This document shows, one piece after another, positions 1 through 64,000 of a stretch of DNA of 64,000 bases (positions are counted from its first letter, which is position 1; every line of letters begins with the position of its first letter). Location of the stretch: NCBI GenBank assembly GCA_022560615.1, contig JADFSR010000017.1, forward strand, positions 1-64,000. The letters are read 5' to 3'. The notes beneath the pieces are model-generated. The model was not told the origin of the DNA. It worked only from the letters and a program-made list of their open reading frames with translations, and did no database searches. The position numbers and the translations under genes were made by a program. This DNA is from Gemmatimonadota bacterium (lineage in GTDB: Bacteria > Gemmatimonadota > Gemmatimonadetes > Longimicrobiales > Gaopeijiaceae).

Positions 1-27
1 ATGGAAGCGATCGACCTCTGGGACGAG

Positions 28-165
28 CCGTCCTGCCACGAGCCGTCCGTCCGCGAGCCGTCCCTCCGGGAGCCGCTCAGCCGCAGGTCGTCCGGCCACG
101 AACCGTCCGGCCACGAGCCGTCCGTCCGCGAGCCGTCCGTCCAGAAGTCGCACGTCCACAACCTG
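28..165. repeat. Degenerate short tandem repeats (GAGCCGTCC-like)
   Basis: GAGCCGTCC, GAGCCGTCCGTCCGC and CCGGCCACGA-type units recur many times in about 140 bases. One strand would read as Glu-Pro-Ser-rich repeats and the other as Asp-Gly-Ser-rich repeats. No start signal, domain or continuation supports either reading, because the open frame runs straight into the adjacent insertion sequence. I treat it as simple repeat DNA beside the element. Confidence 0.5.
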
Positions 166-211
166 CACTCGACCGCGGTTTCCGCGGAAGTTGGCGAAGC
201 CTCTTCCCAAT

Positions 212-259
212 TGTCACTTCTCACTAGGATGCCCCAGGTTTCTCACGAGCATGCCCCAC
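212..259. repeat. IS21 left terminus with two transposase-binding-like repeats
   Basis: Two inverted copies of the repeat (core CATGCCCCA preceded by TTCTCAC) begin at 218 and 240, 22 bp apart, next to the terminal TGTCA. Confidence 0.75.
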
Positions 260-328
260 CCCCCATCAGACAACCTGGGTTTCTAGGATCTGACTTCCTG
301 ACTTATTACGTGCTGGGCGCGAAATACG

Positions 329-1105
329 CTACCTCCTAGGGCGACTGGGGAGCGGAGCGGTCCGGAGACCGGGCCTCTGTTTGGTGCGATAGCTGTCGCC
401 CTCAATGACGACCTGGTAGGCGTTGTGGGCGAGGCGATCGAGTGCACTCTGAGCGAGGATGGGGTCATCGAAGAGCGGGATCCACTCCTCGATACTGCGG
501 TTGGAGGTGACGATGGTGGAGCTGCGCCGGTGGCGCTCAATGATGACCTCGTAGAAGTCGCTAGACTGCCGGGCGTCTAGTCTGCGGAGCGCGAAGTCAT
601 CGATGATGAGCAGATCAGGTGCGAGCAGACTACGCAGCGCCTTTTCGGTGGAGTTATCGGCCCGGGACTGATGCAGAAGTTTGAGCATCTGGTCTGAGCG
701 CAGGAAGAGCACGCGGTGTCCGGCGCGGCACGCGCTGTGACCGAGGGCGCACGCGAGGAAGGTCTTACCGACACCGACGGGTCCGAAGAAGAGGACATCC
801 TCACGGCGCTCGATGAACGAGAGGCTGAAGAGGTCACGGACGCAGTCGCGGTCGAAGGTGACGGGCGCGTCCCAGTCGAAGTCCTCGAAGGTCTGGGGTT
901 CGTCGAAGCCGGCGCGGTCGAGGCGAGTGGAGAGGTTCTTGTGCTCACGGCGCTCGATCTCGTCGGAGAGGACGAGCTCGAAGAAGTCGAGGGGAGCGAG
1001 GCTGGTCTTGTTGGCGTAGGCGGCGCGGTCAGGCAAGAGGGGGACGAGCCCGGACAGCTTGAGGCGCTTGAGGACGGCCTTGAGCGAGGGTTTCACTTCG
1101 ATCAT
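329..1105 (-). CDS. istB: IS21 helper ATPase IstB
   Basis: This is an AAA+ ATPase that assists the IstA transposase in target selection and strand transfer of IS21-family elements. The 258-residue product has a Walker A motif GPVGVGKT at about residues 108-115 and a Walker B LLIIDDF at about 165-171, with the TSNR sensor further on. Its length is typical for IstB. The ATG overlaps the istA stop codon (ATGA), so the two are translationally coupled. The short proline/arginine-rich tail after TKQRPG is variable in the family. DnaC is the related alternative, but the istA pairing makes IstB the clear choice. Confidence 0.95.
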   Translation of the reverse strand: MIEVKPSLKAVLKRLKLSGLVPLLPDRAAYANKTSLAPLDFFELVLSDEIERREHKNLSTRLDRAGFDEPQTFEDFDWDAPVTFDRDCVRDLFSLSFIERREDVLFFGPVGVGKTFLACALGHSACRAGHRVLFLRSDQMLKLLHQSRADNSTEKALRSLLAPDLLIIDDFALRRLDARQSSDFYEVIIERHRRSSTIVTSNRSIEEWIPLFDDPILAQSALDRLAHNAYQVVIEGDSYRTKQRPGLRTAPLPSRPRR

Positions 1106-2688
1106 GGGTCGATCTCCTGTGTGGGTGAGTTCGTGTGGGCGAAGCTTCCAGGCTCGCGGGCAAAGCGAGCGGGGAGGATTGGGCGGACCTCGCAGTCCGA
1201 GGGCACAAGGAAGGGCAGGCTGATCTGCTCGAGGTCCTGGCGTAGGATGGACTCGACGCGGCGGACATTGAGGAGCTCGAAGGCGAGGGCGCGCTGGCAG
1301 GCGAGGTCGATGCGACGGCTACCGTATTTTTGGCCGAGCCGGAGCAGTTTCTGGCCCTGGCGGAGCTTGGCCCAGGGGAACGGTCCGGCGAGGAGCTCGG
1401 TCATGAAGCGACCCACCTGCGGGCCATGCTCCTCAGCATGACGGATCAGGCGTTTGGGGTCGCGTAGCGCGTAGGAGGTGAGCTCGCTCGGGTAGTCGTC
1501 GTAGTCGGTGGCGCGCCCGCCCGGGACTTGCCTGGGATGGGTCTTGATGCGCTCACCGCCTGAGTAAACGCGCACGATCTTGCTGTTCGCCTCGACCCAT
1601 ACGGACTTGCCGATGTAACGGGTGGGCACGGAATACAGTGCCTTGTCGAAGCTGATGTGGTGGTCGGGGTGGACCTTGCACTGGCCCCAGGACGGGGGGT
1701 CGTAGCGCTCCCGCGTGAGGGGCAGGAGCTGGTCGCGCTCGATCTCCTCAAAGACGTCCAGGGGCCGTTGTCGGGTGGTACCGTGGATGCGGGTGCCGGC
1801 GGTCTCGAGGCACCACCGGGTGGCGTGGTTTTGCAGGTGCTCGATGTGACGCCAGTCCTCGCCGCGGAAGAGGTTCTCGCGGACGTAGGGCACACCACGT
1901 TCGGCGACAGGTTTTCCCGTGGGGTGACGGGAAGCGGCGGCGTCTATTACGAACCCGCGGTAGCGCGCGTAATCCTCGAAGCTGCGGGCGAAGATCGGGT
2001 CGTAGAGGTCGGCCTTGGTGACGGCTGCCTTAAGGTTGTCGAGGACGACGCGCTGACTAACTCCACCGAAGAAGATCCAGGCGTCCTCGAGGCCGCTGAT
2101 AAGGTCTGGAAACTTCTGTGAGTGAGTGACGTGAACGTACTGGTGTCGGCTGCTGGGCAAGACCACGACCAGTGCCCAGGCGGTGCGTCGGCGGTCCGTC
2201 TCGGGGTGTGGGATCAGGCCGAGCTTGCCGAAATCGACCTCGGCGAGCTCGCCCGGATCACACTCAGCCCTACGGAGGGTGACCCGCCGGCGCTCACGGA
2301 ATCCGCAGTGCTTGATCGCGAAGCGGTGCAGCGAACTGTAGGGGACATCCACGCCCGAGCGGCGGCGGAGTAGCCCATGCACTTTGGTTAGCTGCAGTCC
2401 GCGCTTCTTGCCCGGCGGGGCCTTCAACCACTCCCGGATCTGCTCCCGGTGCGGCAGCAGTCGTTGCTCGACTTCCCCCGGACTACCGTCGCCGGACGGA
2501 CGCAGTCGCCGGTAGATCGTTGCCGCCAGCTCTTCTGTCGGCTCCTCGCCACCGGGGCTCCAGCCCAGCTCCGCTGCCGTCGTTACGTACCGTCGAATCG
2601 TCTTCCTGCAGTGCTCCGTATGACGGGCGACCGTCGCCTGGCTCTCCCCTCGACCGAGCCGTCGTAGCACGTTGAGGATCTCCCACAT
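1102..2688 (-). CDS. istA: IS21 transposase IstA
   Basis: This is the DDE-type transposase of the element. The N-terminus has a helix-turn-helix (LRRLGRGESQATVARHT...RKTIRRYV). The retroviral-integrase-like core has candidate catalytic residues in ELAEVDFGKLG, VVLDNLKAAVTKAD and the Glu in AERGVPYVRENLF. I chose the ATG preceded by CGGGAGG with five-base spacing, giving 528 residues. An in-frame start 30 bases upstream is possible but lacks such a site. istB follows with a 4-base overlap. No frameshift or internal stop is seen, so it looks functional. Confidence 0.94.
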   Translation of the reverse strand: MWEILNVLRRLGRGESQATVARHTEHCRKTIRRYVTTAAELGWSPGGEEPTEELAATIYRRLRPSGDGSPGEVEQRLLPHREQIREWLKAPPGKKRGLQLTKVHGLLRRRSGVDVPYSSLHRFAIKHCGFRERRRVTLRRAECDPGELAEVDFGKLGLIPHPETDRRRTAWALVVVLPSSRHQYVHVTHSQKFPDLISGLEDAWIFFGGVSQRVVLDNLKAAVTKADLYDPIFARSFEDYARYRGFVIDAAASRHPTGKPVAERGVPYVRENLFRGEDWRHIEHLQNHATRWCLETAGTRIHGTTRQRPLDVFEEIERDQLLPLTRERYDPPSWGQCKVHPDHHISFDKALYSVPTRYIGKSVWVEANSKIVRVYSGGERIKTHPRQVPGGRATDYDDYPSELTSYALRDPKRLIRHAEEHGPQVGRFMTELLAGPFPWAKLRQGQKLLRLGQKYGSRRIDLACQRALAFELLNVRRVESILRQDLEQISLPFLVPSDCEVRPILPARFAREPGSFAHTNSPTQEIDP

Positions 2689-2773
2689 GTCCACCTCCCG
2701 ATAGGCCATCTCGCACACCTCCCTCGATTGGGTTCAGTGCGTCGATGATGACCGGTGAAGGCGTCTGCGGGGG

Positions 2774-2922
2774 GTGGGGCATGCTCGTGAGAAAAACGCC
2801 CAAAAGGTGGGGCATGCTCATGAGAATAACGCCCATTACCTGGGGCATGCTCATGAGAAACTCACCCTCCAGGGTGGGGCATGCTCATGAGAATGGGTGG
2901 GGCATGCTCGTGGGAAATGACA
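2774..2922. repeat. IS21 right terminus with five iterated repeats
   Basis: Five copies of GTGGGGCATGCTCRTGAGAA-like sequence start at 2774, 2807, 2840, 2874 and 2897. The spacing is 33, 33, 34 and 23 bp, close to whole helical turns, so all sites would face the same side of the DNA. The last copy abuts the terminal TGACA. The array lies just upstream of istA and may also influence its promoter. Confidence 0.8.
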
Positions 2923-3320
2923 CCATCACCAACGAGGCACTCCGGCGGGTGCCACACCTATCTGATCGTGGCACCAGTTTCCGCGGGAATCGCTGAGAGC
3001 GGGAGGCGCTGATCCGCTTCAGAGAATGAACGATCGACCGTCTCATTGCGCGCGGTCCCCAGCCCCGCGACCGCCGCGCTCCCATTTGCTGCATAGGAAT
3101 CCGCCATCGAACTTCCGAGAACGGAGTACCGGACGGGTCGCGCCTGGCCGTCCCGAGCGGGCCGGATGCGCACAAATCCGCTACCGGGGTCGCAAATCAC
3201 GAGACTGCTGATGCGAACTATTCGTAGGTCGATCTTGGATCGCAGTGGTGTTCTGGTCCGTCGCGCCCGAGGCGGCGAGCGGCGCCTGGCAGTCCGTAGG
3301 GGCTCGACAGCGAATGCCGC
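2923..3320. other. Intergenic stretch, no gene recognised
   Basis: About 400 bases separate the IS21 right end from the 3' end of the DUF5916 gene. Short open frames exist on both strands, but none shows a recognisable domain, a ribosome site or coding-like composition. It may hold decayed host sequence from the IS insertion site. Confidence 0.4.
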
Positions 3321-5576
3321 TCAGAACGCCAGCAGCTTCGTCCCCTTTAGCGTGATGCCGCGCTCCAGTACGGCCGCGGTGACACCGTCGGCCAGCGATC
3401 GCCTCTCCGTGAGGACGAGGAAGAAATCCGAGAGCGGTGCGTGGATGAGGTTGAAGCGGACGTTGGTGATCAGTTCTTCGGTCGCTTCGTTGTACTGCAC
3501 GAAGCCCATCACGAAGGTCCGAGTATCACGCGCGTAGCGGAGTCGCGCGCTGAACAGGTCGGCCGTGAAGGCGCGCCCCGCCAGATCCAAGTCGTTGTGT
3601 TGTGCCGCGAGGTCGAGGGAAAAGTGCTCGTTCGGTCGGAACTTCATGCGCCCCGAGACCGACGTCCGCCGCCCGTCGTAGAAGTCGCCGCCGCTCACGG
3701 AGACCGATCCCGAGAGCACCTCGCTCGCCGGTGCGGAATAACGGATCGAGGACTCGCGCCACTCATACGTCCCTGCCGAAACCGCCGCGCCCGCGATCGA
3801 GGTGGCCTCGAAGAGGCGCTCGTAGCGATCGGCGTAGTTGAAGCTCAGCGACCCGCCGTTCATGAATCTGACGTTGAACCGGGGGGTGATCGAGCGCGAC
3901 TCGACGGAGCCTTCCAGGGTCGTGAAAAAATCGACGTCGACGACCGGGTTGATCTCGAGCACTCCCCTGCGTCGGAGCTGGGGGTGGACGCCGGCGGTTC
4001 CGAAGTACCGGTGCACCCCCCTCCGGTCGACGAAGCCGACGCCCGGGTTGAACCCGTCTCCCACGTTCTTGTAGAGGCCGGACACGTTCACGATGTCACT
4101 TCGCCACGCGGCCTGGAGCATCGTCGCGCTCGTCTGATCCCCCACCGGTGAGCGCTCGTCGGTACCCGCGACATAGGCCGAGAGCACCAGGTTCTGGAAG
4201 AGGTTGAACGTCCCGTCCACGCCATAGGCGCGGTTGTAGTTGGCTGCGGTCCCGCCCGTACCCGTCTCCTGACGGCTCACGAACATCACTCCGACGGATG
4301 AGCCTCCCGACAGGTGTGCCTTCACGCGACCGACAGCGAAGTTCTCGGCAGCGGACACGCTGCCGCCATCCGGCCCTGCGAGCTCCCGTGTTTGCATCTC
4401 CAGGAAGCCGACTTCGAACCGCTCGCCGATGCGACCCGTGAGGCGGGCGCCTCCCAGGATCGGCAGCACTTCGCGGGTGGACGAAAGACCGATCCGGCGG
4501 GAATGGAAGAGCCGGAAGTTCCTCGAGGACGAGCCGGTGCGGAAATTCCGAATCGACACGTCCTGAAACGCGAAGGTGCCTTCGTTCTCCAGGAAGAAGT
4601 CACGCTTTTCCGGGAAGAACAGGCTGAAGCGGGTCAGGTTGACCTGCTCGGCATCGACTTCCACCTGACTGAAGTCGGTATTTGCGGTCAGGTCGAGCGT
4701 CATGCGCGGTGTGATCCCCCATTTCACGTCGAGTCCGACGTCTCGCGTCGTTTTCGTCACCGCCTGGCGGGACCCTTCGAGGCGGCTCCCGAGCGCGTAC
4801 GGCTTCAACCACAACTTTCGAGCTCGTGGGAGGCCAGCGAGCCCCTCCAGGGTTCCGGCCATCGAGAACTTGTAGACCCGGTATTGAAGCGGAACCGGGG
4901 CCCACATCACGTCCTCGTTGTTGCGCCGGATTCTCCGGAAGAAGTTGAGGCCCCAGACCTGGCTTCCCTCGACGGGGTTGAATCGAAGCGTCGCGAACGG
5001 GATCGCCATCTCGACGAACCAGCTATCCTCGCTCACGGTCGTGCGGATGTCGGCGATGCCCTCCCACGCCGCGATGACGTCGCGCCCATCGTTGAAGGTC
5101 TGTGCGTCGTAGAGCGCGCCCGCCGGGTTCACGGCGAAGACGAAGCCGCTTTGACCATCGTGGTAAGAGTCGAACGCGACGCTGAACAGGTCGGAGCTAG
5201 GCGTGTCGTAGTCCGGCTCCAGACCCGGTACGTACAGGTGCTCGGTGTCGGAGTCGTATAGGCGCGCTCCGATGTACAGGTTGCTCTCGTCATACAGAAT
5301 CCTCACCGACGTCGGTTCGGTCGCAGGCATGCCCGGAGCGGGCGTCACTTGAATCCACGTACCGGTGGAGGTGTCCGCTTGGCTCCACACGGCTTCATCG
5401 AGCACACCGTCGATGGTGATCGGCTCGCTGATCCTGAGCGCTGCGAGCGCAGGACGCGGCACCGAGACCGGATCGATCGGGTAGTCGGCACGTGCACCCG
5501 GGGAGGTCTGCCCTGCGGCGGTGCCGGCCATGAGAATGGAAAGAGCCGCTACGCCGAGGGGGATGGAGTGTCGCAT
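3321..5576 (-). CDS. DUF5916 outer-membrane protein with carbohydrate-binding-like domain
   Basis: This is a 751-residue secreted protein. A signal peptide (MRHSIPLGVAALSILMAGTAAG) precedes a CBM9-like domain at roughly 45-230 containing the family-typical ITIDGVLDEAVW and RILYDESNLYIGARLYDSD. The rest is DUF5916, with alternating strand-like segments (RFSLFFPEKRDFFLENEGTF is highly characteristic) and a C-terminal Phe, consistent with an outer-membrane beta-barrel. Members are abundant in Gemmatimonadota, Acidobacteriota and Bacteroidota, often near secreted hydrolases. The substrate is unknown, and uptake or surface binding of glycans or peptides is only an inference. It stands alone on its strand, divergent from the iron-exporter pair. 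Confidence 0.88.
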   Translation of the reverse strand: MRHSIPLGVAALSILMAGTAAGQTSPGARADYPIDPVSVPRPALAALRISEPITIDGVLDEAVWSQADTSTGTWIQVTPAPGMPATEPTSVRILYDESNLYIGARLYDSDTEHLYVPGLEPDYDTPSSDLFSVAFDSYHDGQSGFVFAVNPAGALYDAQTFNDGRDVIAAWEGIADIRTTVSEDSWFVEMAIPFATLRFNPVEGSQVWGLNFFRRIRRNNEDVMWAPVPLQYRVYKFSMAGTLEGLAGLPRARKLWLKPYALGSRLEGSRQAVTKTTRDVGLDVKWGITPRMTLDLTANTDFSQVEVDAEQVNLTRFSLFFPEKRDFFLENEGTFAFQDVSIRNFRTGSSSRNFRLFHSRRIGLSSTREVLPILGGARLTGRIGERFEVGFLEMQTRELAGPDGGSVSAAENFAVGRVKAHLSGGSSVGVMFVSRQETGTGGTAANYNRAYGVDGTFNLFQNLVLSAYVAGTDERSPVGDQTSATMLQAAWRSDIVNVSGLYKNVGDGFNPGVGFVDRRGVHRYFGTAGVHPQLRRRGVLEINPVVDVDFFTTLEGSVESRSITPRFNVRFMNGGSLSFNYADRYERLFEATSIAGAAVSAGTYEWRESSIRYSAPASEVLSGSVSVSGGDFYDGRRTSVSGRMKFRPNEHFSLDLAAQHNDLDLAGRAFTADLFSARLRYARDTRTFVMGFVQYNEATEELITNVRFNLIHAPLSDFFLVLTERRSLADGVTAAVLERGITLKGTKLLAF

Positions 5577-5679
5577 GGGTCGAAGAGTATAGCGGAGCAG
5601 GTCCGAGAATAATCGGTACGATGTCGGTTACAATGAGTGGTTGTAGTCGACGGTGCGATCACCCTTCGTCGGAGTGTAT

Positions 5680-6348
5680 GTGACACCTCCCGTGGACCGA
5701 ACGCCCATTCTGACCGCTGAGAGCCTCGGGCGCCGCCTCGAGAACGGCTGGATCTGGCGTGGGCTGGACCTGAGGCTCGCCGCCGGAGAGCGTGCGGTTC
5801 TGACAGGCCGGTCGGGTACAGGTAAGTCGCTACTGCTCCGCACGTTATGCGGCATCGATCGTCCTGACGAGGGACATGTTCACCATCGCGGGGAGCTCGT
5901 GACCGGCCATGAGCTTCCGCGGTTTCGGGCGCGGGTTGTGTACGTGCAGCAGCAGCCCGTTCTGATTCCCGGCACCGTACTCGATAACCTCGAGCTCCCG
6001 CTGCGCTTCCAGGTCAACGCCGGGCGAGGCACGCGGGACGGCAGGGCTGCGGCATTGCTCTCGCAGCTAGGGAAGTCTGTCGGGTTCTTGGATCAACGGG
6101 CGTCGGTTCTGTCCGGGGGCGAGGGCCAGATCGTCGCCCTCGTGCGGGCTCTTCTTTTGGAGCCGGAAGTTCTGCTTCTCGACGAGCCCACCGCCCACCT
6201 CGACGCCGAAGCCACCGAGCGCGTGGAGGAGGTGGTCCTCGAGTGGGTGGATGCCGGAGACCGAGCTGTGCTCTGGACGAGCCACGACCGCGCGCAGGTC
6301 GATCGTGTGCGCCGCGGACCCGCCATCGAGTTGGGAAGCGCGTCGTGA
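5680..6348 (+). CDS. fetA: FetA/YbbL-like ABC transporter ATPase
   Basis: This is the ATP-binding subunit of a putative iron/metal exporter. It shows Walker A GRSGTGKS, the signature LSGGEGQ, Walker B VLLLDEPT and the H-loop TSHD. At about 222 residues it matches the compact FetA/YbbL family. I chose the GTG preceded by GGAG (5 bases); another GTG 27 bases upstream is in frame. The stop overlaps the GTG of the permease gene (GTGA), so the two are translationally coupled. The E. coli pair FetA-FetB exports iron under oxidative stress; transfer of that role here rests on the partner's identity. Confidence 0.85.
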   Translation: MTPPVDRTPILTAESLGRRLENGWIWRGLDLRLAAGERAVLTGRSGTGKSLLLRTLCGIDRPDEGHVHHRGELVTGHELPRFRARVVYVQQQPVLIPGTVLDNLELPLRFQVNAGRGTRDGRAAALLSQLGKSVGFLDQRASVLSGGEGQIVALVRALLLEPEVLLLDEPTAHLDAEATERVEEVVLEWVDAGDRAVLWTSHDRAQVDRVRRGPAIELGSAS

Positions 6349-7148
6349 ACGCATACATCGATGTTACCTGGCCGTCCCTACTCATCGCGGCTTCCCTCCT
6401 CATCGCGAATCTGGTGCTCTCCGCGGTGCTACGGCTGGGTATGGGCAGGCGGTTGCTCGTGGCCGGCACACGCATGGTCGTGCAGCTCTTCCTGTTGGGC
6501 CTGGTGCTCGAGTGGGTGTTCGAGTCCGCCAACGGGCCTGCGGTCCTGGCATTGGGCCTCCTGATGAGTGTAGTGGCGGGCGTCACGGCCGTTCGCCGGA
6601 CCTCGATCAGGTTCCCCGCGGCCTACCTGGACTCCGTAGTCGTCATCACAACGACGGCGTTCCTGGTCACGGGCGTCTCCGTGCTGGGGATCCTCCGGCC
6701 GACCCCGGTGTGGGATCCCCAATACGTGATCCCGCTATTGGGGATGTTGCTCGGCAATGCCCTCACCGGCATCTCATTGGGGCTCGATCGCTTCCTCACC
6801 GGGGTGCTGGCAGATCGGACACAGGTGGAGGGCTTCCTCGCGCTGGGCGCCACACGATGGGAAGCGGCACGGGACTCGGTGCGCGAGGCGCTACGAGTAG
6901 GCTTGATCCCCACCGTGAACTCGATGCTCGTGATGGGGATCGTCAGCCTGCCCGGGATGATGACCGGGCAGATGCTTGCCGGCGCGGCCCCAGCGGATGC
7001 GGTCCGATATCAGATCATGATCGTCTTCATGATCGCGGCGACCGTGTCGACGGCGACGTTCGGCGTGACGATGCTCGCGTATGGCCGGATCTTCACGTCG
7101 GACCATCGGCTGAGGAGTGCCAGCGAGTTGGGGATAGAGCTGGGCTAG
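6345..7148 (+). CDS. fetB: FetB/YbbM-like permease (UPF0014)
   Basis: This is the integral membrane partner of the upstream ATPase, with 267 residues and about seven hydrophobic segments. Family hallmarks include RTSIRFPAAYLDS, LLGMLLGNALTGISLGLDRF, LALGATRWEA, and SMLVMGIVSLPGMMTGQMLAG. The frame is open upstream, but the GTG overlapping the fetA stop is the sensible start and gives the usual length (E. coli FetB is of similar size). Predicted role: export of cytosolic iron or related metal across the inner membrane. Confidence 0.88.
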   Translation: MNAYIDVTWPSLLIAASLLIANLVLSAVLRLGMGRRLLVAGTRMVVQLFLLGLVLEWVFESANGPAVLALGLLMSVVAGVTAVRRTSIRFPAAYLDSVVVITTTAFLVTGVSVLGILRPTPVWDPQYVIPLLGMLLGNALTGISLGLDRFLTGVLADRTQVEGFLALGATRWEAARDSVREALRVGLIPTVNSMLVMGIVSLPGMMTGQMLAGAAPADAVRYQIMIVFMIAATVSTATFGVTMLAYGRIFTSDHRLRSASELGIELG

Positions 7149-7514
7149 CGTAATATGCGTCGTTGGTAGCTGTGGAGGCCCGATTTCCCGGCGCCTCTCG
7201 TCCGGCGGACGCCAACGAATGTGGCGCACCCACTTCATCTGTGGGCAGCGCGCCACAGTCCCTCAAACGGCATGTTTCTTGGCGAGCGTTGCAATGGCGC
7301 GTCCGCGCGCGCCTGGCATTTCCGTCGATGAATTCGAGTGACGGCTGTGAATTCAAGACCTTTGAAGTTTGGATAGGATCGCGTTCGAATAGTTCCGCCT
7401 TGTCCCTTCACTTCGTCCCGTGCGAGACTGCTGGCGACGGTGCGGAAATTGCACGGATAGTGGATCTTGCAGGAAGCTTTCAGCACGATACGACCCATGG
7501 CTAGGGCGCGTGCG
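7149..7514. other. Intergenic region upstream of the PqqD gene
   Basis: About 370 bases lie between fetB and the tandem repeat preceding the PqqD gene. It is less GC-rich than its surroundings around 7330-7400 (for example GAATTCAAGACCTTTGAAG), so it may hold the promoter, but I see no convincing -35/-10 pair. No supported gene is present. A GGGCGC-GT-GCGCCC palindrome sits at 7504-7517. Confidence 0.35.
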
Positions 7515-7544
7515 CCCGTCGACCCACGACCCGTCGACCCACGA
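7515..7544 (+). repeat. Two perfect 15-bp tandem repeats in the PqqD leader
   Basis: The unit CCCGTCGACCCACGA occurs twice head to tail, directly before the AGGAGG ribosome site of the PqqD gene. Loss or gain of a unit would alter the leader without affecting the frame. Confidence 0.8.
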
Positions 7545-7560
7545 CCAGGAGGCCGGTCCC

Positions 7561-7953
7561 ATGAATCCGAAGGCACGCGATAGCCATCTTCTCGTCCACC
7601 AGGTCGAGGACGAAATGGTGGTCTACGATCGGACCCAGAAACGGGCTCACCGGCTCAACGAAGCCGTTGCGAAGGTGTGGAGTCTGCTGGACGGGGAGCG
7701 GTCGGTGAACGAGATCGCTGGCGAACTCGAAGTCGACGAAAGCGTCGTCGCCCTAGCGGTCGATGACCTAGCGAACGCCCAACTGCTGGAATCCAGCGAG
7801 CCCCTTTCGGTCTCGAGGCGTTCGGCCCTACGCAGAGTTGCGAGCGCGGCGGCTGTCGGAGTCCTGCTACCTGTTGTGGCGTCCATTCCGGCTCCGTTGG
7901 CTGCGGAGGCGGAGTCGGACGGGGCGATATGCGACGCACCCTGTACTTTTTGA
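7561..7953 (+). CDS. PqqD-family (RRE) protein with Tat-like hydrophobic C-terminal tail
   Basis: Residues 1-80 form a PqqD-like winged-helix RiPP-recognition element (VYDRTQKRAHRLNEAVAKVW, then LDGERSVNEIAGEL and ...VDDLANAQLLE). Such domains bind leader peptides for modification enzymes. The second half is unusual: SRRSALRR, a hydrophobic stretch (VASAAAVGVLLPVVASI), an alanine-rich cleavage-like site, then a short acidic tail ending CDAPCTF. The twin-arginine-like motif is therefore internal, not N-terminal. The start is set by AGGAGG eight bases upstream. It is convergent with an HprK-related kinase gene 13 bases away. PqqD/HprK/nucleotidyltransferase sets are known neighbours, resembling what has been called the HPr-rel-A type system. 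Whether the tail is an anchor or a built-in substrate is unknown. Confidence 0.8.
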   Translation: MNPKARDSHLLVHQVEDEMVVYDRTQKRAHRLNEAVAKVWSLLDGERSVNEIAGELEVDESVVALAVDDLANAQLLESSEPLSVSRRSALRRVASAAAVGVLLPVVASIPAPLAAEAESDGAICDAPCTF

Positions 7954-7966
7954 GAAGGATCTTGCA

Positions 7967-8779
7967 TCAAATTGCGGGGAGGGCTTTTAGTGCATCGAGG
8001 AGGGCCGAAGCCGTTTCACTGGCCTCTCCGCGATCGCCTTCCAGACCTCCGGTGCCCGTGACCGCCTTGGCAAGCACGCTGAGCGCGAACTCCGGTCTAC
8101 TCCGCGCCACTACCGTGTTTTCGAACAGGGCCATCATGGCCCGCGCTTTCGTGATTCGCTGAGGATTCCACGTAGCACCGTCGCGAAACCTCGTGATTAC
8201 GGTAAGACCCATCGGCACGGCGGGCGCCTCCTGCTGACCACCGAGTGCCTCCGCAGTGTGTAGGCGAGGGGGCCCGCCCTCGCGTCGTTGGGACAGAGGT
8301 TTGGGATACGCGTGAACTCGGCCCTCGCGATCCAGGACCGCATATTCGTCCGAAAAGTACTCACCGCCGGCGTTGACCAGGGCCATGACCAGTGAACTCT
8401 TTCCGGTCTCGGTTCGCCCCGGAACTACGACCGCTTGTCCTTTCCATTGCACCACCCCCGCGTGAACGAACAGGAAGTCTCGCGCAGCGAGCGCGACCTG
8501 GAAGTGCATGTCCGATTCGAGCTCGCGACAGACCTGGGAGAGGCTGCGACACGATCCTATGCCGACTCCGTCCCGCGTGAGTCGGTACTTGGTGTGGTCG
8601 GAGACGGACCGAGGTGGAACGCTCTCGACCGAGTAGACCGTGTCGGAATCTTCAGTCGTGATCGGCCGCGCTCGAGGAGGGAGCCGAGGCCGTAGGTCGG
8701 ATGCGAATGACTCGGCTGCCCGAATCGTGATCCGAGCCCCGAAAGCCTCGAAGGCGATGGCGTTGTGCGACGGTGTCAT
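7967..8779 (-). CDS. HprK-related serine kinase-like protein
   Basis: This is a 270-residue protein whose C-terminal half resembles the HPr kinase/phosphorylase fold. It has HAGVV at 106, a P-loop GRTETGKSS at about 121-129, and SDEYAVLD near 146, where HprK has its metal-binding acidic residues. The N-terminal half is an uncharacterised domain. Such HprK-related kinases occur with PqqD proteins and PF14907 nucleotidyltransferases; some lasso-peptide clusters use one to phosphorylate the peptide. No phosphotransferase-system HPr gene is nearby, so a classical carbon-regulation role is unlikely. It is convergent with the PqqD gene and divergent from the methyltransferase-like gene, whose 5' end may overlap its start. 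Confidence 0.8.
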   Translation of the reverse strand: MTPSHNAIAFEAFGARITIRAAESFASDLRPRLPPRARPITTEDSDTVYSVESVPPRSVSDHTKYRLTRDGVGIGSCRSLSQVCRELESDMHFQVALAARDFLFVHAGVVQWKGQAVVVPGRTETGKSSLVMALVNAGGEYFSDEYAVLDREGRVHAYPKPLSQRREGGPPRLHTAEALGGQQEAPAVPMGLTVITRFRDGATWNPQRITKARAMMALFENTVVARSRPEFALSVLAKAVTGTGGLEGDRGEASETASALLDALKALPAI

Positions 8780-8822
8780 ACCTTGGAATCTATCTCAGAC
8801 GGCTTCCGGGCACTCATCGACT

Positions 8823-10025
8823 TTGCGCCAGTCAGAATCCGGGCTTTGGGATCTGCTGGTCGATTTCTATCGCGAGTGACAGCCCGGATGCATGGCGAAG
8901 CGGAAGAGTTCCCCAACGAATAACATCCAACGGCTACCTGGCTGACGTCTATGCGTCCGTCGCCGCCGCGTTCCTCCGAGACTGGTCTCGGGGCGGGGGG
9001 AAAGAAACCTCCCTGATCCTCGAGGTCGGCGGCGGTAGCGGTCTGGTTGCGTGGCTCTTCTTGAATCGTCTTATGCGACGCGACATCAGCCTTCAGGCGA
9101 GGAGATTCCCGACTTCGACTACCTACTTACGGATGCGGCGGCCAGCAACGTGCAAGCTTGGAGCGCGATCCCCCGGCTCCAGCACCTGGTGGAGGTCGGG
9201 CCTCTCGATCTGGGCGTTCTGAAGATTGGTGGAGAGATCGCGGTAGAGAGGTCCTCGTCCACGAACGAGACAGAACTGGACCTCACCGCCCGGCCCGTTG
9301 TTCTCATCGCCAACTATGTGCTGGACTCCGTGCCCTGTGAGATGATTCGAGTCCGTGATGGCAGCGTCTTCCAGGAGCTGATCGCGCTCGAGAGCGAGGA
9401 CCGACAGCACGAGGACGCCGATGATTTCCGAGGGCTGAAGCCCCGGTTCGAGTCACAGGAGCTTCTCCAGCCCTATACAGGGCATGCGGGGGTGAACGAG
9501 GTACTCGATGGCTACCGCGAACTCCCTCGAGAAGCGTGCATTCCCGTGCCCCTCGAAACCATCGCGTTTCTCGAGAACTTTCTGCGCTCCGACTTCCCCT
9601 TCCTCATGCTCGCCGGGGACCTCGCGTACACGACACCCGAGTTCGAGCGGGAGCCGCCCCTCGTCCTTTCCGACTACGTCGCGTGCACCGTCAACTTCCA
9701 CATGCTTGGAAAGATCTTCGAACAATGGGGCGGAGGTACCAGATTCGCACAACACGCCAACGCTCAATTCTTGGAGGAGGAAGCGTCTCGCTTGCTCTTC
9801 GAGCTTCTCGACGGCGAGCCCGGCTATTGGACGGCGATGCCGGGCGCCGACCTCGCGCCCTCCGAGCTCGTTGAGTGGCTTCTCACCGTGGAGGAAGACG
9901 ACTTGCACCTCGACCACATGGTCCTTCGCCTATCGGTGGCGGCCTTCTCACGCTTGGACGCCTCGGAGCACCCCGCCCTAGCTTTACGGGCTCGATCCGA
10001 TCTCTCAGAGGCCGAGGAGACCTGA
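8823..10025 (+). pseudogene. MidA-like SAM-dependent methyltransferase-like gene with two frameshifts
   Basis: Homology-like text is spread over two frames. Frame A reads SGLWDLLVDFYRE to about 8868. A one-base shift is then needed to continue with DSPDAWRSGRVPQRITSNGY and the SAM-binding LEVGGGSG. Near 9095-9105 a second shift returns to frame A with EEIPDFDYLLTDAAASN and VVLIANYVLDSVP, a motif like that of MidA/NDUFAF7-type enzymes. The two shifts compensate (+1 then -1), leaving the 3' two thirds open to the stop. The start is unclear; a TTG is used here. The stop is one base before the nucleotidyltransferase start, implying an operon. This is either a real double lesion or two sequencing errors. 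The family assignment is tentative. Confidence 0.65.
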
Positions 10026-10026
10026 G

Positions 10027-11271
10027 GTGGGTGCCCAACATCTCGACTCGTACCTCTTGACGCAGTGTCTCCGGCGTGGGCCAGACGTGGGCCTTCACTC
10101 CAAGCTTCGCGGGATCAATGTCGAGACATGGCGTGAGCTGGTCGATCGAGCGGCGTGGCATGGCGTGGCTCCACTGCTCTACCACAGACTCGGACTCATT
10201 GAGAATCTTGTGATCCCACCGGAGCAGTTCGCACGGCTTCGCGATCTCTACGTCCACTGTCTCCTGATGAACCGGGTGATCCTGGAGCAGCTCTCGGAGA
10301 TCGTTCGGGAGACGACCGGGGCGGGCTGTTCGGTTCTGTTCCTCAAGGGTGCCTACCTTGCGCATTGCGTCTACGAAGAGGCGGCCCTACGACCGACGGG
10401 CGATATCGATCTGTTGGCGCCGGCCCACGACGCCGAAAGGGTACAGCGCCTCCTCAAGACCCTCGGCTATCGCTACGCCGCAGGGACCGAGGCCATCGAC
10501 TACTCCGGACTCCACCATCTGAGACCGGTATCTAGGGTGGATTCGGTCAACGTCGAGGTGCACCACGACTTGGCGCCTACGGGGGCACCTTTCGTGCACG
10601 ACATCGTCGGCCTATGGGGTAGATCGACCCGCACGCGGGTTGGCGATCTCGACCTTCCTCATCCGGCGCCTGATGACCTCCTGCTTCATGTGTGCACCCA
10701 TGCGGCCTACAACGATGAGTTTCGGCTGGGGCTGGCGGTGGTGTGTGACATCGACGCAGTGGTTCACAGGCTGGGCCACCAGTTGGACTGGGAACGACTC
10801 ATTCAGACCGCTAACTCGGATGGCCGCTCTCACTTCGTGTATGCGGCTCTCCGTCTAGCTCAGGTGCTGCTCGAAACTACGATCTCGGAGAATGTGGTCG
10901 CTTCACTCGACCACGACCAGGCCGACGACGAGGTGTTGGAGGCGGTTGTCGTCTACGTGCTGAGCACTGCCGAAACGTTGCCTACCACGCTCAGGTCCAT
11001 GGGAGAGGTCATGACGGCGAGTGACAAGCTCAAGACGCTATGGCGGGGACTCTTCCCGCCACCGCAGACGCTGCGACGCATCTATCGCCTCAGACCTGGA
11101 ACCAAGCTCCAGTTCCTCTATTACGTTGTCCGGCCTTTGGATCTCCTTCTTCGACGGGGGCGTAAAGTCCTCGGCTTCCTCATCAGATCACCTCGCTCGA
11201 AGCCCGCGCGGGAGAAGGAGCGGCACCGGCGCATGATCCGGGCATGGGCGCAAGGGAAGGCATCCTTCTGA
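10027..11271 (+). CDS. NTP_transf_5-type nucleotidyltransferase family protein
   Basis: This 414-residue protein resembles the uncharacterised nucleotidyltransferase family PF14907. The core includes LFLKGAYLAHCVYEE followed by RPTGDIDLLAPA, the DxD metal site of the polymerase-beta-like fold, then VEVHHDL and the helical C-terminal part (DDLLLHVCTHAAYN, CDIDAVVH). Proteins of this family recur beside PqqD-like and HprK-related genes in peptide-modification clusters. The reaction is not established; adenylyl or uridylyl transfer to a peptide, protein or small molecule is possible. A GTG start one base after the preceding stop suggests co-expression with the methyltransferase-like gene. The C-terminus is strongly basic. 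Confidence 0.8.
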   Translation: MGAQHLDSYLLTQCLRRGPDVGLHSKLRGINVETWRELVDRAAWHGVAPLLYHRLGLIENLVIPPEQFARLRDLYVHCLLMNRVILEQLSEIVRETTGAGCSVLFLKGAYLAHCVYEEAALRPTGDIDLLAPAHDAERVQRLLKTLGYRYAAGTEAIDYSGLHHLRPVSRVDSVNVEVHHDLAPTGAPFVHDIVGLWGRSTRTRVGDLDLPHPAPDDLLLHVCTHAAYNDEFRLGLAVVCDIDAVVHRLGHQLDWERLIQTANSDGRSHFVYAALRLAQVLLETTISENVVASLDHDQADDEVLEAVVVYVLSTAETLPTTLRSMGEVMTASDKLKTLWRGLFPPPQTLRRIYRLRPGTKLQFLYYVVRPLDLLLRRGRKVLGFLIRSPRSKPAREKERHRRMIRAWAQGKASF

Positions 11272-11284
11272 AGGCGTCCGCGAA

Positions 11285-11396
11285 CCACCAAGAAGGGGAC
11301 CTGCCCCGTCGGCGGCGCGTGAGAACACGCCATCGAGCACGACGAGGTGGAAGTGGCAGTGGGTCTTGAGAGCGGAGCCGAAGCGATGCCCGACGG
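11285..11396 (-). pseudogene. Fragment of IS91-like transposase
   Basis: Read on the minus strand, one frame gives RFGSALKTHCHFHLVVLDGV followed by FSRAADG. This closely resembles the conserved His-hydrophobic-His block (QRFGSALNLHLHFHxxxLDGVF) of IS91-family Y2 transposases. Only about 40 codons are recognisable, with no start, catalytic tyrosines or element ends. It is a relic between the nucleotidyltransferase and DUF2061 genes. Confidence 0.7.
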
Positions 11397-11409
11397 GCTA
11401 CTCGCCCCC

Positions 11410-11601
11410 TCACCTGACCCGCTGCCACGTGCGTTCGTGCACGTAGAAGATGAGCAGCTTGGCGACGATCTCGACCCCCCCGATCGTCACCGCGAGCTCG
11501 ATTTCTCCGGTGAACGCCAGGACGATGAGAATCGTGGTGGCGGTGGCGACGATACGCCAGCTCAATGACTTGAGGATGCTGCGGCCTCTGGAATCACTCA
11601 T
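11410..11601 (-). CDS. DUF2061 small membrane protein
   Basis: The 63-residue protein matches DUF2061 across its whole length: RSILKSLSWRIVATATTILI, then GEIELAVTIGGVEIVAKLLIFYVHERTW. Two hydrophobic helices suggest an inner-membrane protein. The family's function is unknown, although it sometimes sits near sulfur-assimilation genes. It begins 14 bases after the oxidase stop codon, as the probable last gene of the four-gene minus-strand operon. Confidence 0.88.
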   Translation of the reverse strand: MSDSRGRSILKSLSWRIVATATTILIVLAFTGEIELAVTIGGVEIVAKLLIFYVHERTWQRVR

Positions 11602-11615
11602 CGGCTGCTACGTCC

Positions 11616-12815
11616 CTAGCGGGCGGACAGTGCGCTCGGGAGTACGAGCGCCGCGAGCGAAAGGGCGACCGGTGCCCCACGCATCGCGTCGAAGAGCCGC
11701 ATGTGCGCCCCCACGATGCGCCTGCGCGCTTCCTCGTTCGGTTCGAGCGACCACTCGCCCTCCTCGGACGTCCCTCCCAAGGCGATGCCGTCGCTTCTCG
11801 GCTGCATGTGGATGAAGCCGCCGGCGCCGGGAAGCCCACCGAACGTTGCGTAGTTCACGTCCTGCTGGGGCACCAGCACGGTGAGTTGACCCTTCAACGG
11901 AGTGAGCTCGCGGTCGCCGAAGAGATCGTGCGATCCCAGTCCGGTGCAGTTCACGACGATCGGCTCTTCGAGGGCCATCAGGTCGCGCGGGGTATCGAAC
12001 TTCCGGATGACGATGCGACCCTCGAAGCGGAGGAAGTCACGGACCAGAGCGTCCAGGTAGGTGGACGGCTCGATCCGCAGCGTGGTGCTCTGGCTGGCGT
12101 ACCGAGTAGGGAACGGGTGCTCACCAGGACCGAGCAGCGTGGATCCGGTCCGGAGCTCAGGGGGCAACAACGGGTCCGGGTCCGCGCTTCGGCCTCCGCC
12201 CGTGGGTGCCGAGTCTCTCAGCGCGTACGAGTCGATCCAGGAAACTCCGTACTCGGGCCCGATGAGCAGTTGTAGTTGCCGATAGGCGATTCTTGCTGCC
12301 TGCCGGAGCTGAGTGTCCCACGCTGTGGTGCGGCGACGCCGGTCGACGAGTCCGGACGTGGGGGTCCATGCGGCGAGCGACATGTTCGAGGTCGTGTCAG
12401 GAGGGACGCTCATGGCGTAGATGGTCACGTCGAAGCCGCGCCGCTGTAGCTGCCGTGCCGTCGTCAGGCCGACCACTCCGCACCCGATCACTGCGGCCCG
12501 CCGCTCGTCCCGCTCTACGGCGATGTCTGCCGCCATCGAGCCAGTGCCCCACGACAGCGACATCCCTGAGCCTCCGTGGCCGTAGTTGTGGATCAGCGTC
12601 TTGTCGTCGAGGCGCTCGGCTCTGAGCACGAAGCCGGACGGTCGGTACGGTCGCAGTCCGACTGTCGTTCTGATCACGCGATCCCAAGACGCCCTGACCG
12701 GTGCGAGACGGAGTCGCGGGGACGGGAGGGAGAGCCCCGACGCGCGTGAACAAGCTCCGAGGCCCAGACCGAGCAGGCCCATGCCACCGGTCTTGAGCAG
12801 TGTCCGTCGATCCAT
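11616..12815 (-). CDS. Tat-exported D-amino-acid-oxidase-like flavoprotein, circularly permuted
   Basis: The 399-residue protein starts with a twin-arginine-type signal (MDRRTLLKTGGMGLLGLGLG; LGAC could also serve as a lipobox). In canonical D-amino-acid oxidases the block GLRPxRP...HNYGHGGxG...WG is C-terminal and closes the FAD site. Here TVGLRPYRPSG and HNYGHGGSGMSLSWG lie at residues 51-90, before the Rossmann motif AAVIGCGVVGLTTARQL at 108-123. The later part contains substrate-domain-like sequence and VVNCTGLGSHDLFGD. It lacks the usual C-terminal motif. It likely oxidises an amino or imino compound in the periplasm. The start is supported by GAGGGAGAG upstream. It follows the TauD gene by 19 bases. 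Confidence 0.85.
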   Translation of the reverse strand: MDRRTLLKTGGMGLLGLGLGACSRASGLSLPSPRLRLAPVRASWDRVIRTTVGLRPYRPSGFVLRAERLDDKTLIHNYGHGGSGMSLSWGTGSMAADIAVERDERRAAVIGCGVVGLTTARQLQRRGFDVTIYAMSVPPDTTSNMSLAAWTPTSGLVDRRRRTTAWDTQLRQAARIAYRQLQLLIGPEYGVSWIDSYALRDSAPTGGGRSADPDPLLPPELRTGSTLLGPGEHPFPTRYASQSTTLRIEPSTYLDALVRDFLRFEGRIVIRKFDTPRDLMALEEPIVVNCTGLGSHDLFGDRELTPLKGQLTVLVPQQDVNYATFGGLPGAGGFIHMQPRSDGIALGGTSEEGEWSLEPNEEARRRIVGAHMRLFDAMRGAPVALSLAALVLPSALSAR

Positions 12816-12834
12816 GTCTCTCCCTCGCTCGAGG

Positions 12835-13680
12835 TCAGCCCGTGGGGCGCGTCCCCTTCACGGTGACACGATAGCCCGAGCGCAGCTGCGGAAAGTAGTC
12901 CCACACGGCGAAGTGTTGCGTGCAACGGTTGTCCCAGAATGCGATCGAATGCGGCGCCCAGCGGAAACGCATGTGCAGCTCTGGATTGCGCACGTGCTCG
13001 AAGAGAAAAGCGAGCAGTGCGTCGCTCTCCGCTTGGGGTAGACCGACGAGTCGTGTCGTGAACATGCGGTTCACATAGAGGCACTTTCGTCCGCTGTCCG
13101 GATGCACGCGCACCACCGGGTGCTCGCATTGCGGGTAAGCCTTTCCGCCGCCATCCCGACCAATAATGCGGTTCACCTCTTCATAGTAGGGAGCCCCGTC
13201 GTGGATCGCCGTCAGTCCGTCGAGCATCTCCTTCATGCGATCGGAGAGTGCCTCGTAGGCCGCGTACATGCTCGCGAAGAGGGTGTCACCGCCGTTCGGC
13301 GGCACGGCGAACATCCTCAGGATCGATCCCATAGGAGGCTCCGGCGAACACGACACGTCGGAGTGCCACATCGCTCCCGCGATCCGCTTCGAGTCCTCGT
13401 CCGCGTGGATGACCATGACTTCCGGATGGCCCTCGAGCCCAGGATCGTTGGGATGGATGTCGAGCTCCCCGAAACGCGCCCCGAACGCCTTGTGAGCTTC
13501 GACGGAGATCTCTTGGTCCCTGAAGAAGATCACCTGGTGCTCGATCAGGGCCCCATGGATCGCATCGAACGTCGCGTCATCCAGAGGTCGGCCCAGATCG
13601 ACGCCGGATACCTCAGCGCCGATCGTGGGGGTGACCGGTTGAATGGTGATGCCGGCTCGTTGTGCCACTGTGTCGCTCAT
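12835..13680 (-). CDS. TauD/TfdA-family 2-oxoglutarate-dependent dioxygenase
   Basis: This 281-residue non-haem Fe(II) dioxygenase has the facial triad visible as the His and Asp of AMWHSDVSCSPEPP and the distal His in DNRCTQHFAVWDYF. The downstream Arg in LRSGYRVTVKG is the expected 2-oxoglutarate anchor. The N-terminus (GAEVSGVDLGRPLDD, HQVIFFRDQ) is typical of the family. Substrates range from taurine to aryloxyalkanoates and cannot be read from the sequence; no taurine transporter is nearby. It lies between the serine hydrolase and oxidase genes on the same strand. Confidence 0.9.
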   Translation of the reverse strand: MSDTVAQRAGITIQPVTPTIGAEVSGVDLGRPLDDATFDAIHGALIEHQVIFFRDQEISVEAHKAFGARFGELDIHPNDPGLEGHPEVMVIHADEDSKRIAGAMWHSDVSCSPEPPMGSILRMFAVPPNGGDTLFASMYAAYEALSDRMKEMLDGLTAIHDGAPYYEEVNRIIGRDGGGKAYPQCEHPVVRVHPDSGRKCLYVNRMFTTRLVGLPQAESDALLAFLFEHVRNPELHMRFRWAPHSIAFWDNRCTQHFAVWDYFPQLRSGYRVTVKGTRPTG

Positions 13681-13720
13681 GGTCGCCGTTTGGAGGGACG
13701 CGGCCGAAGGTACCTCGCGG

Positions 13721-14827
13721 CTAACCCCAGGGATATGGCCCCGGCATCTCTACGCCCCTCGCCTCGAAGAGCAGCTCGATCATCCGGTGCCACGACTCCC
13801 AGCTGGTCGTGCGCCCGTACACCGAGTTGGTTTTGTGGGCGACTACGAGATCGATCGCTGGAAAAACCGTGATCCACTGGCCGACCGCGCCACGACCCGT
13901 GTAGGCGCCCTCGAAAGGTCCGATCGCGCTGGGCCCGTCCCAAACCCACCACATGTAGCCGTACCCGAAGTACCCGTCGCGCCGGCGCACCGGGTTCATC
14001 TGCTCGAGTGGAGTCACGACGCTGCGAATTTGGCGTGCCCAGTCACGAGGGATGATCTGGCGGCCGTTCCAGTTCCCCTCGTTCAGCATGAGGTGCCCGA
14101 CGCGTGCCATGTCCCGTGTGGACAGATGGAAATGGTAGGCGGGGTTCCGGGAGATATCGAGATTGCCGCTCTTCTCGTGCACGGAGCGGTCCCAGTCCTC
14201 GAATTCGATGGGGATCGTGATCTGCGACTGCATCTCATCGTAGATATCCCGCCCGGTCAGTTGCTCGAAGACCGCACCGGCCGCGTTGAAGTCCCAGTTG
14301 CTGTACAGCATGTACGTGCCGGGCTCCTGAGAGCCGCGCTCGGGCGCCTCGGCGAGGTTGTCGCCGCCGTTCGAGGCCGGGTGGTATACCCCGGAGCGCG
14401 CGGTAATCAGGTGCCGCACCTTGGCCTGTCGCTCGATGGGAAGCAGGCCGCCGACGTCGTCCACGCCCAGGTCCTCCAGCGTCGCGTCGAGATCGATCGT
14501 GCCGTTTTCGACCCAGTAGCCGTACAGCATGGCCAAGATGCTCTTACGAACCGAGGCCAGGTACGAGAGCTCTTCGGTGTCCCCGAAGCGGTAGACCACT
14601 CGGCCCTTGTCGACGACCACCACGCCGGTCGAATTCGAGTTGTCGCGCAGGTGCTCGGTAACGTCGCGTAGCGCCTGTCGGTCCCAACCGTACTGCGCCA
14701 ACTGCTGCGGTCTGACCGTCTCCCACTCCTCGCCGGGGAAGACGCAATCGGGGCATTGGGCCGCCGCCGGCGCGTAAAGAACGAGCGAGAGGAAGAGCGT
14801 GGAGAGCAAGGTAGCGCGACGGGTCAT
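13721..14827 (-). CDS. Secreted class C beta-lactamase-family serine hydrolase
   Basis: This is a 368-residue exported protein (signal peptide MTRRATLLSTLFLSLVLYAPAAAQ). The catalytic S-x-x-K is SVRK in LASVRKSILAMLYGYW. The Tyr-Ser-Asn motif is YSN in MLYSNWDFNAAG, and HKT near the C-terminus stands in for KTG. Members of this family act as D-aminopeptidases, esterases or penicillin-binding-protein-like hydrolases rather than as antibiotic lactamases. It is the probable first gene of the operon with TauD, oxidase and DUF2061, suggesting handling of D-amino-acid-containing or amide substrates outside the cytoplasm (inference). Confidence 0.9.
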   Translation of the reverse strand: MTRRATLLSTLFLSLVLYAPAAAQCPDCVFPGEEWETVRPQQLAQYGWDRQALRDVTEHLRDNSNSTGVVVVDKGRVVYRFGDTEELSYLASVRKSILAMLYGYWVENGTIDLDATLEDLGVDDVGGLLPIERQAKVRHLITARSGVYHPASNGGDNLAEAPERGSQEPGTYMLYSNWDFNAAGAVFEQLTGRDIYDEMQSQITIPIEFEDWDRSVHEKSGNLDISRNPAYHFHLSTRDMARVGHLMLNEGNWNGRQIIPRDWARQIRSVVTPLEQMNPVRRRDGYFGYGYMWWVWDGPSAIGPFEGAYTGRGAVGQWITVFPAIDLVVAHKTNSVYGRTTSWESWHRMIELLFEARGVEMPGPYPWG

Positions 14828-14985
14828 GGCTCGACTCCAAAGGTCTCGGCAAGGGGTGAAGGTAGGCTCTACATCGCGGACCTTCCAGACGCCACGTCTG
14901 TTCCCGGCCCAACGAAAGCGAATCCTCGCGCTCCCCGAGCGGGTAGTATTCAGTAGCAGTGCCTGCCTCTTTCACGGTCTGCCAC

Positions 14986-15477
14986 ATGAGCATTCTTCTT
15001 TCCATCGTGGTCGTTCTGGCCATGCTCGCCTGCCTGGTCCTGATCCCGCTGGGCCTACCGGGGCTGTGGCTCATCGTCGTCATCACGATAGGGCTCGTGC
15101 TGCTCGGCAGCCTGTCCTGGACCTTCGGGCTCATCGTCGCGGGGGTGGCGCTCATCACCGAGATCGCCGAGTTCGGTGTGCTGAAGAAGTTCGGCGACGC
15201 GTACGGAGGCTCCAGGAAGGCCTTTTGGGGAGCCGTGCTGGGCGGCATGGCCGGTCTCTTCGTCGGCGTCCCCGTCCCGATCATCGGACCGATGATCACG
15301 GCGTTCCTGGGCACCTTCATCGGCGCCGGGCTCGTGACGTACGTCGAAACGCTCTCGCTCAAGACGTCGGCCAAGGTCGGGTGGGGCATGTTGTTCGCCC
15401 GCACCGCTGCCGTGGCGCTCAAGATCGCGGTATCCGTGGCGGTCATCGCGGCGGTGGGCGTCGCGCTCCTACTTTAG
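14986..15477 (+). CDS. DUF456 membrane protein
   Basis: The 163-residue integral membrane protein has about four hydrophobic segments. It carries the DUF456 pattern: LIPLGLPGLWLIV near the start, AEFGVLKKFGDAYGGSRKAFWGAVLGG in the middle, and a glycine-rich PVPIIGPMITAFLGTFIGAG. The function of the family is unknown. The ATG chosen gives a clean hydrophobic N-terminus; a GTG 27 bases upstream is also in frame and neither has a strong ribosome site. It lies divergently from the serine hydrolase operon. Confidence 0.82.
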   Translation: MSILLSIVVVLAMLACLVLIPLGLPGLWLIVVITIGLVLLGSLSWTFGLIVAGVALITEIAEFGVLKKFGDAYGGSRKAFWGAVLGGMAGLFVGVPVPIIGPMITAFLGTFIGAGLVTYVETLSLKTSAKVGWGMLFARTAAVALKIAVSVAVIAAVGVALLL

Positions 15478-15501
15478 GGTACGGCCTGGGTAGGCGCCGA
15501 C

Positions 15502-16434
15502 TCACCCGATGCCGGGCGGCCTGAGCTCGTTCCAGCGCCCGATGAACGCCACGGCCGCGTCGACGAAGCTCTCGGCGCTGGTGCGGCCACGCTCCAACGT
15601 CGCCTCCGCGGGGTCCCGCACACCCCAGACCCCGGTCGTTGACATCTGCGCGGCCGACGTGCCCTTTCCCGTCGCTTCGTCTTTCAGCCCCTCGGCCAGG
15701 AAGACTGTGAGCGCAGTCGGGTCACCGGCCAAGACGTCGGGCAGCATCTCCTCCATATGCGGAGGGAGCGTCAGTTCGGCAGGGTAAGCGGCGTCGAGAT
15801 CCACCAGCTCTGGAATCAAGTAGAGCGAGTTGGACGTCTCCCCGGTGCCGCCGTGGCGGTCGAACACGGGCTCGGTGGGACCGGGCAGCGCGCGCGACGC
15901 TGTGCGGTCCGTAAACGGGACCACGACCGCGCCGAGATCAACGGCGATCCCCTCGGTTTCTTGGTTGATGCGATCGACGATGAAGGTCGTGATCGCCCGG
16001 TTGCCGCCGTGGGCGTTCAGGATGAGGAACCGCTTGAACCCGTGGTGCATCAGACTTTTGGCGGCCTCGACGTAGACCTCCTGGATGAGCGAGGCCGGCA
16101 GTGACACCGTGCCGGCGAATCCCATGTGATACGGCGACTGCCCGGGCAGGAGTATCGGCGCGACGAGCACGTCCGCACGCTGCGCGATGAGTTTCGCGCG
16201 CTCCACTCCGTTCAGATAGTCCGTGCCGATCGGCAGGTGCGTGCCGTGCTGCTCCAGCGAGGCGACGGGGATGATGACCATGTCGCTTATCGTGAGCAGA
16301 TCATCCACTTCGGGCCGCGTCATGTGCGGCAGGTAATTCTTCACCTTTTCGATCCGCGGCAGTTCCGTGTTCTGTGCCGCCAGCGGCGGGGCGAAGAGCG
16401 AGGTGATCATCAGTAGCAGGGCGAGGCGCTTCAT
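15502..16434 (-). CDS. Secreted creatininase-family amidohydrolase
   Basis: This is a 310-residue protein with signal peptide MKRLALLLMITSLFAPPLAAQ. Creatininase-fold metal ligands are visible in ASLEQHGTHLPIGTDYLNG and LILNAHGGNRA, with a later GGTGETSNSLYLIPEL (Glu ligand). The family includes creatinine amidohydrolases, mycofactocin MftE and other cyclic-amide hydrolases. Export is unusual for enzymes of primary creatinine metabolism and is common in Gemmatimonadota. The frame is open for 92 codons upstream, but the signal-peptide ATG is preferred because those codons are low-complexity. The precise substrate is unknown. Confidence 0.87.
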   Translation of the reverse strand: MKRLALLLMITSLFAPPLAAQNTELPRIEKVKNYLPHMTRPEVDDLLTISDMVIIPVASLEQHGTHLPIGTDYLNGVERAKLIAQRADVLVAPILLPGQSPYHMGFAGTVSLPASLIQEVYVEAAKSLMHHGFKRFLILNAHGGNRAITTFIVDRINQETEGIAVDLGAVVVPFTDRTASRALPGPTEPVFDRHGGTGETSNSLYLIPELVDLDAAYPAELTLPPHMEEMLPDVLAGDPTALTVFLAEGLKDEATGKGTSAAQMSTTGVWGVRDPAEATLERGRTSAESFVDAAVAFIGRWNELRPPGIG

Positions 16435-16456
16435 TCGTGCTTCTCCGTCCAGGTGT

Positions 16457-16942
16457 GTGCGTTGCCTGGCCGATCGTACGGTATACTGTCCGGCGTGGCC
16501 ATTTCCCGGAGAGCGACCGTGGAGATCCGAGACAGCGCTTCTTTCGCCGGGCGATGGGCGCTTTAGTCCCGGCGACCTCGGGCGCCACATCGCGGCCACC
16601 GAGCGCTGGATGTGGGGGGAGAACGTGCTGGGCCTTCCTTCCCGATATCCGGGACATGGGAGCGACCTGGCCGAGGGGAGGCCGGCCGTCCTGGAGTATC
16701 TCGACTCCATGCAGGACGCGACCGCTCGGATCGTCGCGGGCCTCAGCAGCGATCAGCTCGAGTCGAAGGTCGCCACGGTCGGCGGCGTCGAAATGCGCGT
16801 GTGGGAGTGGCTGCGCCTCATGATCGAACACCAGATCCACCACCGTGGTCAGCTCTACGCGGTGCTCGGCGAGATGGGGGTCGAGACCCCGCCGCTCTAT
16901 GGGCTCACCGAGCCGGAGGTGAAGGCCCGGAGTAGCATCTAG
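16457..16942 (+). CDS. DinB-family protein, start uncertain
   Basis: The body matches the DinB four-helix metal-binding family: SPGDGRFSPGDLGRHIAATERWMW supplies the first His, and EHQIHHRGQLYAVLGEMG supplies the HxxxHH-type site near the C-terminus. DinB proteins are thiol-dependent metalloenzymes or stress proteins. The N-terminal helix expected before SPGDGRFS is poor in this frame, and no ATG lies between the divergent creatininase start and the domain. A GTG is used here as the best start. N-terminal truncation or a frameshift near 16500-16560 is possible. Confidence 0.65.
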   Translation: MRCLADRTVYCPAWPFPGERPWRSETALLSPGDGRFSPGDLGRHIAATERWMWGENVLGLPSRYPGHGSDLAEGRPAVLEYLDSMQDATARIVAGLSSDQLESKVATVGGVEMRVWEWLRLMIEHQIHHRGQLYAVLGEMGVETPPLYGLTEPEVKARSSI

Positions 16943-17010
16943 CGCACCACGGCTGAACCCTCCATGAAGTATTAGTCGCTCTGACGATCTCCTGCCACGG
17001 AGGCTTCCTT

Positions 17011-18296
17011 ATGCGCTTGTCCCCCAGCTCGATCCTGCTTGTCTCCTTGCTCGCCGCGTGTGGCGGCAGTGTACCCGCACCCGCACCTGCGGCTCCAGAG
17101 ACGGTTCTCGAATCCCCGCCGACTTCGGACGATACCAGCTACGACGTCGTGATCGAAGGCGGCCGGATCGTCGACGGAACGGGCAACCCGTGGTTCCCGG
17201 GCGACGTGGGAATCCGAGGGGACCGTATCGCTGCCATCACTCCGCCCGGGATGCTCGCTGGTTCGCCGGCACGCAGCCGAGTGGACGCTACGGGAATGGT
17301 CGTATCACCGGGCTTTATCGACATCCAGAGTCATTCCCGTTCCGCCTTCTTGGGCGATGGGGATGGACGAGTCGTCTCCAAGACCACCATGGGTGTCACG
17401 ACAGAGATCATGGGCGAGTCGGCCACCAATGGGCCGGCGAGTCCAGCGATGTTGGCTGCGGCCGCCGGTGCCGCCGGACGCACGGTCTTCGAGACGTTCG
17501 GCGAGTGGATGGACGCCATGCAGGCGCACGGAGCGAGCTCACGGCATGCTTCCCGCCATGGGCGTCGGCAGATGGCCTGCTTCTCGACAACCTCGCGGAT
17601 CCCGAAACACGCGAGCGGATCCGCGACGAGATCGAAAACCAGACCACAGACTGGGAGAATCTCTGCACGCTCTCGACGCCCGAGGGCACCCTCCTCCTCG
17701 GATTCAGTACGGTTGAGAATCGGAAGTACCGTGGCTGGTACCTGGACGACATCGCCGAAGACCAGGGCAAGAATTGGATCGATGCCGCGTTCGACCTGGT
17801 GCTCGCCGAGAGCGGGAGAATTGGCACGATCTTCTTCATGATGAGCGAGGAGAACGTCGCCCTTCAGATCGCTCAGCCGTGGATCAAGTTCGGCACAGAC
17901 GCGGGCGGCGTCGACCCGGTTTGAGGCTCGGGGCCTGACGCATCCCCGCGCGTACGGGACGTTCACACGCGTTCTTGGCAGGTACGTGCGCGCGAGCAGG
18001 GGGCGACCACACTCGAAGAGGCCGTGCGCAAAATGTCGTCGGCGGTCGCGACACGGCTCCACATCAAGAACCGCGGCTTGCTCAAGGAAGGATTCTTCGC
18101 CGATGTCGTCGTTTTCGACCCGGAGACCGTCGGCGACAACGCTACGTATGAAGAGCCGCACCAACTGTCGACCGGCGTGCACCAAGTGTTCGTGAATGGG
18201 GTTCCGGTCGTCACGAACGGGCAGCATACGGGTGCGCTGCCGGGCCGACCGGTACGTGGCCCGGGCTGGAGGAGATTGAAACAGCGCCATGCGTAG
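17011..18296 (+). pseudogene. N-acyl-D-amino-acid deacylase pseudogene with internal deletion and frameshifts
   Basis: The 5' part encodes a lipoprotein signal (LVSLLAACGGS) and the amidohydrolase N-terminus (VIEGGRIVDGTGNPWFPGDV, SPGFIDIQSHS) up to FGEWMDAMQAHGAS at about 17535. The next frame picks up ELTACFPPWASADG, a block that in family members lies much further on, so most of the catalytic barrel (about 170-190 codons from family memory) is deleted. A second break occurs after KFGTDAGGVDPV (about 17925), and a GC-run slip near 17990 precedes VRKMSSAVATRLHIKNRGLL, where C-terminal FADVVVFDPETV and PGRPVRGPGW remain. A GGAGG site precedes the ATG. It cannot encode an active enzyme. Confidence 0.88.
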
Positions 18297-18354
18297 TCCG
18301 TAGGTAGTGATGTGTGGGGTGGTGACGCGGTGGAGCTTCGGGCTCGAGGAGGGG

Positions 18355-18513
18355 ATGTGGGTGATGAGTGTGGACGAAAGGATTCGATTTCTGCTACGGA
18401 CAGCCCTCCGTGCAGAGGGAGGGGGCGATCTTCGGGTCGCAGATCTCTTCCGTCGAATGGCCGAGGAGTTGCGCCCAATGGAGCGTGCTCTGGCCTCAGT
18501 AGTCGACCGGTAG
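18355..18513 (+). CDS. Small hypothetical charged protein
   Basis: An open frame of about 50 residues reads MSVDERIRFLLRTALRAEGG, then DLRVADLFRRMAEELRPMER, with amphipathic-helix character and many Arg/Glu residues. GAGGAGG just upstream could serve ATGs at 18355 or 18364. It follows the deacylase pseudogene and ends 48 bases before a strong hairpin. I do not recognise a family with certainty; coding status rests on the ribosome site and balanced composition. Confidence 0.4.
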   Translation: MWVMSVDERIRFLLRTALRAEGGGDLRVADLFRRMAEELRPMERALASVVDR

Positions 18514-18560
18514 ACGGGAGCTACTCCGAGTAGTTCGAGCGCCGAAGCCTTTACATGACG

Positions 18561-18589
18561 AGGCCCGGCCGCCAACGGCGGTCGGGCCT
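18561..18589 (+). terminator. GC-rich hairpin, terminator-like
   Basis: AGGCCCGGCCGCC-AAC-GGCGGTCGGGCCT forms a near-perfect 13-bp stem with a three-base loop. It is followed only by a short T/C stretch, so termination strength is uncertain. It separates the small ORF from the sulfocyanin gene. Confidence 0.6.
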
Positions 18590-18715
18590 TCGTGCGCGTG
18601 CCATCGTGGGTGTTTCACCGGATTCCCCGGTCGGTTGATCTGTGTACCTTTGTCCGCTGTTGTGATTCCTGGGGTCTGCCCAAGGATCCGAACTCCGACA
18701 GGACTATACGAAACG

Positions 18716-19312
18716 ATGAAGCGTTTTGCGATGCTCCCGGCCTTGGCCTTCGCGGTCGCCGCGTGCGGTGGTGGCGAGCCGGCTGATGGTGGTGCCGACG
18801 CCACTCCTTCCGCACCGTCTACCGCCGCCACGAGCTCGGCACCGGTGGCCCCCTCTGGCCCGCTGACCATTCCGGACTGGTTTGACGTCGATGCCGATGC
18901 GCAAACGGTCCATATGACCCTCACTTCGGGCTCGACGCCCGACAACAACCACTGGAACTACAACGGCGCCATCAAAGGCAGTATGGCGATCACGGTTCCG
19001 GAGGGATATACCGTCACGATCGACCTCGTCAACGATGACCCCATCATGGCACACAGCTTGGGGATCTCGGCGGAGACCTCGAACTTCAGTGGAGTCATCG
19101 AGCCGGTCGCGGTGTTCGACGGGGCGATCACCGAGAACCCCGGGTCGATGATCGACGGGACCATGCCGGGTGAGACCGAGACCGTCACTTTCGTCGCCGA
19201 GACCGCCGGCAACTACTCGCTCGTCTGTTACATCGCTGGTCACTCCTTGACCGGCATGTGGCTCTTCTTCAACGTCTCGAGCGACGGCTCGGTCGGAGTC
19301 CAGGGAGCCTAG
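18716..19312 (+). CDS. Sulfocyanin-like blue-copper lipoprotein
   Basis: This is a 198-residue exported cupredoxin. The lipoprotein signal is MKRFAMLPALAFAVAACGGG (lipobox VAAC), followed by an Ala/Pro/Ser-rich linker. The cupredoxin domain spans about 65-195, with the first Cu ligand His in IMAHSLGIS and the Cys-His-Met loop in YSLVCYIAGHSLTGMWLFF. That loop has the sulfocyanin pattern CxxxGHxxxGM. WNYNGAIKGSMAITVPEGYTV is also family-like. It probably carries electrons at the outer face of the cytoplasmic membrane, possibly to a terminal oxidase; no oxidase genes are in this window. It is convergent with TerC through a shared hairpin. Confidence 0.88.
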   Translation: MKRFAMLPALAFAVAACGGGEPADGGADATPSAPSTAATSSAPVAPSGPLTIPDWFDVDADAQTVHMTLTSGSTPDNNHWNYNGAIKGSMAITVPEGYTVTIDLVNDDPIMAHSLGISAETSNFSGVIEPVAVFDGAITENPGSMIDGTMPGETETVTFVAETAGNYSLVCYIAGHSLTGMWLFFNVSSDGSVGVQGA

Positions 19313-19329
19313 AAGAGCTCCGACGGATG

Positions 19330-19364
19330 CCGAGGAAGCTACGCGCGCTACGTAGCTTCCTCGG
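19330..19364. terminator. Bidirectional terminator-like hairpin between convergent genes
   Basis: CCGAGGAAGCTACG and its exact complement CGTAGCTTCCTCGG form a perfect 14-bp stem around a 7-base loop. It lies 17 bases after the sulfocyanin stop and overlaps the last codons of terC. No long T-run is present on either side. Confidence 0.7.
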
Positions 19365-20106
19365 AGTCCGGTAGGGTGGGACCGCGCAGGTGCACGGGCG
19401 CCTTCTTCGCTTTGATCCGCAGGTTGAGCATCTCCACGAATACGGAGAAGCCCATCGCGAAGTAGATGTACCCCTTCTCTATCTCCTGTCCCATGCCTTC
19501 GGCGACCAGCGCCATGCCGATGAGTAACAGGAAGGAGAGCGCGAGCATCTTGAGCGTCGGGTGAGCGTTCACGAAGCGGCTTACGCTGTTGGCGGCGACG
19601 ACCATGAAGGCGCCGGCGATGATCACCGCGATGACCATGACCGCGAGGTGCTCGGCCACTCCGACAGCGGTGATCACCGAATCGAGCGAGAACACGATGT
19701 CGAGCAGCGCGATCTGCACGATGACTGAGGAGAAGGACGCGCTTTTTACGGTGCCGTCCTGGTCTTCCTCGTCGCCCTCGAGCTTGTCGTGGATCTCACG
19801 CGTGGCCTTGAAGAGTAAGAAGATGCCACCACCGATCAGGATCAGATCGCGGCCGGAGAACTCGTGCCCCATGAGCGAGAAGAGCGGCGCGGTGAGCCCC
19901 ATGATCCAGACGATCGAGAAGAGCAGGAGGACGCGCACTCCGATCGCGATCGTCAGGCCGACCTGACGGGCCTTCGCTCGCGACTCCTTCTTCACTCGCT
20001 CTGCCAGGATCGCGATGAAGATGATGTTGTCGATGCCCAGGACGATCTCGAGCGCCGTGAGCGTGAGCAGAGCGATCCAAGCCTCGGGGCTGTTGATCCA
20101 GTCCAT
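19348..20106 (-). CDS. TerC-family integral membrane protein
   Basis: This is a 252-residue TerC/YoaE-type protein with seven or more membrane segments. Hallmarks are TALEIVLGIDNIIFIAIL in the first helix (Asp and Asn in the membrane) and the repeat-related IVQIALLDIVFSLDSVITAVG. Some TerC proteins export manganese or help load Mn into secreted enzymes; others confer tellurium resistance. The ATG before DWINSPEAWIALL is preferred. An ATG 19 codons upstream adds only a poorly conserved extension. The C-terminal codons form part of the shared terminator stem. Confidence 0.9.
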   Translation of the reverse strand: MDWINSPEAWIALLTLTALEIVLGIDNIIFIAILAERVKKESRAKARQVGLTIAIGVRVLLLFSIVWIMGLTAPLFSLMGHEFSGRDLILIGGGIFLLFKATREIHDKLEGDEEDQDGTVKSASFSSVIVQIALLDIVFSLDSVITAVGVAEHLAVMVIAVIIAGAFMVVAANSVSRFVNAHPTLKMLALSFLLLIGMALVAEGMGQEIEKGYIYFAMGFSVFVEMLNLRIKAKKAPVHLRGPTLPDSEEAT

Positions 20107-20291
20107 GTAGGCGTGTCGGAGGGAGTTAACGGCGGAGGCCGGCCAAAGAGCCGGGCTGGACAAGCTACCCCGTGTACGGGGTCACGCCAAAACAGTTCTC
20201 GTCGTCGGGAAGGCCATGCCGGCGAAACAGCGCTTCCCCCCCGCGCGTAGGGTTGCCCGACGCTCAGGGAATCGAGGGCCGGGAGGTCGGG

Positions 20292-22706
20292 ATGCAGGCG
20301 CTGTTCCAGGATCTGAGGTTCGGTGTACGGATGATGGCGAAGAGCCCGCTCGTCACGGCGGTCGCGGTGCTGTCCCTCTCTCTCGGCATCGCGGCAAACG
20401 CCACGATGTTCTCCCTGCTAAACTCGTTTCTGTTCGAGCCGCTGCCCTACGAGGACCAGGAAGAGCTCGTTCTCCTCCGGGAGGTGCGCGAGGGCGAGAG
20501 CATCGAGATGTCGGCGGGTGTCTCGATCCCGAACTATCTCGACTATTCGGAGGCGGCTAAAAGCCTCGAAAGCTCGACGGTGTATACCGTGGAGCCTGCG
20601 AATCTGACCGGGCTCGATGTGCCCGAGCAGCTGCAGGTGGTGGTCGGCACTCCCAATCTCTTCGATGTCTTTGGCGCTCAGCCGGCGATCGGGCGTGGCT
20701 TCCGCACTGAGGAGGGGCCCGAGGGCGCCGGCAACGTACTCGTCTTGGAGCACGACTACTGGCAGGCGCGTTTCCTGGGGGATCGAGACGTCCTGGGGCG
20801 TACGGTGACGCTCGACGGTACCGCTTACACCATCATCGGAGTCATGCCGGAGGCGTTCGACATGATCCCGGCGAACGTCCAGGCGTTTCGCCCCTCGGAC
20901 TTCGCAGATCAGCGGGAGAGCCGCGCAGATCGCGGATACATTGCGTTCGGACGGCTCCGTCCCGGCGCCACGGCGCAGCAGGCCGAACTCGAAGTGGCCG
21001 GCGTCGCGCTACGGCTCGCGACCGAGTTTCCCGACTCTAATCGCGGATGGCAGATTCGCATGGTGCCTCTCCGGGAGTGGTTCCCGGGACCGACCGACAC
21101 GCAGTTGCTCAAGATCCTCACGGCTGTCACGCTCTTCGGCCTGCTGATCGCGTGCGCGAACGTTGCGAATGTGCTGCTCGGACGCGCCGAGGAGAGGCAG
21201 AAGGAGGTCGCCGTGCGGATTGCGATGGGCGCCGGTCGGAAACGCATCCTCAAGCAATTGCTGACCGAGAGTGTACTGATGGGCGTCGGTGCCGGCCTGC
21301 TTGGCGTCGTCATGTCCATATGGACGGTGCGCTGGCTGCAGACTGCGATGCCACCGGAGTTGCCGGCGGCGTTCACACCGGAGCTCGACCTTGAGGTACT
21401 CGTCGCGACGATGTTGGTCGCGATACTCGCCGGCGTGGCGTTCGGAGTGGCACCAGCCCTCCACGCGGTTGGCGCCAATCTCCGGGAGGCGCTCGCTTCG
21501 GGTACTCGAGGCGGTACCGCGAGCCGCACGAAGAAGCGCCTGCGCAACGTCTTCGTGATCGGTGAATTCGCCGTGGCGCTGGCGCTGCTCAGTGGCTCTG
21601 GCTTCATGATCCAGGCATTCGACCGGCTCGTGAACGACGACCCAGGCTTCGATCCGAAAGGCCTCCTGACTTTCCAGGTGAGCGTCCTGGAGGATCGCTA
21701 CACGGAGGACGATGAGGTCGCGCGCTACGAGGAGGAGATGATCCGCGCGCTCGATCAGATCGCTGGCGTCGAGGGGGTCGCGGTCATGTCGAGTCTGCCG
21801 CGCGGTCGCGGCAACCCGCAGACGCGTTATACCGTCGACGGCGGACCAATTCCGGAACCGACGGAACAGCCGGTCGCCGGCTTTCAGGTCGTCAATCGCG
21901 CGTACTTCGAGACGATGGAGATCCCCATCCGGAAGGGCCGCTACCTCGAGGCGTCGGACCGCGCCGACGCGCCGATGGTCGCGGTCGTGAGCGAGGCCTT
22001 CGTAAGGCGCGAGTTTGCCGACGAGGAAGTGATCGGGAAACAGATCACCGTTCGTGGCGAGTCGCGTCGGATCGTAGGCGTGGTGGGCGACATCCTGCAG
22101 GACCGGATGGCGCTCGCGGGACGCAACGGCGAGCAGATTTATTTGCCGCTGGCGCAGTTCCCGTTGCGAACGCCGAGATTCGCGTTACGCACCGCGGGTG
22201 ACCCTGGCGAGCTCGCGGCGGACGTCAGACAGGCGATCTGGTCGGTCGAAGCGGACCAGCCGATCGCGCAGCTAAGGACGTTGCAGGCACACATGGATGA
22301 GTCTCTCGCCGGCCCGAAAGCCATTTCGATGTTCCTGATGGTCATGGGCGGCATCGCGCTGGTGCTCGCCGCCATGGGCATCTATGGCGTGATGGCACAC
22401 GCGGTCACCCAGCAGCAGCGTGAGATCGGGATCCGCATGGCGCTCGGTGCGGGACGCGGAACGGTCGTCAGCATGGTTGCGCGTGACGGTCTGACCCTGG
22501 TCGGAGCGGGCCTCGTGGCTGGGTTGCCGCTCGCGTTCCTGATGTTCCGAGGCACGCTCAACATGCTGAACCTGTTCAATGCCGAGATGGGCTTCGCGTA
22601 CCCGCTGGCTCTGTCGGGCGCGCTGCTCGTGGTGGCCGTGGCGGCCACGCTCATTCCTGCGCGCCGTGCGAGTGGCGTAGCGCCGGTGGCTGCCCTGAAA
22701 GACTGA
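20292..22706 (+). CDS. ADOP-type ABC permease (MacB/FtsX-like), first of a pair
   Basis: The 804-residue permease has the duplicated architecture of Acidobacterial duplicated orphan permeases. An N-terminal helix follows LFQDLRFGVRMMAKSPLVTA. The first periplasmic MacB-PCD domain has FDVFGAQPAIGRGF, and FtsX segments include LLIACANVANVLLGRAEERQKE. Then come a second periplasmic domain and a terminal FtsX block (REIGIRMALGAGRGTVV, LIPARRASGVAPVAALKD). GGGAGG precedes the chosen ATG. Its last codon overlaps the ATG of the next gene (ATGA). ADOPs usually lack a dedicated ATPase; here a LolD-like ATPase lies 3 kb downstream. Substrates are unknown. Confidence 0.9.
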   Translation: MQALFQDLRFGVRMMAKSPLVTAVAVLSLSLGIAANATMFSLLNSFLFEPLPYEDQEELVLLREVREGESIEMSAGVSIPNYLDYSEAAKSLESSTVYTVEPANLTGLDVPEQLQVVVGTPNLFDVFGAQPAIGRGFRTEEGPEGAGNVLVLEHDYWQARFLGDRDVLGRTVTLDGTAYTIIGVMPEAFDMIPANVQAFRPSDFADQRESRADRGYIAFGRLRPGATAQQAELEVAGVALRLATEFPDSNRGWQIRMVPLREWFPGPTDTQLLKILTAVTLFGLLIACANVANVLLGRAEERQKEVAVRIAMGAGRKRILKQLLTESVLMGVGAGLLGVVMSIWTVRWLQTAMPPELPAAFTPELDLEVLVATMLVAILAGVAFGVAPALHAVGANLREALASGTRGGTASRTKKRLRNVFVIGEFAVALALLSGSGFMIQAFDRLVNDDPGFDPKGLLTFQVSVLEDRYTEDDEVARYEEEMIRALDQIAGVEGVAVMSSLPRGRGNPQTRYTVDGGPIPEPTEQPVAGFQVVNRAYFETMEIPIRKGRYLEASDRADAPMVAVVSEAFVRREFADEEVIGKQITVRGESRRIVGVVGDILQDRMALAGRNGEQIYLPLAQFPLRTPRFALRTAGDPGELAADVRQAIWSVEADQPIAQLRTLQAHMDESLAGPKAISMFLMVMGGIALVLAAMGIYGVMAHAVTQQQREIGIRMALGAGRGTVVSMVARDGLTLVGAGLVAGLPLAFLMFRGTLNMLNLFNAEMGFAYPLALSGALLVVAVAATLIPARRASGVAPVAALKD

Positions 22707-25144
22707 TGGACGAGCTCATCCAGGATCTCAGCTATAGCGTTCGACAGTTGGCCCGAAAGCCGGGCTTCGCGGCGGTCTTGGTATTGACGCTCGCGCTCGG
22801 CGTGGGCGCGAACACGGCTGTTTTCAGCGTCGTGCACGGCGTGCTCTTGCGGCCGCTCCCGTATCCGGAGGCCGATCGACTCGTGGTCGTGTGGACTCAG
22901 TTCCCGACCATGGAGCTGAACGAGTTCCCGGCGTCCTGGCCGGAGTACTCCGAATTCAGAGAGCAGAACCGCGCTTTCGAGGAGGTCGGCGCGTGGATCG
23001 GCGGCGAGCGGACCATCACCGGAGGTGACGCGCCTGAACGGCTGGCCGTGACGTCTTTCACCTGGACCATGTGGGACGTGCTCGGGGTGGATCCGCTATT
23101 CGGACGGGTCTTCACCGAAGAAGAGGACATCGACGGCAGTGACGACGTCGTGGTGCTCAGCCACGGGCTGTGGCAGCGCCGCTTCGGTTCCGATGCGGGT
23201 GTGGTCGGCCAGACCATCGAGCTGAACGGACGGACCACAGTCGTGCTCGGCGTCATGCCTGAGTCCTTCGAGTTCGATGTCAACGCCGAGGGTGAAGCCT
23301 GGCAGCCGATGGGTATCGATCCCGGCAACCCGCCCGGGCGCGCGAACCACTTCGCCTCGATCGTGGGACGTCTCCAGGCGGGTGTGACCTTCGAGCGCGC
23401 GCAGGAGGATCTGAGGTCCATCCTGACGCGTTGGGAAGAGGATGAGTCGATCGGCCACACTTGGCGCCGTCCGGGCCACCCCGCGTTCCTCCGGCCGCTC
23501 CATCAACAGGTGGTCGGCGACGTCGAGGCGTCGCTGTTCGTCCTGCTCGGTGCGGTCGGCTTCGTTCTTCTGATCGCATGCGCCAACGTCGCGAACCTGC
23601 TGCTCGTGAGGGGCGAGGCTCGCCAGCGCGAGATGTCGATCCGAGCCTCGGTGGGTGCCGGGCAAGGACGGATCGTCCGGCAGCTCGTGACGGAGAGCTT
23701 GGTCACGGCCTTCATCGGGGGCGCGCTCGGCATCGCGCTGGCGTTCGGAGGCCTGAAGGTGCTTCTGGCCATTGCACCGGACACGCTGCCCCGCGTGGAG
23801 ACCGTTGGGCTCAACGGGACCGTGCTCGGCTTCTCCGCTGCCGTGGCCCTGGTCGCAGGTCTCCTGTTCGGCCTCGCACCGGCTCTTCAGGCCGCGCGGC
23901 TGAACATTCAGGCCGCGCTGCGTGAGGAGGGCCGGGGAGGCACGGCGAGCAAGGGTCGATTCCGCCTCCGCCAAATACTCGTCGTTTCTGAGATGGCGCT
24001 CGCGGTCGTATTGCTCATCGCCGCAGGGCTGCTCATGCAGAGCTTCTGGCGGCTCCAGAGTGTCGACCCGGGTTTCCGGTCGGAGAACGTGCTCGCGTTC
24101 AGCGTAAGCCCGCCGCCTGCGTCGTACCCCGACTCGTCGGACGTGACCGGCTTCTACCGTGACCTCATGCCTCAAATTGCGGCGATCCCGGGCGTCACGT
24201 CGGTCGGGGCCGTGCGCACACCACCGCTCGCGGGTAGCCTGCCCCCGAACGACATCCAGATCGAGAACTACGTACAGCCACAAGACGGTATCCCGACGAA
24301 CGCGGACGTTCAGCTCGTCACGCCCGGTTACTTCGCAACGCTGGGTATCCCGCTCTTGCAGGGTCGTGTCTTCGAGGACCGCGATCAGCTGGACGGTGAG
24401 ATCGTTGCGGTGATCGACGAGGTGCTCGCCCGGCGCTTCTTCCCCGGCGAGGATCCAACCGGTCGTCGAATCCGGCAAACTGGGTCCGCGTGGTCGACGA
24501 TCGTGGGCGTGGTAGGTGGAGTACATCAGGAGTCCCTGGACATCGAGCCGCGCGCTCACTTGTACCTGGTGCACGCGCAGAGTCCAGCCACGTGGTTCGC
24601 CGTGCGGGACATGACGGTGCTACTGCGCACCGACGTGGAGCCGCTCGGTCTGGTCTCGTCGGTTCGGCAGGTCGTGGCCCGTATGGATTCCAACCTGCCG
24701 GTCTACGAGGTCACGACGATGGAGAATCACGTAGCGCGCTCGACGGCCACCGAGCGCTTCTCAATGTTCTTGCAACTCGTTTTCGCCGCCGTAGCGCTCG
24801 CGCTCGCGGTCATCGGCATCTACGGCGTCCTCTCGTACTCCGTGGCGCAACGCACCCAGGAAATCGGGATCCGCATGGCGTTGGGCGCAGACCAGGGGAC
24901 GATCCTGAAGCTGGTCGTGGGTCAGGGGATGGTATTGGTCTTCGTGTCGATCGCTGTGGGAGTCATCGGCGCGCTGGCCACCGCCGAGGTCCTGTCGAGT
25001 CTTCTGTACGGCGTCAGCCCCCGTGATCCTGCGACCTACGTGGCAGTCACGGGTGTTCTTGCGGTGGTGGCGGCGTTCGCGTGCTACCTCCCCGCCCGCC
25101 GGGCGAGCACCGTCAGCCCGCAGACCGCGTTGCGCTACGACTGA
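22706..25144 (+). CDS. ADOP-type ABC permease, second of a pair
   Basis: This 812-residue paralogue of the preceding gene is translationally coupled to it by ATGA. It shares the order LIQDLSYSVRQLARKPGFAA, first helix GVGANTAVFSVVHGVLLRPLPY, MacB-PCD (DVLGVDPLFGRVF), FtsX (LLIACANVANLLLVRGEARQRE), second PCD (PGYFATLGIPLLQGRVF) and terminal FtsX with PARRASTVSPQTALRYD. A heteromeric complex with the first permease is plausible because they must be made together. Coupling energy could come from the ATPase after the MarR gene. Confidence 0.9.
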   Translation: MDELIQDLSYSVRQLARKPGFAAVLVLTLALGVGANTAVFSVVHGVLLRPLPYPEADRLVVVWTQFPTMELNEFPASWPEYSEFREQNRAFEEVGAWIGGERTITGGDAPERLAVTSFTWTMWDVLGVDPLFGRVFTEEEDIDGSDDVVVLSHGLWQRRFGSDAGVVGQTIELNGRTTVVLGVMPESFEFDVNAEGEAWQPMGIDPGNPPGRANHFASIVGRLQAGVTFERAQEDLRSILTRWEEDESIGHTWRRPGHPAFLRPLHQQVVGDVEASLFVLLGAVGFVLLIACANVANLLLVRGEARQREMSIRASVGAGQGRIVRQLVTESLVTAFIGGALGIALAFGGLKVLLAIAPDTLPRVETVGLNGTVLGFSAAVALVAGLLFGLAPALQAARLNIQAALREEGRGGTASKGRFRLRQILVVSEMALAVVLLIAAGLLMQSFWRLQSVDPGFRSENVLAFSVSPPPASYPDSSDVTGFYRDLMPQIAAIPGVTSVGAVRTPPLAGSLPPNDIQIENYVQPQDGIPTNADVQLVTPGYFATLGIPLLQGRVFEDRDQLDGEIVAVIDEVLARRFFPGEDPTGRRIRQTGSAWSTIVGVVGGVHQESLDIEPRAHLYLVHAQSPATWFAVRDMTVLLRTDVEPLGLVSSVRQVVARMDSNLPVYEVTTMENHVARSTATERFSMFLQLVFAAVALALAVIGIYGVLSYSVAQRTQEIGIRMALGADQGTILKLVVGQGMVLVFVSIAVGVIGALATAEVLSSLLYGVSPRDPATYVAVTGVLAVVAAFACYLPARRASTVSPQTALRYD

Positions 25145-25229
25145 GGGCGGTTGAAGTCGGTCCAGGACGGCAGAGGTCTCCCGACGCCCTGAGAATCGCG
25201 ATTTCGATCCATTCCAATGTCCATATATA

Positions 25230-25246
25230 TTGATTTGACGAATCAA
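25230..25246. promoter_or_regulatory. Inverted repeat in AT-rich promoter region of the MarR gene
   Basis: TTGATT-TGACG-AATCAA is a perfect 6+6 bp palindrome. It lies in the only AT-rich patch (CCATATATATTGATTTG...AATTATG) between the permease and MarR genes, about 65 bases before the start codon. Size, symmetry and location fit a MarR-type autorepression operator. Confidence 0.5.
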
Positions 25247-25311
25247 AGTAATTATGATCGAGCCAAATCCAATTCGACTGCCCCGCGTGGCTGAATCCCT
25301 CAGGAGTGCCC

Positions 25312-25791
25312 ATGTCGGATGTGCAAACCGTGCTCAGCGCCTATCGGCGCATCCGTTTCGCCTGTCGCACGCGGTACGTGCAGGATCCGGTGGACGGAGG
25401 GGTCGTGAGCGCGCACCAGGCGAGCATCTTGAGCCAGTTGGACTCGGCCGATCCCACGATGGTGGGGGAGCTCGCCGATCACCTCGGCGTCACGGCTTCG
25501 ACGATGTCGCTCAACCTGACGCGCCTCGAGAAAGCGGGGTATGTCACGCGGGAGCCCGACCCGACCGACCGCCGGGTGATGAACGTGCGACTCACCGAGT
25601 CCGGCGAGCGGCTTCGTTCGGCGGGGACGCTGCTCGATCCCGAGCGCGTTGACCGCATGCTGCTCGAGATGGCTCCGGGGACCCGCCGTAAAGCTCTTCA
25701 GGGCCTGGTGCTGCTCTCTCAAGCAGCCGATTCGGTCATCCGCCGGGGCCGGGCCTACCTCGAGGCTACAGTTGAAGGAGGGGAACTGTGA
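25312..25791 (+). CDS. MarR-family transcriptional regulator
   Basis: The 159-residue winged-helix regulator shows the MarR core: PTMVGELADHLGVTASTMSL (recognition helix), NLTRLEKAGYVTREPDPTDRR (wing with the conserved DxRR) and VRLTESGERL. Flanking helices give a dimerisation domain. AGGAG is placed seven bases before the chosen ATG; a GTG two codons upstream is too close to that site. It lies between the ADOP pair and the LolD-like ATPase, all on one strand, so it is a good candidate to control this export locus and itself through the palindrome upstream. Confidence 0.88.
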   Translation: MSDVQTVLSAYRRIRFACRTRYVQDPVDGGVVSAHQASILSQLDSADPTMVGELADHLGVTASTMSLNLTRLEKAGYVTREPDPTDRRVMNVRLTESGERLRSAGTLLDPERVDRMLLEMAPGTRRKALQGLVLLSQAADSVIRRGRAYLEATVEGGEL

Positions 25792-25793
25792 CA

Positions 25794-25907
25794 ATGGCCG
25801 GGTACGTGCCGCTCCCGGCTGGCGTCCCGCCATCCCAACTTTGGCAGTCGAGCGGGATCGAAGGGATGGCGGACCTGCAACTATTCGAGGGTGAATCCCG
25901 TCTATGA
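25794..25907 (+). CDS. Possible 37-residue peptide gene between MarR and ATPase
   Basis: ATG-started frame reading MAGYVPLPAGVPPSQLW and ending LFEGESRL. It starts three bases after the MarR stop, with AAGGAGG twelve bases upstream, a rather long spacing. No family is recognised. It could equally be untranslated leader of the ATPase gene. Confidence 0.22.
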   Translation: MAGYVPLPAGVPPSQLWQSSGIEGMADLQLFEGESRL

Positions 25908-25982
25908 CTCACACACTTGACCTCACGGGGCGCGGCGTCGCCGACCTCGGTGATCGAGGCACACAGGACGGGAGATACGACG

Positions 25983-26714
25983 ATGGCTGGAGATCATCCG
26001 CTGATTTACATGGAGGGCCTGAGCAAGGTCTTCTACACGGAGGAAGTGGAGACGCACGCGCTGTCGAACATCAACCTGTCGATCGCGACGGGTGAGTTCG
26101 TATCGATTGCCGGGCCTTCGGGCTGCGGCAAGACGACGCTGCTGTCGATTCTGGGGCTGTTGGACAGCCCGACGAGCGGCAATTACCTGCTGGACAACAC
26201 GCCGGTGGAGGAGCTGACGTCGAGCCAGCGGGCGAAGATCCGCAACCAGGCGATCGGGTTCATCTTCCAGGCGTTCAACCTGATCGGTGACCTGACGGTA
26301 TACGAGAACGTGGAGCTGCCGTTGACGTACCGCGGCATGCCGGGGGCGGAACGCAAGGAGCGGGTGCAGACGTCTCTGGAGCGCGTGGGCATGGCGCACC
26401 GGATGGGCCACTACCCGAGCCAGCTGTCGGGTGGTCAGCAACAGCGTGTGGCTGTTGCGAGAGCGATCGTGGGCAAGCCGCTTATCTTACTGGCGGACGA
26501 GCCGACGGGTAACCTGGACTCGAAGAACGGGAACGCGGTCATGGAGCTGATGCTGGAGCTCCATGCCGAGGGAGCGACGATCTGCATGGTGACGCACGAT
26601 CCGCGCTACGCACACATGGCCGACCGGTCCGTCCATCTGTTCGATGGGCAGGTCGTCAGCGAGGACCGGGCTCAGAAGCATGCCCTGGAAGAGGCAGGCT
26701 TCGACATCGCCTAG
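25983..26714 (+). CDS. LolD/MacB-type ABC transporter ATPase
   Basis: This is a 243-residue ATPase of the MacB/LolD/FtsE group. It shows Walker A GPSGCGKTT, Q-loop FIFQAFNLIGDLTVYENVELPL (diagnostic of the group), signature LSGGQQQRVAVARAIV, Walker B LILLADEPTGNLDS and H-loop MVTHD. The chosen ATG follows GGGAG; an ATG nine codons later is also possible. These ATPases drive MacB-like permeases by mechanotransmission. No adjoining small permease exists, so its likely partners are the two ADOP permeases upstream. Confidence 0.9.
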   Translation: MAGDHPLIYMEGLSKVFYTEEVETHALSNINLSIATGEFVSIAGPSGCGKTTLLSILGLLDSPTSGNYLLDNTPVEELTSSQRAKIRNQAIGFIFQAFNLIGDLTVYENVELPLTYRGMPGAERKERVQTSLERVGMAHRMGHYPSQLSGGQQQRVAVARAIVGKPLILLADEPTGNLDSKNGNAVMELMLELHAEGATICMVTHDPRYAHMADRSVHLFDGQVVSEDRAQKHALEEAGFDIA

Positions 26715-26877
26715 GTGGCAGGTCAGACACGAGCGTGTGGCACTGGATGCAGCGCTCCCACAGGTCCGAATCAACCTCGGCCCGCCGCACGTCGCGAAGC
26801 TCCGCTGGCATGCCGTTCGTGTACCACTCCACCCAGGCGCGGGTCAGTGCGGGAGCGATTTCCTGAAGTCCCCTCAT
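26656..26877 (-). pseudogene. Truncated remnant of a small conserved protein
   Basis: From an ATG the frame reads LTRAWVEWYTNGMPAELRDV, then RRAEVDSDLWE. This resembles the N-terminal segment of a small membrane-associated family seen widely in Actinobacteria (YTxGLPxxxRxxRRxEIxSDLWEH). After SDLWE the similarity stops and the rest runs antisense into the ATPase gene. A decayed remnant is the best reading. Confidence 0.4.
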
Positions 26878-27006
26878 GATTGCGTTCCAGGAGCTTCCTT
26901 GAGCGCGCGCAGCTTTGCAACGGACTGCTGTTGGGCGCGCGCACGCACTTGGGGTGGCGACGAGCGGGTAGGCCCCAAAGACGGCTAGGTTCATCCCATG
27001 ACACGA

Positions 27007-27023
27007 TTAACGTATATCGTTAA
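27007..27023. promoter_or_regulatory. HigA-type operator overlapping the higBA promoter
   Basis: TTAACG-TATAT-CGTTAA is a perfect palindrome with 5-bp spacer, immediately followed by a further CGTTAG half-like site. It ends 23 bases before the higB ATG and contains a TATAT -10-like core, so antitoxin binding would block transcription. Confidence 0.65.
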
Positions 27024-27046
27024 CGTTAGTCAGGGAGATTGACAAG

Positions 27047-27343
27047 ATGCTCGTCTCGTTCAAAAAGAAGGCTACTCGGGAAATCGCAGACGGCGAGAAT
27101 ACCAAGACTTCCCGCAAGGTACTGCCGGTCGAGCTGCACAGGATCGCTTGCCGCAAGGTCAACATCTTGGACTTCGCGCCTACGCTCGGCTCGCTGGCGA
27201 AGGTTCTGTCCAACCGCCTGGAAAAGCTGCACGGCAATCGGAAGGGCCAGCACAGCATCAGGATCAACAGTCAGTACCGGAGTTGCTTCCGTTGGACCGA
27301 CGCCGGTCCTGCCGACGTGGAGGTGGTCGATTACCACGACTGA
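27047..27343 (+). CDS. higB: HigB/RelE-type toxin
   Basis: The 98-residue RelE-superfamily mRNA interferase of the HigB group reads MLVSFKKKATREI, then LHRIACRKVNILDFAPTLGSL, RLEKLHGNRKGQHSIRINSQYRSCFRW and VEVVDYHD. The segment GQHSIRINxQYRxxF is the usual HigB signature, and the C-terminal DYHD is typical. The toxin gene precedes the antitoxin gene, the characteristic reversed order of higBA. It would cleave ribosome-associated mRNA unless bound by HigA. Sequence looks intact. Confidence 0.92.
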   Translation: MLVSFKKKATREIADGENTKTSRKVLPVELHRIACRKVNILDFAPTLGSLAKVLSNRLEKLHGNRKGQHSIRINSQYRSCFRWTDAGPADVEVVDYHD

Positions 27344-27402
27344 TCGGGGCACGACATTCGAAAGGGCCTCCCCAAGGGGGGCCGCAGAAAGGGGGAACGA
27401 AG

Positions 27403-27714
27403 ATGGCCTGGGTACGAAAGATACGCCCGACACCTGCAGGGGAGATCCTTCTCGAGGACTTCCTGAAGCCGCTCGGGATGAAGCAGGCGGAGCTCGCCGA
27501 CCTGATAGGTGTGTCGAGGGTGAGGGTCAATGAGCTGGTGAAGGGAAAGCGGGGTGTGACGCCGGACACCGCCCTACGGCTTGGCAAGTTGTTCAACATC
27601 GAGCCCGAGTTCTGGCTGAACATCCAGCAGGCTCAGGACCTCTGGGAAACGGGCCGGGACATGAAGGTGAAGCGGGCGCTGGAGAAGATCACGACGGTCG
27701 CTGTGGCGACCTAG
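27403..27714 (+). CDS. higA: HigA antitoxin (Xre-type HTH)
   Basis: The 103-residue protein has a Cro/CI helix-turn-helix: PAGEILLEDFLKPLGMKQAE, LADLIGVSRVRVNELVKGKRG, then LGKLFNIEPEFWLNIQQAQDLW, which is the HigA/VapI signature. It neutralises HigB and should repress the operon by binding the TTAACG palindrome. The ATG is preceded by GGGGGAACGA; the gap after higB is 59 bases. The toxin and antitoxin appear complete, so the module may be functional even though it sits in a degenerate region. Confidence 0.92.
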   Translation: MAWVRKIRPTPAGEILLEDFLKPLGMKQAELADLIGVSRVRVNELVKGKRGVTPDTALRLGKLFNIEPEFWLNIQQAQDLWETGRDMKVKRALEKITTVAVAT

Positions 27715-28108
27715 GACGACGCGGTCACGCTCGATGACGTAGGGCTTCACTTCGGCCCCGGCTGCTCCGGCTCGTCCGTCACGTCATCACGCTGGCGTAG
27801 ATGTCCCGCTGCCATGGTCGAGCGGGCGAGGCGCCCTTCCTCTACGTTGCTGGCCGAGCCCGTGCAAATATGGGCGCGTCTACCGCATCCCCGGAGGTGC
27901 GACCCGCCGCATGGTCGCCTGGCGTGAGTGAACCTCCTTTAAGACGAAGAGGTCCCACAGCAGAAAGCTGCGAAGCCTCAGTCGGGACGGCCGGATTCCG
28001 AACCGGCGACCCCCTGGATCGGCGCCAAGGTGGGGGATCGGTTAGTGCTTTCACCGGGCGACCCATCCTGGCCCTTCGCTCTAGCCCGCTCTAGCCCGGA
28101 GACTTGAT
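27715..28108. other. Non-coding debris region
   Basis: No supported gene lies between higA and the M14-like fragment. The only recognisable item is a tRNA 3'-end-like segment near 27981-28014. A direct repeat CTAGCCCG occurs around 28080-28098. Confidence 0.4.
27981..28014 (-). other. tRNA 3'-end-like remnant
   Basis: Minus-strand reading gives GGGGTCGCCGGTTCGGAATC followed by CGGCCGTCCCGAC. It resembles a T-arm plus acceptor strand (GCCGG stem, TTCGGAAT loop, CCGGC stem), but the T-loop has eight bases instead of seven. No matching 5' acceptor strand or D-arm lies upstream. Likely a residual attachment-site fragment or chance similarity, not a functional tRNA. Confidence 0.4.
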
Positions 28109-28189
28109 CTACCGAGGGTTCGCTGGGCGTTCGACCCATCGGCTGTGCGCGTTGGAGTTCACGGACCCTCCCCTTCCTCGTTGCCTCGC

Positions 28190-28479
28190 TCTTCGTCGTC
28201 TTCGGACGGATACGTAGTCGGTGGACATGCCACTGATGGGGGGAATTTCATCCGGCAGAAAGGGCTTCAGGACGAACGGAGCGTGTTCCTTGAGCACAGC
28301 CATCACGTCTTCTACGGGATCGTCCGGTGTCCAGCAACCCGTCACACCCTGAACGAAGCCACCCGATCCTGTGTGAAAATCGACGAATAGTCCGATAGTG
28401 GGGTGATCCGCGATAAAATCGCGCAACGATCGCGTTTCCACCTCGGAAAAAGCCTCTCCGCCCCAGTAGTTGGATAACT
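28190..28479 (-). pseudogene. Internal fragment of an M14-type zinc carboxypeptidase
   Basis: The minus-strand frame reads NYWGGEAFSEVETRSLRDFI then FVDFHTGSGGFVQ. This matches the FSEPET...VDFHS region of M14 carboxypeptidases, where the His is the third zinc ligand. The N-terminal HxxE metal motif is absent. It is fused in frame to a piece of an ADOP permease, so it is debris. Confidence 0.7.
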
Positions 28480-28765
28480 CCGCCATGCGCGCGGCTCGGC
28501 CTACCGGCTGCTCCACCCCTTCGATCTCGATGGATCGCCGCGCGCCGATGCCGGCGCGCGGCAGTACGTTCGTCGGCTCGGTGGCACCAAGTCCTGGAAG
28601 TCCGGAAACGGCTTCCCGAGCCAGAGTGAAGAATTGCAGACGCGCGTCCACCTCCTCGTGGCCCGCGTCAGGCAGCGTGATCTGAACCGTGAGGATGTCC
28701 GCGCCGTCGAAGCCGAGCGGACGGATGCTCAGGTTGATAACGGATCGCGTGACCAGGCGCGACCT
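28480..28765 (-). pseudogene. Fragment of an ADOP permease periplasmic domain
   Basis: The frame reads RSVINLSIRPLGFDGADILT, then LQFFTLAREAVSGLPGLGAT and EIEGVEQPVGRAAR. This is the start of the second MacB-PCD of ADOP permeases (compare LQSVDPGFRSENVLAFSVS in the intact permease of this window). An in-frame stop lies just upstream. Near 28480 it switches without a frame break to M14-like sequence. Confidence 0.65.
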
Positions 28766-28872
28766 CCGTCATCCGACCTGCCATCTCGTAGCGCCGAACC
28801 TGCTCCCTACCAACCGAGACCCAGATCAACGCCCGATTCAACGCGGCTGCGAAGCCTAGTCCTGTCCTAAAA

Positions 28873-30477
28873 CTAGGGCATTCCGCAAGTGCTCCGAAAC
28901 CCTCGCTCGCAGGCGAGCGCGTACAATGCGTCCGAGTCTTGCTCGCGTAGCGGTCCCTTGCTGCCTCTCAATATGAGCGGCAGATCTCCAGGGAGGGGGC
29001 GGGCGCTCACGAACGTCTCGGTGCCGGTCGTCATCCGCTCCAGGTTCTCGCACGCCGTGGAGAACTCCAACGTGCACCCGCGGTTGAACGCACCCCCGAT
29101 CTCGGATCGGTCGTAATCGAGCGTCGCGAGCAGGATGCCCAGCTCGTTACAGGCCCAACCCGAATCCGCAGCCAGGCAGAGATTCTGCTCGAGCACCGCC
29201 AGGTGGTCACACGCGCGGGTGGACCCCTCCTCGCAGGTCTCTTGCCAGAAGGGCACCCATTGACCCCGGTGCTCGTCACCGACGCCCTTGGCGGCGCTGA
29301 TCGCGACGAACGCGCAGGCCCAGATCCCCACGATGGCAGCGCGCCGTTGTGCCGCGCTGAGCTTCTGGCCGAGCTTCGAGAAGTCCACAAGCTTGAATTT
29401 TCCCGCCACCGCGGCACGATCGATGACCTGGACCAGCAGGTTCAGGATGGGCACGGGCAGCAGCTTGTCGTAGAAGGCCGGTAAGTCCGCCATACGCAGA
29501 AGCGCGAACGTCGCCATGATACCGAGTCCGTACAGGACGCCGAAGACGATTCGGCCCGACTCGGTGCGTGGGGAGGTGGCCGGATCGGTGATCAGCAAGA
29601 GCATGCCGACGAAGACGGCGACCGGGATGTACGCGTCGAAGAAGAGGTAGGTGCCGGTCACGCCGAAGTATGCGAGGCCGTATACGTACGTCGTGACGAA
29701 CGCCGCTATCGTCATCGTCGCGACGCCGAAGAGGAGCTGAACCGGTATCGAGACCAGAAAGAGTACCGTGTACACATTGGGGGCGTAAACCAACCACGAA
29801 GCGATGTCCACACCCAGCGTTCGATCCGTCGTCCCGGTCAGGATCAGCACCGCCGAAAAGACGACGAGGCCGAACGAGGACGGGTTGAAGATGTGCGCCG
29901 AGCGCCCGTCCTTCTCCCATCGAATCAGCTCCTTGCCGAGGAACGCGAGCGCGACGATCCCGAACTGCCAGTAAAACCACTCCGGTCTGAACAGAATGAA
30001 GAGGTTGAAGCTACCCGTGATCGGGACGGGCCCCAAACCCAGCCCGTAGTGGTCGCGCCGGGACCAGGTCAGCAGAATATGGAACCCGTACGCGAAGAGT
30101 AGTTGGGCGAGGAGCAAAGGCCAGTAGACGCGGATCTCGGGGACGTACCATGCCCAGAAGGCGTAGATCACCACCTGTGTGCACGCCTGCACCCAGTGGT
30201 GCTTGAACAGCGTGACCTCCAGTAACAGCGTCCGACCCGAGCGTCTCGCCGCCACGTAGAGCATGACTGCCCACACCAGAAGCAAGCCCCCCGCACCCAG
30301 CATCGATTGACTCACGACCCCCACCGGTCGCAGGAGAAGACCGAGTGCGAGGAGCCCGGCGATGAACGCGCCCGGCAACAACACGGCCTGTCCGGGCGAG
30401 AGGTGCCTCAAACCGGATGCCGCGGGCTTCATATGGTCCATGGCCATCGGTTTCTCGTACAGGGGCTTTTCGTTCAT
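28873..30477 (-). CDS. RnfD/NqrB-like membrane protein with Cys-rich Sel1-like C-terminus
   Basis: This 534-residue protein has about ten membrane segments in the first 400 residues. GRSAHIFNPSSFGLVV and AVFVGMLLLITDPATSPRTESG resemble the RnfD/NqrB (NQR2/RnfD/RnfE) family, in which nearby residues hold covalent FMN or quinone. The last 130 residues are soluble and contain repeated Cys pairs (CEEGSTRACDHLAVLEQNLC, DSGWACNELGILLA, GCTLEFSTACENLE, ACERGFRSTC), like Sel1/Hcp disulfide repeats and probably periplasmic. No other rnf/nqr genes are adjacent. It may be a stand-alone redox or assembly protein; function unassigned. Confidence 0.7.
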   Translation of the reverse strand: MNEKPLYEKPMAMDHMKPAASGLRHLSPGQAVLLPGAFIAGLLALGLLLRPVGVVSQSMLGAGGLLLVWAVMLYVAARRSGRTLLLEVTLFKHHWVQACTQVVIYAFWAWYVPEIRVYWPLLLAQLLFAYGFHILLTWSRRDHYGLGLGPVPITGSFNLFILFRPEWFYWQFGIVALAFLGKELIRWEKDGRSAHIFNPSSFGLVVFSAVLILTGTTDRTLGVDIASWLVYAPNVYTVLFLVSIPVQLLFGVATMTIAAFVTTYVYGLAYFGVTGTYLFFDAYIPVAVFVGMLLLITDPATSPRTESGRIVFGVLYGLGIMATFALLRMADLPAFYDKLLPVPILNLLVQVIDRAAVAGKFKLVDFSKLGQKLSAAQRRAAIVGIWACAFVAISAAKGVGDEHRGQWVPFWQETCEEGSTRACDHLAVLEQNLCLAADSGWACNELGILLATLDYDRSEIGGAFNRGCTLEFSTACENLERMTTGTETFVSARPLPGDLPLILRGSKGPLREQDSDALYALACERGFRSTCGMP

Positions 30478-30934
30478 GGTGCTTCAGGGAAGCCGCCGCC
30501 GTTCCTGTTGGACGGGACAGTCCCAACGCTCATCGAGTTGAATGGGGCTGTGGTAGGGACGGACCCAGCGGATTGCATGGCCGTCCAGAGGATTCCCGAT
30601 TCTCCTGGGCACCGATGCCGGTGCCGCTGGCCGACTGGCCGGCTTGGGAGGGAAACCCGCGACGCGCGCCGGACTATCGTGTCGCTTCTGCGGGGGGATG
30701 CGTGCACGGTAAGGGCTGGGCCTGCGGGGCACAACCCTCCGGGAGTGCCTCCATGGATTCGGCGCCGGTCTGAGCCTGAGGAGGCTCCGTGTTGAGCGAC
30801 GGCGAAGATCACGCCCACGAAGTGGAACTCCGAGCCCCTTCCTCCGCGGCTTCCCTCGGGGGCGTGGCCAGCTGACGAGGGTCGAGATAGCTTGGCCCTT
30901 CCCCAGACGGATTCCACGCGCCGGGAGAGTCCAC
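30478..30934. other. Intergenic region between divergent genes
   Basis: About 450 bases separate the divergent RnfD-like and M14 genes. Open frames here are GC-biased shadows without domains. It should hold two divergent promoters, but I cannot point to convincing elements. Confidence 0.35.
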
Positions 30935-32521
30935 ATGTTCGCCGTTCGGAACACCCTTGCGCATTTCGTTCTCGTGTCTCTCGTCGTCGCACCTCCCCTG
31001 TCGGGGCAGGCGTTCAGCGACCTGCTCACCCGCGCGGAACGCACCGAGTTCCGGGAGACGAGCTCGTACGACGAGGTCATGGAGCTGTCCGAGCGGCTCG
31101 CTGATCTGTCCCCCGACATGCATCTCACCTCCTTCGGATATACCAACGAGGGCCGGTCTTTGCCGCTGCTGGTCCTCGGGGCCTCGGACGCCAGCCCGGA
31201 AGCGGTGCTCGCGACGGGCAAGACTCGGGTCTATCTGCAGGGCAACATCCATGGCGGCGAGGCGTGTGGCAAAGAAGCTCTTCTCATGCTGCTCCGGCGG
31301 TTCGCGACGGGCGACTACCCGACGTGGACCGATGAACTGGTCCTGCTCGTTGCCCCGATCTACAACGCGGACGGGAACGAGCGCGTTTCGCTGAACAACC
31401 GTCCGCGCCAGCACGGTCCGATCGGCGGCATGGGACAGCGCCCCAACGCGCAAGGTCTCGACCTCAATCGCGACCACACGAAGCTCGATTCTCCCGAGGC
31501 CCGCTCTTTCGTCGCGATGTTGAACGCGTACGACCCTCATGTCGTGGTGGACCTGCATACCACCAACGGGACTCGGCACGCGTACTATCTGACGTACTCG
31601 CCCCCCTTGCACCCGAACACGCCCGCGTCGATCGACGCTTTGCTCCGCGATCGTTGGTTGCCCGAGTTGACCCGCCGCATCAAGGAGAAGCACGGCTGGG
31701 ACTACTACTACTACGGCAACACCGGGGGACGTGGTGGTGGTGGCGCCGCTTGGCGTACCTTCGACCACCGACCACGCTTCAACAACAACTATGTCGGGCT
31801 CAGGAACCGCATCGCGATCCTCAGTGAGGCGTACGCGTATGCGAGCTTCGAGGACCGGGTTCGCGGCACGCTCTGGTTCGTCGAGGAGATCCTCGACTAT
31901 GCCGAGCAGAACGCTTCCGAGATTCGCCAGATCGTGGAGGCCGCGGACCGTCTGCGCGTCGTGGGCATCGAGCTCGCGACTCGTGCGGAGGCGGAACGGT
32001 CTGCGGAGGAAGTGACGATCCTCATGGGCGAGGTCGAGGAGCAGCGCCATCCGTACACCGGCCGGGTCATCCTGCTGCGCAGAGATGTCGTGAATCCGAC
32101 GCGCATGTACGAGTACGGTACGTTCACGCCCACCGAGACATCGATCGCGCCCGAGGCCTACTACGTTCTACCGGACGCGGAGGCCGCGATCGAGCGTCTA
32201 GAGGCTCACGGCATCACGGTGGTGCGCTACGCGACCGAGCGCGAGTTGCCCGTCGAGCGGTTCCGAATCGACTCGACAACGGTTGCGGGCCGCGAGTTCC
32301 AGGGCCGGACCGAGCGCACCATCTACGGAGAGTGGGTCCCGACGGTGGAGACGCTTCCGGCGGGTACCGCGTACGTCTCAGTCGATCAGCCTCTGGGCCG
32401 CTTGGCGTTCACATTACTCGAGCCGCGCTCGGACGACGGTTTCGTCGCGTGGGCGATCCTCGATCAGCAGATCGAGCAGGGACTGTTCCCTGTCCTGAGG
32501 GTGGCGGCTCCGGGGATGTAG
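30935..32521 (+). CDS. Secreted M14-family zinc carboxypeptidase
   Basis: This is a 528-residue exported metallopeptidase (signal peptide through VVAPPLSGQA). Zinc ligands are visible as the HxxE of GNIHGGEACGKE and the His of VVVDLHTTNGT; NAQGLDLNRDHTKL carries the substrate-anchoring Asn-Arg. The catalytic Glu is probably in RIAILSEAYAY. The C-terminal 180 residues form an accessory region. It likely removes C-terminal residues from extracellular peptides. The nearby M14 fragment at 28.2-28.5 kb may be a remnant of a relative. An upstream GGAGAG could serve the ATG. Confidence 0.88.
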   Translation: MFAVRNTLAHFVLVSLVVAPPLSGQAFSDLLTRAERTEFRETSSYDEVMELSERLADLSPDMHLTSFGYTNEGRSLPLLVLGASDASPEAVLATGKTRVYLQGNIHGGEACGKEALLMLLRRFATGDYPTWTDELVLLVAPIYNADGNERVSLNNRPRQHGPIGGMGQRPNAQGLDLNRDHTKLDSPEARSFVAMLNAYDPHVVVDLHTTNGTRHAYYLTYSPPLHPNTPASIDALLRDRWLPELTRRIKEKHGWDYYYYGNTGGRGGGGAAWRTFDHRPRFNNNYVGLRNRIAILSEAYAYASFEDRVRGTLWFVEEILDYAEQNASEIRQIVEAADRLRVVGIELATRAEAERSAEEVTILMGEVEEQRHPYTGRVILLRRDVVNPTRMYEYGTFTPTETSIAPEAYYVLPDAEAAIERLEAHGITVVRYATERELPVERFRIDSTTVAGREFQGRTERTIYGEWVPTVETLPAGTAYVSVDQPLGRLAFTLLEPRSDDGFVAWAILDQQIEQGLFPVLRVAAPGM

Positions 32522-32539
32522 CCTGGAAGGCTCAGCCTG

Positions 32540-33673
32540 CTACAGCTCGTCCACTCTCTGGAAGATCTGGACGTTGCGGTCCTCGAGGTGCTTGATCACG
32601 GAGTCGAAGCACTCGGCGTTGCGACCGACGACCTCCGGCGGAGCCACACCGGGTTCGGTCCACAGCCGTCGGGCGACGAGGCGCACCATGCCGGTACACG
32701 TGTATCCGGTGGTGCGCGCCATCGACGACGTTTCCGTGTCCGTATTGTAGTAGTCGAGCAGGTTGTACGTGTGTCGAAGGGCGTGGTCGTCCTTCGCGCC
32801 CTCGATCACGATGCGCATCACGGTCAGGTCGGGCTCGCCCTCTTCGTATTGCCACGCGCCGATGAGCAGGGCTTCCGTCACATCGCGCGGCCTCGCTTCG
32901 CCGGATGCGACGAGGATATTCTCGGTGGAGAAGAATCCGGCCTGGCGAAGCATCTGCATTTTTTCGGCGTGGCCCGGGTATCGCATGGTCTTCTCGACCA
33001 TCTCGGGCGTTTTGCACGTCTTGAGCAACGAGCGCAAACCGTCCGTGTTGAAGGCTTCCAGCGTGCCGAGCCCCGGGAATTCCACCAGCTCGACCTCAGA
33101 GAGCGCGGGTAACGTGATCTCGACCCCTTGGCGACGCAGGCGGGCGGGCCGCGTGTAGATCTGAATCACGTCCCCGGGGCTGAACGGGGCCTTGTACTCC
33201 CACGGCCACGCCCGCTCGACGGGGAGTCCCCCGACGAGACAGCGGTAGCTGTAGGTCTCGTCGAGGTGCTCTTCGAGTCGGCCCAAGATCATGTTGCTCA
33301 GCCCGGGTGCGACACCGCAGTCCACGAGGCACGGGACGCCTGCCTCCTTCGCGAGATCGTCCAGGCCGAATGCGTCTTCTCGGAAGAAGGAGATATCCAC
33401 TACAGGGTGTCCTTCCTGAAGGACACGCTCGACCGTCGCATAGCCCATGAAGCCGGGCACCGCACTCACGACGAGGTCGGCGTCCGCGACCGCCTGCGAC
33501 ACCGTTTTCGGGTCCGACAGGTCCGCGACGACACCGTCGGCCCCGTACTCCGTCAGGCGTTCGACCGCGACCGGGTCGACATCGACGACGAGTACCGAAA
33601 AGTCTTCTTCTGCGGCCAGATCACGCACGATCGCGTTTCCGACTCGTCCGCCGCCCAGTACCACGATCTTCAC
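32540..33673 (-). CDS. Saccharopine dehydrogenase-like oxidoreductase
   Basis: The 377-residue protein begins with a Rossmann motif (MKIVVLGGGRVGNAIVRDLA) and carries the saccharopine dehydrogenase N-terminal and C-terminal domains. LVDCGVAPGLSNMILGRL and EFPGLGTLEAFNTDGLRSLL are family-typical blocks. It may act on lysine/saccharopine or on carboxynorspermidine-like substrates; the sequence does not decide. GGAGG lies about eight bases before the ATG, and only a few bases further upstream begins the 30-bp inverted repeat of the hairpin element, so its promoter must lie inside that element. Confidence 0.85.
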   Translation of the reverse strand: MKIVVLGGGRVGNAIVRDLAAEEDFSVLVVDVDPVAVERLTEYGADGVVADLSDPKTVSQAVADADLVVSAVPGFMGYATVERVLQEGHPVVDISFFREDAFGLDDLAKEAGVPCLVDCGVAPGLSNMILGRLEEHLDETYSYRCLVGGLPVERAWPWEYKAPFSPGDVIQIYTRPARLRRQGVEITLPALSEVELVEFPGLGTLEAFNTDGLRSLLKTCKTPEMVEKTMRYPGHAEKMQMLRQAGFFSTENILVASGEARPRDVTEALLIGAWQYEEGEPDLTVMRIVIEGAKDDHALRHTYNLLDYYNTDTETSSMARTTGYTCTGMVRLVARRLWTEPGVAPPEVVGRNAECFDSVIKHLEDRNVQIFQRVDEL

Positions 33674-33688
33674 GGTCGTTCCTCCACG

Positions 33689-34041
33689 GCAGCCCGTGGT
33701 AGAAGTACAGCGGGCCGCGTTACGGTGCCACGGCCCCAGATCCTAGGCGGAGCTTCGAAGGCATAGCCGTCGCTACGTCGAGGAGCTCCAACGACGGAGA
33801 TGGGGCCGTGCCACCGTAACCCACGAACCGGTAAGTATCGTCACACTCGGTGTCGGGCGCGACCACCGCTTCGCGGCGGTGCCCGGTCGCGGCCCAATAG
33901 GTCGTCTCTCCTCCTCGGACCACCGCCTTCGGCGGCGGTGCCCGAACAACTACGACTCGTCGTCGTTCCTACTATTGAACTCGCGAGACCCCCGGGACCC
34001 GCTTGCGGGTGGCGGCCCACTGTACTTCTACCACGGGCTGC
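33689..34041. repeat. Hairpin-rich noncoding element closed by 30-bp inverted repeats
   Basis: Outer repeats at 33689-33718 and 34012-34041 are inverted with 29 of 30 matches. A second inverted pair, 33719-33738 with 33801-33820, matches at 19 of 20 and encloses a smaller stem (GGAGCT/AGCTCC). Further right come two copies of a hairpin (GACCACCGC-TTCG-CGGCGGTGCCCG type) at about 33859-33890 and 33915-33945, and ACCCGC-TTG-CGGGT near 33997-34010. No protein gene is supported. The whole could be a MITE without obvious target duplication, or a multi-branched structured RNA. It lies between divergent genes. Confidence 0.75.
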
Positions 34042-34152
34042 TAGATGCCGATGTGCCGACCCGGAATGAGGCCAGACGACTTGGTGTGTGCAAGGGGGCA
34101 TGCTTCGTGCGTCAAACAGGGCGAAGGAAGCAAACGGACGGGGAGGTGCGCG

Positions 34153-36414
34153 ATGCGGGTGAGGTACTGGGAACGAACGGGGATGGGCGTACTCGCCGTG
34201 CTTCTGTTCAGTGCGTCGTCTCTTGCGGCGCAGGGCTGGATCGAACCTCGCATCCTCCGGGGCGGGTTCTCGGTCGACAAGACGCGCAGCGATGTACGCA
34301 TTCGTGTCGAGGGGCGGGTCGCGGTCGTCGAGGTCTCGGAGTGGTTCCGAAACGATGGCGAGGGAATCGCAGAGGGTGACTATCTCTACCCACTGCCGGG
34401 AGAGTCCGTCTTCCAAGGCTTCTCGCTCTTCCAGGGCGATACGGAGCTGCGCGGAGAGATCATGGATGCCGATGAGGCTCGCGAGATCTATGAGAGCATC
34501 GTTCGTCGGCGTGGGGACCCCGCGCTCATCGAGCTCGTCGGGCACGGGCTGCTACGCGCCCGTATCTTCCCGATCCAGCCCGGACAAGAGCGAAAGGTCA
34601 CCCTGCGTTACACACAGGTCCTGCCGCGCGCGGGTAACGCTCTGCAACTGGTGTACGCCGGTGCTGTTCAGAGGATGAACGGACGCGTGGGCGACGAGTC
34701 ACGGGGCGCGCGTCCTCTGCCCGCTCTCGTCGACATGTCCTTCGAGATCGATGTCGCCGATGCCTCGCGGTTCCTGGAACCGTTCTCGCCCACACACGAG
34801 ATTGACGTCAAACGGCATGGCGACGCCATGGTCGTGACGATGGAAGAGGAAGTCCTCGGGCGTTTCTCGGTCTTCTTGCCGTTTGCCGACAACGACCTGG
34901 GGCTCTCCGTTGCGACCCATCGGCCTGTCGGGGAAGACGGCTATTTCATGCTCACGCTGTCTCCGGGGCGGGTCAGGGGCGAAGCCGCACCCCGGGATGT
35001 GACCGTCGTGCTCGACGTCTCGGGTTCGATGTCGGGCGACAAGATCCACCAGGCCAAACAGGCGGTCTACCAACTGCTGGCTTCGCTCGACCGGGACGAT
35101 CGATTCCGACTGATCTCGTTCTCGGACGCCGTGAGCATGCACAGCGAGGGCTGGCGTGACGCGACCGGGTACGAACTCGCACGCGGCCGCGAGTGGATCG
35201 ACGAGCTCGTTGCGAACGGCGGCACCGACATCGGAGCCGCGTTGAGCGAGGCGTTTCGCTTGCGGAGTCCCGCGGAACGCCTCCCGATCGTCGTTTTCAT
35301 GACCGACGGGCTGCCGTCCGTAGGTGAGCGGTCTCCGGAGCGGCTCGCGGACCAGGCGGAGCGGGAAGCGCACCGAGCGCGGGTCTTCGCTTTCGGCGTG
35401 GGGCACGACGTAAACACGCACCTGCTCGATCGGCTCGGTGAGGCGGGTCGTGGCAGCACCGACTACATCCAGCCTGGCGAGAGCGTCGAGCGCGTAGTCG
35501 GACTACTCGCCGCCAAGATCCGGTATCCCATTCTGACGGACCTCGAGCTGGACGGGGGGCCGAACCGCTTGATCGAGGTGTATCCCACGCGTCTCCCCGA
35601 CGTGTTCGCCGGGCAAGAGCTCGTGCTCTTCGGGCGCTTCACGGGTGAAGGCTTGGGGCAGATATCAGTCGATGGCATGCGTGCCGGCACGGCACTCGAG
35701 TTCACCACCGAGCTACGATTCCCTCAGGCGAGCACGGCCAACTCGTACATCCCGCGGCTGTGGGCGTCGCGCAAGCTCGGTCACCTAGAACGGCAACTCT
35801 GGACCGAGGGTGAGACGGCGGAGCTGATCAAACAGATCCGTGACCTCGCGCTGCGATACGGACTCCCGAGTCGCTACACATCGTACCTCGTACAAGAGCC
35901 GGTCGTCGCCACTCCGTTCACGCTGAAGCTGCCACAGGTCCAGGGTGCCGCGGCCTCGCGGGTGCGACCCGCGTTGCGGGCGGCAGATGCGGCGGCGCGC
36001 GCCAGCGGCCAGGCTGCAGTGCGCCAAGCGGTTGTCGCGCGCGCCCGTCGCTTGCTCACGTCGGTGAACGAAATGCGGGCGATGGAAATGGAACTGGACG
36101 CTTCACTCCGGGAACGGCGGGAGAACACACGCGTCTTGGCGGGTAGAGTCTTCATGCTAGACGACGGCGTGTGGACGGACGAGGCCCACAGCGAAGACCA
36201 GACTGTGATCGAGGTGAAGGCGTTCAGCGCTGTCTACTTCCAACTGGTTGCGGCGTTGCCGGAGATCCGAGAGGTGCTGAAAGAGCTCAACCATGTATTG
36301 ATCGCGGGGGCCGCCGTGAGCCTCCGCGTAGCTGACGACGGGATAGAGGAACTGACCGACACGACGCTGGAAGAGCTCGTGCAACGGTTCCGGGTCGGAG
36401 GGGGCACGCCGTGA
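34153..36414 (+). CDS. Secreted VIT and von Willebrand factor A domain protein
   Basis: This is a 753-residue exported protein. After a signal peptide (VLAVLLFSASSLAAQG) comes a VIT domain at about 30-160 (EVSEWFRNDGEGIAEGDYLYPLPG, DEAREIYESIVRRRGDPALIE). A VWA domain follows with an intact MIDAS, DVSGSMSGDK at about 288, plus GGTDIG and MTDGLPSVGE. The C-terminal half resembles inter-alpha-trypsin-inhibitor-like bacterial proteins. GGGGAGG precedes the chosen ATG. Its stop overlaps the GTG of an ECF sigma gene (GTGA), linking it to a sigma/anti-sigma pair. Role: metal-dependent adhesion or envelope sensing (inference). Confidence 0.9.
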   Translation: MRVRYWERTGMGVLAVLLFSASSLAAQGWIEPRILRGGFSVDKTRSDVRIRVEGRVAVVEVSEWFRNDGEGIAEGDYLYPLPGESVFQGFSLFQGDTELRGEIMDADEAREIYESIVRRRGDPALIELVGHGLLRARIFPIQPGQERKVTLRYTQVLPRAGNALQLVYAGAVQRMNGRVGDESRGARPLPALVDMSFEIDVADASRFLEPFSPTHEIDVKRHGDAMVVTMEEEVLGRFSVFLPFADNDLGLSVATHRPVGEDGYFMLTLSPGRVRGEAAPRDVTVVLDVSGSMSGDKIHQAKQAVYQLLASLDRDDRFRLISFSDAVSMHSEGWRDATGYELARGREWIDELVANGGTDIGAALSEAFRLRSPAERLPIVVFMTDGLPSVGERSPERLADQAEREAHRARVFAFGVGHDVNTHLLDRLGEAGRGSTDYIQPGESVERVVGLLAAKIRYPILTDLELDGGPNRLIEVYPTRLPDVFAGQELVLFGRFTGEGLGQISVDGMRAGTALEFTTELRFPQASTANSYIPRLWASRKLGHLERQLWTEGETAELIKQIRDLALRYGLPSRYTSYLVQEPVVATPFTLKLPQVQGAAASRVRPALRAADAAARASGQAAVRQAVVARARRLLTSVNEMRAMEMELDASLRERRENTRVLAGRVFMLDDGVWTDEAHSEDQTVIEVKAFSAVYFQLVAALPEIREVLKELNHVLIAGAAVSLRVADDGIEELTDTTLEELVQRFRVGGGTP

Positions 36415-36917
36415 GCGCAGACTGGACAGAGGTGTATCGCAGCACGTTCCCGGACCTGGTCCGGTTCCTACACCGCAAGGTGTGGGACCTGGAGCGAGCC
36501 CAGGATCTGGCTCAGGAAGCATTCGTCCGGGCGCTCCGCCATGAGCCGAAGAAGCCGCGCGCGTGGCTCTTCCAGGTCGCGTCCAACCTCGCCCGTGACG
36601 AGGCCCGGACGGCGATCCGGCGGAAACGCCACCTCACCCTCCTGAAGAGTGAGACTGAAGATCGACAAAAATCCGCGCCGGACCCGGCGCGTGACTTGGC
36701 GGAGCGTGAGCGCATGGGCCAGGTCCGGGACGCGCTCGACGCGCTCAGCGAACGAGATCGTGAAGTCCTGCTCCTCTGGGACGCGGGACAGAGTTACACC
36801 GAGATAGCTCAGCAGGCGCGACTTTCCGTAGGCGCGGTGGGCACGACCCTCGCGCGTGCACGTCGTCGCTTGGCTGAAGCGTACAGCCGGAAGGAGCATG
36901 TCGATGTCGCACGTTGA
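36411..36917 (+). CDS. ECF-type RNA polymerase sigma factor
   Basis: The 168-residue protein has sigma region 2 (FPDLVRFLHRKVWDLERAQDLAQEAFVRALRH) and region 4 (LDALSERDREVLLLWDAGQSYTEIAQQARLS...GTTLARARRRLAEAY). It should direct RNA polymerase to a small regulon, probably for envelope stress. Translation is coupled to the VWA gene on the 5' side (GTGA), and its 3' end overlaps the anti-sigma gene by about 14 bases, so all three are produced together. Confidence 0.92.
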   Translation: MSADWTEVYRSTFPDLVRFLHRKVWDLERAQDLAQEAFVRALRHEPKKPRAWLFQVASNLARDEARTAIRRKRHLTLLKSETEDRQKSAPDPARDLAERERMGQVRDALDALSERDREVLLLWDAGQSYTEIAQQARLSVGAVGTTLARARRRLAEAYSRKEHVDVAR

Positions 36918-38067
36918 CGAAGGCGCTCTGCACGCCTATCTGGACGGCGCGCTCGACGAGTTGCCGTCGGGCCGCGGGCGAGCGATCCGTGAGCACGTCG
37001 CGACGTGTCCCGAATGTGCGGCGCGTCTGGAGGAAGAGAGGCGGATTCGAGAGCAGGCCATGGCGATCCTCTCCAGCCCGCTGCCGCAGGTCGAGCTGCC
37101 CCCGCTCGAGGAGCTGCGGTTGCGCGCGGAGGCGACGAGCCCGCCGAAGGCTTCCCGTGGCAGGCGCTTCCACCGGATGGGGTGGGCAGCGTCGGTCATT
37201 CTGGCGATCGGCGCGGGCTGGACGCTACGAGGTGGTCAGGCGGTGCCTTTGGGCACGATGGATCTCATCGACGGCCCGAGTCGGCTGCCGCAGCTCGAGG
37301 CGGCTCCCACTGTACCAGACCTGGACGCGTCCGCCCGTGACCTGCTGACCCAGGCCCTGGACGGGAGCGACCGGGGTGCCGATCCCGACGAGTCGCTCGT
37401 CGCCGAAGCCGACAGCGGCGATCCGTTGGTCATGGAGCCTGGCCGACCAGTGCTCTTTCAGGAGCTCGCGGCCATAGACGTGGTGACGCTCCAGGATCGG
37501 CTCGGAAGCGCGCCGGCGCTGCCGCCGCTCGAGGCGAGCGGGCTGGTGGACCTCCTCCGTTCGAGTGCGGCTACCGTGAGTCGGCTCGAGGGTGTGCTCT
37601 CCGCTCCCCGCCCGGTGGCCGTTCGCGCGGCGAGCGCCGATGCCGGGGAGGAGCGCGCGGCGCGGCGCGGACGGACCGTCGTGACGAGCGCGATCCGCTC
37701 GGCGGCCGGAGCCCCGTTCTCGACCGGCGACGCATCGGAGCGACGACGTGGCCGAAGCGACTCGGGGCGGAGAGGCGGGGACGAGGGTCAGTTGGTGGTC
37801 CCGGGGTTCGAGGTGATCGGCATTGAAGCCATCGAGGAGGGTCCGGCCGCGGGAGGCACGCGTGCGCTCCAGTGGCTCACGCCGCTAGACACGTTGGAGC
37901 TCCTGCATCTGCCGGAAGGCGTGGAGCCTGCCGAGCTGGCCGCGCTCGATGAGGCCGGCGTCGCGGAGCTCGTCGTACTGAGAGACGGGTTGTGGCTGGT
38001 CATGCGGGCTCGCCGTTCTGTACAGGAACTCGAGGTGTTGTTGGAGCGTCTGGACGCGAACCGATAA
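36904..38067 (+). CDS. Zinc-finger anti-sigma factor with large C-terminal extension
   Basis: The N-terminus has the zf-HC2/ZAS pattern (HVDEGALHAYLDGALDEL then HVATCPECAARL, i.e. HxxxCxxC). This normally clamps an ECF sigma. A membrane helix follows at about residues 85-105 (MGWAASVILAIGAGWTL). The remaining roughly 280 residues, presumably periplasmic, are low-complexity in the middle with a hydrophobic, folded-looking end (LQWLTPLDTLELLHLPEGVE). That end could sense a ligand or the co-encoded VWA protein (inference). The ATG seven bases after AAGGAG is preferred over one six bases earlier. Confidence 0.87.
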   Translation: MSHVDEGALHAYLDGALDELPSGRGRAIREHVATCPECAARLEEERRIREQAMAILSSPLPQVELPPLEELRLRAEATSPPKASRGRRFHRMGWAASVILAIGAGWTLRGGQAVPLGTMDLIDGPSRLPQLEAAPTVPDLDASARDLLTQALDGSDRGADPDESLVAEADSGDPLVMEPGRPVLFQELAAIDVVTLQDRLGSAPALPPLEASGLVDLLRSSAATVSRLEGVLSAPRPVAVRAASADAGEERAARRGRTVVTSAIRSAAGAPFSTGDASERRRGRSDSGRRGGDEGQLVVPGFEVIGIEAIEEGPAAGGTRALQWLTPLDTLELLHLPEGVEPAELAALDEAGVAELVVLRDGLWLVMRARRSVQELEVLLERLDANR

Positions 38068-38107
38068 CTTTCGCGGTCTCGTTCGACGACGTCCTTCTGG
38101 CGACACC

Positions 38108-39625
38108 ATGACGCAGAATCTCCGCCGTGCCTTCTTCGCGCTCGTGGTCCCCATGGCGCTACCCGCCCAGCAGCAGGGCGTAGAGCAAGCTGCCGCCACG
38201 ATCACACCGGAGGACTACGCGTGGCGTATCGGAGTGATCGCGCACGACTCCATGCAGGGCCGCGATACGCCGAGTCCCGGTCTGGACAAGACCGCGGAGT
38301 GGATTGCGTCAGAGTTCCGGCGCATGGGCCTCCGTGGTGGAGCCGAGGACGGTGGCTTCATTCAGAAGTATCCGCTTCGGCAGGTCGTGGTCGACGCCGG
38401 CACCTCGATGCTTACGGGAGGCGGAATCCGCCTCGCTTTTGGGGAGGACCTGCTGCCTGGCCGCCGCATGCCGGACGGTGAGGCCAGCGGCGGTCTCGCG
38501 ATCGTGTCCGGCGCGCTCAACCTCCAGGCCGCTATCGGAGGAGGGGCGGTCCAGGGGAAACATGCGGTGATGGTGCTGCCGGAGAACTCCCCGGGCCTGA
38601 GTCGGGCGGGGATCGCCGCTTTCCGGAGCGCGGGAGTGCTCTCGATCATGACCGTGACTGATGCGGGGGATCAGGATTGGGATGCAGCGGTCGTCCGTGC
38701 GCTGCGCCCCTCCGTCCGTAAGGGCTGGGGTGAGCAAGGCAGCGGCGGGACGTCGGCTCCGAGCCTGCAGATCCGCCAGTCGTCTTTGGCACGTCTCGTC
38801 GAGGCTCATGGCGTGGATCTAGCTTCGCTGCGGGCGCGTGGGGGCGCCGACGTGAGGGTCGACGCTATCGCCGGGCTCGAGATCACGCTCACCATCAATT
38901 TGAGCGACGAGATGATCACCGCTCCGAACGTCGTGGGCATCCTGGACGGAAGTGACCCCGTACTGAAGGACGAGTACGTGGTCTTCTCCGGGCACATGGA
39001 TCACATCGGCATGGGCAGCCCCGATGAGAACGGGGACTCCATCTTCAACGGCGCGGATGACGATGCGTCCGGCACGATCGCAGTAGTCGAGATCGCGGAG
39101 GCGATGGTCGCGCTACCGTTGCCGCCGAAGCGTTCCATGGTGTTCCTCTTGGTGAGCGGCGAAGAGAAGGGCCTCTGGGGCAGCGAGTGGTTCGCGGACA
39201 ACCCCACGGTACCGATCGAGCAGCTCGTGGCGAATCTCAATACGGACATGGTCGGCCGGAGGTGGACGGACACGATCGTGGCGATCGGCAAGGAGCACTC
39301 GGACCTGGGTGAGAGCCTCGACCGAGTGAACCGCGAGCACCCGGAGCTACGCATGACGGCCATCGATGATATTTGGCCCGAGCAGCGTTTCTTTTTTCGA
39401 TCCGACCACTACAACTTCGCGCGCAAAGGCGTGCCTATCCTGTTCTTTTTCAACGGCACCCACGACGACTACCACGGTCGGGACGACGAGCCCGATCGCA
39501 TCGACGCCGAGAAAGCGGCCAGGATCGCGAGGCTGGTCTTCTACCTCGGGGTCGACATAGGGAACGCGGCGGAGCGACCGAAGTGGAATCCGGAGAGCTA
39601 CGCCAGGATCGTCTCTGACCGCTGA
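38108..39625 (+). CDS. Secreted M28-family aminopeptidase
   Basis: This 505-residue metallopeptidase has a signal peptide (FFALVVPMALPAQQ), a PA-like inserted domain in the middle and an M28 catalytic domain. The di-zinc site is visible as the His-Asp of FSGHMDHIGMG, Asp of NGADDDASG, catalytic Glu-Glu of LVSGEEKGLWGSEWF, Asp of NLNTDMVG and late His of FFNGTHDDYHGRDD. It would release N-terminal amino acids from peptides outside the cytoplasm. The Leu-dehydrogenase-like gene starts 23 bases downstream on the same strand, pairing peptide breakdown with amino-acid deamination (inference). Confidence 0.92.
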   Translation: MTQNLRRAFFALVVPMALPAQQQGVEQAAATITPEDYAWRIGVIAHDSMQGRDTPSPGLDKTAEWIASEFRRMGLRGGAEDGGFIQKYPLRQVVVDAGTSMLTGGGIRLAFGEDLLPGRRMPDGEASGGLAIVSGALNLQAAIGGGAVQGKHAVMVLPENSPGLSRAGIAAFRSAGVLSIMTVTDAGDQDWDAAVVRALRPSVRKGWGEQGSGGTSAPSLQIRQSSLARLVEAHGVDLASLRARGGADVRVDAIAGLEITLTINLSDEMITAPNVVGILDGSDPVLKDEYVVFSGHMDHIGMGSPDENGDSIFNGADDDASGTIAVVEIAEAMVALPLPPKRSMVFLLVSGEEKGLWGSEWFADNPTVPIEQLVANLNTDMVGRRWTDTIVAIGKEHSDLGESLDRVNREHPELRMTAIDDIWPEQRFFFRSDHYNFARKGVPILFFFNGTHDDYHGRDDEPDRIDAEKAARIARLVFYLGVDIGNAAERPKWNPESYARIVSDR

Positions 39626-39648
39626 TCAGAAGGCACGGGCGTACGACT

Positions 39649-40722
39649 GTGGCCGACGAAAAGAGCTTCCTCGAGCTGATCGAGGCGTGGGACGGCGTCG
39701 GCGTCGTGGTCCGGTACGACGAGCCCACCGGCACCTGGATCTTCATTGCGCTGCACGACGACACCCTCGGTCCCCCGGTCGGTGGGTGCCGGATGAAAAA
39801 ATATGCGCGCCCTGAGGACGGACTTCACGACGCGATGCGTCTCGCACGGGGCATGACCCACAAGTGGGCTGCGCTGGACCTCCCGTGTGGGGGTGGCAAG
39901 TCGGTGCTCGCGATCCCGGGGCCGCTCAGCGACGGAGACCGACGGGGCCTGCTCCGCCGATTCGGGGAACTCCTGAACGTGCTCGACGGGGCCTACGGCA
40001 CCGGTGAGGATCTCGGCACCACACCGGAGGACATGCGCGTGGTGGCGAGCGTCTCCGAGCACGTGGTCGGCATTCACGGCATCCATGGCGCGCCGTCGGA
40101 TCCCGGGCCGTTCACGGCCCAAGGCGTCTTCGTCGGCATTCGATCGGCGCTCCGCCACCGGCATGGCAGTGACGCACTGAGCGATCGCACGGTGCTCGTC
40201 CAGGGAGTCGGGGACGTTGGTGGCCCGCTGGCGCGCATGATCTCCAAGGCGGGCGGTTCGGTGCTCGTGTGCGATCTCGACCAGGAGCTGGCGTTCGCGA
40301 TTTCCGTGGAGATCGGTGGCAAGGTGGTGACTCAGGACGACGTCTACCGGACCGCGTGCGACGTGTACGCGCCGTGCGCGGTCGGTGCGACGCTCAACCC
40401 TGACACCATACCCCGCCTACGCTGTGATATGGTCGTGGGCTCGGCCAACAACCAACTCGAATCGGACGCCGACGCGGACGCGCTTGCCGAGCGCGGGATT
40501 CTGTACGCCCCGGACTACGTCGTGAACGGGGGCGGTGCGTTGGCGTTCACGCTCATCCATCAGGGGGAGCGCAACGTCGCCGAGCTGGATCGCCGAGTGC
40601 GGGGCATCGGCGATGCTCTGGACGAGATCTTCGCCGAGGCTGACGCTGCAGGGGAATCGCCCCTGAAAGCCGCAGAGCGGCGTGTCCACCGAGTCTTGCA
40701 GAACGCCAAGAAGACGGGCTGA
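39649..40722 (+). CDS. Leucine/Glu-Phe-Val dehydrogenase family enzyme
   Basis: The 357-residue NAD-dependent amino-acid dehydrogenase has GPPVGGCRMKKY and MTHKWAALDLPCGGGKSVL, which carry the two active-site lysines, plus GTGEDLGTTPEDM. The Rossmann segment VLVQGVGDVGGPLARMI binds NAD. VGSANNQLE and APDYVVNGGG are typical of leucine/valine dehydrogenases. It catalyses reversible oxidative deamination of branched-chain or related amino acids to 2-oxo acids. The GTG start is 23 bases after the M28 peptidase. Confidence 0.9.
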   Translation: MADEKSFLELIEAWDGVGVVVRYDEPTGTWIFIALHDDTLGPPVGGCRMKKYARPEDGLHDAMRLARGMTHKWAALDLPCGGGKSVLAIPGPLSDGDRRGLLRRFGELLNVLDGAYGTGEDLGTTPEDMRVVASVSEHVVGIHGIHGAPSDPGPFTAQGVFVGIRSALRHRHGSDALSDRTVLVQGVGDVGGPLARMISKAGGSVLVCDLDQELAFAISVEIGGKVVTQDDVYRTACDVYAPCAVGATLNPDTIPRLRCDMVVGSANNQLESDADADALAERGILYAPDYVVNGGGALAFTLIHQGERNVAELDRRVRGIGDALDEIFAEADAAGESPLKAAERRVHRVLQNAKKTG

Positions 40723-40763
40723 TCCCGGCATTCCCAGCCGCAATTCGTCCTCTGTCGAGGACA

Positions 40764-41060
40764 CTAGTTCATTTCGCCCGAACTCGGATAGACCCGGAAG
40801 AGATGGTCCAGGCCCAGGGCCCGCAGCACGCGGGCGGTCGTTGGGTCGATCGCCCGCACCCAAACGCTCTCGTGGAGTGGGGTTATAAGGCGTGCCGTGA
40901 GAATGAGGGCGAGATCCGCTAGATCGGGCTTGCGGAGCCCGGTAAAGTCGAAGACGATGTCGTCACCTGCGTTGTGTACCTCCTGCCGGGTTTGTAGACG
41001 CTCTTCCGCCACTCTCGGCTGGCCGCTCCCGTCTCTCTTGTCCTTCTCGTCCTGTCTCAT
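40764..41060 (-). CDS. Stand-alone STAS-like domain protein
   Basis: The 98-residue protein resembles anti-sigma-factor-antagonist (STAS) folds: DDIVFDFTGLRKPDLADLAL, ILTARLI and AIDPTTARVLRALGLDHLF. The usual phosphorylatable serine after the second strand appears absent (GLRKPDLADL), so classic regulation by a kinase is doubtful. GGGAGG lies upstream of the ATG. It is convergent with the Leu-dehydrogenase gene and has no partner kinase nearby. Confidence 0.7.
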   Translation of the reverse strand: MRQDEKDKRDGSGQPRVAEERLQTRQEVHNAGDDIVFDFTGLRKPDLADLALILTARLITPLHESVWVRAIDPTTARVLRALGLDHLFRVYPSSGEMN

Positions 41061-41276
41061 GGCTGCCTCCCGTTAGATTCTCACCCCTCGTCCACCGAGG
41101 CTGCGCTAGCCTGTATATCAAGATTCGTGCCACGAAGGAGGAATTCGGTTCCGTCACCGTGACATAATCTTGCGGCGGTCACCGGGACATCGCGATGGCG
41201 CGATGCGTCCCTCTGGCCCGATTCGTGTAGCGGACCCATGATTGAGACGGAGCCTAGATTTTCGTGGGAGGATGGT

Positions 41277-41816
41277 GTGGGCACGATCCGACGTACCGCG
41301 GTGGTGTGGCTTGCTCTGGCGCTGGTCGCCGCCGGGGCTGAGGCACAGGAGCCTGACGCAGCTCAGGAGGCGTACTTCCGAGCGGTCGCAGAGTTCTTCG
41401 ACGTGCCTTCGTTCGAGCTCGAGATCCTGCGCGACTGGAGCCTGCCCCCCGACGAGATCCCCGTGATCCTGTTCATCGCGGACCGCGCCGGCGTGGTCCC
41501 CGAGGCTTTGGTCGCCCTGCGCCGCTCGGGGGAGAGTTGGGCCCGCCTGGCGGAGCGGTACGGTGTCGGCGCTCCGGAGCTCCACGTTCCTGTCCCCGAC
41601 CAGGCGGCGACGGGTCCGCTGACCTCGGTCTACCAGAGCTTTCGCGACCTTCCCACCAGCCGCTGGAGAGAGATCCAGCTCGCCCCGGAGGACATCGTGG
41701 CTCTGGTCAACTTGCGCTTGCTCTCGCAGACTCTGGGCGTATCGCCCGCGGAGGTTCTTTCGCGAGCGGGCTCCACGGACTCGTTCGTGCAGCTATACGG
41801 CGAGTTGATCCGATAG
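41277..41816 (+). CDS. Secreted hypothetical protein
   Basis: This is a 179-residue protein with a clear signal peptide (GTIRRTAVVWLALALVAAGAEAQ) when started at the GTG six bases after GGGAGG. The mature part is helical and acidic, with FFDVPSFELEILRDWSLPPD and APEDIVALVNLRLLSQTLGV. I do not recognise the family. It precedes the nitroreductase gene by 15 bases, so the two are probably co-transcribed. Confidence 0.75.
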   Translation: MGTIRRTAVVWLALALVAAGAEAQEPDAAQEAYFRAVAEFFDVPSFELEILRDWSLPPDEIPVILFIADRAGVVPEALVALRRSGESWARLAERYGVGAPELHVPVPDQAATGPLTSVYQSFRDLPTSRWREIQLAPEDIVALVNLRLLSQTLGVSPAEVLSRAGSTDSFVQLYGELIR

Positions 41817-41831
41817 CAGAAAGGAGTGTTC

Positions 41832-42503
41832 ATGGCGCGCGCCCGCTTCGTGCCTCTCTCCACCTACGAAGAGCTTTCGGTCGATGACATGCGTCGCGAG
41901 GCTGCTGCTTTCCTCGCGACGATGCGTCGTCGACGCACGGTACGGGAATTCTCCGACCGCTCGGTGCCTCGGGACGTGATCGAGCAGTGTCTGCTTGCCG
42001 CCGGCACGGCGCCGAACGGTGCGAACCGCCAGCCGTGGCGTTTTGTCGTCGTCGGTGACCCCGACATCAAGTCGCGGATTCGCGAGGCAGCCGAGGAGGA
42101 GGAGCGCGAGTTCTACAGCAGCAAGGCTCCGAAGGAATGGCTGGACGCGCTGGAGCACCTGGGCACGGACGAGCACAAGCCGTTCCTGGAGCGAGCGCCC
42201 TGGCTGATCGTGATCTTCTCCGAGAGCTACCAGTTGATGGGCGACGGGACAAAGGCGAAGAACTACTACGTGACCGAGTCGGTCGGGATCGCAACGGGCA
42301 TACTGATTACGGCTCTACATCACGCCGGCCTCGTTACGCTCACGCACACGCCGTCTCCGATGAAGTTCCTCAACAAACTACTGGATCGCCCGGACAACGA
42401 ACGGGCCTTCCTGATTCTAGTGTGCGGCTATCCGGACGAGAGCGCGACCGTACCCGAGATCACCAAGAAGCCGATCGAGGATATTGCGATATTCGTGGAG
42501 TAA
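41832..42503 (+). CDS. Nitroreductase-family FMN protein
   Basis: The 223-residue flavoprotein has [14 protein letters not shown] (FMN phosphate binding), [45 protein letters not shown] and [11 protein letters not shown]. These resemble the branch including iodotyrosine-deiodinase and BluB-like enzymes rather than NfsB. It reduces or dehalogenates an aromatic substrate with FMN, or otherwise acts as an oxidoreductase; the substrate is unknown. AAGGAG precedes the ATG. The YedK-like gene follows 32 bases later. Confidence 0.87.
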
Positions 42504-42535
42504 CTGTGGTCACGCCTCAGGACCCGCGGTAGCAC

Positions 42536-43195
42536 GTGTGCGGTCGGTACACGCTCGGGACTGATGAAGAGGCCCTCATCGAGGCCTTCGACGTCTCGTC
42601 ACTGACCTTCGACCTGGTCCCCAGATACAACATCGCGCCCGGCCAGCAAGCCCCGATCGTGGCCGAGGATCGGCACGGCCGTCGGATCGGTCTGCTCACG
42701 TGGGGGCTCGTGCCGTCGTGGGTGGATGAGCCCAAGTCGGGGTTGATCAACGCGCGCTCCGAGTCCGTGGCGAGTAAGCCGTCGTTCCAAGAGGCCTTTC
42801 AAAGGCGACGTTGCCTCGTCCCCGCGGACGGCTTCTACGAGTGGCAGCGCACCGCGGCGGGGAAGGTGCCTCACTGGTTCCATCCGCCGGACGGCGGCGT
42901 GCTCTCGTTCGCCGGGATCTGGGAGTCGTGGTCACGCCCGGGTTCTGATCCTCGGTTTACGTTCGCGATCCTGACGACGGAAGCGAACGAGGATACCGCG
43001 CCGGTGCACGACCGCATGCCGGTCGTGGTCGCGGCACCGGACCGTGACTCGTGGCTGTCTCGCGCCACGGATGAGAGCACTCTGCTCTCCCTGCTCCGGC
43101 CGGCGCCCACGGGGACCTTCGCAGCGCACGCGGTTTCGACCCGGGTGAACCGGGTGAGCGAGGACGACCCGGGGCTGATCGCTCGATGTCGTTGA
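42536..43195 (+). CDS. SRAP protein YedK/HMCES (abasic-site crosslinker)
   Basis: The 219-residue SRAP-domain protein reads (M)CGRYTL at the N-terminus, where Cys2 becomes the nucleophile after Met removal. It also shows RYNIAPGQQ, WGLVPSW, INARSESV, RCLVPADGFYEW (conserved Glu) and HDRMPVV (conserved His). It forms a protective thiazolidine crosslink with abasic sites in single-stranded DNA. The GTG start directly before TGC is fixed by the need for Cys2. Length is typical. Confidence 0.93.
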   Translation: MCGRYTLGTDEEALIEAFDVSSLTFDLVPRYNIAPGQQAPIVAEDRHGRRIGLLTWGLVPSWVDEPKSGLINARSESVASKPSFQEAFQRRRCLVPADGFYEWQRTAAGKVPHWFHPPDGGVLSFAGIWESWSRPGSDPRFTFAILTTEANEDTAPVHDRMPVVVAAPDRDSWLSRATDESTLLSLLRPAPTGTFAAHAVSTRVNRVSEDDPGLIARCR

Positions 43196-43238
43196 GGGCG
43201 TCCTTCGGCATGCGGGATTTGGCGTATCTAGACGTCAC

Positions 43239-44024
43239 TCACCGCCAGGTGACATCCATGGCGAAGAAGTGGTCGAACACCTCCCTGGTCGGGTGGTTCG
43301 CTTCATTCGCCTCTGGACTCCGGATGTAGAAGTCGAGCTGCATCTGCGCGGGGTTCACGGCGCCGGCCTCTGCGCCTGCTCCACCCCGTACCACGAGCGT
43401 TTCACGATCTCGCATGCCCTGCGTGACCATGAAGTGGATCTGGTATTCGTCGTGCAACGGCTCGCCGTTCAACGTTGCGCTCCCCCAGCCCCACGCGGCC
43501 ACATAGAGCAGGCTCTTCGGCCAGTTGGCGTCACCGCAGCCGGCGTTGCCGTGCTCGTACAGGAACGCGGCGATGCCGCCGTCGTGACACGGCGAGAACT
43601 CCTCGAAGCGATCGAGCTCCACGACGTAGGTGCCCTCGGGGAGCTCGAGCTGGGCGCGGAATGTGCCCGTGTTCGCGCGCTCATCGATGTCGAACTCGAT
43701 GGTGCCCCCGACAGCGCGCACATTGCTCGCGTCGTCACCCATGTGGTCCCAGGGTGACTCGTCGTCGAGCGTGCCGACCTGATGGACCCGAGAGCCACTT
43801 ACGATGAAGCGACCGTCGTAGTCAGCGTGCTGCTCGGGGGTGTAGATCCCCATGTCCGTGCCGGGTTGGTAGCGCGCGCCCGGCTGCAGTTCGACCTGAG
43901 CTTCGCTCGCCCCATCCGTCTCCGGAGCTGCGCAGGCGGCGAGCGCCACAACGAGAGCTGTGCCCCACGTCCGTAGGACCGCGGTTGAGACGAGGCGCGT
44001 GGCATCCAGCTTCGAGTCGTTCAT
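43239..44024 (-). CDS. Lipoprotein of unknown function
   Basis: The 261-residue protein has a lipoprotein signal (TWGTALVVALAACAAPETD, lipobox LAAC). The mature domain contains GTFRAQLELPEGTYVVELDR and FSPCHDGGIAAFLYEHGNAGCGDANWP, with two Cys that may form a disulfide, and a strand-rich C-terminus. No family is recognised. It starts four bases after the end of the D-aminoacylase-like gene on the same strand, so co-transcription is likely. Confidence 0.75.
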   Translation of the reverse strand: MNDSKLDATRLVSTAVLRTWGTALVVALAACAAPETDGASEAQVELQPGARYQPGTDMGIYTPEQHADYDGRFIVSGSRVHQVGTLDDESPWDHMGDDASNVRAVGGTIEFDIDERANTGTFRAQLELPEGTYVVELDRFEEFSPCHDGGIAAFLYEHGNAGCGDANWPKSLLYVAAWGWGSATLNGEPLHDEYQIHFMVTQGMRDRETLVVRGGAGAEAGAVNPAQMQLDFYIRSPEANEANHPTREVFDHFFAMDVTWR

Positions 44025-44028
44025 GTCT

Positions 44029-45656
44029 CTACTCCGAGATCGGCGCGCCATCTCGGCGCGAGGTGATGACTTTGCCCGGCAGCGAGTACAGGATCTCGCC
44101 GCCGTCGACGACGAACTCGCCGTTCACGATGACTTGGTGGATCCCCGCTGCGTGCTGGTGGGGCTCGAAGACCGTCGCCCGGTCGGCGATCGTCTCCATG
44201 TCGAAGACGACCAGGTCTGCCCAGTACCCCTCGCGGATCTCGCCACGATCGTTGAGACCCATGATACGTGCGGGCAGCGACTTCTGCGAGCGGATCGCGG
44301 CTTCCACGGAGAGTGCTCCGGCCCTCAGCGCGTATTGCCTGATCTTGCGCGGGAAGGTGCCGTAGAAGCGCGGATGCACGGACCCGTCTTCCGCCACGGC
44401 GATGCCGCCATCCGACGCGGTCGCCACCCAAAGCTGGGCGGCGTGGGCCTCGACATCGATCTCGGACATCGAGAAGCCGCGCATGCGGCCGCCGCCGCGC
44501 CGGTCGGGGTCACCTTCCATCTGGAGATCGATCACCATCTGCACCATGTCGCGATGTCCCGGCGGATCATCGCGTTCTTCTCCGCGTCGGCGAGGTTGTC
44601 CCGGAGGACCTCCGCGGGCGGACGCCGATTGTCGTCATCCGAACCTGCACCGGCGCCCCGGCCGCCGCCGGGGTCGGTAAGCGCCCAGCGCGGGATCAGA
44701 ACGGTGTTCCCGTCGGAGCCGCTCGTTGCGTAGGGGTACTGATCGGCGAAGATCCGCACTCCTTCGTCGCGTGCCCGTTGGATGAGTTGTATGGCGGAAC
44801 CGCTCGAGCCCCAGAAGTGGGCGCCCTTGGCTTTGATGTGCGAGGCGACGACGCGCGCGCCGCTCCGCCGACCGATCTCGATCGTCTCCATGATCGCGTC
44901 TTGCAGGGTCGGTGGCCCCGGCTCGTCCTGGCTCGGCCAGTACCACATGGGGTCGGCACCCTCAGAGCGCTCGTGTGAGATGTAGACCGCGTCGTAGGCG
45001 ACGAGCTCCTGGGCCAGGGCGACGAGCTGGTCGGTCGTGCTCCACCGCCCAGGCACGTACTCGAGTCCGGCCGACATGCCGACCGCGCCCTCTTCCAGCG
45101 CCCGGCGGACCAGAGACCGCATCTGCAAGACTTCTTCGGCGGTGGCGGGGCGTCGGAAGTCGTCGCCCATCACCCTGCGGCGGACCGTGCCGTGGCCGAC
45201 CATCATCATGACATTCGGCCCGACTCCCTGAGCTTCCAGAAGCGAGCGCTGAGCGCTGATCGGCCAGGGCGACCGCCCGTCCTGGTTCACGACCACCGTC
45301 GTCACGCCCTGAGACACCACGTTGGGTGCGGCCTTCCGCTCGACTTCGTCCGTGCGGATGGTGGCACCGCCAATGCGTGCGTTGCCGTCGTCGGCGTGAG
45401 AGTGGATGTCGATGAAGCCCGGCGAGACGTACAGTCCGCTCGCGTCCACGATTCGGTCGGCGCGCGTGCCTTGCAGGCGGCCGAGCGCGACAATGCGCCC
45501 GTCGCGCACCCCGATGTCGGCCTGGAACCACCGGTTCCCGGTTCCGTCCAGAATGCGGCCGCCCTGAATCAGCAGATCGAACGGCCCGCGGTCCTGGGCC
45601 GAGACGATTGCGGGAAGGAGCGCGGTGAGTGTCGCCAAGAAGACGCGTCGGAACAT
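44029..45656 (-). pseudogene. N-acyl-D-amino-acid deacylase-like gene with one frameshift
   Basis: The 5' part encodes a signal peptide (FLATLTALLPAIVSAQ) and the amidohydrolase barrel: LLIQGGRILDGTGNRWFQAD, SPGFIDIHSHADD (metal-binding HxH), GMSAGLEYVPG, VYISHERSEG, ASHIKAKGAHFW and FADQYPYATSGS. Near 44545 the frame breaks at RRDIATWCRW-stop. The neighbouring frame continues with MVQMVIDLQ and the proper C-terminus (HPRFYGTFPRKIRQYALR, GYWADLVVFD, VVDGGEILYSLPGKVI). One base restores a full-length gene, so this may be a sequencing error, recent mutation or recoding. The enzyme family releases D-amino acids from N-acyl derivatives. Confidence 0.85.
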
Positions 45657-45740
45657 GTCGGACCTTGCGGAACGGGGGTTGCACACGGCGAGGGTAGTGG
45701 CTTGGAGATGTCATTCCAACCCTTCACGCCGTCTCCTTGT

Positions 45741-45768
45741 CTATAGTATAGCGGCGCTATAGTATAGC
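45741..45768. promoter_or_regulatory. Duplicated palindromic operator upstream of PadR gene
   Basis: CTATAGTATAGC and GCTATAGTATAGC occur in tandem, three bases apart. The second is a perfect palindrome (GCTATA-G-TATAGC). This AT-rich island in GC-rich DNA precedes the PadR start by about 40-65 bases and includes TATAGT, a good -10 match. A PadR operator overlapping the promoter is likely. Confidence 0.65.
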
Positions 45769-45806
45769 ATTGCTATCCAATGGATTGGATCAAGTGGAGA
45801 TGGCCG

Positions 45807-46133
45807 ATGGGACGAACAGGGCTTGGTGGGTTCGAGCAGCAGGTGCTCTTGGTGATTCTGAGACTGGGACGGGAGGCGTACTCCGTCCCGATCGTGTCGG
45901 AGATCGAGCGGCGCACAGGCCGTGAGGTAGCGACTTCCGCGGTCTACATCGCGCTCCGTCGCCTCGAGAAGAAGGGCTTGCTCACTTCACGGCTCGAGTC
46001 GCCCGAGCAGAGTGGCGAACCGTATCCGCGTCGCTACTTCGCGCTGACGGAAGCCTCGCTGGAGCCGCTCAAGACGGCGCGCCGCGCGATGCTGAGCCTC
46101 TGGGAAGGGCTCGAGCCCGTGCTGGACGACTGA
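45807..46133 (+). CDS. PadR-family transcriptional regulator
   Basis: The 108-residue winged-helix protein reads LGGFEQQVLLVILRLGREAY, then VATSAVYIALRRLEKKGLLTSRLES, PRRYFALTEASLEPLKTAR, the classic PadR pattern. The ATG six bases after GGAG gives the usual N-terminus; an ATG 27 bases upstream is in frame. It leads the permease-prefix and ADOP genes with two-base and short gaps, the common PadR-ADOP arrangement, so it probably represses this export operon. Confidence 0.9.
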   Translation: MGRTGLGGFEQQVLLVILRLGREAYSVPIVSEIERRTGREVATSAVYIALRRLEKKGLLTSRLESPEQSGEPYPRRYFALTEASLEPLKTARRAMLSLWEGLEPVLDD

Positions 46134-46135
46134 TC

Positions 46136-46372
46136 GTGGAACCCGAAGTGGACCCAGAGGTGGACTCGAAGGCGGACAAGGCGACGGGAGAGCGAGCGCC
46201 GGGTCTCGTCCGGCAGATGATCCAATGGGTCGTGCCGCCCGAGGATCGCGATGTGGTGGATGCCGAGCTGCTCGAGCACTTCGTGCGCAGGGCCGCGCGT
46301 GACGGCGGGCCCGCGGCGAGGCGCTGGTACCGCAGACAAGTGCTGGGATTCGTGCTCCGGTCCGGAGCCTAG
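46136..46372 (+). CDS. Stand-alone ADOP permease-prefix-like protein
   Basis: The 78-residue protein ends in IQWVVPPEDRDVVDAELLEH, then FVRRAARDGGPAARRWYRRQVLGFVL. This matches the prefix helix domain (WxxPxDREFVxxDLxEEF...G...ARRWYxRQ) often fused to the front of ADOP permeases. Here it is a separate gene two bases after PadR and 35 bases before the ADOP. It may assist membrane insertion or assembly of that permease (inference). The GTG start is the only good one. Confidence 0.7.
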   Translation: MEPEVDPEVDSKADKATGERAPGLVRQMIQWVVPPEDRDVVDAELLEHFVRRAARDGGPAARRWYRRQVLGFVLRSGA

Positions 46373-46407
46373 GACGGGAACTGGGACGGGAACGGGAGGG
46401 GAAGGGA

Positions 46408-48837
46408 ATGAACGTCTTTGCCGACATGCTCGCAGACGTGAGGCTCGCGCTCCGTGGGCTCCGGAGGCGGCCCACGTTCACGGCTGTAGCGGTCGGCACG
46501 TTGGCGCTCGGCATCGGCGCGAACTCGGCGATCTTCACGCTGGTGAGTGCCCATTTCCTGGCCCCGCTCCCGTACGAACGGCCCGCCGAGCTCGCGCTCG
46601 TGTGGGAGACGGGGCGCGGCACCCGGGAGGTCACGACCGTCGCCCCGGGCAACTACTTCGACTGGCGGGAGCAGTCGACCTCCTTCGTCGATATCGCGGC
46701 GTACAATGTGGACTTCGCCACGCTGTCGGGTGAGGGCGGAGCGGCTGAGCGGGTCACGGCGAGTGTCGTGACGCCGCACTTCTTCGACCTCCTGGGTGCG
46801 CGACCGGCTCTGGGAAGCGGGTTCGACGAGCAGCGCGCGCGGGAGGCCGACGCACGCCTCGTCATCTTGAGTCACTCTCTGTGGACGAGGCGGTACGGCG
46901 GCGACCCGGGAGTCGTCGGCACGGACATCCGCATCGACGGTCGGCCTCACACGGTCGTGGGCGTGATGCCGCCGGAGTTCCGGCAGCTGGAGCGCTCGCT
47001 GAGTTACCAGACGACCGAGTTATGGCGTCCGATGCTTCTCGACGCCGAGCGCGACGACCACCGCTCCCGCTACCTGCGCACGGTCGCTCGACGAAAGCCC
47101 GACGTGTCGGTCGAACAAGCGAGGGAAGAGATGACGCTGCTCGGCCAGCGTCTCGAGCGAGCGTTCCCGGAGGCCAATGCGGGCAGGGGCGTGCTCGTGC
47201 GCACGCTGGACGAGTACCTGCTCGGTGACGCCCGTCCCACGCTCATGATGTTGTTGTACGCCGGCGCCGCGGTGCTGCTCATCGTTTGCGCCAACGTCGC
47301 CAACTTGATTCTCGCGCGCGGCGAAGAGCGACGGCAGGAGTTCGCGCTACGCGCCGCGCTCGGATCCGGAAGGGGTCGTCTGCTGCGCCAGATCGTCGTC
47401 GAGTCGGTCGTGCTCGCTCTGCTCGGTGCCGCGGCGGGCACTCTGTTCGTGCTGGGTGGGCAGGGCGTGCTGCAAGGCGTCCAACAGCGCTTTTTTTCAG
47501 GGCTGATCGACGTGGCAGTCGACTGGCGCGTCGTGGCGTTCACGACGGCGGTCGCGGTCGGCTCGGGTCTGCTGTTCGGGCTCCCGCTGGCGCGCTCGGC
47601 GTCGAACCCCGAGTTGCGAGCAGCGCTCGCCGAGGGTGGACACCGTGCGGGCGGTCGGGTGGGGGCGGGCCCGACGCGCGACCTCTTGATCGTTGGCCAA
47701 GTGGGCATGGCGACGACGCTGCTCGTGGTCGCCGCCCTGCTGTCCCGCTCCTTCGGTGAGCTGGTCAACATGCCGCCGGGCTTCAACCCGGATGGCGTCA
47801 TCACCTTCACGGTCTCGGCTCCGAGCGCGAGCTACCAGACCACCGCGCAGGTCGTGCAATACCACCGGGAGCTGGTCGCCGACGTGCAGGCCCTTGCGGG
47901 AGTCCAGAAGGTCGGCCTCGTGTCCGACCTGATGTTCACGGGTGAGAACCGGAGCACGACGTTCCGGGTGGAAGGCCTCCCCTACGACGCCACCGACCCG
48001 CCGTCGGCGGAGTATCACCAGTTCCTACCCGAATACTTCTCCGTGCTCGACATCCCGCTCCTATCCGGTGCGATGCCGGATGGCTGGGAGTCCTCAGCCG
48101 AGACCTCAGTGCTCGTCAACGAGGAGATGGCACGTACGGTGTGGCCGGACCGCGACCCGGTGGGGGCCTCGTTCTTCCTCGATTGGTCGGACACGATTCC
48201 GTTACGGGTCGTGGGCGTGGTAGCCAACATCCGCGACGACGGGTTCGACGCGGACCCCGACCCGGCGTTTTTCGTGCCCTATGGCTCCATGCCCAATCGC
48301 CGGATGTCGTACCTCGTGCGCGCCTCAGGAGACCCTGGCGAGCTCATGGCCCAGCTGCGCCAAACCGTAACGCGCAGAGATCCGGACATTCCGGCAGCCG
48401 ACCTGCGCATGCTCGACGCTCTCATGGCGGAGACCGTCGTGAGACCCCGCGCCGCCTCGCTCATCGGTCTGACCATCGCGCTCATCGCGCTCCTCGTCGC
48501 GGCTGCGGGGATCTACGGGGTGCTCAGCTACACGGTTCAGGTTCGGACGCGCGAGCTCGGGATCCGCTCCGCGCTCGGCGCGAGCGGCAGTCAACTCGTC
48601 TCCATGGTGATGGGCCACTCGACCCGGCTGATCGCGTTGGGACTGGCGGTCGGGGTGATCGGGGCTCTTGCCGCGAAATCGATTCTGTCCGGACTCCTGT
48701 TCGGGGTGCAGTCGTGGGACCCGTTGAGCCACGTCGTCGCGGTGGTGGTCCTCGGCGCCGTCGGCTCGCTCGCTGCGTGGGTTCCGGCGAGACGGGCGGT
48801 GACGATCGACCCCCAGGAGGCGCTGCGCGCGGAGTGA
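46408..48837 (+). CDS. ADOP-type ABC permease, third copy
   Basis: The 809-residue permease has the duplicated MacB/FtsX layout: LADVRLALRGLRRRPTFTAV, GIGANSAIFTLVSAHFLAPLPY, first PCD (DLLGARPALGSGF), FtsX (LLIVCANVANLILARGEERRQE), second PCD (EYFSVLDIPLLSGAMPDG) and terminal block (RELGIRSALGASGSQLVSM, PARRAVTIDPQEALRAE). A purine-rich AGGGGAAGGGA precedes the ATG. It is regulated with the PadR gene by position. Its cargo is unknown, and no ATPase gene is in this operon. Confidence 0.9.
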   Translation: MNVFADMLADVRLALRGLRRRPTFTAVAVGTLALGIGANSAIFTLVSAHFLAPLPYERPAELALVWETGRGTREVTTVAPGNYFDWREQSTSFVDIAAYNVDFATLSGEGGAAERVTASVVTPHFFDLLGARPALGSGFDEQRAREADARLVILSHSLWTRRYGGDPGVVGTDIRIDGRPHTVVGVMPPEFRQLERSLSYQTTELWRPMLLDAERDDHRSRYLRTVARRKPDVSVEQAREEMTLLGQRLERAFPEANAGRGVLVRTLDEYLLGDARPTLMMLLYAGAAVLLIVCANVANLILARGEERRQEFALRAALGSGRGRLLRQIVVESVVLALLGAAAGTLFVLGGQGVLQGVQQRFFSGLIDVAVDWRVVAFTTAVAVGSGLLFGLPLARSASNPELRAALAEGGHRAGGRVGAGPTRDLLIVGQVGMATTLLVVAALLSRSFGELVNMPPGFNPDGVITFTVSAPSASYQTTAQVVQYHRELVADVQALAGVQKVGLVSDLMFTGENRSTTFRVEGLPYDATDPPSAEYHQFLPEYFSVLDIPLLSGAMPDGWESSAETSVLVNEEMARTVWPDRDPVGASFFLDWSDTIPLRVVGVVANIRDDGFDADPDPAFFVPYGSMPNRRMSYLVRASGDPGELMAQLRQTVTRRDPDIPAADLRMLDALMAETVVRPRAASLIGLTIALIALLVAAAGIYGVLSYTVQVRTRELGIRSALGASGSQLVSMVMGHSTRLIALGLAVGVIGALAAKSILSGLLFGVQSWDPLSHVVAVVVLGAVGSLAAWVPARRAVTIDPQEALRAE

Positions 48838-48964
48838 TGAGCGGATAGGAAGGGCGCCCTCGTGTGAGCTGCCCGATTCGCTCACGATTCGGCGGAAGGA
48901 TGGCGTCGAGACTCTGTCTAGCTGGCTGGATTCCGAAGCACGAGAGCGAGTTGGAGGGCCATGA

Positions 48965-49009
48965 TCCGATCGATGGCCGGCGCACCCACCACACTTCACC
49001 GCGGGTCAT
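48965..49009 (-). pseudogene. Truncated mazF-like toxin start
   Basis: The ATG overlaps the end of the antitoxin gene and begins MTRGEVWWVRRP, the canonical MazF/PemK N-terminus (MxRGEVWWVDLP). Similarity ends after about a dozen codons. The remainder reads into unrelated sequence with no RxVLVxSxxxxN-type core. Confidence 0.65.
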
Positions 49010-49225
49010 CCAGTGCATCCCCCATCAGACCTTCGACCCACTGCGACGCCGCGGCCTCACGGACCTCGTCCCGAGCCATTGCCGCGTACGTATCGTCGAG
49101 CTCCTTCGGCAAGACGTGGGGTCGAACGAGCTTTTCGATGAACCGAGATATCTTCCCCGTTCCGACGCGTTCATACAGTCCGCGATACACGTCTTCGTCG
49201 ATCGTAATGGTCAGCTTTTTTGCAT
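48996..49225 (-). pseudogene. MazE/CopG-like antitoxin gene, frameshifted in a poly-A run
   Basis: The open part reads VYRGLYERVGTGKISRFIEK, LVRPHVLPKELDDTYAAMAR and ASQWVEGLMGD, typical of antitoxins paired with MazF. Upstream, ATGCAAAAAAGCTGA stops at once. With one more A in the A6 run (49216-49221), the start becomes MQKKLTITIDEDVYRGLYER, a perfect ribbon-helix-helix N-terminus, preceded by GGGAG. So one missing base in a homopolymer separates start from body. Sequencing error, phase-variable slip and real mutation are all possible. Confidence 0.75.
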
Positions 49226-49252
49226 GGGCGTCACCGTCTCCCGGTAGGAGTC

Positions 49253-50641
49253 CTAAGCTGTCTCGCTCACCGGTGGCCGGCCCCGGCCCCGGTTCTCTTC
49301 CCCCAGCATGTCGATCGTGAGCCCGAGATCCAGTGACTCACCGAGCCAGTCGGAGGTCGCGGTCCAGGCATCTGGATCGACCCCGAGGCGGTGGTTCGCC
49401 GCTTCGAGGGCGGCCACCGGGGCCTGCGGTATTGCCGGACTCGGCGGTACGTTGGGCAGTCGCCTGCCGTCCGGGCGATAGAAGACCGCGCGGCCGTCTT
49501 CGTTCAGGCGGACCGTCCAGCCCCCTTCATGTACCGCCCTATGATGCCGGCGGCACGCGAGCACAACATTATCGAGCCTCGTATGTCCGCCCTCGGCCCA
49601 ATGTGTGATGTGGTGGACGTCCGTGTGCCGAACATCACAGCCAGGAAACGCACAGCCGCGGTCCCGCGCCTCGAGTGCCCGGCGTAGACCGACCGGGACC
49701 GTCCGCTGCTTCCGGCCCACGTCTAGCACTCGGCCCCGGGTGTCGTAGCTCATCACGACCAGCCCCGCGTCGCAGGCGAGCCGCCGCGACGTCTCCGCGG
49801 AAACGTTTAGGCCGCCTTCGTGGCGAGCGTCACCTCCCACGTGCAACACTACCTGGAAGCGGTCCGCGCGGCGGAGGGGCCGGCTGGCCGTGGTGGCCCG
49901 GTCGGCGGTGGTGGCCAGGTCCGGGGTAGTCGGCCCGTCCGGATCCGCCTCCACCACCCCGTCCTCGGCGACCTCCGCCCCCGCCAGCGCCTGCTCCGCG
50001 AGCAGCCCCAGCGCGTCGGCGCGCCGCTGCCCAACGTTGACCTCAACCCGTTCCTCCACCGACGCCTGCCTGTAGAGCTGATCCTCCGCCCATTCGAGCG
50101 CTTTCTCGAACACAGCACCGACCTCGGGCTCCAGCCGCGCGCTGACGACGAACATCCCGTCGTCGTCCCGATAGATACGGAGGTAGCGGCTCTGGTGCCG
50201 TTCCGTCTCGGCCTCGGCGTCCCCCAGTCGATCGACCCTACGCCACGCCCGCACGATCCGCTCCATGTGCGCCGCGGTCGCGTGCGCCGCGAGCTCCACG
50301 AGCTCGGACTCGTTCTGGGGCGACGCCACGCGCGTCATCGCGCGAACCTTCGAGAAGGAGAGCGCTCCGCGCTCCATGACCGCTGAGATGAGGGGGAGCG
50401 AGCCGAGCGCTCGCGCGACGCGGACCTTCTCCCGTGCGGCGCCTGGCGCGATGCCCGTGCGCCAGCTCAGCCAGTGCCCGCAGGTGCGGAAGCCATCCGA
50501 CCATCCCTCCCGCTCGTCGAACTCGCGGATGAGGACGAGCAGCCGGTACGTGGCGGCGTGGAGGTGCGCGGCGAGACGCGCGATCTCGTCGCCGAGGCGT
50601 TCGGTGTCTGCGACGCTGTACGTCGAGGCAAACTGGATCAT
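49253..50641 (-). CDS. DUF222/13E12-family HNH endonuclease-like protein
   Basis: The 462-residue protein has an N-terminal DUF222 helical domain (HLHAATYRLLVLIREFDERE, CGHWLSWRTGIAPGAAREKV, GALSFSKVRAMTRV) and a C-terminal HNH nuclease. The latter has RGCAFPGCDVRHTDVHHITHWAEGG and LDNVVLACRRHHRAVHEGG, with two CxxC/His zinc-like pairs. This architecture is widespread and often mobile in actinobacteria and related high-GC genomes. Its biological role is unknown. It sits among toxin-antitoxin and restriction debris. Confidence 0.9.
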   Translation of the reverse strand: MIQFASTYSVADTERLGDEIARLAAHLHAATYRLLVLIREFDEREGWSDGFRTCGHWLSWRTGIAPGAAREKVRVARALGSLPLISAVMERGALSFSKVRAMTRVASPQNESELVELAAHATAAHMERIVRAWRRVDRLGDAEAETERHQSRYLRIYRDDDGMFVVSARLEPEVGAVFEKALEWAEDQLYRQASVEERVEVNVGQRRADALGLLAEQALAGAEVAEDGVVEADPDGPTTPDLATTADRATTASRPLRRADRFQVVLHVGGDARHEGGLNVSAETSRRLACDAGLVVMSYDTRGRVLDVGRKQRTVPVGLRRALEARDRGCAFPGCDVRHTDVHHITHWAEGGHTRLDNVVLACRRHHRAVHEGGWTVRLNEDGRAVFYRPDGRRLPNVPPSPAIPQAPVAALEAANHRLGVDPDAWTATSDWLGESLDLGLTIDMLGEENRGRGRPPVSETA

Positions 50642-50933
50642 GGCGCGGGCTTCCTCTGGCCTAGCGAGAGTCGGGAGCGGTCCCTCAGGGAATCGATACC
50701 GAATAGACCCCGAAATCTAACGGCCCACTTTTTGGGGCTCAGGCTCGCTGCTGGAGTCACGACGGAGGGCTCGGAGGCTTCGAATGGCAGGAGAAGGCGA
50801 CGAACGTAGGCAGGCGGCCTGTATCAGCTCGAGGCAGAGCCCTGGATGGCGGTCCCGCACCTCGCCCCGCTTCGGTCCCGAAATCCGTCAAGGGGTGGGC
50901 GGGACTTTCGCATGTGTCGTTGGGGGGGGCTAC

Positions 50934-51194
50934 TCAAGGTCTGCAGAGGACGCTGGTGACCCACCCTTTGCGCCACGCTGCGTTCGGCCAATCCCGATAC
51001 AGCGCCTCCGCCTGCTCCAGGATCACTTCGACGACGTTCTCCGGATGCTCCGTCGGGACCTCATTCCGCCGGAGCACGCGCTTCACAGCCAATCGCACGC
51101 CCGCCTTCACAGATTCCCGGTGCGGCTTGGTCCAGTGAGCTTGCGTCGATGCAACTTGCGAAGGAGACACTTTACGCGAGTTAGAGCTCCGCAC
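50934..51194 (-). pseudogene. HsdR (type I restriction) C-terminal remnant
   Basis: The minus frame contains KAGVRLAVKRVLRRNEVP, then NVVEVILEQAEALYRDWP. This resembles the extreme C-terminus of type I restriction endonuclease R subunits (VKRLLRKYxYPP...VLEQAExL). No motor or nuclease domain lies upstream, and a MITE begins 47 bases away. It is best read as the last exon-like scrap of a lost restriction system. Confidence 0.55.
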
Positions 51195-51202
51195 CCTCCA
51201 AT

Positions 51203-51216
51203 AACAACGCGTTGTT
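51203..51216. other. Perfect 14-bp palindrome
   Basis: AACAACGCGTTGTT is self-complementary and is framed by CCAA and TTGG. It lies between the HsdR remnant and the MITE; it could be a regulator site or a cruciform, function unknown. Confidence 0.5.
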
Positions 51217-51240
51217 TCGTTGGATATCCATTGTTTTTAC

Positions 51241-51573
51241 GGTTCTTCCGCAGAATCTGTGGGTGATTCCTGGTGGGCGGAATTCGGAATGTCTTGATAC
51301 TCAGTGGTTTTACGGGCCTCGACAGCGTCTACGTTTCCGGTAGTCACTTTCAAGAGGTGAGAAACGGACCCAAATCCGGGGGCAGGGATCCTGCCCGATG
51401 CTGGGCCCGCGAAAGGGCGCTCGTTGCGGTCAGATGACCCACAAGTTCCTGTCGTTACCCCACTTGGCGGCCAGTAGGTGGCTTCTCCCGACGGGTTCCC
51501 CCTGTTTGCAACTCCCGGCGCTACGACCACCTCTCGGCTTGTCGATTTTACCCACAGATTCTGCTGAGGAACC
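51241..51573. mobile_element. ISL3-like MITE with exact 8-bp target duplication
   Basis: Ends at 51241-51264 and 51550-51573 are inverted and match at 22 of 24 bases; both contain GCAGAATCTGTGGGT and begin GGTTC. The element is flanked by identical octamers GTTTTTAC (51233-51240 and 51574-51581). Eight-base duplications and GGxTCTTC...TGTGG-type ends are known for the ISL3 family. The 285-base interior encodes no transposase, so it would need one in trans. The exact duplication suggests recent insertion. Confidence 0.85.
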
Positions 51574-51725
51574 GTTTTTACATCCAGGGCCAGCGCTCCC
51601 GCTATCGGCTTCTTTCGTTGCCGGGGTATTTGTTGTGGAGAGCGCGGGAACTGGTGCAATCGACACGCGGATGATTCGTCCGGTCCGCAACACGTTCTCG
51701 TCAGATCAGACCTTATCCTTATCCT

Positions 51726-52121
51726 TCAACTCACCCGGTCTACCCCCGGAAGCGCGTCGAAGCCCCGATCGAAACTCAGGATGCGGGCAACGCCGTGGTG
51801 CTCCATGACGGCCACGTGGAGGGCGTTGCGGGGCGAAGTCGCGATGCCCCCGTCCAGCACGATGCGCGCCCGCTCCACGTCCGTCTGCTCGATGGGGTAC
51901 ACCTCGTCGACCACGCCGAGAAGTGCGTCGAAGGCCGGCTGGATGGCGTCCCTGCGCTCGATCGCGACGTACCGATGGAGGATCTCCTGGAGGACCTGCG
52001 CGCTCGTGACCAGGCGCTCGTTTGCCGCGATGGCCCGTTCAAGCAGGTGCTGGGCGTCGGTCTTGTGGGGGTGAGCGGCCCCGACGAGGTACATGGGAAC
52101 GTTCGAATCGATAAAGATCAC
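51726..52121 (-). CDS. vapC: VapC-type PIN-domain toxin
   Basis: The 131-residue PIN-domain ribonuclease has acidic active-site residues visible in [11 protein letters not shown] (Asp), [13 protein letters not shown] (Glu), [13 protein letters not shown] and the late Asp of SFDRGFD. The motif order matches VapC toxins that cleave tRNA or rRNA. Its start overlaps the upstream antitoxin stop by four bases (ATGA). It appears intact and should be controlled by its partner. Confidence 0.88.
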
Positions 52122-52369
52122 GACTCGGTCACGTAGCCCTGCTCGATCTCACGGAGCATCTGAGCGATATCGGCCGTGGGGAAGTCGTGCCGTGTCGCCG
52201 CCCGGACCACCGCCAGCTTCTTGCCCCGGTCCGATGCCGGCTCCGCTGACCGGGTGTCGCGAAGAGAGCGGCGCACCCATTCCGACAAACTCAGTCCCTT
52301 CTGCCGGGCAGCCAGACTCACCTCGCGGTATTCGGCGTCGTCCAGGATCACCTGTAGTCTTTTACTCAT
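52118..52369 (-). CDS. vapB: VapB-type ribbon-helix-helix antitoxin
   Basis: The 83-residue protein has a CopG-like N-terminus ([35 protein letters not shown]) and a disordered C-terminal toxin-binding segment ([20 protein letters not shown]). The ATG before SKRLQ is preferred over one six codons upstream. It is coupled to vapC by ATGA. It probably represses the operon as a dimer. Confidence 0.85.
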
Positions 52370-52431
52370 GCCATCAGTATAGATCACTCATCGGATGAGG
52401 CAATGTGCTTCGGCATCACCTGGCCTGAAGA

Positions 52432-53550
52432 TCAGGCGCTGACCTCGTCGAAGGCCTCACGCACCAGACCGAGCGCCTCGAGCAGCTCGTGCTCCGGGTT
52501 ACCGAAACCGATGCGCAGGTAGTGGTCCATACCGAAGTGGTCACCCGGCACGACGAGCACGTCTTTCTCGGTGCGCAGTTTTTCGGCGAAGTCCGTGGAG
52601 TTGATCGGCGCATCGTAGCGCGTGTAGCAGATCGCGCCCGCATCGGGCGGTTGGTAGCTGAAGCGCCCGTTCTGCTCCGCCATCCAAGACTCCAGCAGGC
52701 CCAGGTTGGCTCGCACGATTCCGCGCGTCCTCTCCAGGATGCGAGCCCGCGTGCGTGGCTCGAGCGCGACGCACGCGAGGGCATCGGAGACATTGGCCGG
52801 CGCGATCGTGGTGTAGTCGGTCCGGCCCCACAGCTCGCCGATCTGGTCCGGGGGGCCGACGATCCAGCCGAGCCTGAGCCCCGGAAGCCCGTACGCCTTC
52901 GAAAGCGAGTTGGTGATCAAGACGCGGTCGTGGCATCCCCAGAACGAGGGGGTCTCCTCGTCGCCGGTCTCGGCACCTGCGTATACCTCGTCGGCCATGA
53001 TCCACGCGCCGTGCTTCAGAGTCAGCGCGGCGATCGCGTCCATCGACTCACGCGTCAACGCAACGCCGGTCGGGTTGTTCGGGTTCGTCACCAGTACGAA
53101 GCGTGCTCCGTCCGCCAGCGCGTGCTCGAGGGCGTCGAGGTCGGGCTGCCAGCCCTTCTCCTCGACAAGGTTGACCGCCGACAGCCGGCTTCCGAAGGAC
53201 TCCAGTAGCCCGGGGACCTGACCGTACGTGGGCAGGACGATCGCTGCGCTGCCTTCGGTCTCGAAGAGGTGCCAGAAGCACGTGAAGTTCGCCTCGGCTC
53301 CCCCGACTGTGACGAGCACGGATGCCGCGGTCGCGCCCTGATACTGATTGGCGATGAGCTCACGCAAGCCGTCCGACCCGTTGGACTGGCCGTACCCTAG
53401 ACGGATGTCGGCGACCGAGACGTCGCTCCCGGCGATCTCGAGCAGCTCGCCGACCGTCAGCGGGTGCACGCCGCTCTCGGAAAGGTTGTAGCGGACTCGG
53501 TGCTCGTACGTCGATTGGTACCGCTCCATGCGGAAGGGGGTGTAGCGCAC
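52432..53550 (-). CDS. PLP-dependent class I/II aminotransferase
   Basis: This is a 372-residue fold-type I enzyme. It shows VTVGGAEANFTCFWHLFE (cofactor-phosphate region), VTNPNNPTGVALT (Asn), MADEVYAG (Asp) and SLSKAYGLPGLRLGWIVG (Schiff-base Lys and phosphate-binding Arg), with a late Arg in LRIGFGNPEHEL binding the substrate carboxylate. The GTG nine bases after AGGAG keeps the conserved RYTPFRMERY; an ATG sixteen codons upstream is possible. Substrate not defined; broad amino-acid transamination is likely. It is divergent from gpmI. Confidence 0.9.
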   Translation of the reverse strand: MRYTPFRMERYQSTYEHRVRYNLSESGVHPLTVGELLEIAGSDVSVADIRLGYGQSNGSDGLRELIANQYQGATAASVLVTVGGAEANFTCFWHLFETEGSAAIVLPTYGQVPGLLESFGSRLSAVNLVEEKGWQPDLDALEHALADGARFVLVTNPNNPTGVALTRESMDAIAALTLKHGAWIMADEVYAGAETGDEETPSFWGCHDRVLITNSLSKAYGLPGLRLGWIVGPPDQIGELWGRTDYTTIAPANVSDALACVALEPRTRARILERTRGIVRANLGLLESWMAEQNGRFSYQPPDAGAICYTRYDAPINSTDFAEKLRTEKDVLVVPGDHFGMDHYLRIGFGNPEHELLEALGLVREAFDEVSA

Positions 53551-53667
53551 GGCAGATTTCTCCTGACTGGGGTCGCGAGCAGATACCAGACTATTCATGA
53601 CAAGGCGCGGGGTAAACGGGCAGGCGCTGGCGGGTCACTGAGAGGCTACCTGCGCTTAGATTCCCGC

Positions 53668-55221
53668 ATGAGAAAAGTGCTCTTGGTTATTCTCGACGGC
53701 TGGGGCCATTCCGACTTCGAAGGCGCTGCGAGCGAGGGCAACGCGATCGAGCTCGCTGGTGTTCCGCGGTTTCGTTCGATGTACGAGTGCCGTCCGCGCA
53801 CCAGGCTCACCTGCTCCGGCGAGGACGTCGGCTTGCCCGCCGGCCAGATGGGCAACAGCGAGGTCGGACATCTCAACCTCGGCGCGGGCCGCATCGTGTA
53901 TCAGGCCATCGCGCGGGTCGATCGCGCGATCGAAGACGGCTCTCTGAAGGAGCGATTGGGGCTCGACGCCCTCGTCGCCGGGCTCCGCGAACGAGGGGGT
54001 GCCCTCCACATCGCGGGGCTCGTCTCGGACGGTGGTGTGCACAGTCACCTGCGGCACTTCGCTGCGGTCATGGAGTTGCTGCCGGAGGATCTTCCGGTGC
54101 GCGTGCACTGCATCACGGACGGCCGCGACACGTCGCCGACCGGGGGCATCGAGTTCGTAGGACGGATCGATCGGCTTTGCGCCCGCAGCGACGAGTGGGC
54201 GATCGCTTCGGTGATCGGGAGATACTGGGCGATGGACCGGGACAAGCGCTGGGAACGGACTCGACGGGCGTTCGATCTCATCGTGGGAGGCCAGGCGGAC
54301 GCGTGGGCCGACGGCTTCGAGTTATTGCGACTGAGCTACGAGGCCGGTGTCACGGACGAGTTCGTCGAGCCGACCGGGATCCGGGGCGTGGCAGAGATGG
54401 GGGTCGAGGAACGCGACGCCGTGCTGCTTCTCAATTTCCGAGGGGATCGCATGCGGCAGCTCACCGCTGCGCTCACGCGCCCCGACTTCGACGCCTTCGA
54501 GCGGGCCCGCGGTCGGCCCGTCGATGTCGTGACTTTGACCGAGTATGAAGCGGCATTGCCCGTGGCGGTCGCGTTTCCACGCGAGCACGTGAAGCTGTGT
54601 CTAGCAGAGGTGTTAGCCGACGCGGGCCGTCCTCAGCTCAAGGTCGCGGAGACCGAGAAGTACGCGCACGTCACCTACTTCTTCAACGGCGGGGAAGAGG
54701 CACCGTTCGACGGCGAATACCGCACGCTCATTCCCTCGCCCAAGGTCGCGACGTACGACCTCCAGCCGGAAATGAGCGCCCGCGGCGTCGCAGACGCCGT
54801 GCTCGAAGGCATGCGAGCATGCACGTACGACTTCATCCTCGTGAACTTCGCCAACCCCGACATGGTCGGTCATACGGGCCGGATCCGCGCGGCCTCGGCC
54901 GCGGTGGAGGCGGTGGATGCTTGCCTCGGGGATCTGCTCGACGCGATCCACGAGAGCCCGGAGTGGGTGGCGCTCGTCACGGCGGACCACGGCAACTGTG
55001 AGATGATGCTGGACGAGGAGGGCAACGTGCACACCGCCCACACGACAGAGCCCGTCGACTTCGTCATTGTCGATCCGCGGAGTTCCGGCCGCCATATCGG
55101 TGGACCGGGAAGGCTGGCGGACGTGGCGCCGACCGTCCTGGATCTGATGGGCATCGCCGCGCCGGCGGAGATGACGGGAGTCAGCCTGGTCGCCGAACGG
55201 GGCGGGGAGGATACCGGCTGA
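53668..55221 (+). CDS. gpmI: 2,3-bisphosphoglycerate-independent phosphoglycerate mutase
   Basis: This 517-residue glycolytic enzyme interconverts 3- and 2-phosphoglycerate using two Mn ions. It begins MRKVLLVILDGWG, where the Asp is a metal ligand. The catalytic serine is about residue 64 in AGQMGNSEVGHLNLGAGR. Other markers are HCITDGRDTSP, ASVIGRYWAMDRDKRWER, LLNFRGDRMRQ, HVTYFFNGGEE, FANPDMVGHTG and VTADHGNCEMM. The chosen ATG is the only one giving the family N-terminus. Its stop overlaps the TPR gene start (ATGA). Confidence 0.96.
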   Translation: MRKVLLVILDGWGHSDFEGAASEGNAIELAGVPRFRSMYECRPRTRLTCSGEDVGLPAGQMGNSEVGHLNLGAGRIVYQAIARVDRAIEDGSLKERLGLDALVAGLRERGGALHIAGLVSDGGVHSHLRHFAAVMELLPEDLPVRVHCITDGRDTSPTGGIEFVGRIDRLCARSDEWAIASVIGRYWAMDRDKRWERTRRAFDLIVGGQADAWADGFELLRLSYEAGVTDEFVEPTGIRGVAEMGVEERDAVLLLNFRGDRMRQLTAALTRPDFDAFERARGRPVDVVTLTEYEAALPVAVAFPREHVKLCLAEVLADAGRPQLKVAETEKYAHVTYFFNGGEEAPFDGEYRTLIPSPKVATYDLQPEMSARGVADAVLEGMRACTYDFILVNFANPDMVGHTGRIRAASAAVEAVDACLGDLLDAIHESPEWVALVTADHGNCEMMLDEEGNVHTAHTTEPVDFVIVDPRSSGRHIGGPGRLADVAPTVLDLMGIAAPAEMTGVSLVAERGGEDTG

Positions 55222-56060
55222 TGGATCTCGAAACGCTCATGGAGCGTGCCCTCTCCCTGGCCGACGACGGCGATTGGGTGAGGGCGGCCGAGGTACTGCG
55301 CGAACAGCTCGCCGACTTTGCGGACGAGGCGTCCGTGCACTGCGCACTCGGCGTCGCCGAGCGCGAGTTGGGTAACGACGGCATCGCGTACGAGTGCTTC
55401 AAGAAGGCTCTGGGGCTCCAGCCGGAGGATCCGGCGGTGCTCGCCACTGCAGGCAACGGTGTCGCCGCGTTCGACGATCCGGCCGCGCTGGAGGCGTTGA
55501 AGAGTGCGGCCGTGTTGGCTCCGGACCTGCCACTCACTCGAATGCTGTATGGCGCGTATTTGGCCAGGGAGGGGTTCCACGATTGGGCGCTCGAGCAGCT
55601 CGAGGCAGCGCGTCGACTCGACCCGACCGATTCCCAGATCGCGTATGAGCTCGGCGTCGCGTTCGCGCTCGCCGGGCAGATGGGCCGAGCCGCCGACTCA
55701 CTCGGCGAAGCCGTGCGGCTCGACCCCCTCGACGGATGGACGAGGGTCGTGTACGGACTGGTATTGCTCGAGGACGACCGACTCGACGAGGCGGCCGGCG
55801 AGTTGCTGGAGGGTGCCCGACTCAGACCAGAGGATGTCGAAGGGCAACTGCTGGCCGCATTGGCCGCTGGTGCAACTGGATTGGACGGGATCGCGTACGA
55901 GATGCTGGAGCGGGGTCGCGTGCACGCCGTGGAGGGTGACGCCGAGCTGGTGGACTCGGCCGAGCAGCAGATCGACGCCGGTCCGGAAGCTGCCGCGAGC
56001 TTCCTCGAGGACGACATGCAAAGCGAAGCACTCCGTGTACGTCTGAAGGAGCGTCCCTAA
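55221..56060 (+). CDS. Tetratricopeptide-repeat protein
   Basis: The 279-residue cytoplasmic protein consists mainly of TPR-like helix pairs, e.g. ASVHCALGVAERELGNDGIAYECFKKALGLQPED, ALEQLEAARRLDPTDSQIAYELG and AADSLGEAVRLDPLDG. It probably acts as a scaffold. Coupling to gpmI by ATGA and the following M16 pair 34 bases away suggest one operon. No signal peptide is seen. Partners are unknown. Confidence 0.85.
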   Translation: MDLETLMERALSLADDGDWVRAAEVLREQLADFADEASVHCALGVAERELGNDGIAYECFKKALGLQPEDPAVLATAGNGVAAFDDPAALEALKSAAVLAPDLPLTRMLYGAYLAREGFHDWALEQLEAARRLDPTDSQIAYELGVAFALAGQMGRAADSLGEAVRLDPLDGWTRVVYGLVLLEDDRLDEAAGELLEGARLRPEDVEGQLLAALAAGATGLDGIAYEMLERGRVHAVEGDAELVDSAEQQIDAGPEAAASFLEDDMQSEALRVRLKERP

Positions 56061-56094
56061 TGGTGCCAATCGAGCGCCGCAAAGGAGTCCGTCC

Positions 56095-57372
56095 GTGAGC
56101 AGACTCACGATTCCGGTCGAACGCCACAACTTGGACAACGGCCTCAAGATCGTGCTTTCGCAGGATCGCACCGTGCCGGTCGTCGCCGTAAACCTTTGGT
56201 ACGGGGTCGGTTCCCGGAACGAAACAACGGGCAAGACCGGCTTCGCCCACCTCTTCGAGCACATGATGTTCCAGGGCTCGGCCCACGTGCCCAAGAACAA
56301 GCACTTCGAGTTGATCGAGCGCGCCGGGGGCACCCTGAATGCTTCGACGTGGTTCGACCGCACGAACTACTTCGAGACCGTGCCGTCGCACGACCTGGAG
56401 CTCGCGCTCTGGCTCGAGTCGGATCGCATGGGCTGGATGGTCCAGGCCATGGATCAGGAGAAGCTCGACAACCAGCGCGACGTGGTGAAGAACGAGAAGC
56501 GCCAGCGCTACGACAATCAGCCGTACGGCGATTGGGACGAGCGGCTGCAGGCGTTGGTGTACCCCGAGTCGCACCCTTATCACCACCCGGTCATCGGGTC
56601 GATGGAGGACATCGACGCCGCGACGCTCGACGACGTGGCTTCATTTTTTCGGACGTTCTACGTGCCGAACAACGCCGTGATCACGATCGCGGGCGACTTC
56701 GACCGCAATGGCGTGCTCGAGCTCCTGAACGGGTATTTCGGCGAAATCGAGCCCGGGGAGCCGATTCCACCCCTGCCCGGCGACCCGCTCATCGATCCGC
56801 TGATCGGCGAAACGGTCCGCGAGCACGTTCTGGCCGACGTGCCGCTTCCGCGCGTGATCATGGCGTTCCGGATCCCGCCGTACTCCTCCGCCGACTTCGC
56901 CGTGGCGGAGGTGTCGAGAGGGCTGCTCGGCATGGGACGCGCGTCCCGACTGTACAGGCGGCTGGTGCGCGAGCGGCGCGTCGCGAAGAGTGTGGTGACC
57001 TTCGCGTTCCCGCTGCTCACCGGTGCGTCGATGCTGCTCGCGTGGGCGACCGGATACCCGGGGGCTTCCCCCGAAGAGTTGGAGGCGGCGCTGGCTGAGG
57101 AGATCGAGGGACTCGCCGAAGCCGAGGATCACGAGGTTGAGCGCGCGATCGCGTTGACCGAGACCGATCTCGTGCGTGGGCTCGAACGCGTGAGCGAGCG
57201 CGCCGACTTGCTCTCGATGTTCGAGCTGTACTTCGACGACCCGGACCGGCTCAACCGGGAGTTGGACAGACTGCGCGCCGTCACCGTGGACGAGATCCGA
57301 GCGTTTGCGAAAGAGCGACTCGGCCCCGACAACCGCGCGGTGCTGACCTATGAGCCGAAGGCGCCGGCATGA
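56095..57372 (+). CDS. M16-family zinc metallopeptidase, catalytic subunit
   Basis: This 425-residue pitrilysin-family protease has the inverted zinc motif HLFEH at about 52-56 in GFAHLFEHMMFQGS, with the third ligand Glu in RDVVKNEKRQRYDN. It resembles processing-peptidase-type beta subunits. AAAGGAG precedes the GTG start. No signal peptide is seen, so it may be cytoplasmic or exported by a non-standard route. Its stop overlaps the start of a related, non-catalytic gene, a typical heterodimer arrangement. Confidence 0.93.
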   Translation: MSRLTIPVERHNLDNGLKIVLSQDRTVPVVAVNLWYGVGSRNETTGKTGFAHLFEHMMFQGSAHVPKNKHFELIERAGGTLNASTWFDRTNYFETVPSHDLELALWLESDRMGWMVQAMDQEKLDNQRDVVKNEKRQRYDNQPYGDWDERLQALVYPESHPYHHPVIGSMEDIDAATLDDVASFFRTFYVPNNAVITIAGDFDRNGVLELLNGYFGEIEPGEPIPPLPGDPLIDPLIGETVREHVLADVPLPRVIMAFRIPPYSSADFAVAEVSRGLLGMGRASRLYRRLVRERRVAKSVVTFAFPLLTGASMLLAWATGYPGASPEELEAALAEEIEGLAEAEDHEVERAIALTETDLVRGLERVSERADLLSMFELYFDDPDRLNRELDRLRAVTVDEIRAFAKERLGPDNRAVLTYEPKAPA

Positions 57373-58730
57373 GCGCGCTCGATCGTACCCGGCCACCGAC
57401 GAGCGGCTCGATCCGCAACTTCGACTTCCCCGACGTCGAGCGCTGCACGCTGTCGAACGGGCTCGACCTCAGGGTGTGTAAGCTGTCTCGCCTGCCGGTC
57501 GTGAGTACCAACCTCTTCTTCCGAGCCGGTGAAGGTCAGCTCGTGGAGTCGCGTGCGGGCCTCGCTGTTCTGACTGGCGATGCGCTCGAGGGTGGGACCC
57601 GAAAGCGCAGCGGCACAGAGCTCGCGGAGGCGCTGGAGCGGATCGGCGCTCGACTCGGCGTTTCGACCGGGTGGGAGGGCACGAGTGTCTCGATGTCGTG
57701 CTTGGCAGATCGACTCGAGGAGGCCTTGGGCCTGCTCGCGGAGGCCGTGCTCGAGCCCGCCTTTCCGGAAGAGGAGGTGAACCGAGCGCGTGAGCAGCAG
57801 TTGGCCGCGATCCGGCAACGGGCCATGGATCCTTCGGCGCTCGCCTCGACGGAGGCGAGCCGTCGGTACTTCGTGGCAGGAATCCCGTATGCCCGCCCCC
57901 AAGATGGCACCGAGAAATCGATCGGGACGGTGAAGCGCGGTCTGCTGAGCGACTTCGCGGATGCGTGTTACCGTCCCCTGGGTGGTGGGCTGATCGTCGC
58001 GGGTGATCTCGATCCCGATGAGATCGAGATGATGGCGAACCATCGGCTGGGAGCTTGGACTGGCGCGCCTCCGGCGGAGGAGGAATTCCGCGTCGATCCC
58101 GCCACGAGGGAACGTCGAGTTTGGGTGGTGCACCGCGAAGGATCCGTGCAATCCGAGGTGCGCGTCGGTCATGTGGGCACGGACCGCGCGACGCCCGATT
58201 ACTTCTCGTTGTCGGTGGCGAACATGCTCCTCGGCGGCTCGTTCACCAGCCGGCTGAACCTCAACCTGCGCGAGAAGAACGGGTTCACGTACGGCGTGCG
58301 TTCGCGCTTCAGCTTTCGCTCTCGCCCTGGCCCCTTCTCGGTCTCGACCTCCGTCGGCACCGATGTGACCGCACCAGCGATACGCGAGATCGTGAGAGAG
58401 CTCGAGCAGCTCGTCGACGGGGGACCGACCGATGAAGAAGTGGCAGCGGCGCGCGACTATGCGGCCGGGGTCTTCGGACTTCAGCTGGAGACCGCCGAGC
58501 AGATCGCATCGCGCATCTCGCAGCTCATCGTGTATAGCCTCCCGGACGACTACTATCACACGTATCGGGACCGACTCAGGGCGGTTACCCCCGAAGAAGT
58601 CGCGGCGGCGGTGAGAGCCCACATCCGTCCTGACGAGGTCCAGGTCGTCGTAGTCGGGGACGCCGATGAGATCGTGGCTCCACTCGAGGCTCTCGATTTG
58701 GGGCCCCTCGAAGTCGCCCCGGCATCGTGA
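57369..58730 (+). CDS. M16-family peptidase, non-catalytic partner
   Basis: The 453-residue homologue lacks HxxEH (the region reads AGLAVLTGDALEGGT). It keeps the R/Y substrate-binding pair of partner subunits in SRLNLNLREKNGFTYGVRSRF. ATGA-coupled to the catalytic gene, it should form the second half of the proteolytic clamp. Substrates are unknown; related pairs degrade peptides. Confidence 0.92.
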   Translation: MSALDRTRPPTSGSIRNFDFPDVERCTLSNGLDLRVCKLSRLPVVSTNLFFRAGEGQLVESRAGLAVLTGDALEGGTRKRSGTELAEALERIGARLGVSTGWEGTSVSMSCLADRLEEALGLLAEAVLEPAFPEEEVNRAREQQLAAIRQRAMDPSALASTEASRRYFVAGIPYARPQDGTEKSIGTVKRGLLSDFADACYRPLGGGLIVAGDLDPDEIEMMANHRLGAWTGAPPAEEEFRVDPATRERRVWVVHREGSVQSEVRVGHVGTDRATPDYFSLSVANMLLGGSFTSRLNLNLREKNGFTYGVRSRFSFRSRPGPFSVSTSVGTDVTAPAIREIVRELEQLVDGGPTDEEVAAARDYAAGVFGLQLETAEQIASRISQLIVYSLPDDYYHTYRDRLRAVTPEEVAAAVRAHIRPDEVQVVVVGDADEIVAPLEALDLGPLEVAPAS

Positions 58731-58907
58731 TCTGTCACATGTGGAGCCCCTCGAGCGTCACATGGAGTGGACGGAGGAAGACGAAGTCGCCCAGCCATCG
58801 GTGGGCCAGAGGGCTCTTCGTCTTGGCACAGACCGTGCACAAACAGAGCGAGCAATGGGTGCTTTCCTGCCATTGGGGCGGGAGAATGGAGAGATGGAGG
58901 TGGAACC

Positions 58908-59564
58908 GTGGCGAGAGCACGCAAAAAAGAGATCGTCGAAGCGCCTCGGCCGGGCACGGGCGAAGCGCGCGAGCACCGGCAGAAGCTGCGGGATCTCACC
59001 GATTCTCAAGTGGTTCAGGCGTCCCTCGATGGGGACTCTAGAGCGTTCGGCGACTTAGTACGCCGGTACGACCAGAGGCTCCTGAACTTCATCTACCGTA
59101 CGATCGGCGACAGGGAGCGTGGCCAGGATCTCGTGCAGGAGACTTTCGTTCGGGTGTACCGGCACCTACACCGCTTCGACCAGACGAAGAAGTTTTCGAC
59201 ATGGATCTACACGATCGCGAGCAACCTGGCGAAGAACGAGCTGCGCAACCGGTCCCGGAATCCGCTGGTCCTATTTCAGACGATCATGAAGAACTGGGAC
59301 GCGGACCATCGACCGCTGGAGTGGGAAGATACGCAGTACAAGCCGGATGATCTTTTCCGGAAGCGCAATCTCAGGGCCACGGTCGAGGAGGCCGTGAAGC
59401 GATTGCCGGAACACCACAGGATCGTGTTCGTGCTTCGTGAGATGGAAGGGAAGACGTACGACGAGATCGCGGACATCACCAGCTGTAACCTCGGGACGGT
59501 AAAGAGTCGGTTGAACCGTGCGCGGAACAACTTCGCGCGGATCATCGCTCCGATGATCGACTGA
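58908..59564 (+). CDS. RpoE-like ECF sigma factor
   Basis: The 218-residue sigma factor has a basic leader, then region 2 (DSRAFGDLVRRYDQRLLNFI, GQDLVQETFVRVYRHLHRFD, FSTWIYTIASNLAKNELR) and region 4 (RLPEHHRIVFVLREMEGKTY, DEIADITSCNLGTVKSRLNR). GGAGG lies seven bases before the chosen GTG, which is better than the long upstream open frame. The gene directly downstream is its likely anti-sigma. It probably governs envelope or stress genes. Confidence 0.93.
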   Translation: MARARKKEIVEAPRPGTGEAREHRQKLRDLTDSQVVQASLDGDSRAFGDLVRRYDQRLLNFIYRTIGDRERGQDLVQETFVRVYRHLHRFDQTKKFSTWIYTIASNLAKNELRNRSRNPLVLFQTIMKNWDADHRPLEWEDTQYKPDDLFRKRNLRATVEEAVKRLPEHHRIVFVLREMEGKTYDEIADITSCNLGTVKSRLNRARNNFARIIAPMID

Positions 59565-59635
59565 TGTAGTAGTACTGAGCCCGGCGGGGCCGACGTGTAG
59601 GGAACCCGCTCGGTCCGGCCGCAGTATCAGAGCCC

Positions 59636-60193
59636 ATGAACTGCTCGGACTACGTCGCTGCCCTCACCGACCACCTCGACGGGAGTGCCCTCGAGGAGGA
59701 TGTGCGTGGGCTGGAAGCGCACCTCGAATCGTGCGCGGCGTGCCGTCGATATCGGGCAGTCGTCGAGAAGGGTGCGGAGCTGCTGCGCGCGCTTCCGGAG
59801 CCGGAGCTCACCGAGGACTTCGGCCCGCGACTTCAACATCGCCTGTACCACGTCGACGAAGAGGCGGCACTCTATGGTGCTGCTTCGGCGACCCCCGCGA
59901 TGACCGTGGTCGGTATGGCCTTATTGCTCACGGCGATCGCGTGGTCGCCGACACTTCGGCAGAGAGCTCCGGAGATCGTGCTGGAGCCGATCGTAGTGGA
60001 TCAGCCTCCCGTGGAGCTTCCGGTGCGTGCGGCGAGCGCGATGCCGGGTGGAATGTCGCTCCGGCCGGTTTCCGACTTCGAGCGTGGCCTCTGGGACGAT
60101 GCTCACAACTTGCTCTACGAGTACTCTCCGCTGTCTCAGCGGTATGGGCATCGCGGCAGAGTGCGTCGAGCCGAGATCGATCAAGACCGGTAG
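59636..60193 (+). CDS. Zinc-finger anti-sigma factor
   Basis: The 185-residue protein starts with a zf-HC2 domain (CSDYVAALTDHLDG...LEAHLESCAACRRYR, HxxxCxxC). It has a membrane helix around residues 86-103 (TPAMTVVGMALLLTAIAW) and a C-terminal periplasmic part. It should sequester the preceding ECF sigma at the membrane. The gap of 71 bases between the genes contains no terminator. Confidence 0.87.
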   Translation: MNCSDYVAALTDHLDGSALEEDVRGLEAHLESCAACRRYRAVVEKGAELLRALPEPELTEDFGPRLQHRLYHVDEEAALYGAASATPAMTVVGMALLLTAIAWSPTLRQRAPEIVLEPIVVDQPPVELPVRAASAMPGGMSLRPVSDFERGLWDDAHNLLYEYSPLSQRYGHRGRVRRAEIDQDR

Positions 60194-60228
60194 TTCCATG
60201 AACCGCCTCTCCCCCCGAGATTGTCCGG

Positions 60229-61230
60229 GTGAGCACCTCTGACCTTCCCCCCGCGTTGGCCCGCGCTTCGGGCGGCGTGTTCTACTTGCACGGCGAGGAC
60301 CTCTTCAGCAAAGAGGAGGCTGTCCAGGCGCTGATCGGAGCTCACCTCGACGAGGCGACGCGCGATTTCAACCTCGATGCCTTGCTAGGGACCGAGGTCG
60401 ATGCGGAGACGATGGCGTCGGTCCTTGCGACTCCGCCCATGATGGCCGAATGGAGGGTCGTCGTAATCCGGGATGTCGAGGGTCTGGCCGGTAGCAAGCA
60501 CGCCCGCGAAGCGCTTCTCGAGGTCGTCGCGAAGCCGCCACCGGGGTTGGCCCTGATCTTGAGCTGCACGGTTCCTCAGGGCTCGAAGGCGAAGTTCTAC
60601 CGAGACCTGGCGAAGGCGGCACAGTCGGTGGAGTTCAAGGAGTTCACGGAAGCTGACGTGCCAGGGTGGATCATGGAGCGCGCCAAGGAGGCGCATGCGG
60701 TCGACTTCGACGCCGACGCCGCGCAGGCGCTCGGGGCTGCGATCGGCACCAATCTCGGCGTGCTTTCCCAAGAGGTGATGAAGCTCGCCGCGTTCGTCGG
60801 TGACCGGGGGCGAATATCGGTCGCCGACGTCGAGGCTGTGGGCGGGCGGCTGCCGTCCCAGGACCGATGGCGCTGGTTCGACCTCGTAGGCGAGCGGCGT
60901 TTTCCCGAGGCGGTGGGCACGCTGGCTGTGCTGATGGGCCAGGGGGAGTCGGGTGTGAGCCTCGTCATCGGCCTGACCACGCAGTTCCTCAGACTCGGCA
61001 TCGCGGCCGAGAGTGGCACCCGCGAACTCGAGGCGGTACTGCCTCCCCATCAGAAGTGGTTGGCGAAGACGGTCGCCCGGCAGGCGAAGCAATGGCCGCG
61101 CCACGAGATCGACGCTGCGCTCGAGGGCCTTCTGCGCGCGGATCGACTGCTCAAAGCGAGTCCCCACACGGACGAGCACTTCGTTGAGGAGTGGCTACTC
61201 GCCACAATGGTGCGGGCAACGGCGGCGTGA
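60229..61230 (+). CDS. holA: DNA polymerase III delta subunit
   Basis: The 333-residue clamp-loader delta subunit opens the beta clamp. Family features are VFYLHGEDLFSKEEAVQALI near the N-terminus, VVVIRDVEGLAGSK, GTNLGVLSQEVMKLAAFVGD, and the C-terminal collar domain (HQKWLAKTVARQAKQWPRHE, ADRLLKASP). The N-terminal AAA+ domain lacks ATP-hydrolysis motifs, as is normal for delta. A GTG start is used. Its stop overlaps the SPOR gene start (GTGA). Confidence 0.92.
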   Translation: MSTSDLPPALARASGGVFYLHGEDLFSKEEAVQALIGAHLDEATRDFNLDALLGTEVDAETMASVLATPPMMAEWRVVVIRDVEGLAGSKHAREALLEVVAKPPPGLALILSCTVPQGSKAKFYRDLAKAAQSVEFKEFTEADVPGWIMERAKEAHAVDFDADAAQALGAAIGTNLGVLSQEVMKLAAFVGDRGRISVADVEAVGGRLPSQDRWRWFDLVGERRFPEAVGTLAVLMGQGESGVSLVIGLTTQFLRLGIAAESGTRELEAVLPPHQKWLAKTVARQAKQWPRHEIDAALEGLLRADRLLKASPHTDEHFVEEWLLATMVRATAA

Positions 61231-62075
61231 GCGCTCTGAACCCTACTCAAGTCGTCGTGCTCCTGGCGCTGATGAGTCTGGCGTCGCCCTGCTGGCTCCC
61301 GGCCCAGGAGCGCTCGCTCAGGCAAGTGGAGCGGTTGGCGAGCAACGGTCGCGCTGAAGAGGCCCGCGCGATGCTGCTCGAGTGGTGGGAAACCGACCGT
61401 TCCGACGCCGGTCGCGGGGATCTTCAGCTCGGTCTGTGGCTCCGAGGGCGGCTTACCGTCGATCCGGGGCAGGCCGCACGCGACTTCCGGCAGCTCGTCA
61501 TCGAGTATCCGGGTGGGCCGTACGCCGACCTGGCACTCTTTCGGCTGGCCCAGGCCGCGCACGCCCAGGGCGACCGGGAGCGAGCCCGCAGCTACATGAC
61601 GTCCCTGACGCGGGACCATCCGGGCTCGCCAGTGCGCGAGCAGGCCGAGGCGTGGATGGCCCGGGCCTCGACCGCCGGCCCGCCGCCCGTTCTCGAGCGG
61701 GTCGAGGCCGAAGAAAGCGAGGACCAGCAAACGGCGGATCCACCCCCCGAGGAGTCGATCGCCGACCCTACTCCAGCGGTCCCACCTCCTTCACCGGACT
61801 CGGCGGCGCCTGCCCTCACTTCCGACGGCCGCTATGCCGTTCAGTTGGGCGCGTTCTTGGACGAATCCCGGGCTGCGGCGCTGTTCGAGCGCGCTACAGA
61901 AGCGGGTCTGGACGTGCGCTTGGTGCGCGTGGAAGGTAGCCGTCTGATGCATGTGCGCGTTGGACGATTCGACTCATCGGCCCAGGCGAGTGTCTCTTTC
62001 CAAAGCGTGACGGCTCTAGGCTTTACCGCCGCGGTCGTACGCGACGCACGAAACGAGGAGCCCGTCCGGGGATGA
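61227..62075 (+). CDS. Secreted SPOR-domain protein
   Basis: The 282-residue protein has a signal peptide (VVVLLALMSLASPCWLPAQE), a TPR-like helical part (DFRQLVIEYPGGPYADLALF, AQGDRERARSYMTSL), a Pro/Glu-rich linker and a C-terminal SPOR domain (YAVQLGAFLDESRAAALFER, VRLVRVEGSRLMHVRVGRFD). SPOR domains bind denuded septal peptidoglycan, so it probably localises to the division site. The GTG overlapping the holA stop is preferred. Confidence 0.9.
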   Translation: MSALNPTQVVVLLALMSLASPCWLPAQERSLRQVERLASNGRAEEARAMLLEWWETDRSDAGRGDLQLGLWLRGRLTVDPGQAARDFRQLVIEYPGGPYADLALFRLAQAAHAQGDRERARSYMTSLTRDHPGSPVREQAEAWMARASTAGPPPVLERVEAEESEDQQTADPPPEESIADPTPAVPPPSPDSAAPALTSDGRYAVQLGAFLDESRAAALFERATEAGLDVRLVRVEGSRLMHVRVGRFDSSAQASVSFQSVTALGFTAAVVRDARNEEPVRG

Positions 62076-62132
62076 AGAGGCGCCTCTTCCTTGTCGCGTT
62101 CGCGTACAGCGTGGGCGTGATCTAGAGGACTC

Positions 62133-63191
62133 TTGCGGGCCATCGTCAAGAAGCGGATCCGCTCGACGGCCCGCTTCGTCGCGGCCGGTGTCGTGATCGG
62201 TGCCATCGTGGGCCTTCTCATCCATCAGATCGAGGGTGGCGTGCTCCTCCCGCACGTGTCGCGAGGGGTTGCGATCGGAATACTGATCGGCTCTCTCATG
62301 GGGATCGGAGAGGAGTGGGTCTTCGTGGGCAGGATGCGCTGGCGCCATTACGTGTGGGTGACGGCGCTGCGCGTCGCACTCTACACCGGAGTCATCGTCG
62401 TAGCGCTCGTTCTCGTAAACGGAGCCTCGACGGCCCTCACCTCCGACGCGGATCTGCTCGCCGCCCTGGAATCCTACGTCAGGGGCGAAACGATGGCGCG
62501 AGATCTCGTCCTGGCAGCCGTGATGGCTGTTCTCGGGACGGCGTTCCTGGAGATCCGGCACCTCCACAATCCGGGGGACATCTTCAACTTCTTGCTCGGG
62601 CGGTACCGGTTCCCCGTGGAGGAGAGCCGCATCTTCCTGTTCGCGGACCTCGCGGACTCGACCTCGATCGCAGAGCGCCTCGGCGACATCAAGTACAGCC
62701 GCTTCATCGGTGATTGCTACAGAGACGTGGCGGAAGCGATCCTCGCGTGGCGCGGGCAGGTGTATCAGTACGTCGGCGACGAGGTGGTGATCAGTTGGCC
62801 TCTGGAGAAGGGCTTGGCGGACGCGGCGTGCGTCCAGTGCTTCTTCGCGATGACCGAGCTGCTGGCGTCGACCCGAGCTCGGTACGAGGAGATCTATGGA
62901 GTGACACCCCGCTTCCGCGCAGGACTGCACGGCGGGTCGGTGGTCGTGACGTGGGTGGGGCTCGCCAAGACCGAGCTCGCGTTCCACGGCGATGCCCTCA
63001 ATGCGACCTCGCGCATACAAGGCCTCTGCAAGGAGCGCGGCGAGTCGTGCATCGTCTCGGCTACTCTGATGGACAGCTTGACGCTTCCGAGCCACCTCCG
63101 CGCCCGATCTCTCGGTATGGCAGGCCTGCGCGGGAAAAGCGCATCGATGGAGCTATTCGCGATCGACCGAGCGGCCGGGGGCGCTGATTGA
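62133..63191 (+). CDS. Membrane adenylate/guanylate cyclase, class III
   Basis: The 352-residue protein has about four N-terminal membrane helices (to about residue 145), then a class III cyclase catalytic domain. FLFADLADSTSIAERLGDIK holds the first metal Asp; YVGDEVVISW holds the second Asp and an Asp/Glu-type substrate region; LNATSRIQGLCKERGES is the C-terminal helix. It may make cAMP or cGMP. TTG is the only start before the basic leader. It is not obviously co-transcribed with mutS. Confidence 0.85.
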   Translation: MRAIVKKRIRSTARFVAAGVVIGAIVGLLIHQIEGGVLLPHVSRGVAIGILIGSLMGIGEEWVFVGRMRWRHYVWVTALRVALYTGVIVVALVLVNGASTALTSDADLLAALESYVRGETMARDLVLAAVMAVLGTAFLEIRHLHNPGDIFNFLLGRYRFPVEESRIFLFADLADSTSIAERLGDIKYSRFIGDCYRDVAEAILAWRGQVYQYVGDEVVISWPLEKGLADAACVQCFFAMTELLASTRARYEEIYGVTPRFRAGLHGGSVVVTWVGLAKTELAFHGDALNATSRIQGLCKERGESCIVSATLMDSLTLPSHLRARSLGMAGLRGKSASMELFAIDRAAGGAD

Positions 63192-63221
63192 GCCCCGGGC
63201 GACTCCAGTCTACCTTGACAC

Positions 63222-64000
63222 ATGGTCGAAGACGACACTCCTCTCATGCAGCAATGGCGGGCAGCAAAGTCCCGTCACCCTGACTCCCTCCTCTTCATGC
63301 GCGTGGGGGACTTCTATGAACTCTTCCACGGCGATGCGGAGGAGGGCGCGCGTCTCTTGGGACTCACCCTCACGTCCCGAAACAATGGGGCGGCGGCCAG
63401 GGTCCCGCTGGCTGGCGTGCCGGTCAAGGCGCTCGATGGCTATCTGTCGAAGCTGGTCCGACTCGGTCGCCGAGTAGCGATCTGCGACCAGGTCGAGGAC
63501 CCCGCGCTCGCGACGGGCATCGTGAAGCGCGAGGTCACGGAGACGGTGACGCCCGGCACCGTGCTCGCGGACGATCTGCTTACCGAGCGGAGAAACAACT
63601 TTCTCGTGGCGCTCGTGAGGCCGTCGGCCGACGTCTTTGCGCTTGCGGCACTCGATGTGTCCACCGGCGAACTCACGGCGCAGATGGTACCGGCGGAGGA
63701 GCTGCGCGCGGAGTTGGGTCGAATCGAGCCGTCAGAACTGCTCCTGCCTCGCTCACTCGAGGATGCAAAGGAGCTGGATGCCGCCGCTCCAGCGTCCGTC
63801 GTGCCGCGCACCATCCGTGACGACTGGATGTTCGAGGCGGATGTCTCGACGGATGAGCTCCTGCGCGTCTACCGGCTGGAGTCGCTGGACGGGTTCGGTT
63901 TCGAGCCCGACGACCAGCCGCTCATTCGAGCCACCGGCGGGTTGCTCAAGTACCTGAAGGAGATCAGGCCGGCTGGCGTGACCCACCTCCAGCCGCCGCG
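63222..64000 (+). CDS. mutS: DNA mismatch-repair protein MutS, 5' part (cut by window end)
   Basis: The first about 259 codons of mutS are present. The mismatch-recognition domain shows LLFMRVGDFYELFHGDAEEG, which includes the conserved Phe-x-Glu that stacks on the mispair (FYELF), then GLTLTSRNNG and the connector domain (VGVPV-like AGVPVKALDGYLSKLVRLGR, AICDQVEDP, KREVTETVTPGTV). The ATP-binding part lies beyond the window. MutS recognises base mismatches and recruits MutL. Confidence 0.95.
   Translation, partial: MVEDDTPLMQQWRAAKSRHPDSLLFMRVGDFYELFHGDAEEGARLLGLTLTSRNNGAAARVPLAGVPVKALDGYLSKLVRLGRRVAICDQVEDPALATGIVKREVTETVTPGTVLADDLLTERRNNFLVALVRPSADVFALAALDVSTGELTAQMVPAEELRAELGRIEPSELLLPRSLEDAKELDAAAPASVVPRTIRDDWMFEADVSTDELLRVYRLESLDGFGFEPDDQPLIRATGGLLKYLKEIRPAGVTHLQPP

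Follow-up and report, generated by a model that had tools for sequence, protein, structure and literature searches.

Pathways guided by an RRE are normally spotted through a small gene for the precursor next to that of the RRE. Among described systems, the linear polyphosphorylated peptides (LPPs), RiPPs of Bacillota reported in 2026, are phosphorylated by LppK at Ser3, directly after the leader cleavage site (PMC13381572). Their core consists of an RRE, an HprK-like kinase, and an NTP-transferase; the RRE is discrete, the precursor is separate and bears a YxxP leader motif, and the pathway has its own SipW-like peptidase and MsbA-like transporter. In the lasso peptide pseudomycoidin, PsmK phosphorylates and PsmN glycosylates Ser (PMC8498205, PMC9266682). 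There and in paeninodin (PadeK), the HprK-like kinase phosphorylates the C-terminal Ser of the precursor, a nucleotidyltransferase (NTase) homologue is linked to hexose addition, and the lasso clusters encode a cyclase and a B2 protease. In HPr-rel-A systems an HprK-like kinase adjoins a PqqD-like protein, and TIGR04353, a model of 74 positions, includes no tail. TbiB1, a discrete lasso RRE, binds a separate leader peptide.

We analyzed a stretch of 64,000 nucleotides from a Gemmatimonadota genome (the window, W) together with loci fetched from relatives (L-numbers). The sources are MAG data, with short contigs at L018, L024, L026, and L027, and genes were delimited without a trained gene caller. 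A preliminary description had placed a gene for an RRE protein, an HprK-like kinase, a methyltransferase, and an NTase side by side here, and a sequence check found all four in place (Table 1). The kinase gene is convergent with that of the RRE protein and lies on the strand opposite to all other cluster genes, so the genes do not form a single operon. A family scan of the flanking window genes returned a FetA/FetB-like ABC pair, a DAO-like FAD enzyme, a TauD-like enzyme, and a beta-lactamase-like protein. As had been claimed before, no radical SAM enzyme, cyclase, lasso protease, or separate precursor gene was seen among the flanking window genes scanned. Neither a macrolactam cyclase nor a B2 protease is among the scanned neighbors, as a lasso cluster would have them, and the same genes include no dedicated SpI-like leader peptidase or MsbA-like transporter. 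A dedicated peptidase or transporter is likewise absent among the first 25 neighbor families tabulated for the relatives' loci. The window's genome encodes TatC and three S26 signal peptidases, the latter on contigs other than that of the window.

Table 1. Features of the RRE fusion locus, in window positions
Feature	Position	Strand	Remarks
RRE fusion gene (PqqD/RRE protein)	7561-7953	+	
RRE (PqqD-like) domain	7561-7797	+	Residues 1 to ~79; boundary is that of the confident part of the model
Internal twin-Arg and hydrophobic signal-like segment, RRSALRRVASAAAVGVLLPVVASIPAPLAAEA	7816-7911	+	R86 to A117
Variable tail, ESDGAICDAPCTF	7912-7950	+	Proposed core/mature peptide
Ser119	7915-7917	+	Lies two residues past the signal-peptidase-like site (A-E-A); phosphorylation proposed here
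HprK-fold kinase	7967-8779	-	HAG (106-108), P-loop GRTETGKS (121-128), and SDE (143-145) all present
Methyltransferase-like pseudogene	8773-10025 (start approximate)	+	Two reading frames; joint near 9070-9117
PF14907 nucleotidyltransferase (NTase)	10027-11271	+	Conserved D126-I-D128 and KG motifs

The first of these proteins matches PqqD (PF05402) at 27.8 bits against a cutoff of 23.4, and its N-terminal part is modeled with high pLDDT in the beta3-alpha3 order. Fold and family match together place it among RRE domains, as had been proposed. The top Foldseek matches are RRE-leader complexes of TbiB1, which is thus the closest solved fold, but the window chain runs on into a signal-like segment and a tail. 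In the fusions, a twin-Arg pair is followed by a hydrophobic stretch (Pro at -6), an A-x-A site, and the tail. The twin-Arg pair is invariant in all 26 aligned family members; the Tat signal model TIGR01409 scores 15.9 bits in the window fusion (cutoff, 16.7) and matches at an E value of ≤0.05 in only 7/26 members. Peak hydropathy of the window fusion over 19 residues is 2.04, at residue 93. Judged from these sequence features, the RRE protein itself appears to serve as the precursor, made up of an RRE, a signal-like segment, a signal-peptidase-like site, and a hypervariable tail, which would account for the lack of a separate precursor gene.

An ungapped motif sampler run on 45 fusions from two phyla returned ...P-V-V-x-S-I-x-A-P-x-A-A-x-A-x-(S/T). 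Ser or Thr stands two residues after the cleavage-like site in 42 of these phylogenetically non-independent fusions, a count that is somewhat optimistic because the retrieval profile spans the signal region and the sampler prefers information-rich offsets. Two fusions of L117 without Ser/Thr at this position were nevertheless retrieved, so exceptions are still picked up by the profile. As a crude control, the +2 position was Ser or Thr in 7/63 signal peptides taken from the same loci. Entropy is 0.84 bits at the Ser/Thr column and 2.85 to 3.5 bits over the next three, such that conservation collapses one residue past it. A second Ser/Thr, at motif column 8 within the hydrophobic segment, is conserved nearly as well (41/45 fusions) and could be an alternative target of modification.

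Beyond this point the fusions differ widely. Most Gemmatimonadota relatives have Cys-rich tails; those of L016 and L019 are basic (Lys/Arg-rich), and three fusions of L062 to L064 have N/Q-rich ones. Some reach about 100 residues or more, whereas the window tail has only 13. The long Cys-rich tails share similar cysteine patterns among relatives, at an identity below that of the RRE part. The DNA of W and L016 is ~81% identical up to about the Ser codon, the tails cannot be aligned, and the genes around them are 81 to 85% identical. Since similarity between the two loci is confined to the cluster genes, this DNA comparison reveals no other conserved precursor gene. L018, whose RRE lies off the contig, diverges from W at the presumed tail end and is 97 to 98% identical elsewhere. 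Compared with L016 and L018, W has a shorter stretch between RRE tail and kinase (window positions 7950 to 8000) and a kinase C terminus unlike either. Given the 13-residue tail and this shortened stretch before the kinase stop, the window copy may be partly decayed.

The window kinase is a divergent HprK relative: its model (pLDDT 91) matches the folds of HprK/P and PEP carboxykinase, its P-loop is present, and its top family match is TIGR04352 (HprK-rel-A; 57.4 bits; E value, 1.2e-15), in agreement with its first annotation. Against PDB sequences, the kinase profile found no more than a weak match, to a phosphate-loop protein. A resemblance to HPr-rel-A had also been suggested; however, both of its models fall far under their curated cutoffs (TIGR04352, 57.4 bits versus 200; TIGR04353, 15 versus 35), so the window set is not a catalogued HPr-rel-A system. 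The NTase was correctly recognized as PF14907-like (172.6 bits; cutoff, 31.2), and residues G100, K107, G108, D126, D128, and H179 are invariant across 16 homologues. In L067 (positions 7545 to 9791), a 749-residue protein carries a PF14907 domain at residues 390 to 641; no Pfam family matches its long N-terminal half. Comparing W with L016, dN/dS is 0.18 for the RRE part and 0.34 for each of the two enzymes; all three are under purifying selection.

The fourth gene had been described as a frameshifted MidA-like methyltransferase. The frameshift is borne out by a tblastn search with the intact L019 homologue, which aligns to frame +3 and then frame +2 of the window; the MidA-like identity fares less well, as PF02636 stays below its gathering cutoff of 23.3 bits both in the window (12.0 bits; E value, 0.14) and in the L019 homologue (17.3 bits; E value, 0.0035). 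This gene was found in three loci only. Its sole intact copy is that of L019; W and L016 carry broken copies, and L018 has none. Its rarity and broken copies rule it out as a core member.

A search with the kinase found matches in 11 of 196 relatives and none in the sole same-genus genome; nearly all of these loci contain the RRE gene and most contain the NTase. Searched independently of the kinase, with the RRE profile, 38 of 395 Gemmatimonadota genomes matched. Thirteen Gemmatimonadota fusion loci came from the RRE profile alone (L060 to L065, L067 to L072, and L077), and a kinase lies within 5 kb in 10 of them and an NTase in 6. Counting all fusions, a kinase is found within 5 kb of 24/27 from Gemmatimonadota and 12/18 from outside the phylum, and an NTase near 17/27 and 4/18, respectively; for some of the outside fusions the fetched stretch holds no kinase. 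Fusions built in the same way are encoded in the genomes of bacterium SZAS-1 and other members of its phylum. The proposed co-occurrence of four families thus stands in two phyla for RRE and kinase, often joined by the NTase, and fails for the methyltransferase. A plasmid search gave one match, on the megaplasmid of Gemmatirosa kalamazoonensis KBS708, a strain whose RRE-tail fusion lies at about NZ_CP007129.1 1040824 to 1041357. At L020 (1008 to 16127) and L021 (224 to 19409), a kinase-RRE-NTase island sits between apparent rpoB/rpoC and rpsL-rpsG-fusA genes, and L061 carries an RRE fusion in comparable surroundings that lack a kinase. Tail-less discrete PqqD genes with HprK-like kinases nearby also occur in the phylum (L073 to L076, RRE near 5.7 to 6.6 kb), an arrangement resembling classical HPr-rel-A.

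Such tail-less pairs (L073 to L075) lend some weight to a different role for the RRE protein, that of a membrane-tethered chaperone whose C terminus is an anchor with an unimportant tail, while kinase and NTase act on a distant precursor; the RRE fold is, after all, that of leader-binding proteins. We nevertheless consider this distinctly unlikely. A chaperone sits poorly with the near-invariant Ser/Thr at +2 and with the long Cys-rich tails, which have similar cysteine patterns among relatives but lower identity than the RRE part, and W and L016 share no other conserved gene. Moreover, two fusions lie near one kinase at L026, L027, L063, and L064, as would be expected of substrates rather than chaperones.

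It is also conceivable, if rather unlikely, that the tail is a surface protein and that kinase and NTase build a phosphate link at the Ser, joining the exported tail to a glycan or capsule. Some loci do have glycosyltransferase or polysaccharide genes as neighbors (Polysacc_synt at L017, PF11397 at L068), LPP clusters likewise occur in capsule loci, and the longest tails would suit such a protein; however, L020 and L021 adjoin RNA polymerase and ribosomal genes instead, and the window tail is very short. That same short tail, the loss or breakage of the methyltransferase gene, and the patchy presence of the kinase among relatives could mark the cluster as a decaying relic without function in the window strain. 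This we regard as quite improbable, since the RRE, kinase, and NTase frames are open, the catalytic motifs are intact, and dN/dS against L016 is 0.18 to 0.34.

We therefore favor, with some reservation, a fused RRE-precursor in which a docking RRE, a signal segment, and a modified, released tail form one chain. Its parts differ in strength. The fusion protein is very probably the substrate, to judge from its sequence, and what the tails and the Ser/Thr column show agrees with the earlier suggestion that the RRE protein itself might present the substrate. From the LPP and pseudomycoidin precedents, taken with the evidence of the locus, we infer the further steps. The N-terminal RRE would be a built-in docking domain, and the kinase would phosphorylate the near-invariant Ser/Thr at +2, Ser119 in the window, which is a reasonably likely site. 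The PF14907 enzyme might then add a nucleotide or sugar to the Ser phosphate; that it acts on the phosphate is close to an even call, leaning slightly toward doubt. Export through the internal Tat-like (or Sec) segment and cleavage by host signal peptidase I after A-x-A would release the tail, tagged near its N terminus; such export and release are probable. That substrate, Ser119, release, and NTase action on the phosphate all hold together is somewhat doubtful.

The likeness to LPPs extends beyond the shared RRE, HprK-like kinase, and NTP-transferase. In both, the Ser concerned lies just past the leader cleavage site, which in the fusions is a predicted one (the LPP core begins AQS, and L016 and L019 read A-Q-S); the counterpart of the polyphosphorylated Ser at LPP core position 3 would be the conserved Ser/Thr at +2. 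Cleavage in LPPs falls to a signal-peptidase-type enzyme, as it probably would in the fusions. Membership among LPPs is ruled out all the same, as the RRE is not discrete and the genes examined around it include no separate precursor and no peptidase or transporter of the pathway's own. The chemistry, previously called undescribed, is not wholly so: pseudomycoidin is a known case of tailoring by a paired HprK-like kinase and NTP-transferase, and the same has been proposed for LPPs (PMC8498205, PMC9266682, PMC13381572). It is possible, and we suggest it tentatively, that the fusions constitute a RiPP class in which the RRE itself is the precursor's leader and a single chain comprises the RRE, an export signal within it, and the core. 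In such a class, one fixed Ser/Thr would be phosphorylated and nucleotidylated or glycosylated before export, a housekeeping signal peptidase would carry out maturation, and disulfide-rich, basic, or N/Q-rich products would be spread over at least two phyla.

No description of an RRE-precursor fusion came up in a phrase search of open-access literature, which is weak evidence of absence. In a 2025 survey of RREs, 21% of PF05402 proteins exceeded the size of a discrete RRE and had no other Pfam domain (PMC12710340); part of these could be RRE-precursor fusions. If so, a precursor hidden within the RRE protein would make clusters look substrate-less and be missed, and HprK-like kinases and PF14907 enzymes lacking a known substrate would gain a specific, testable residue.

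A MauE-thioredoxin-like membrane protein with a CAHC motif is encoded at L065 (7378 to 8298), with homologues in L070, L071, L072, and L077. It thus lies near fusions with Cys-containing tails at five loci, which is suggestive only of a possible disulfide-forming partner for these tails.
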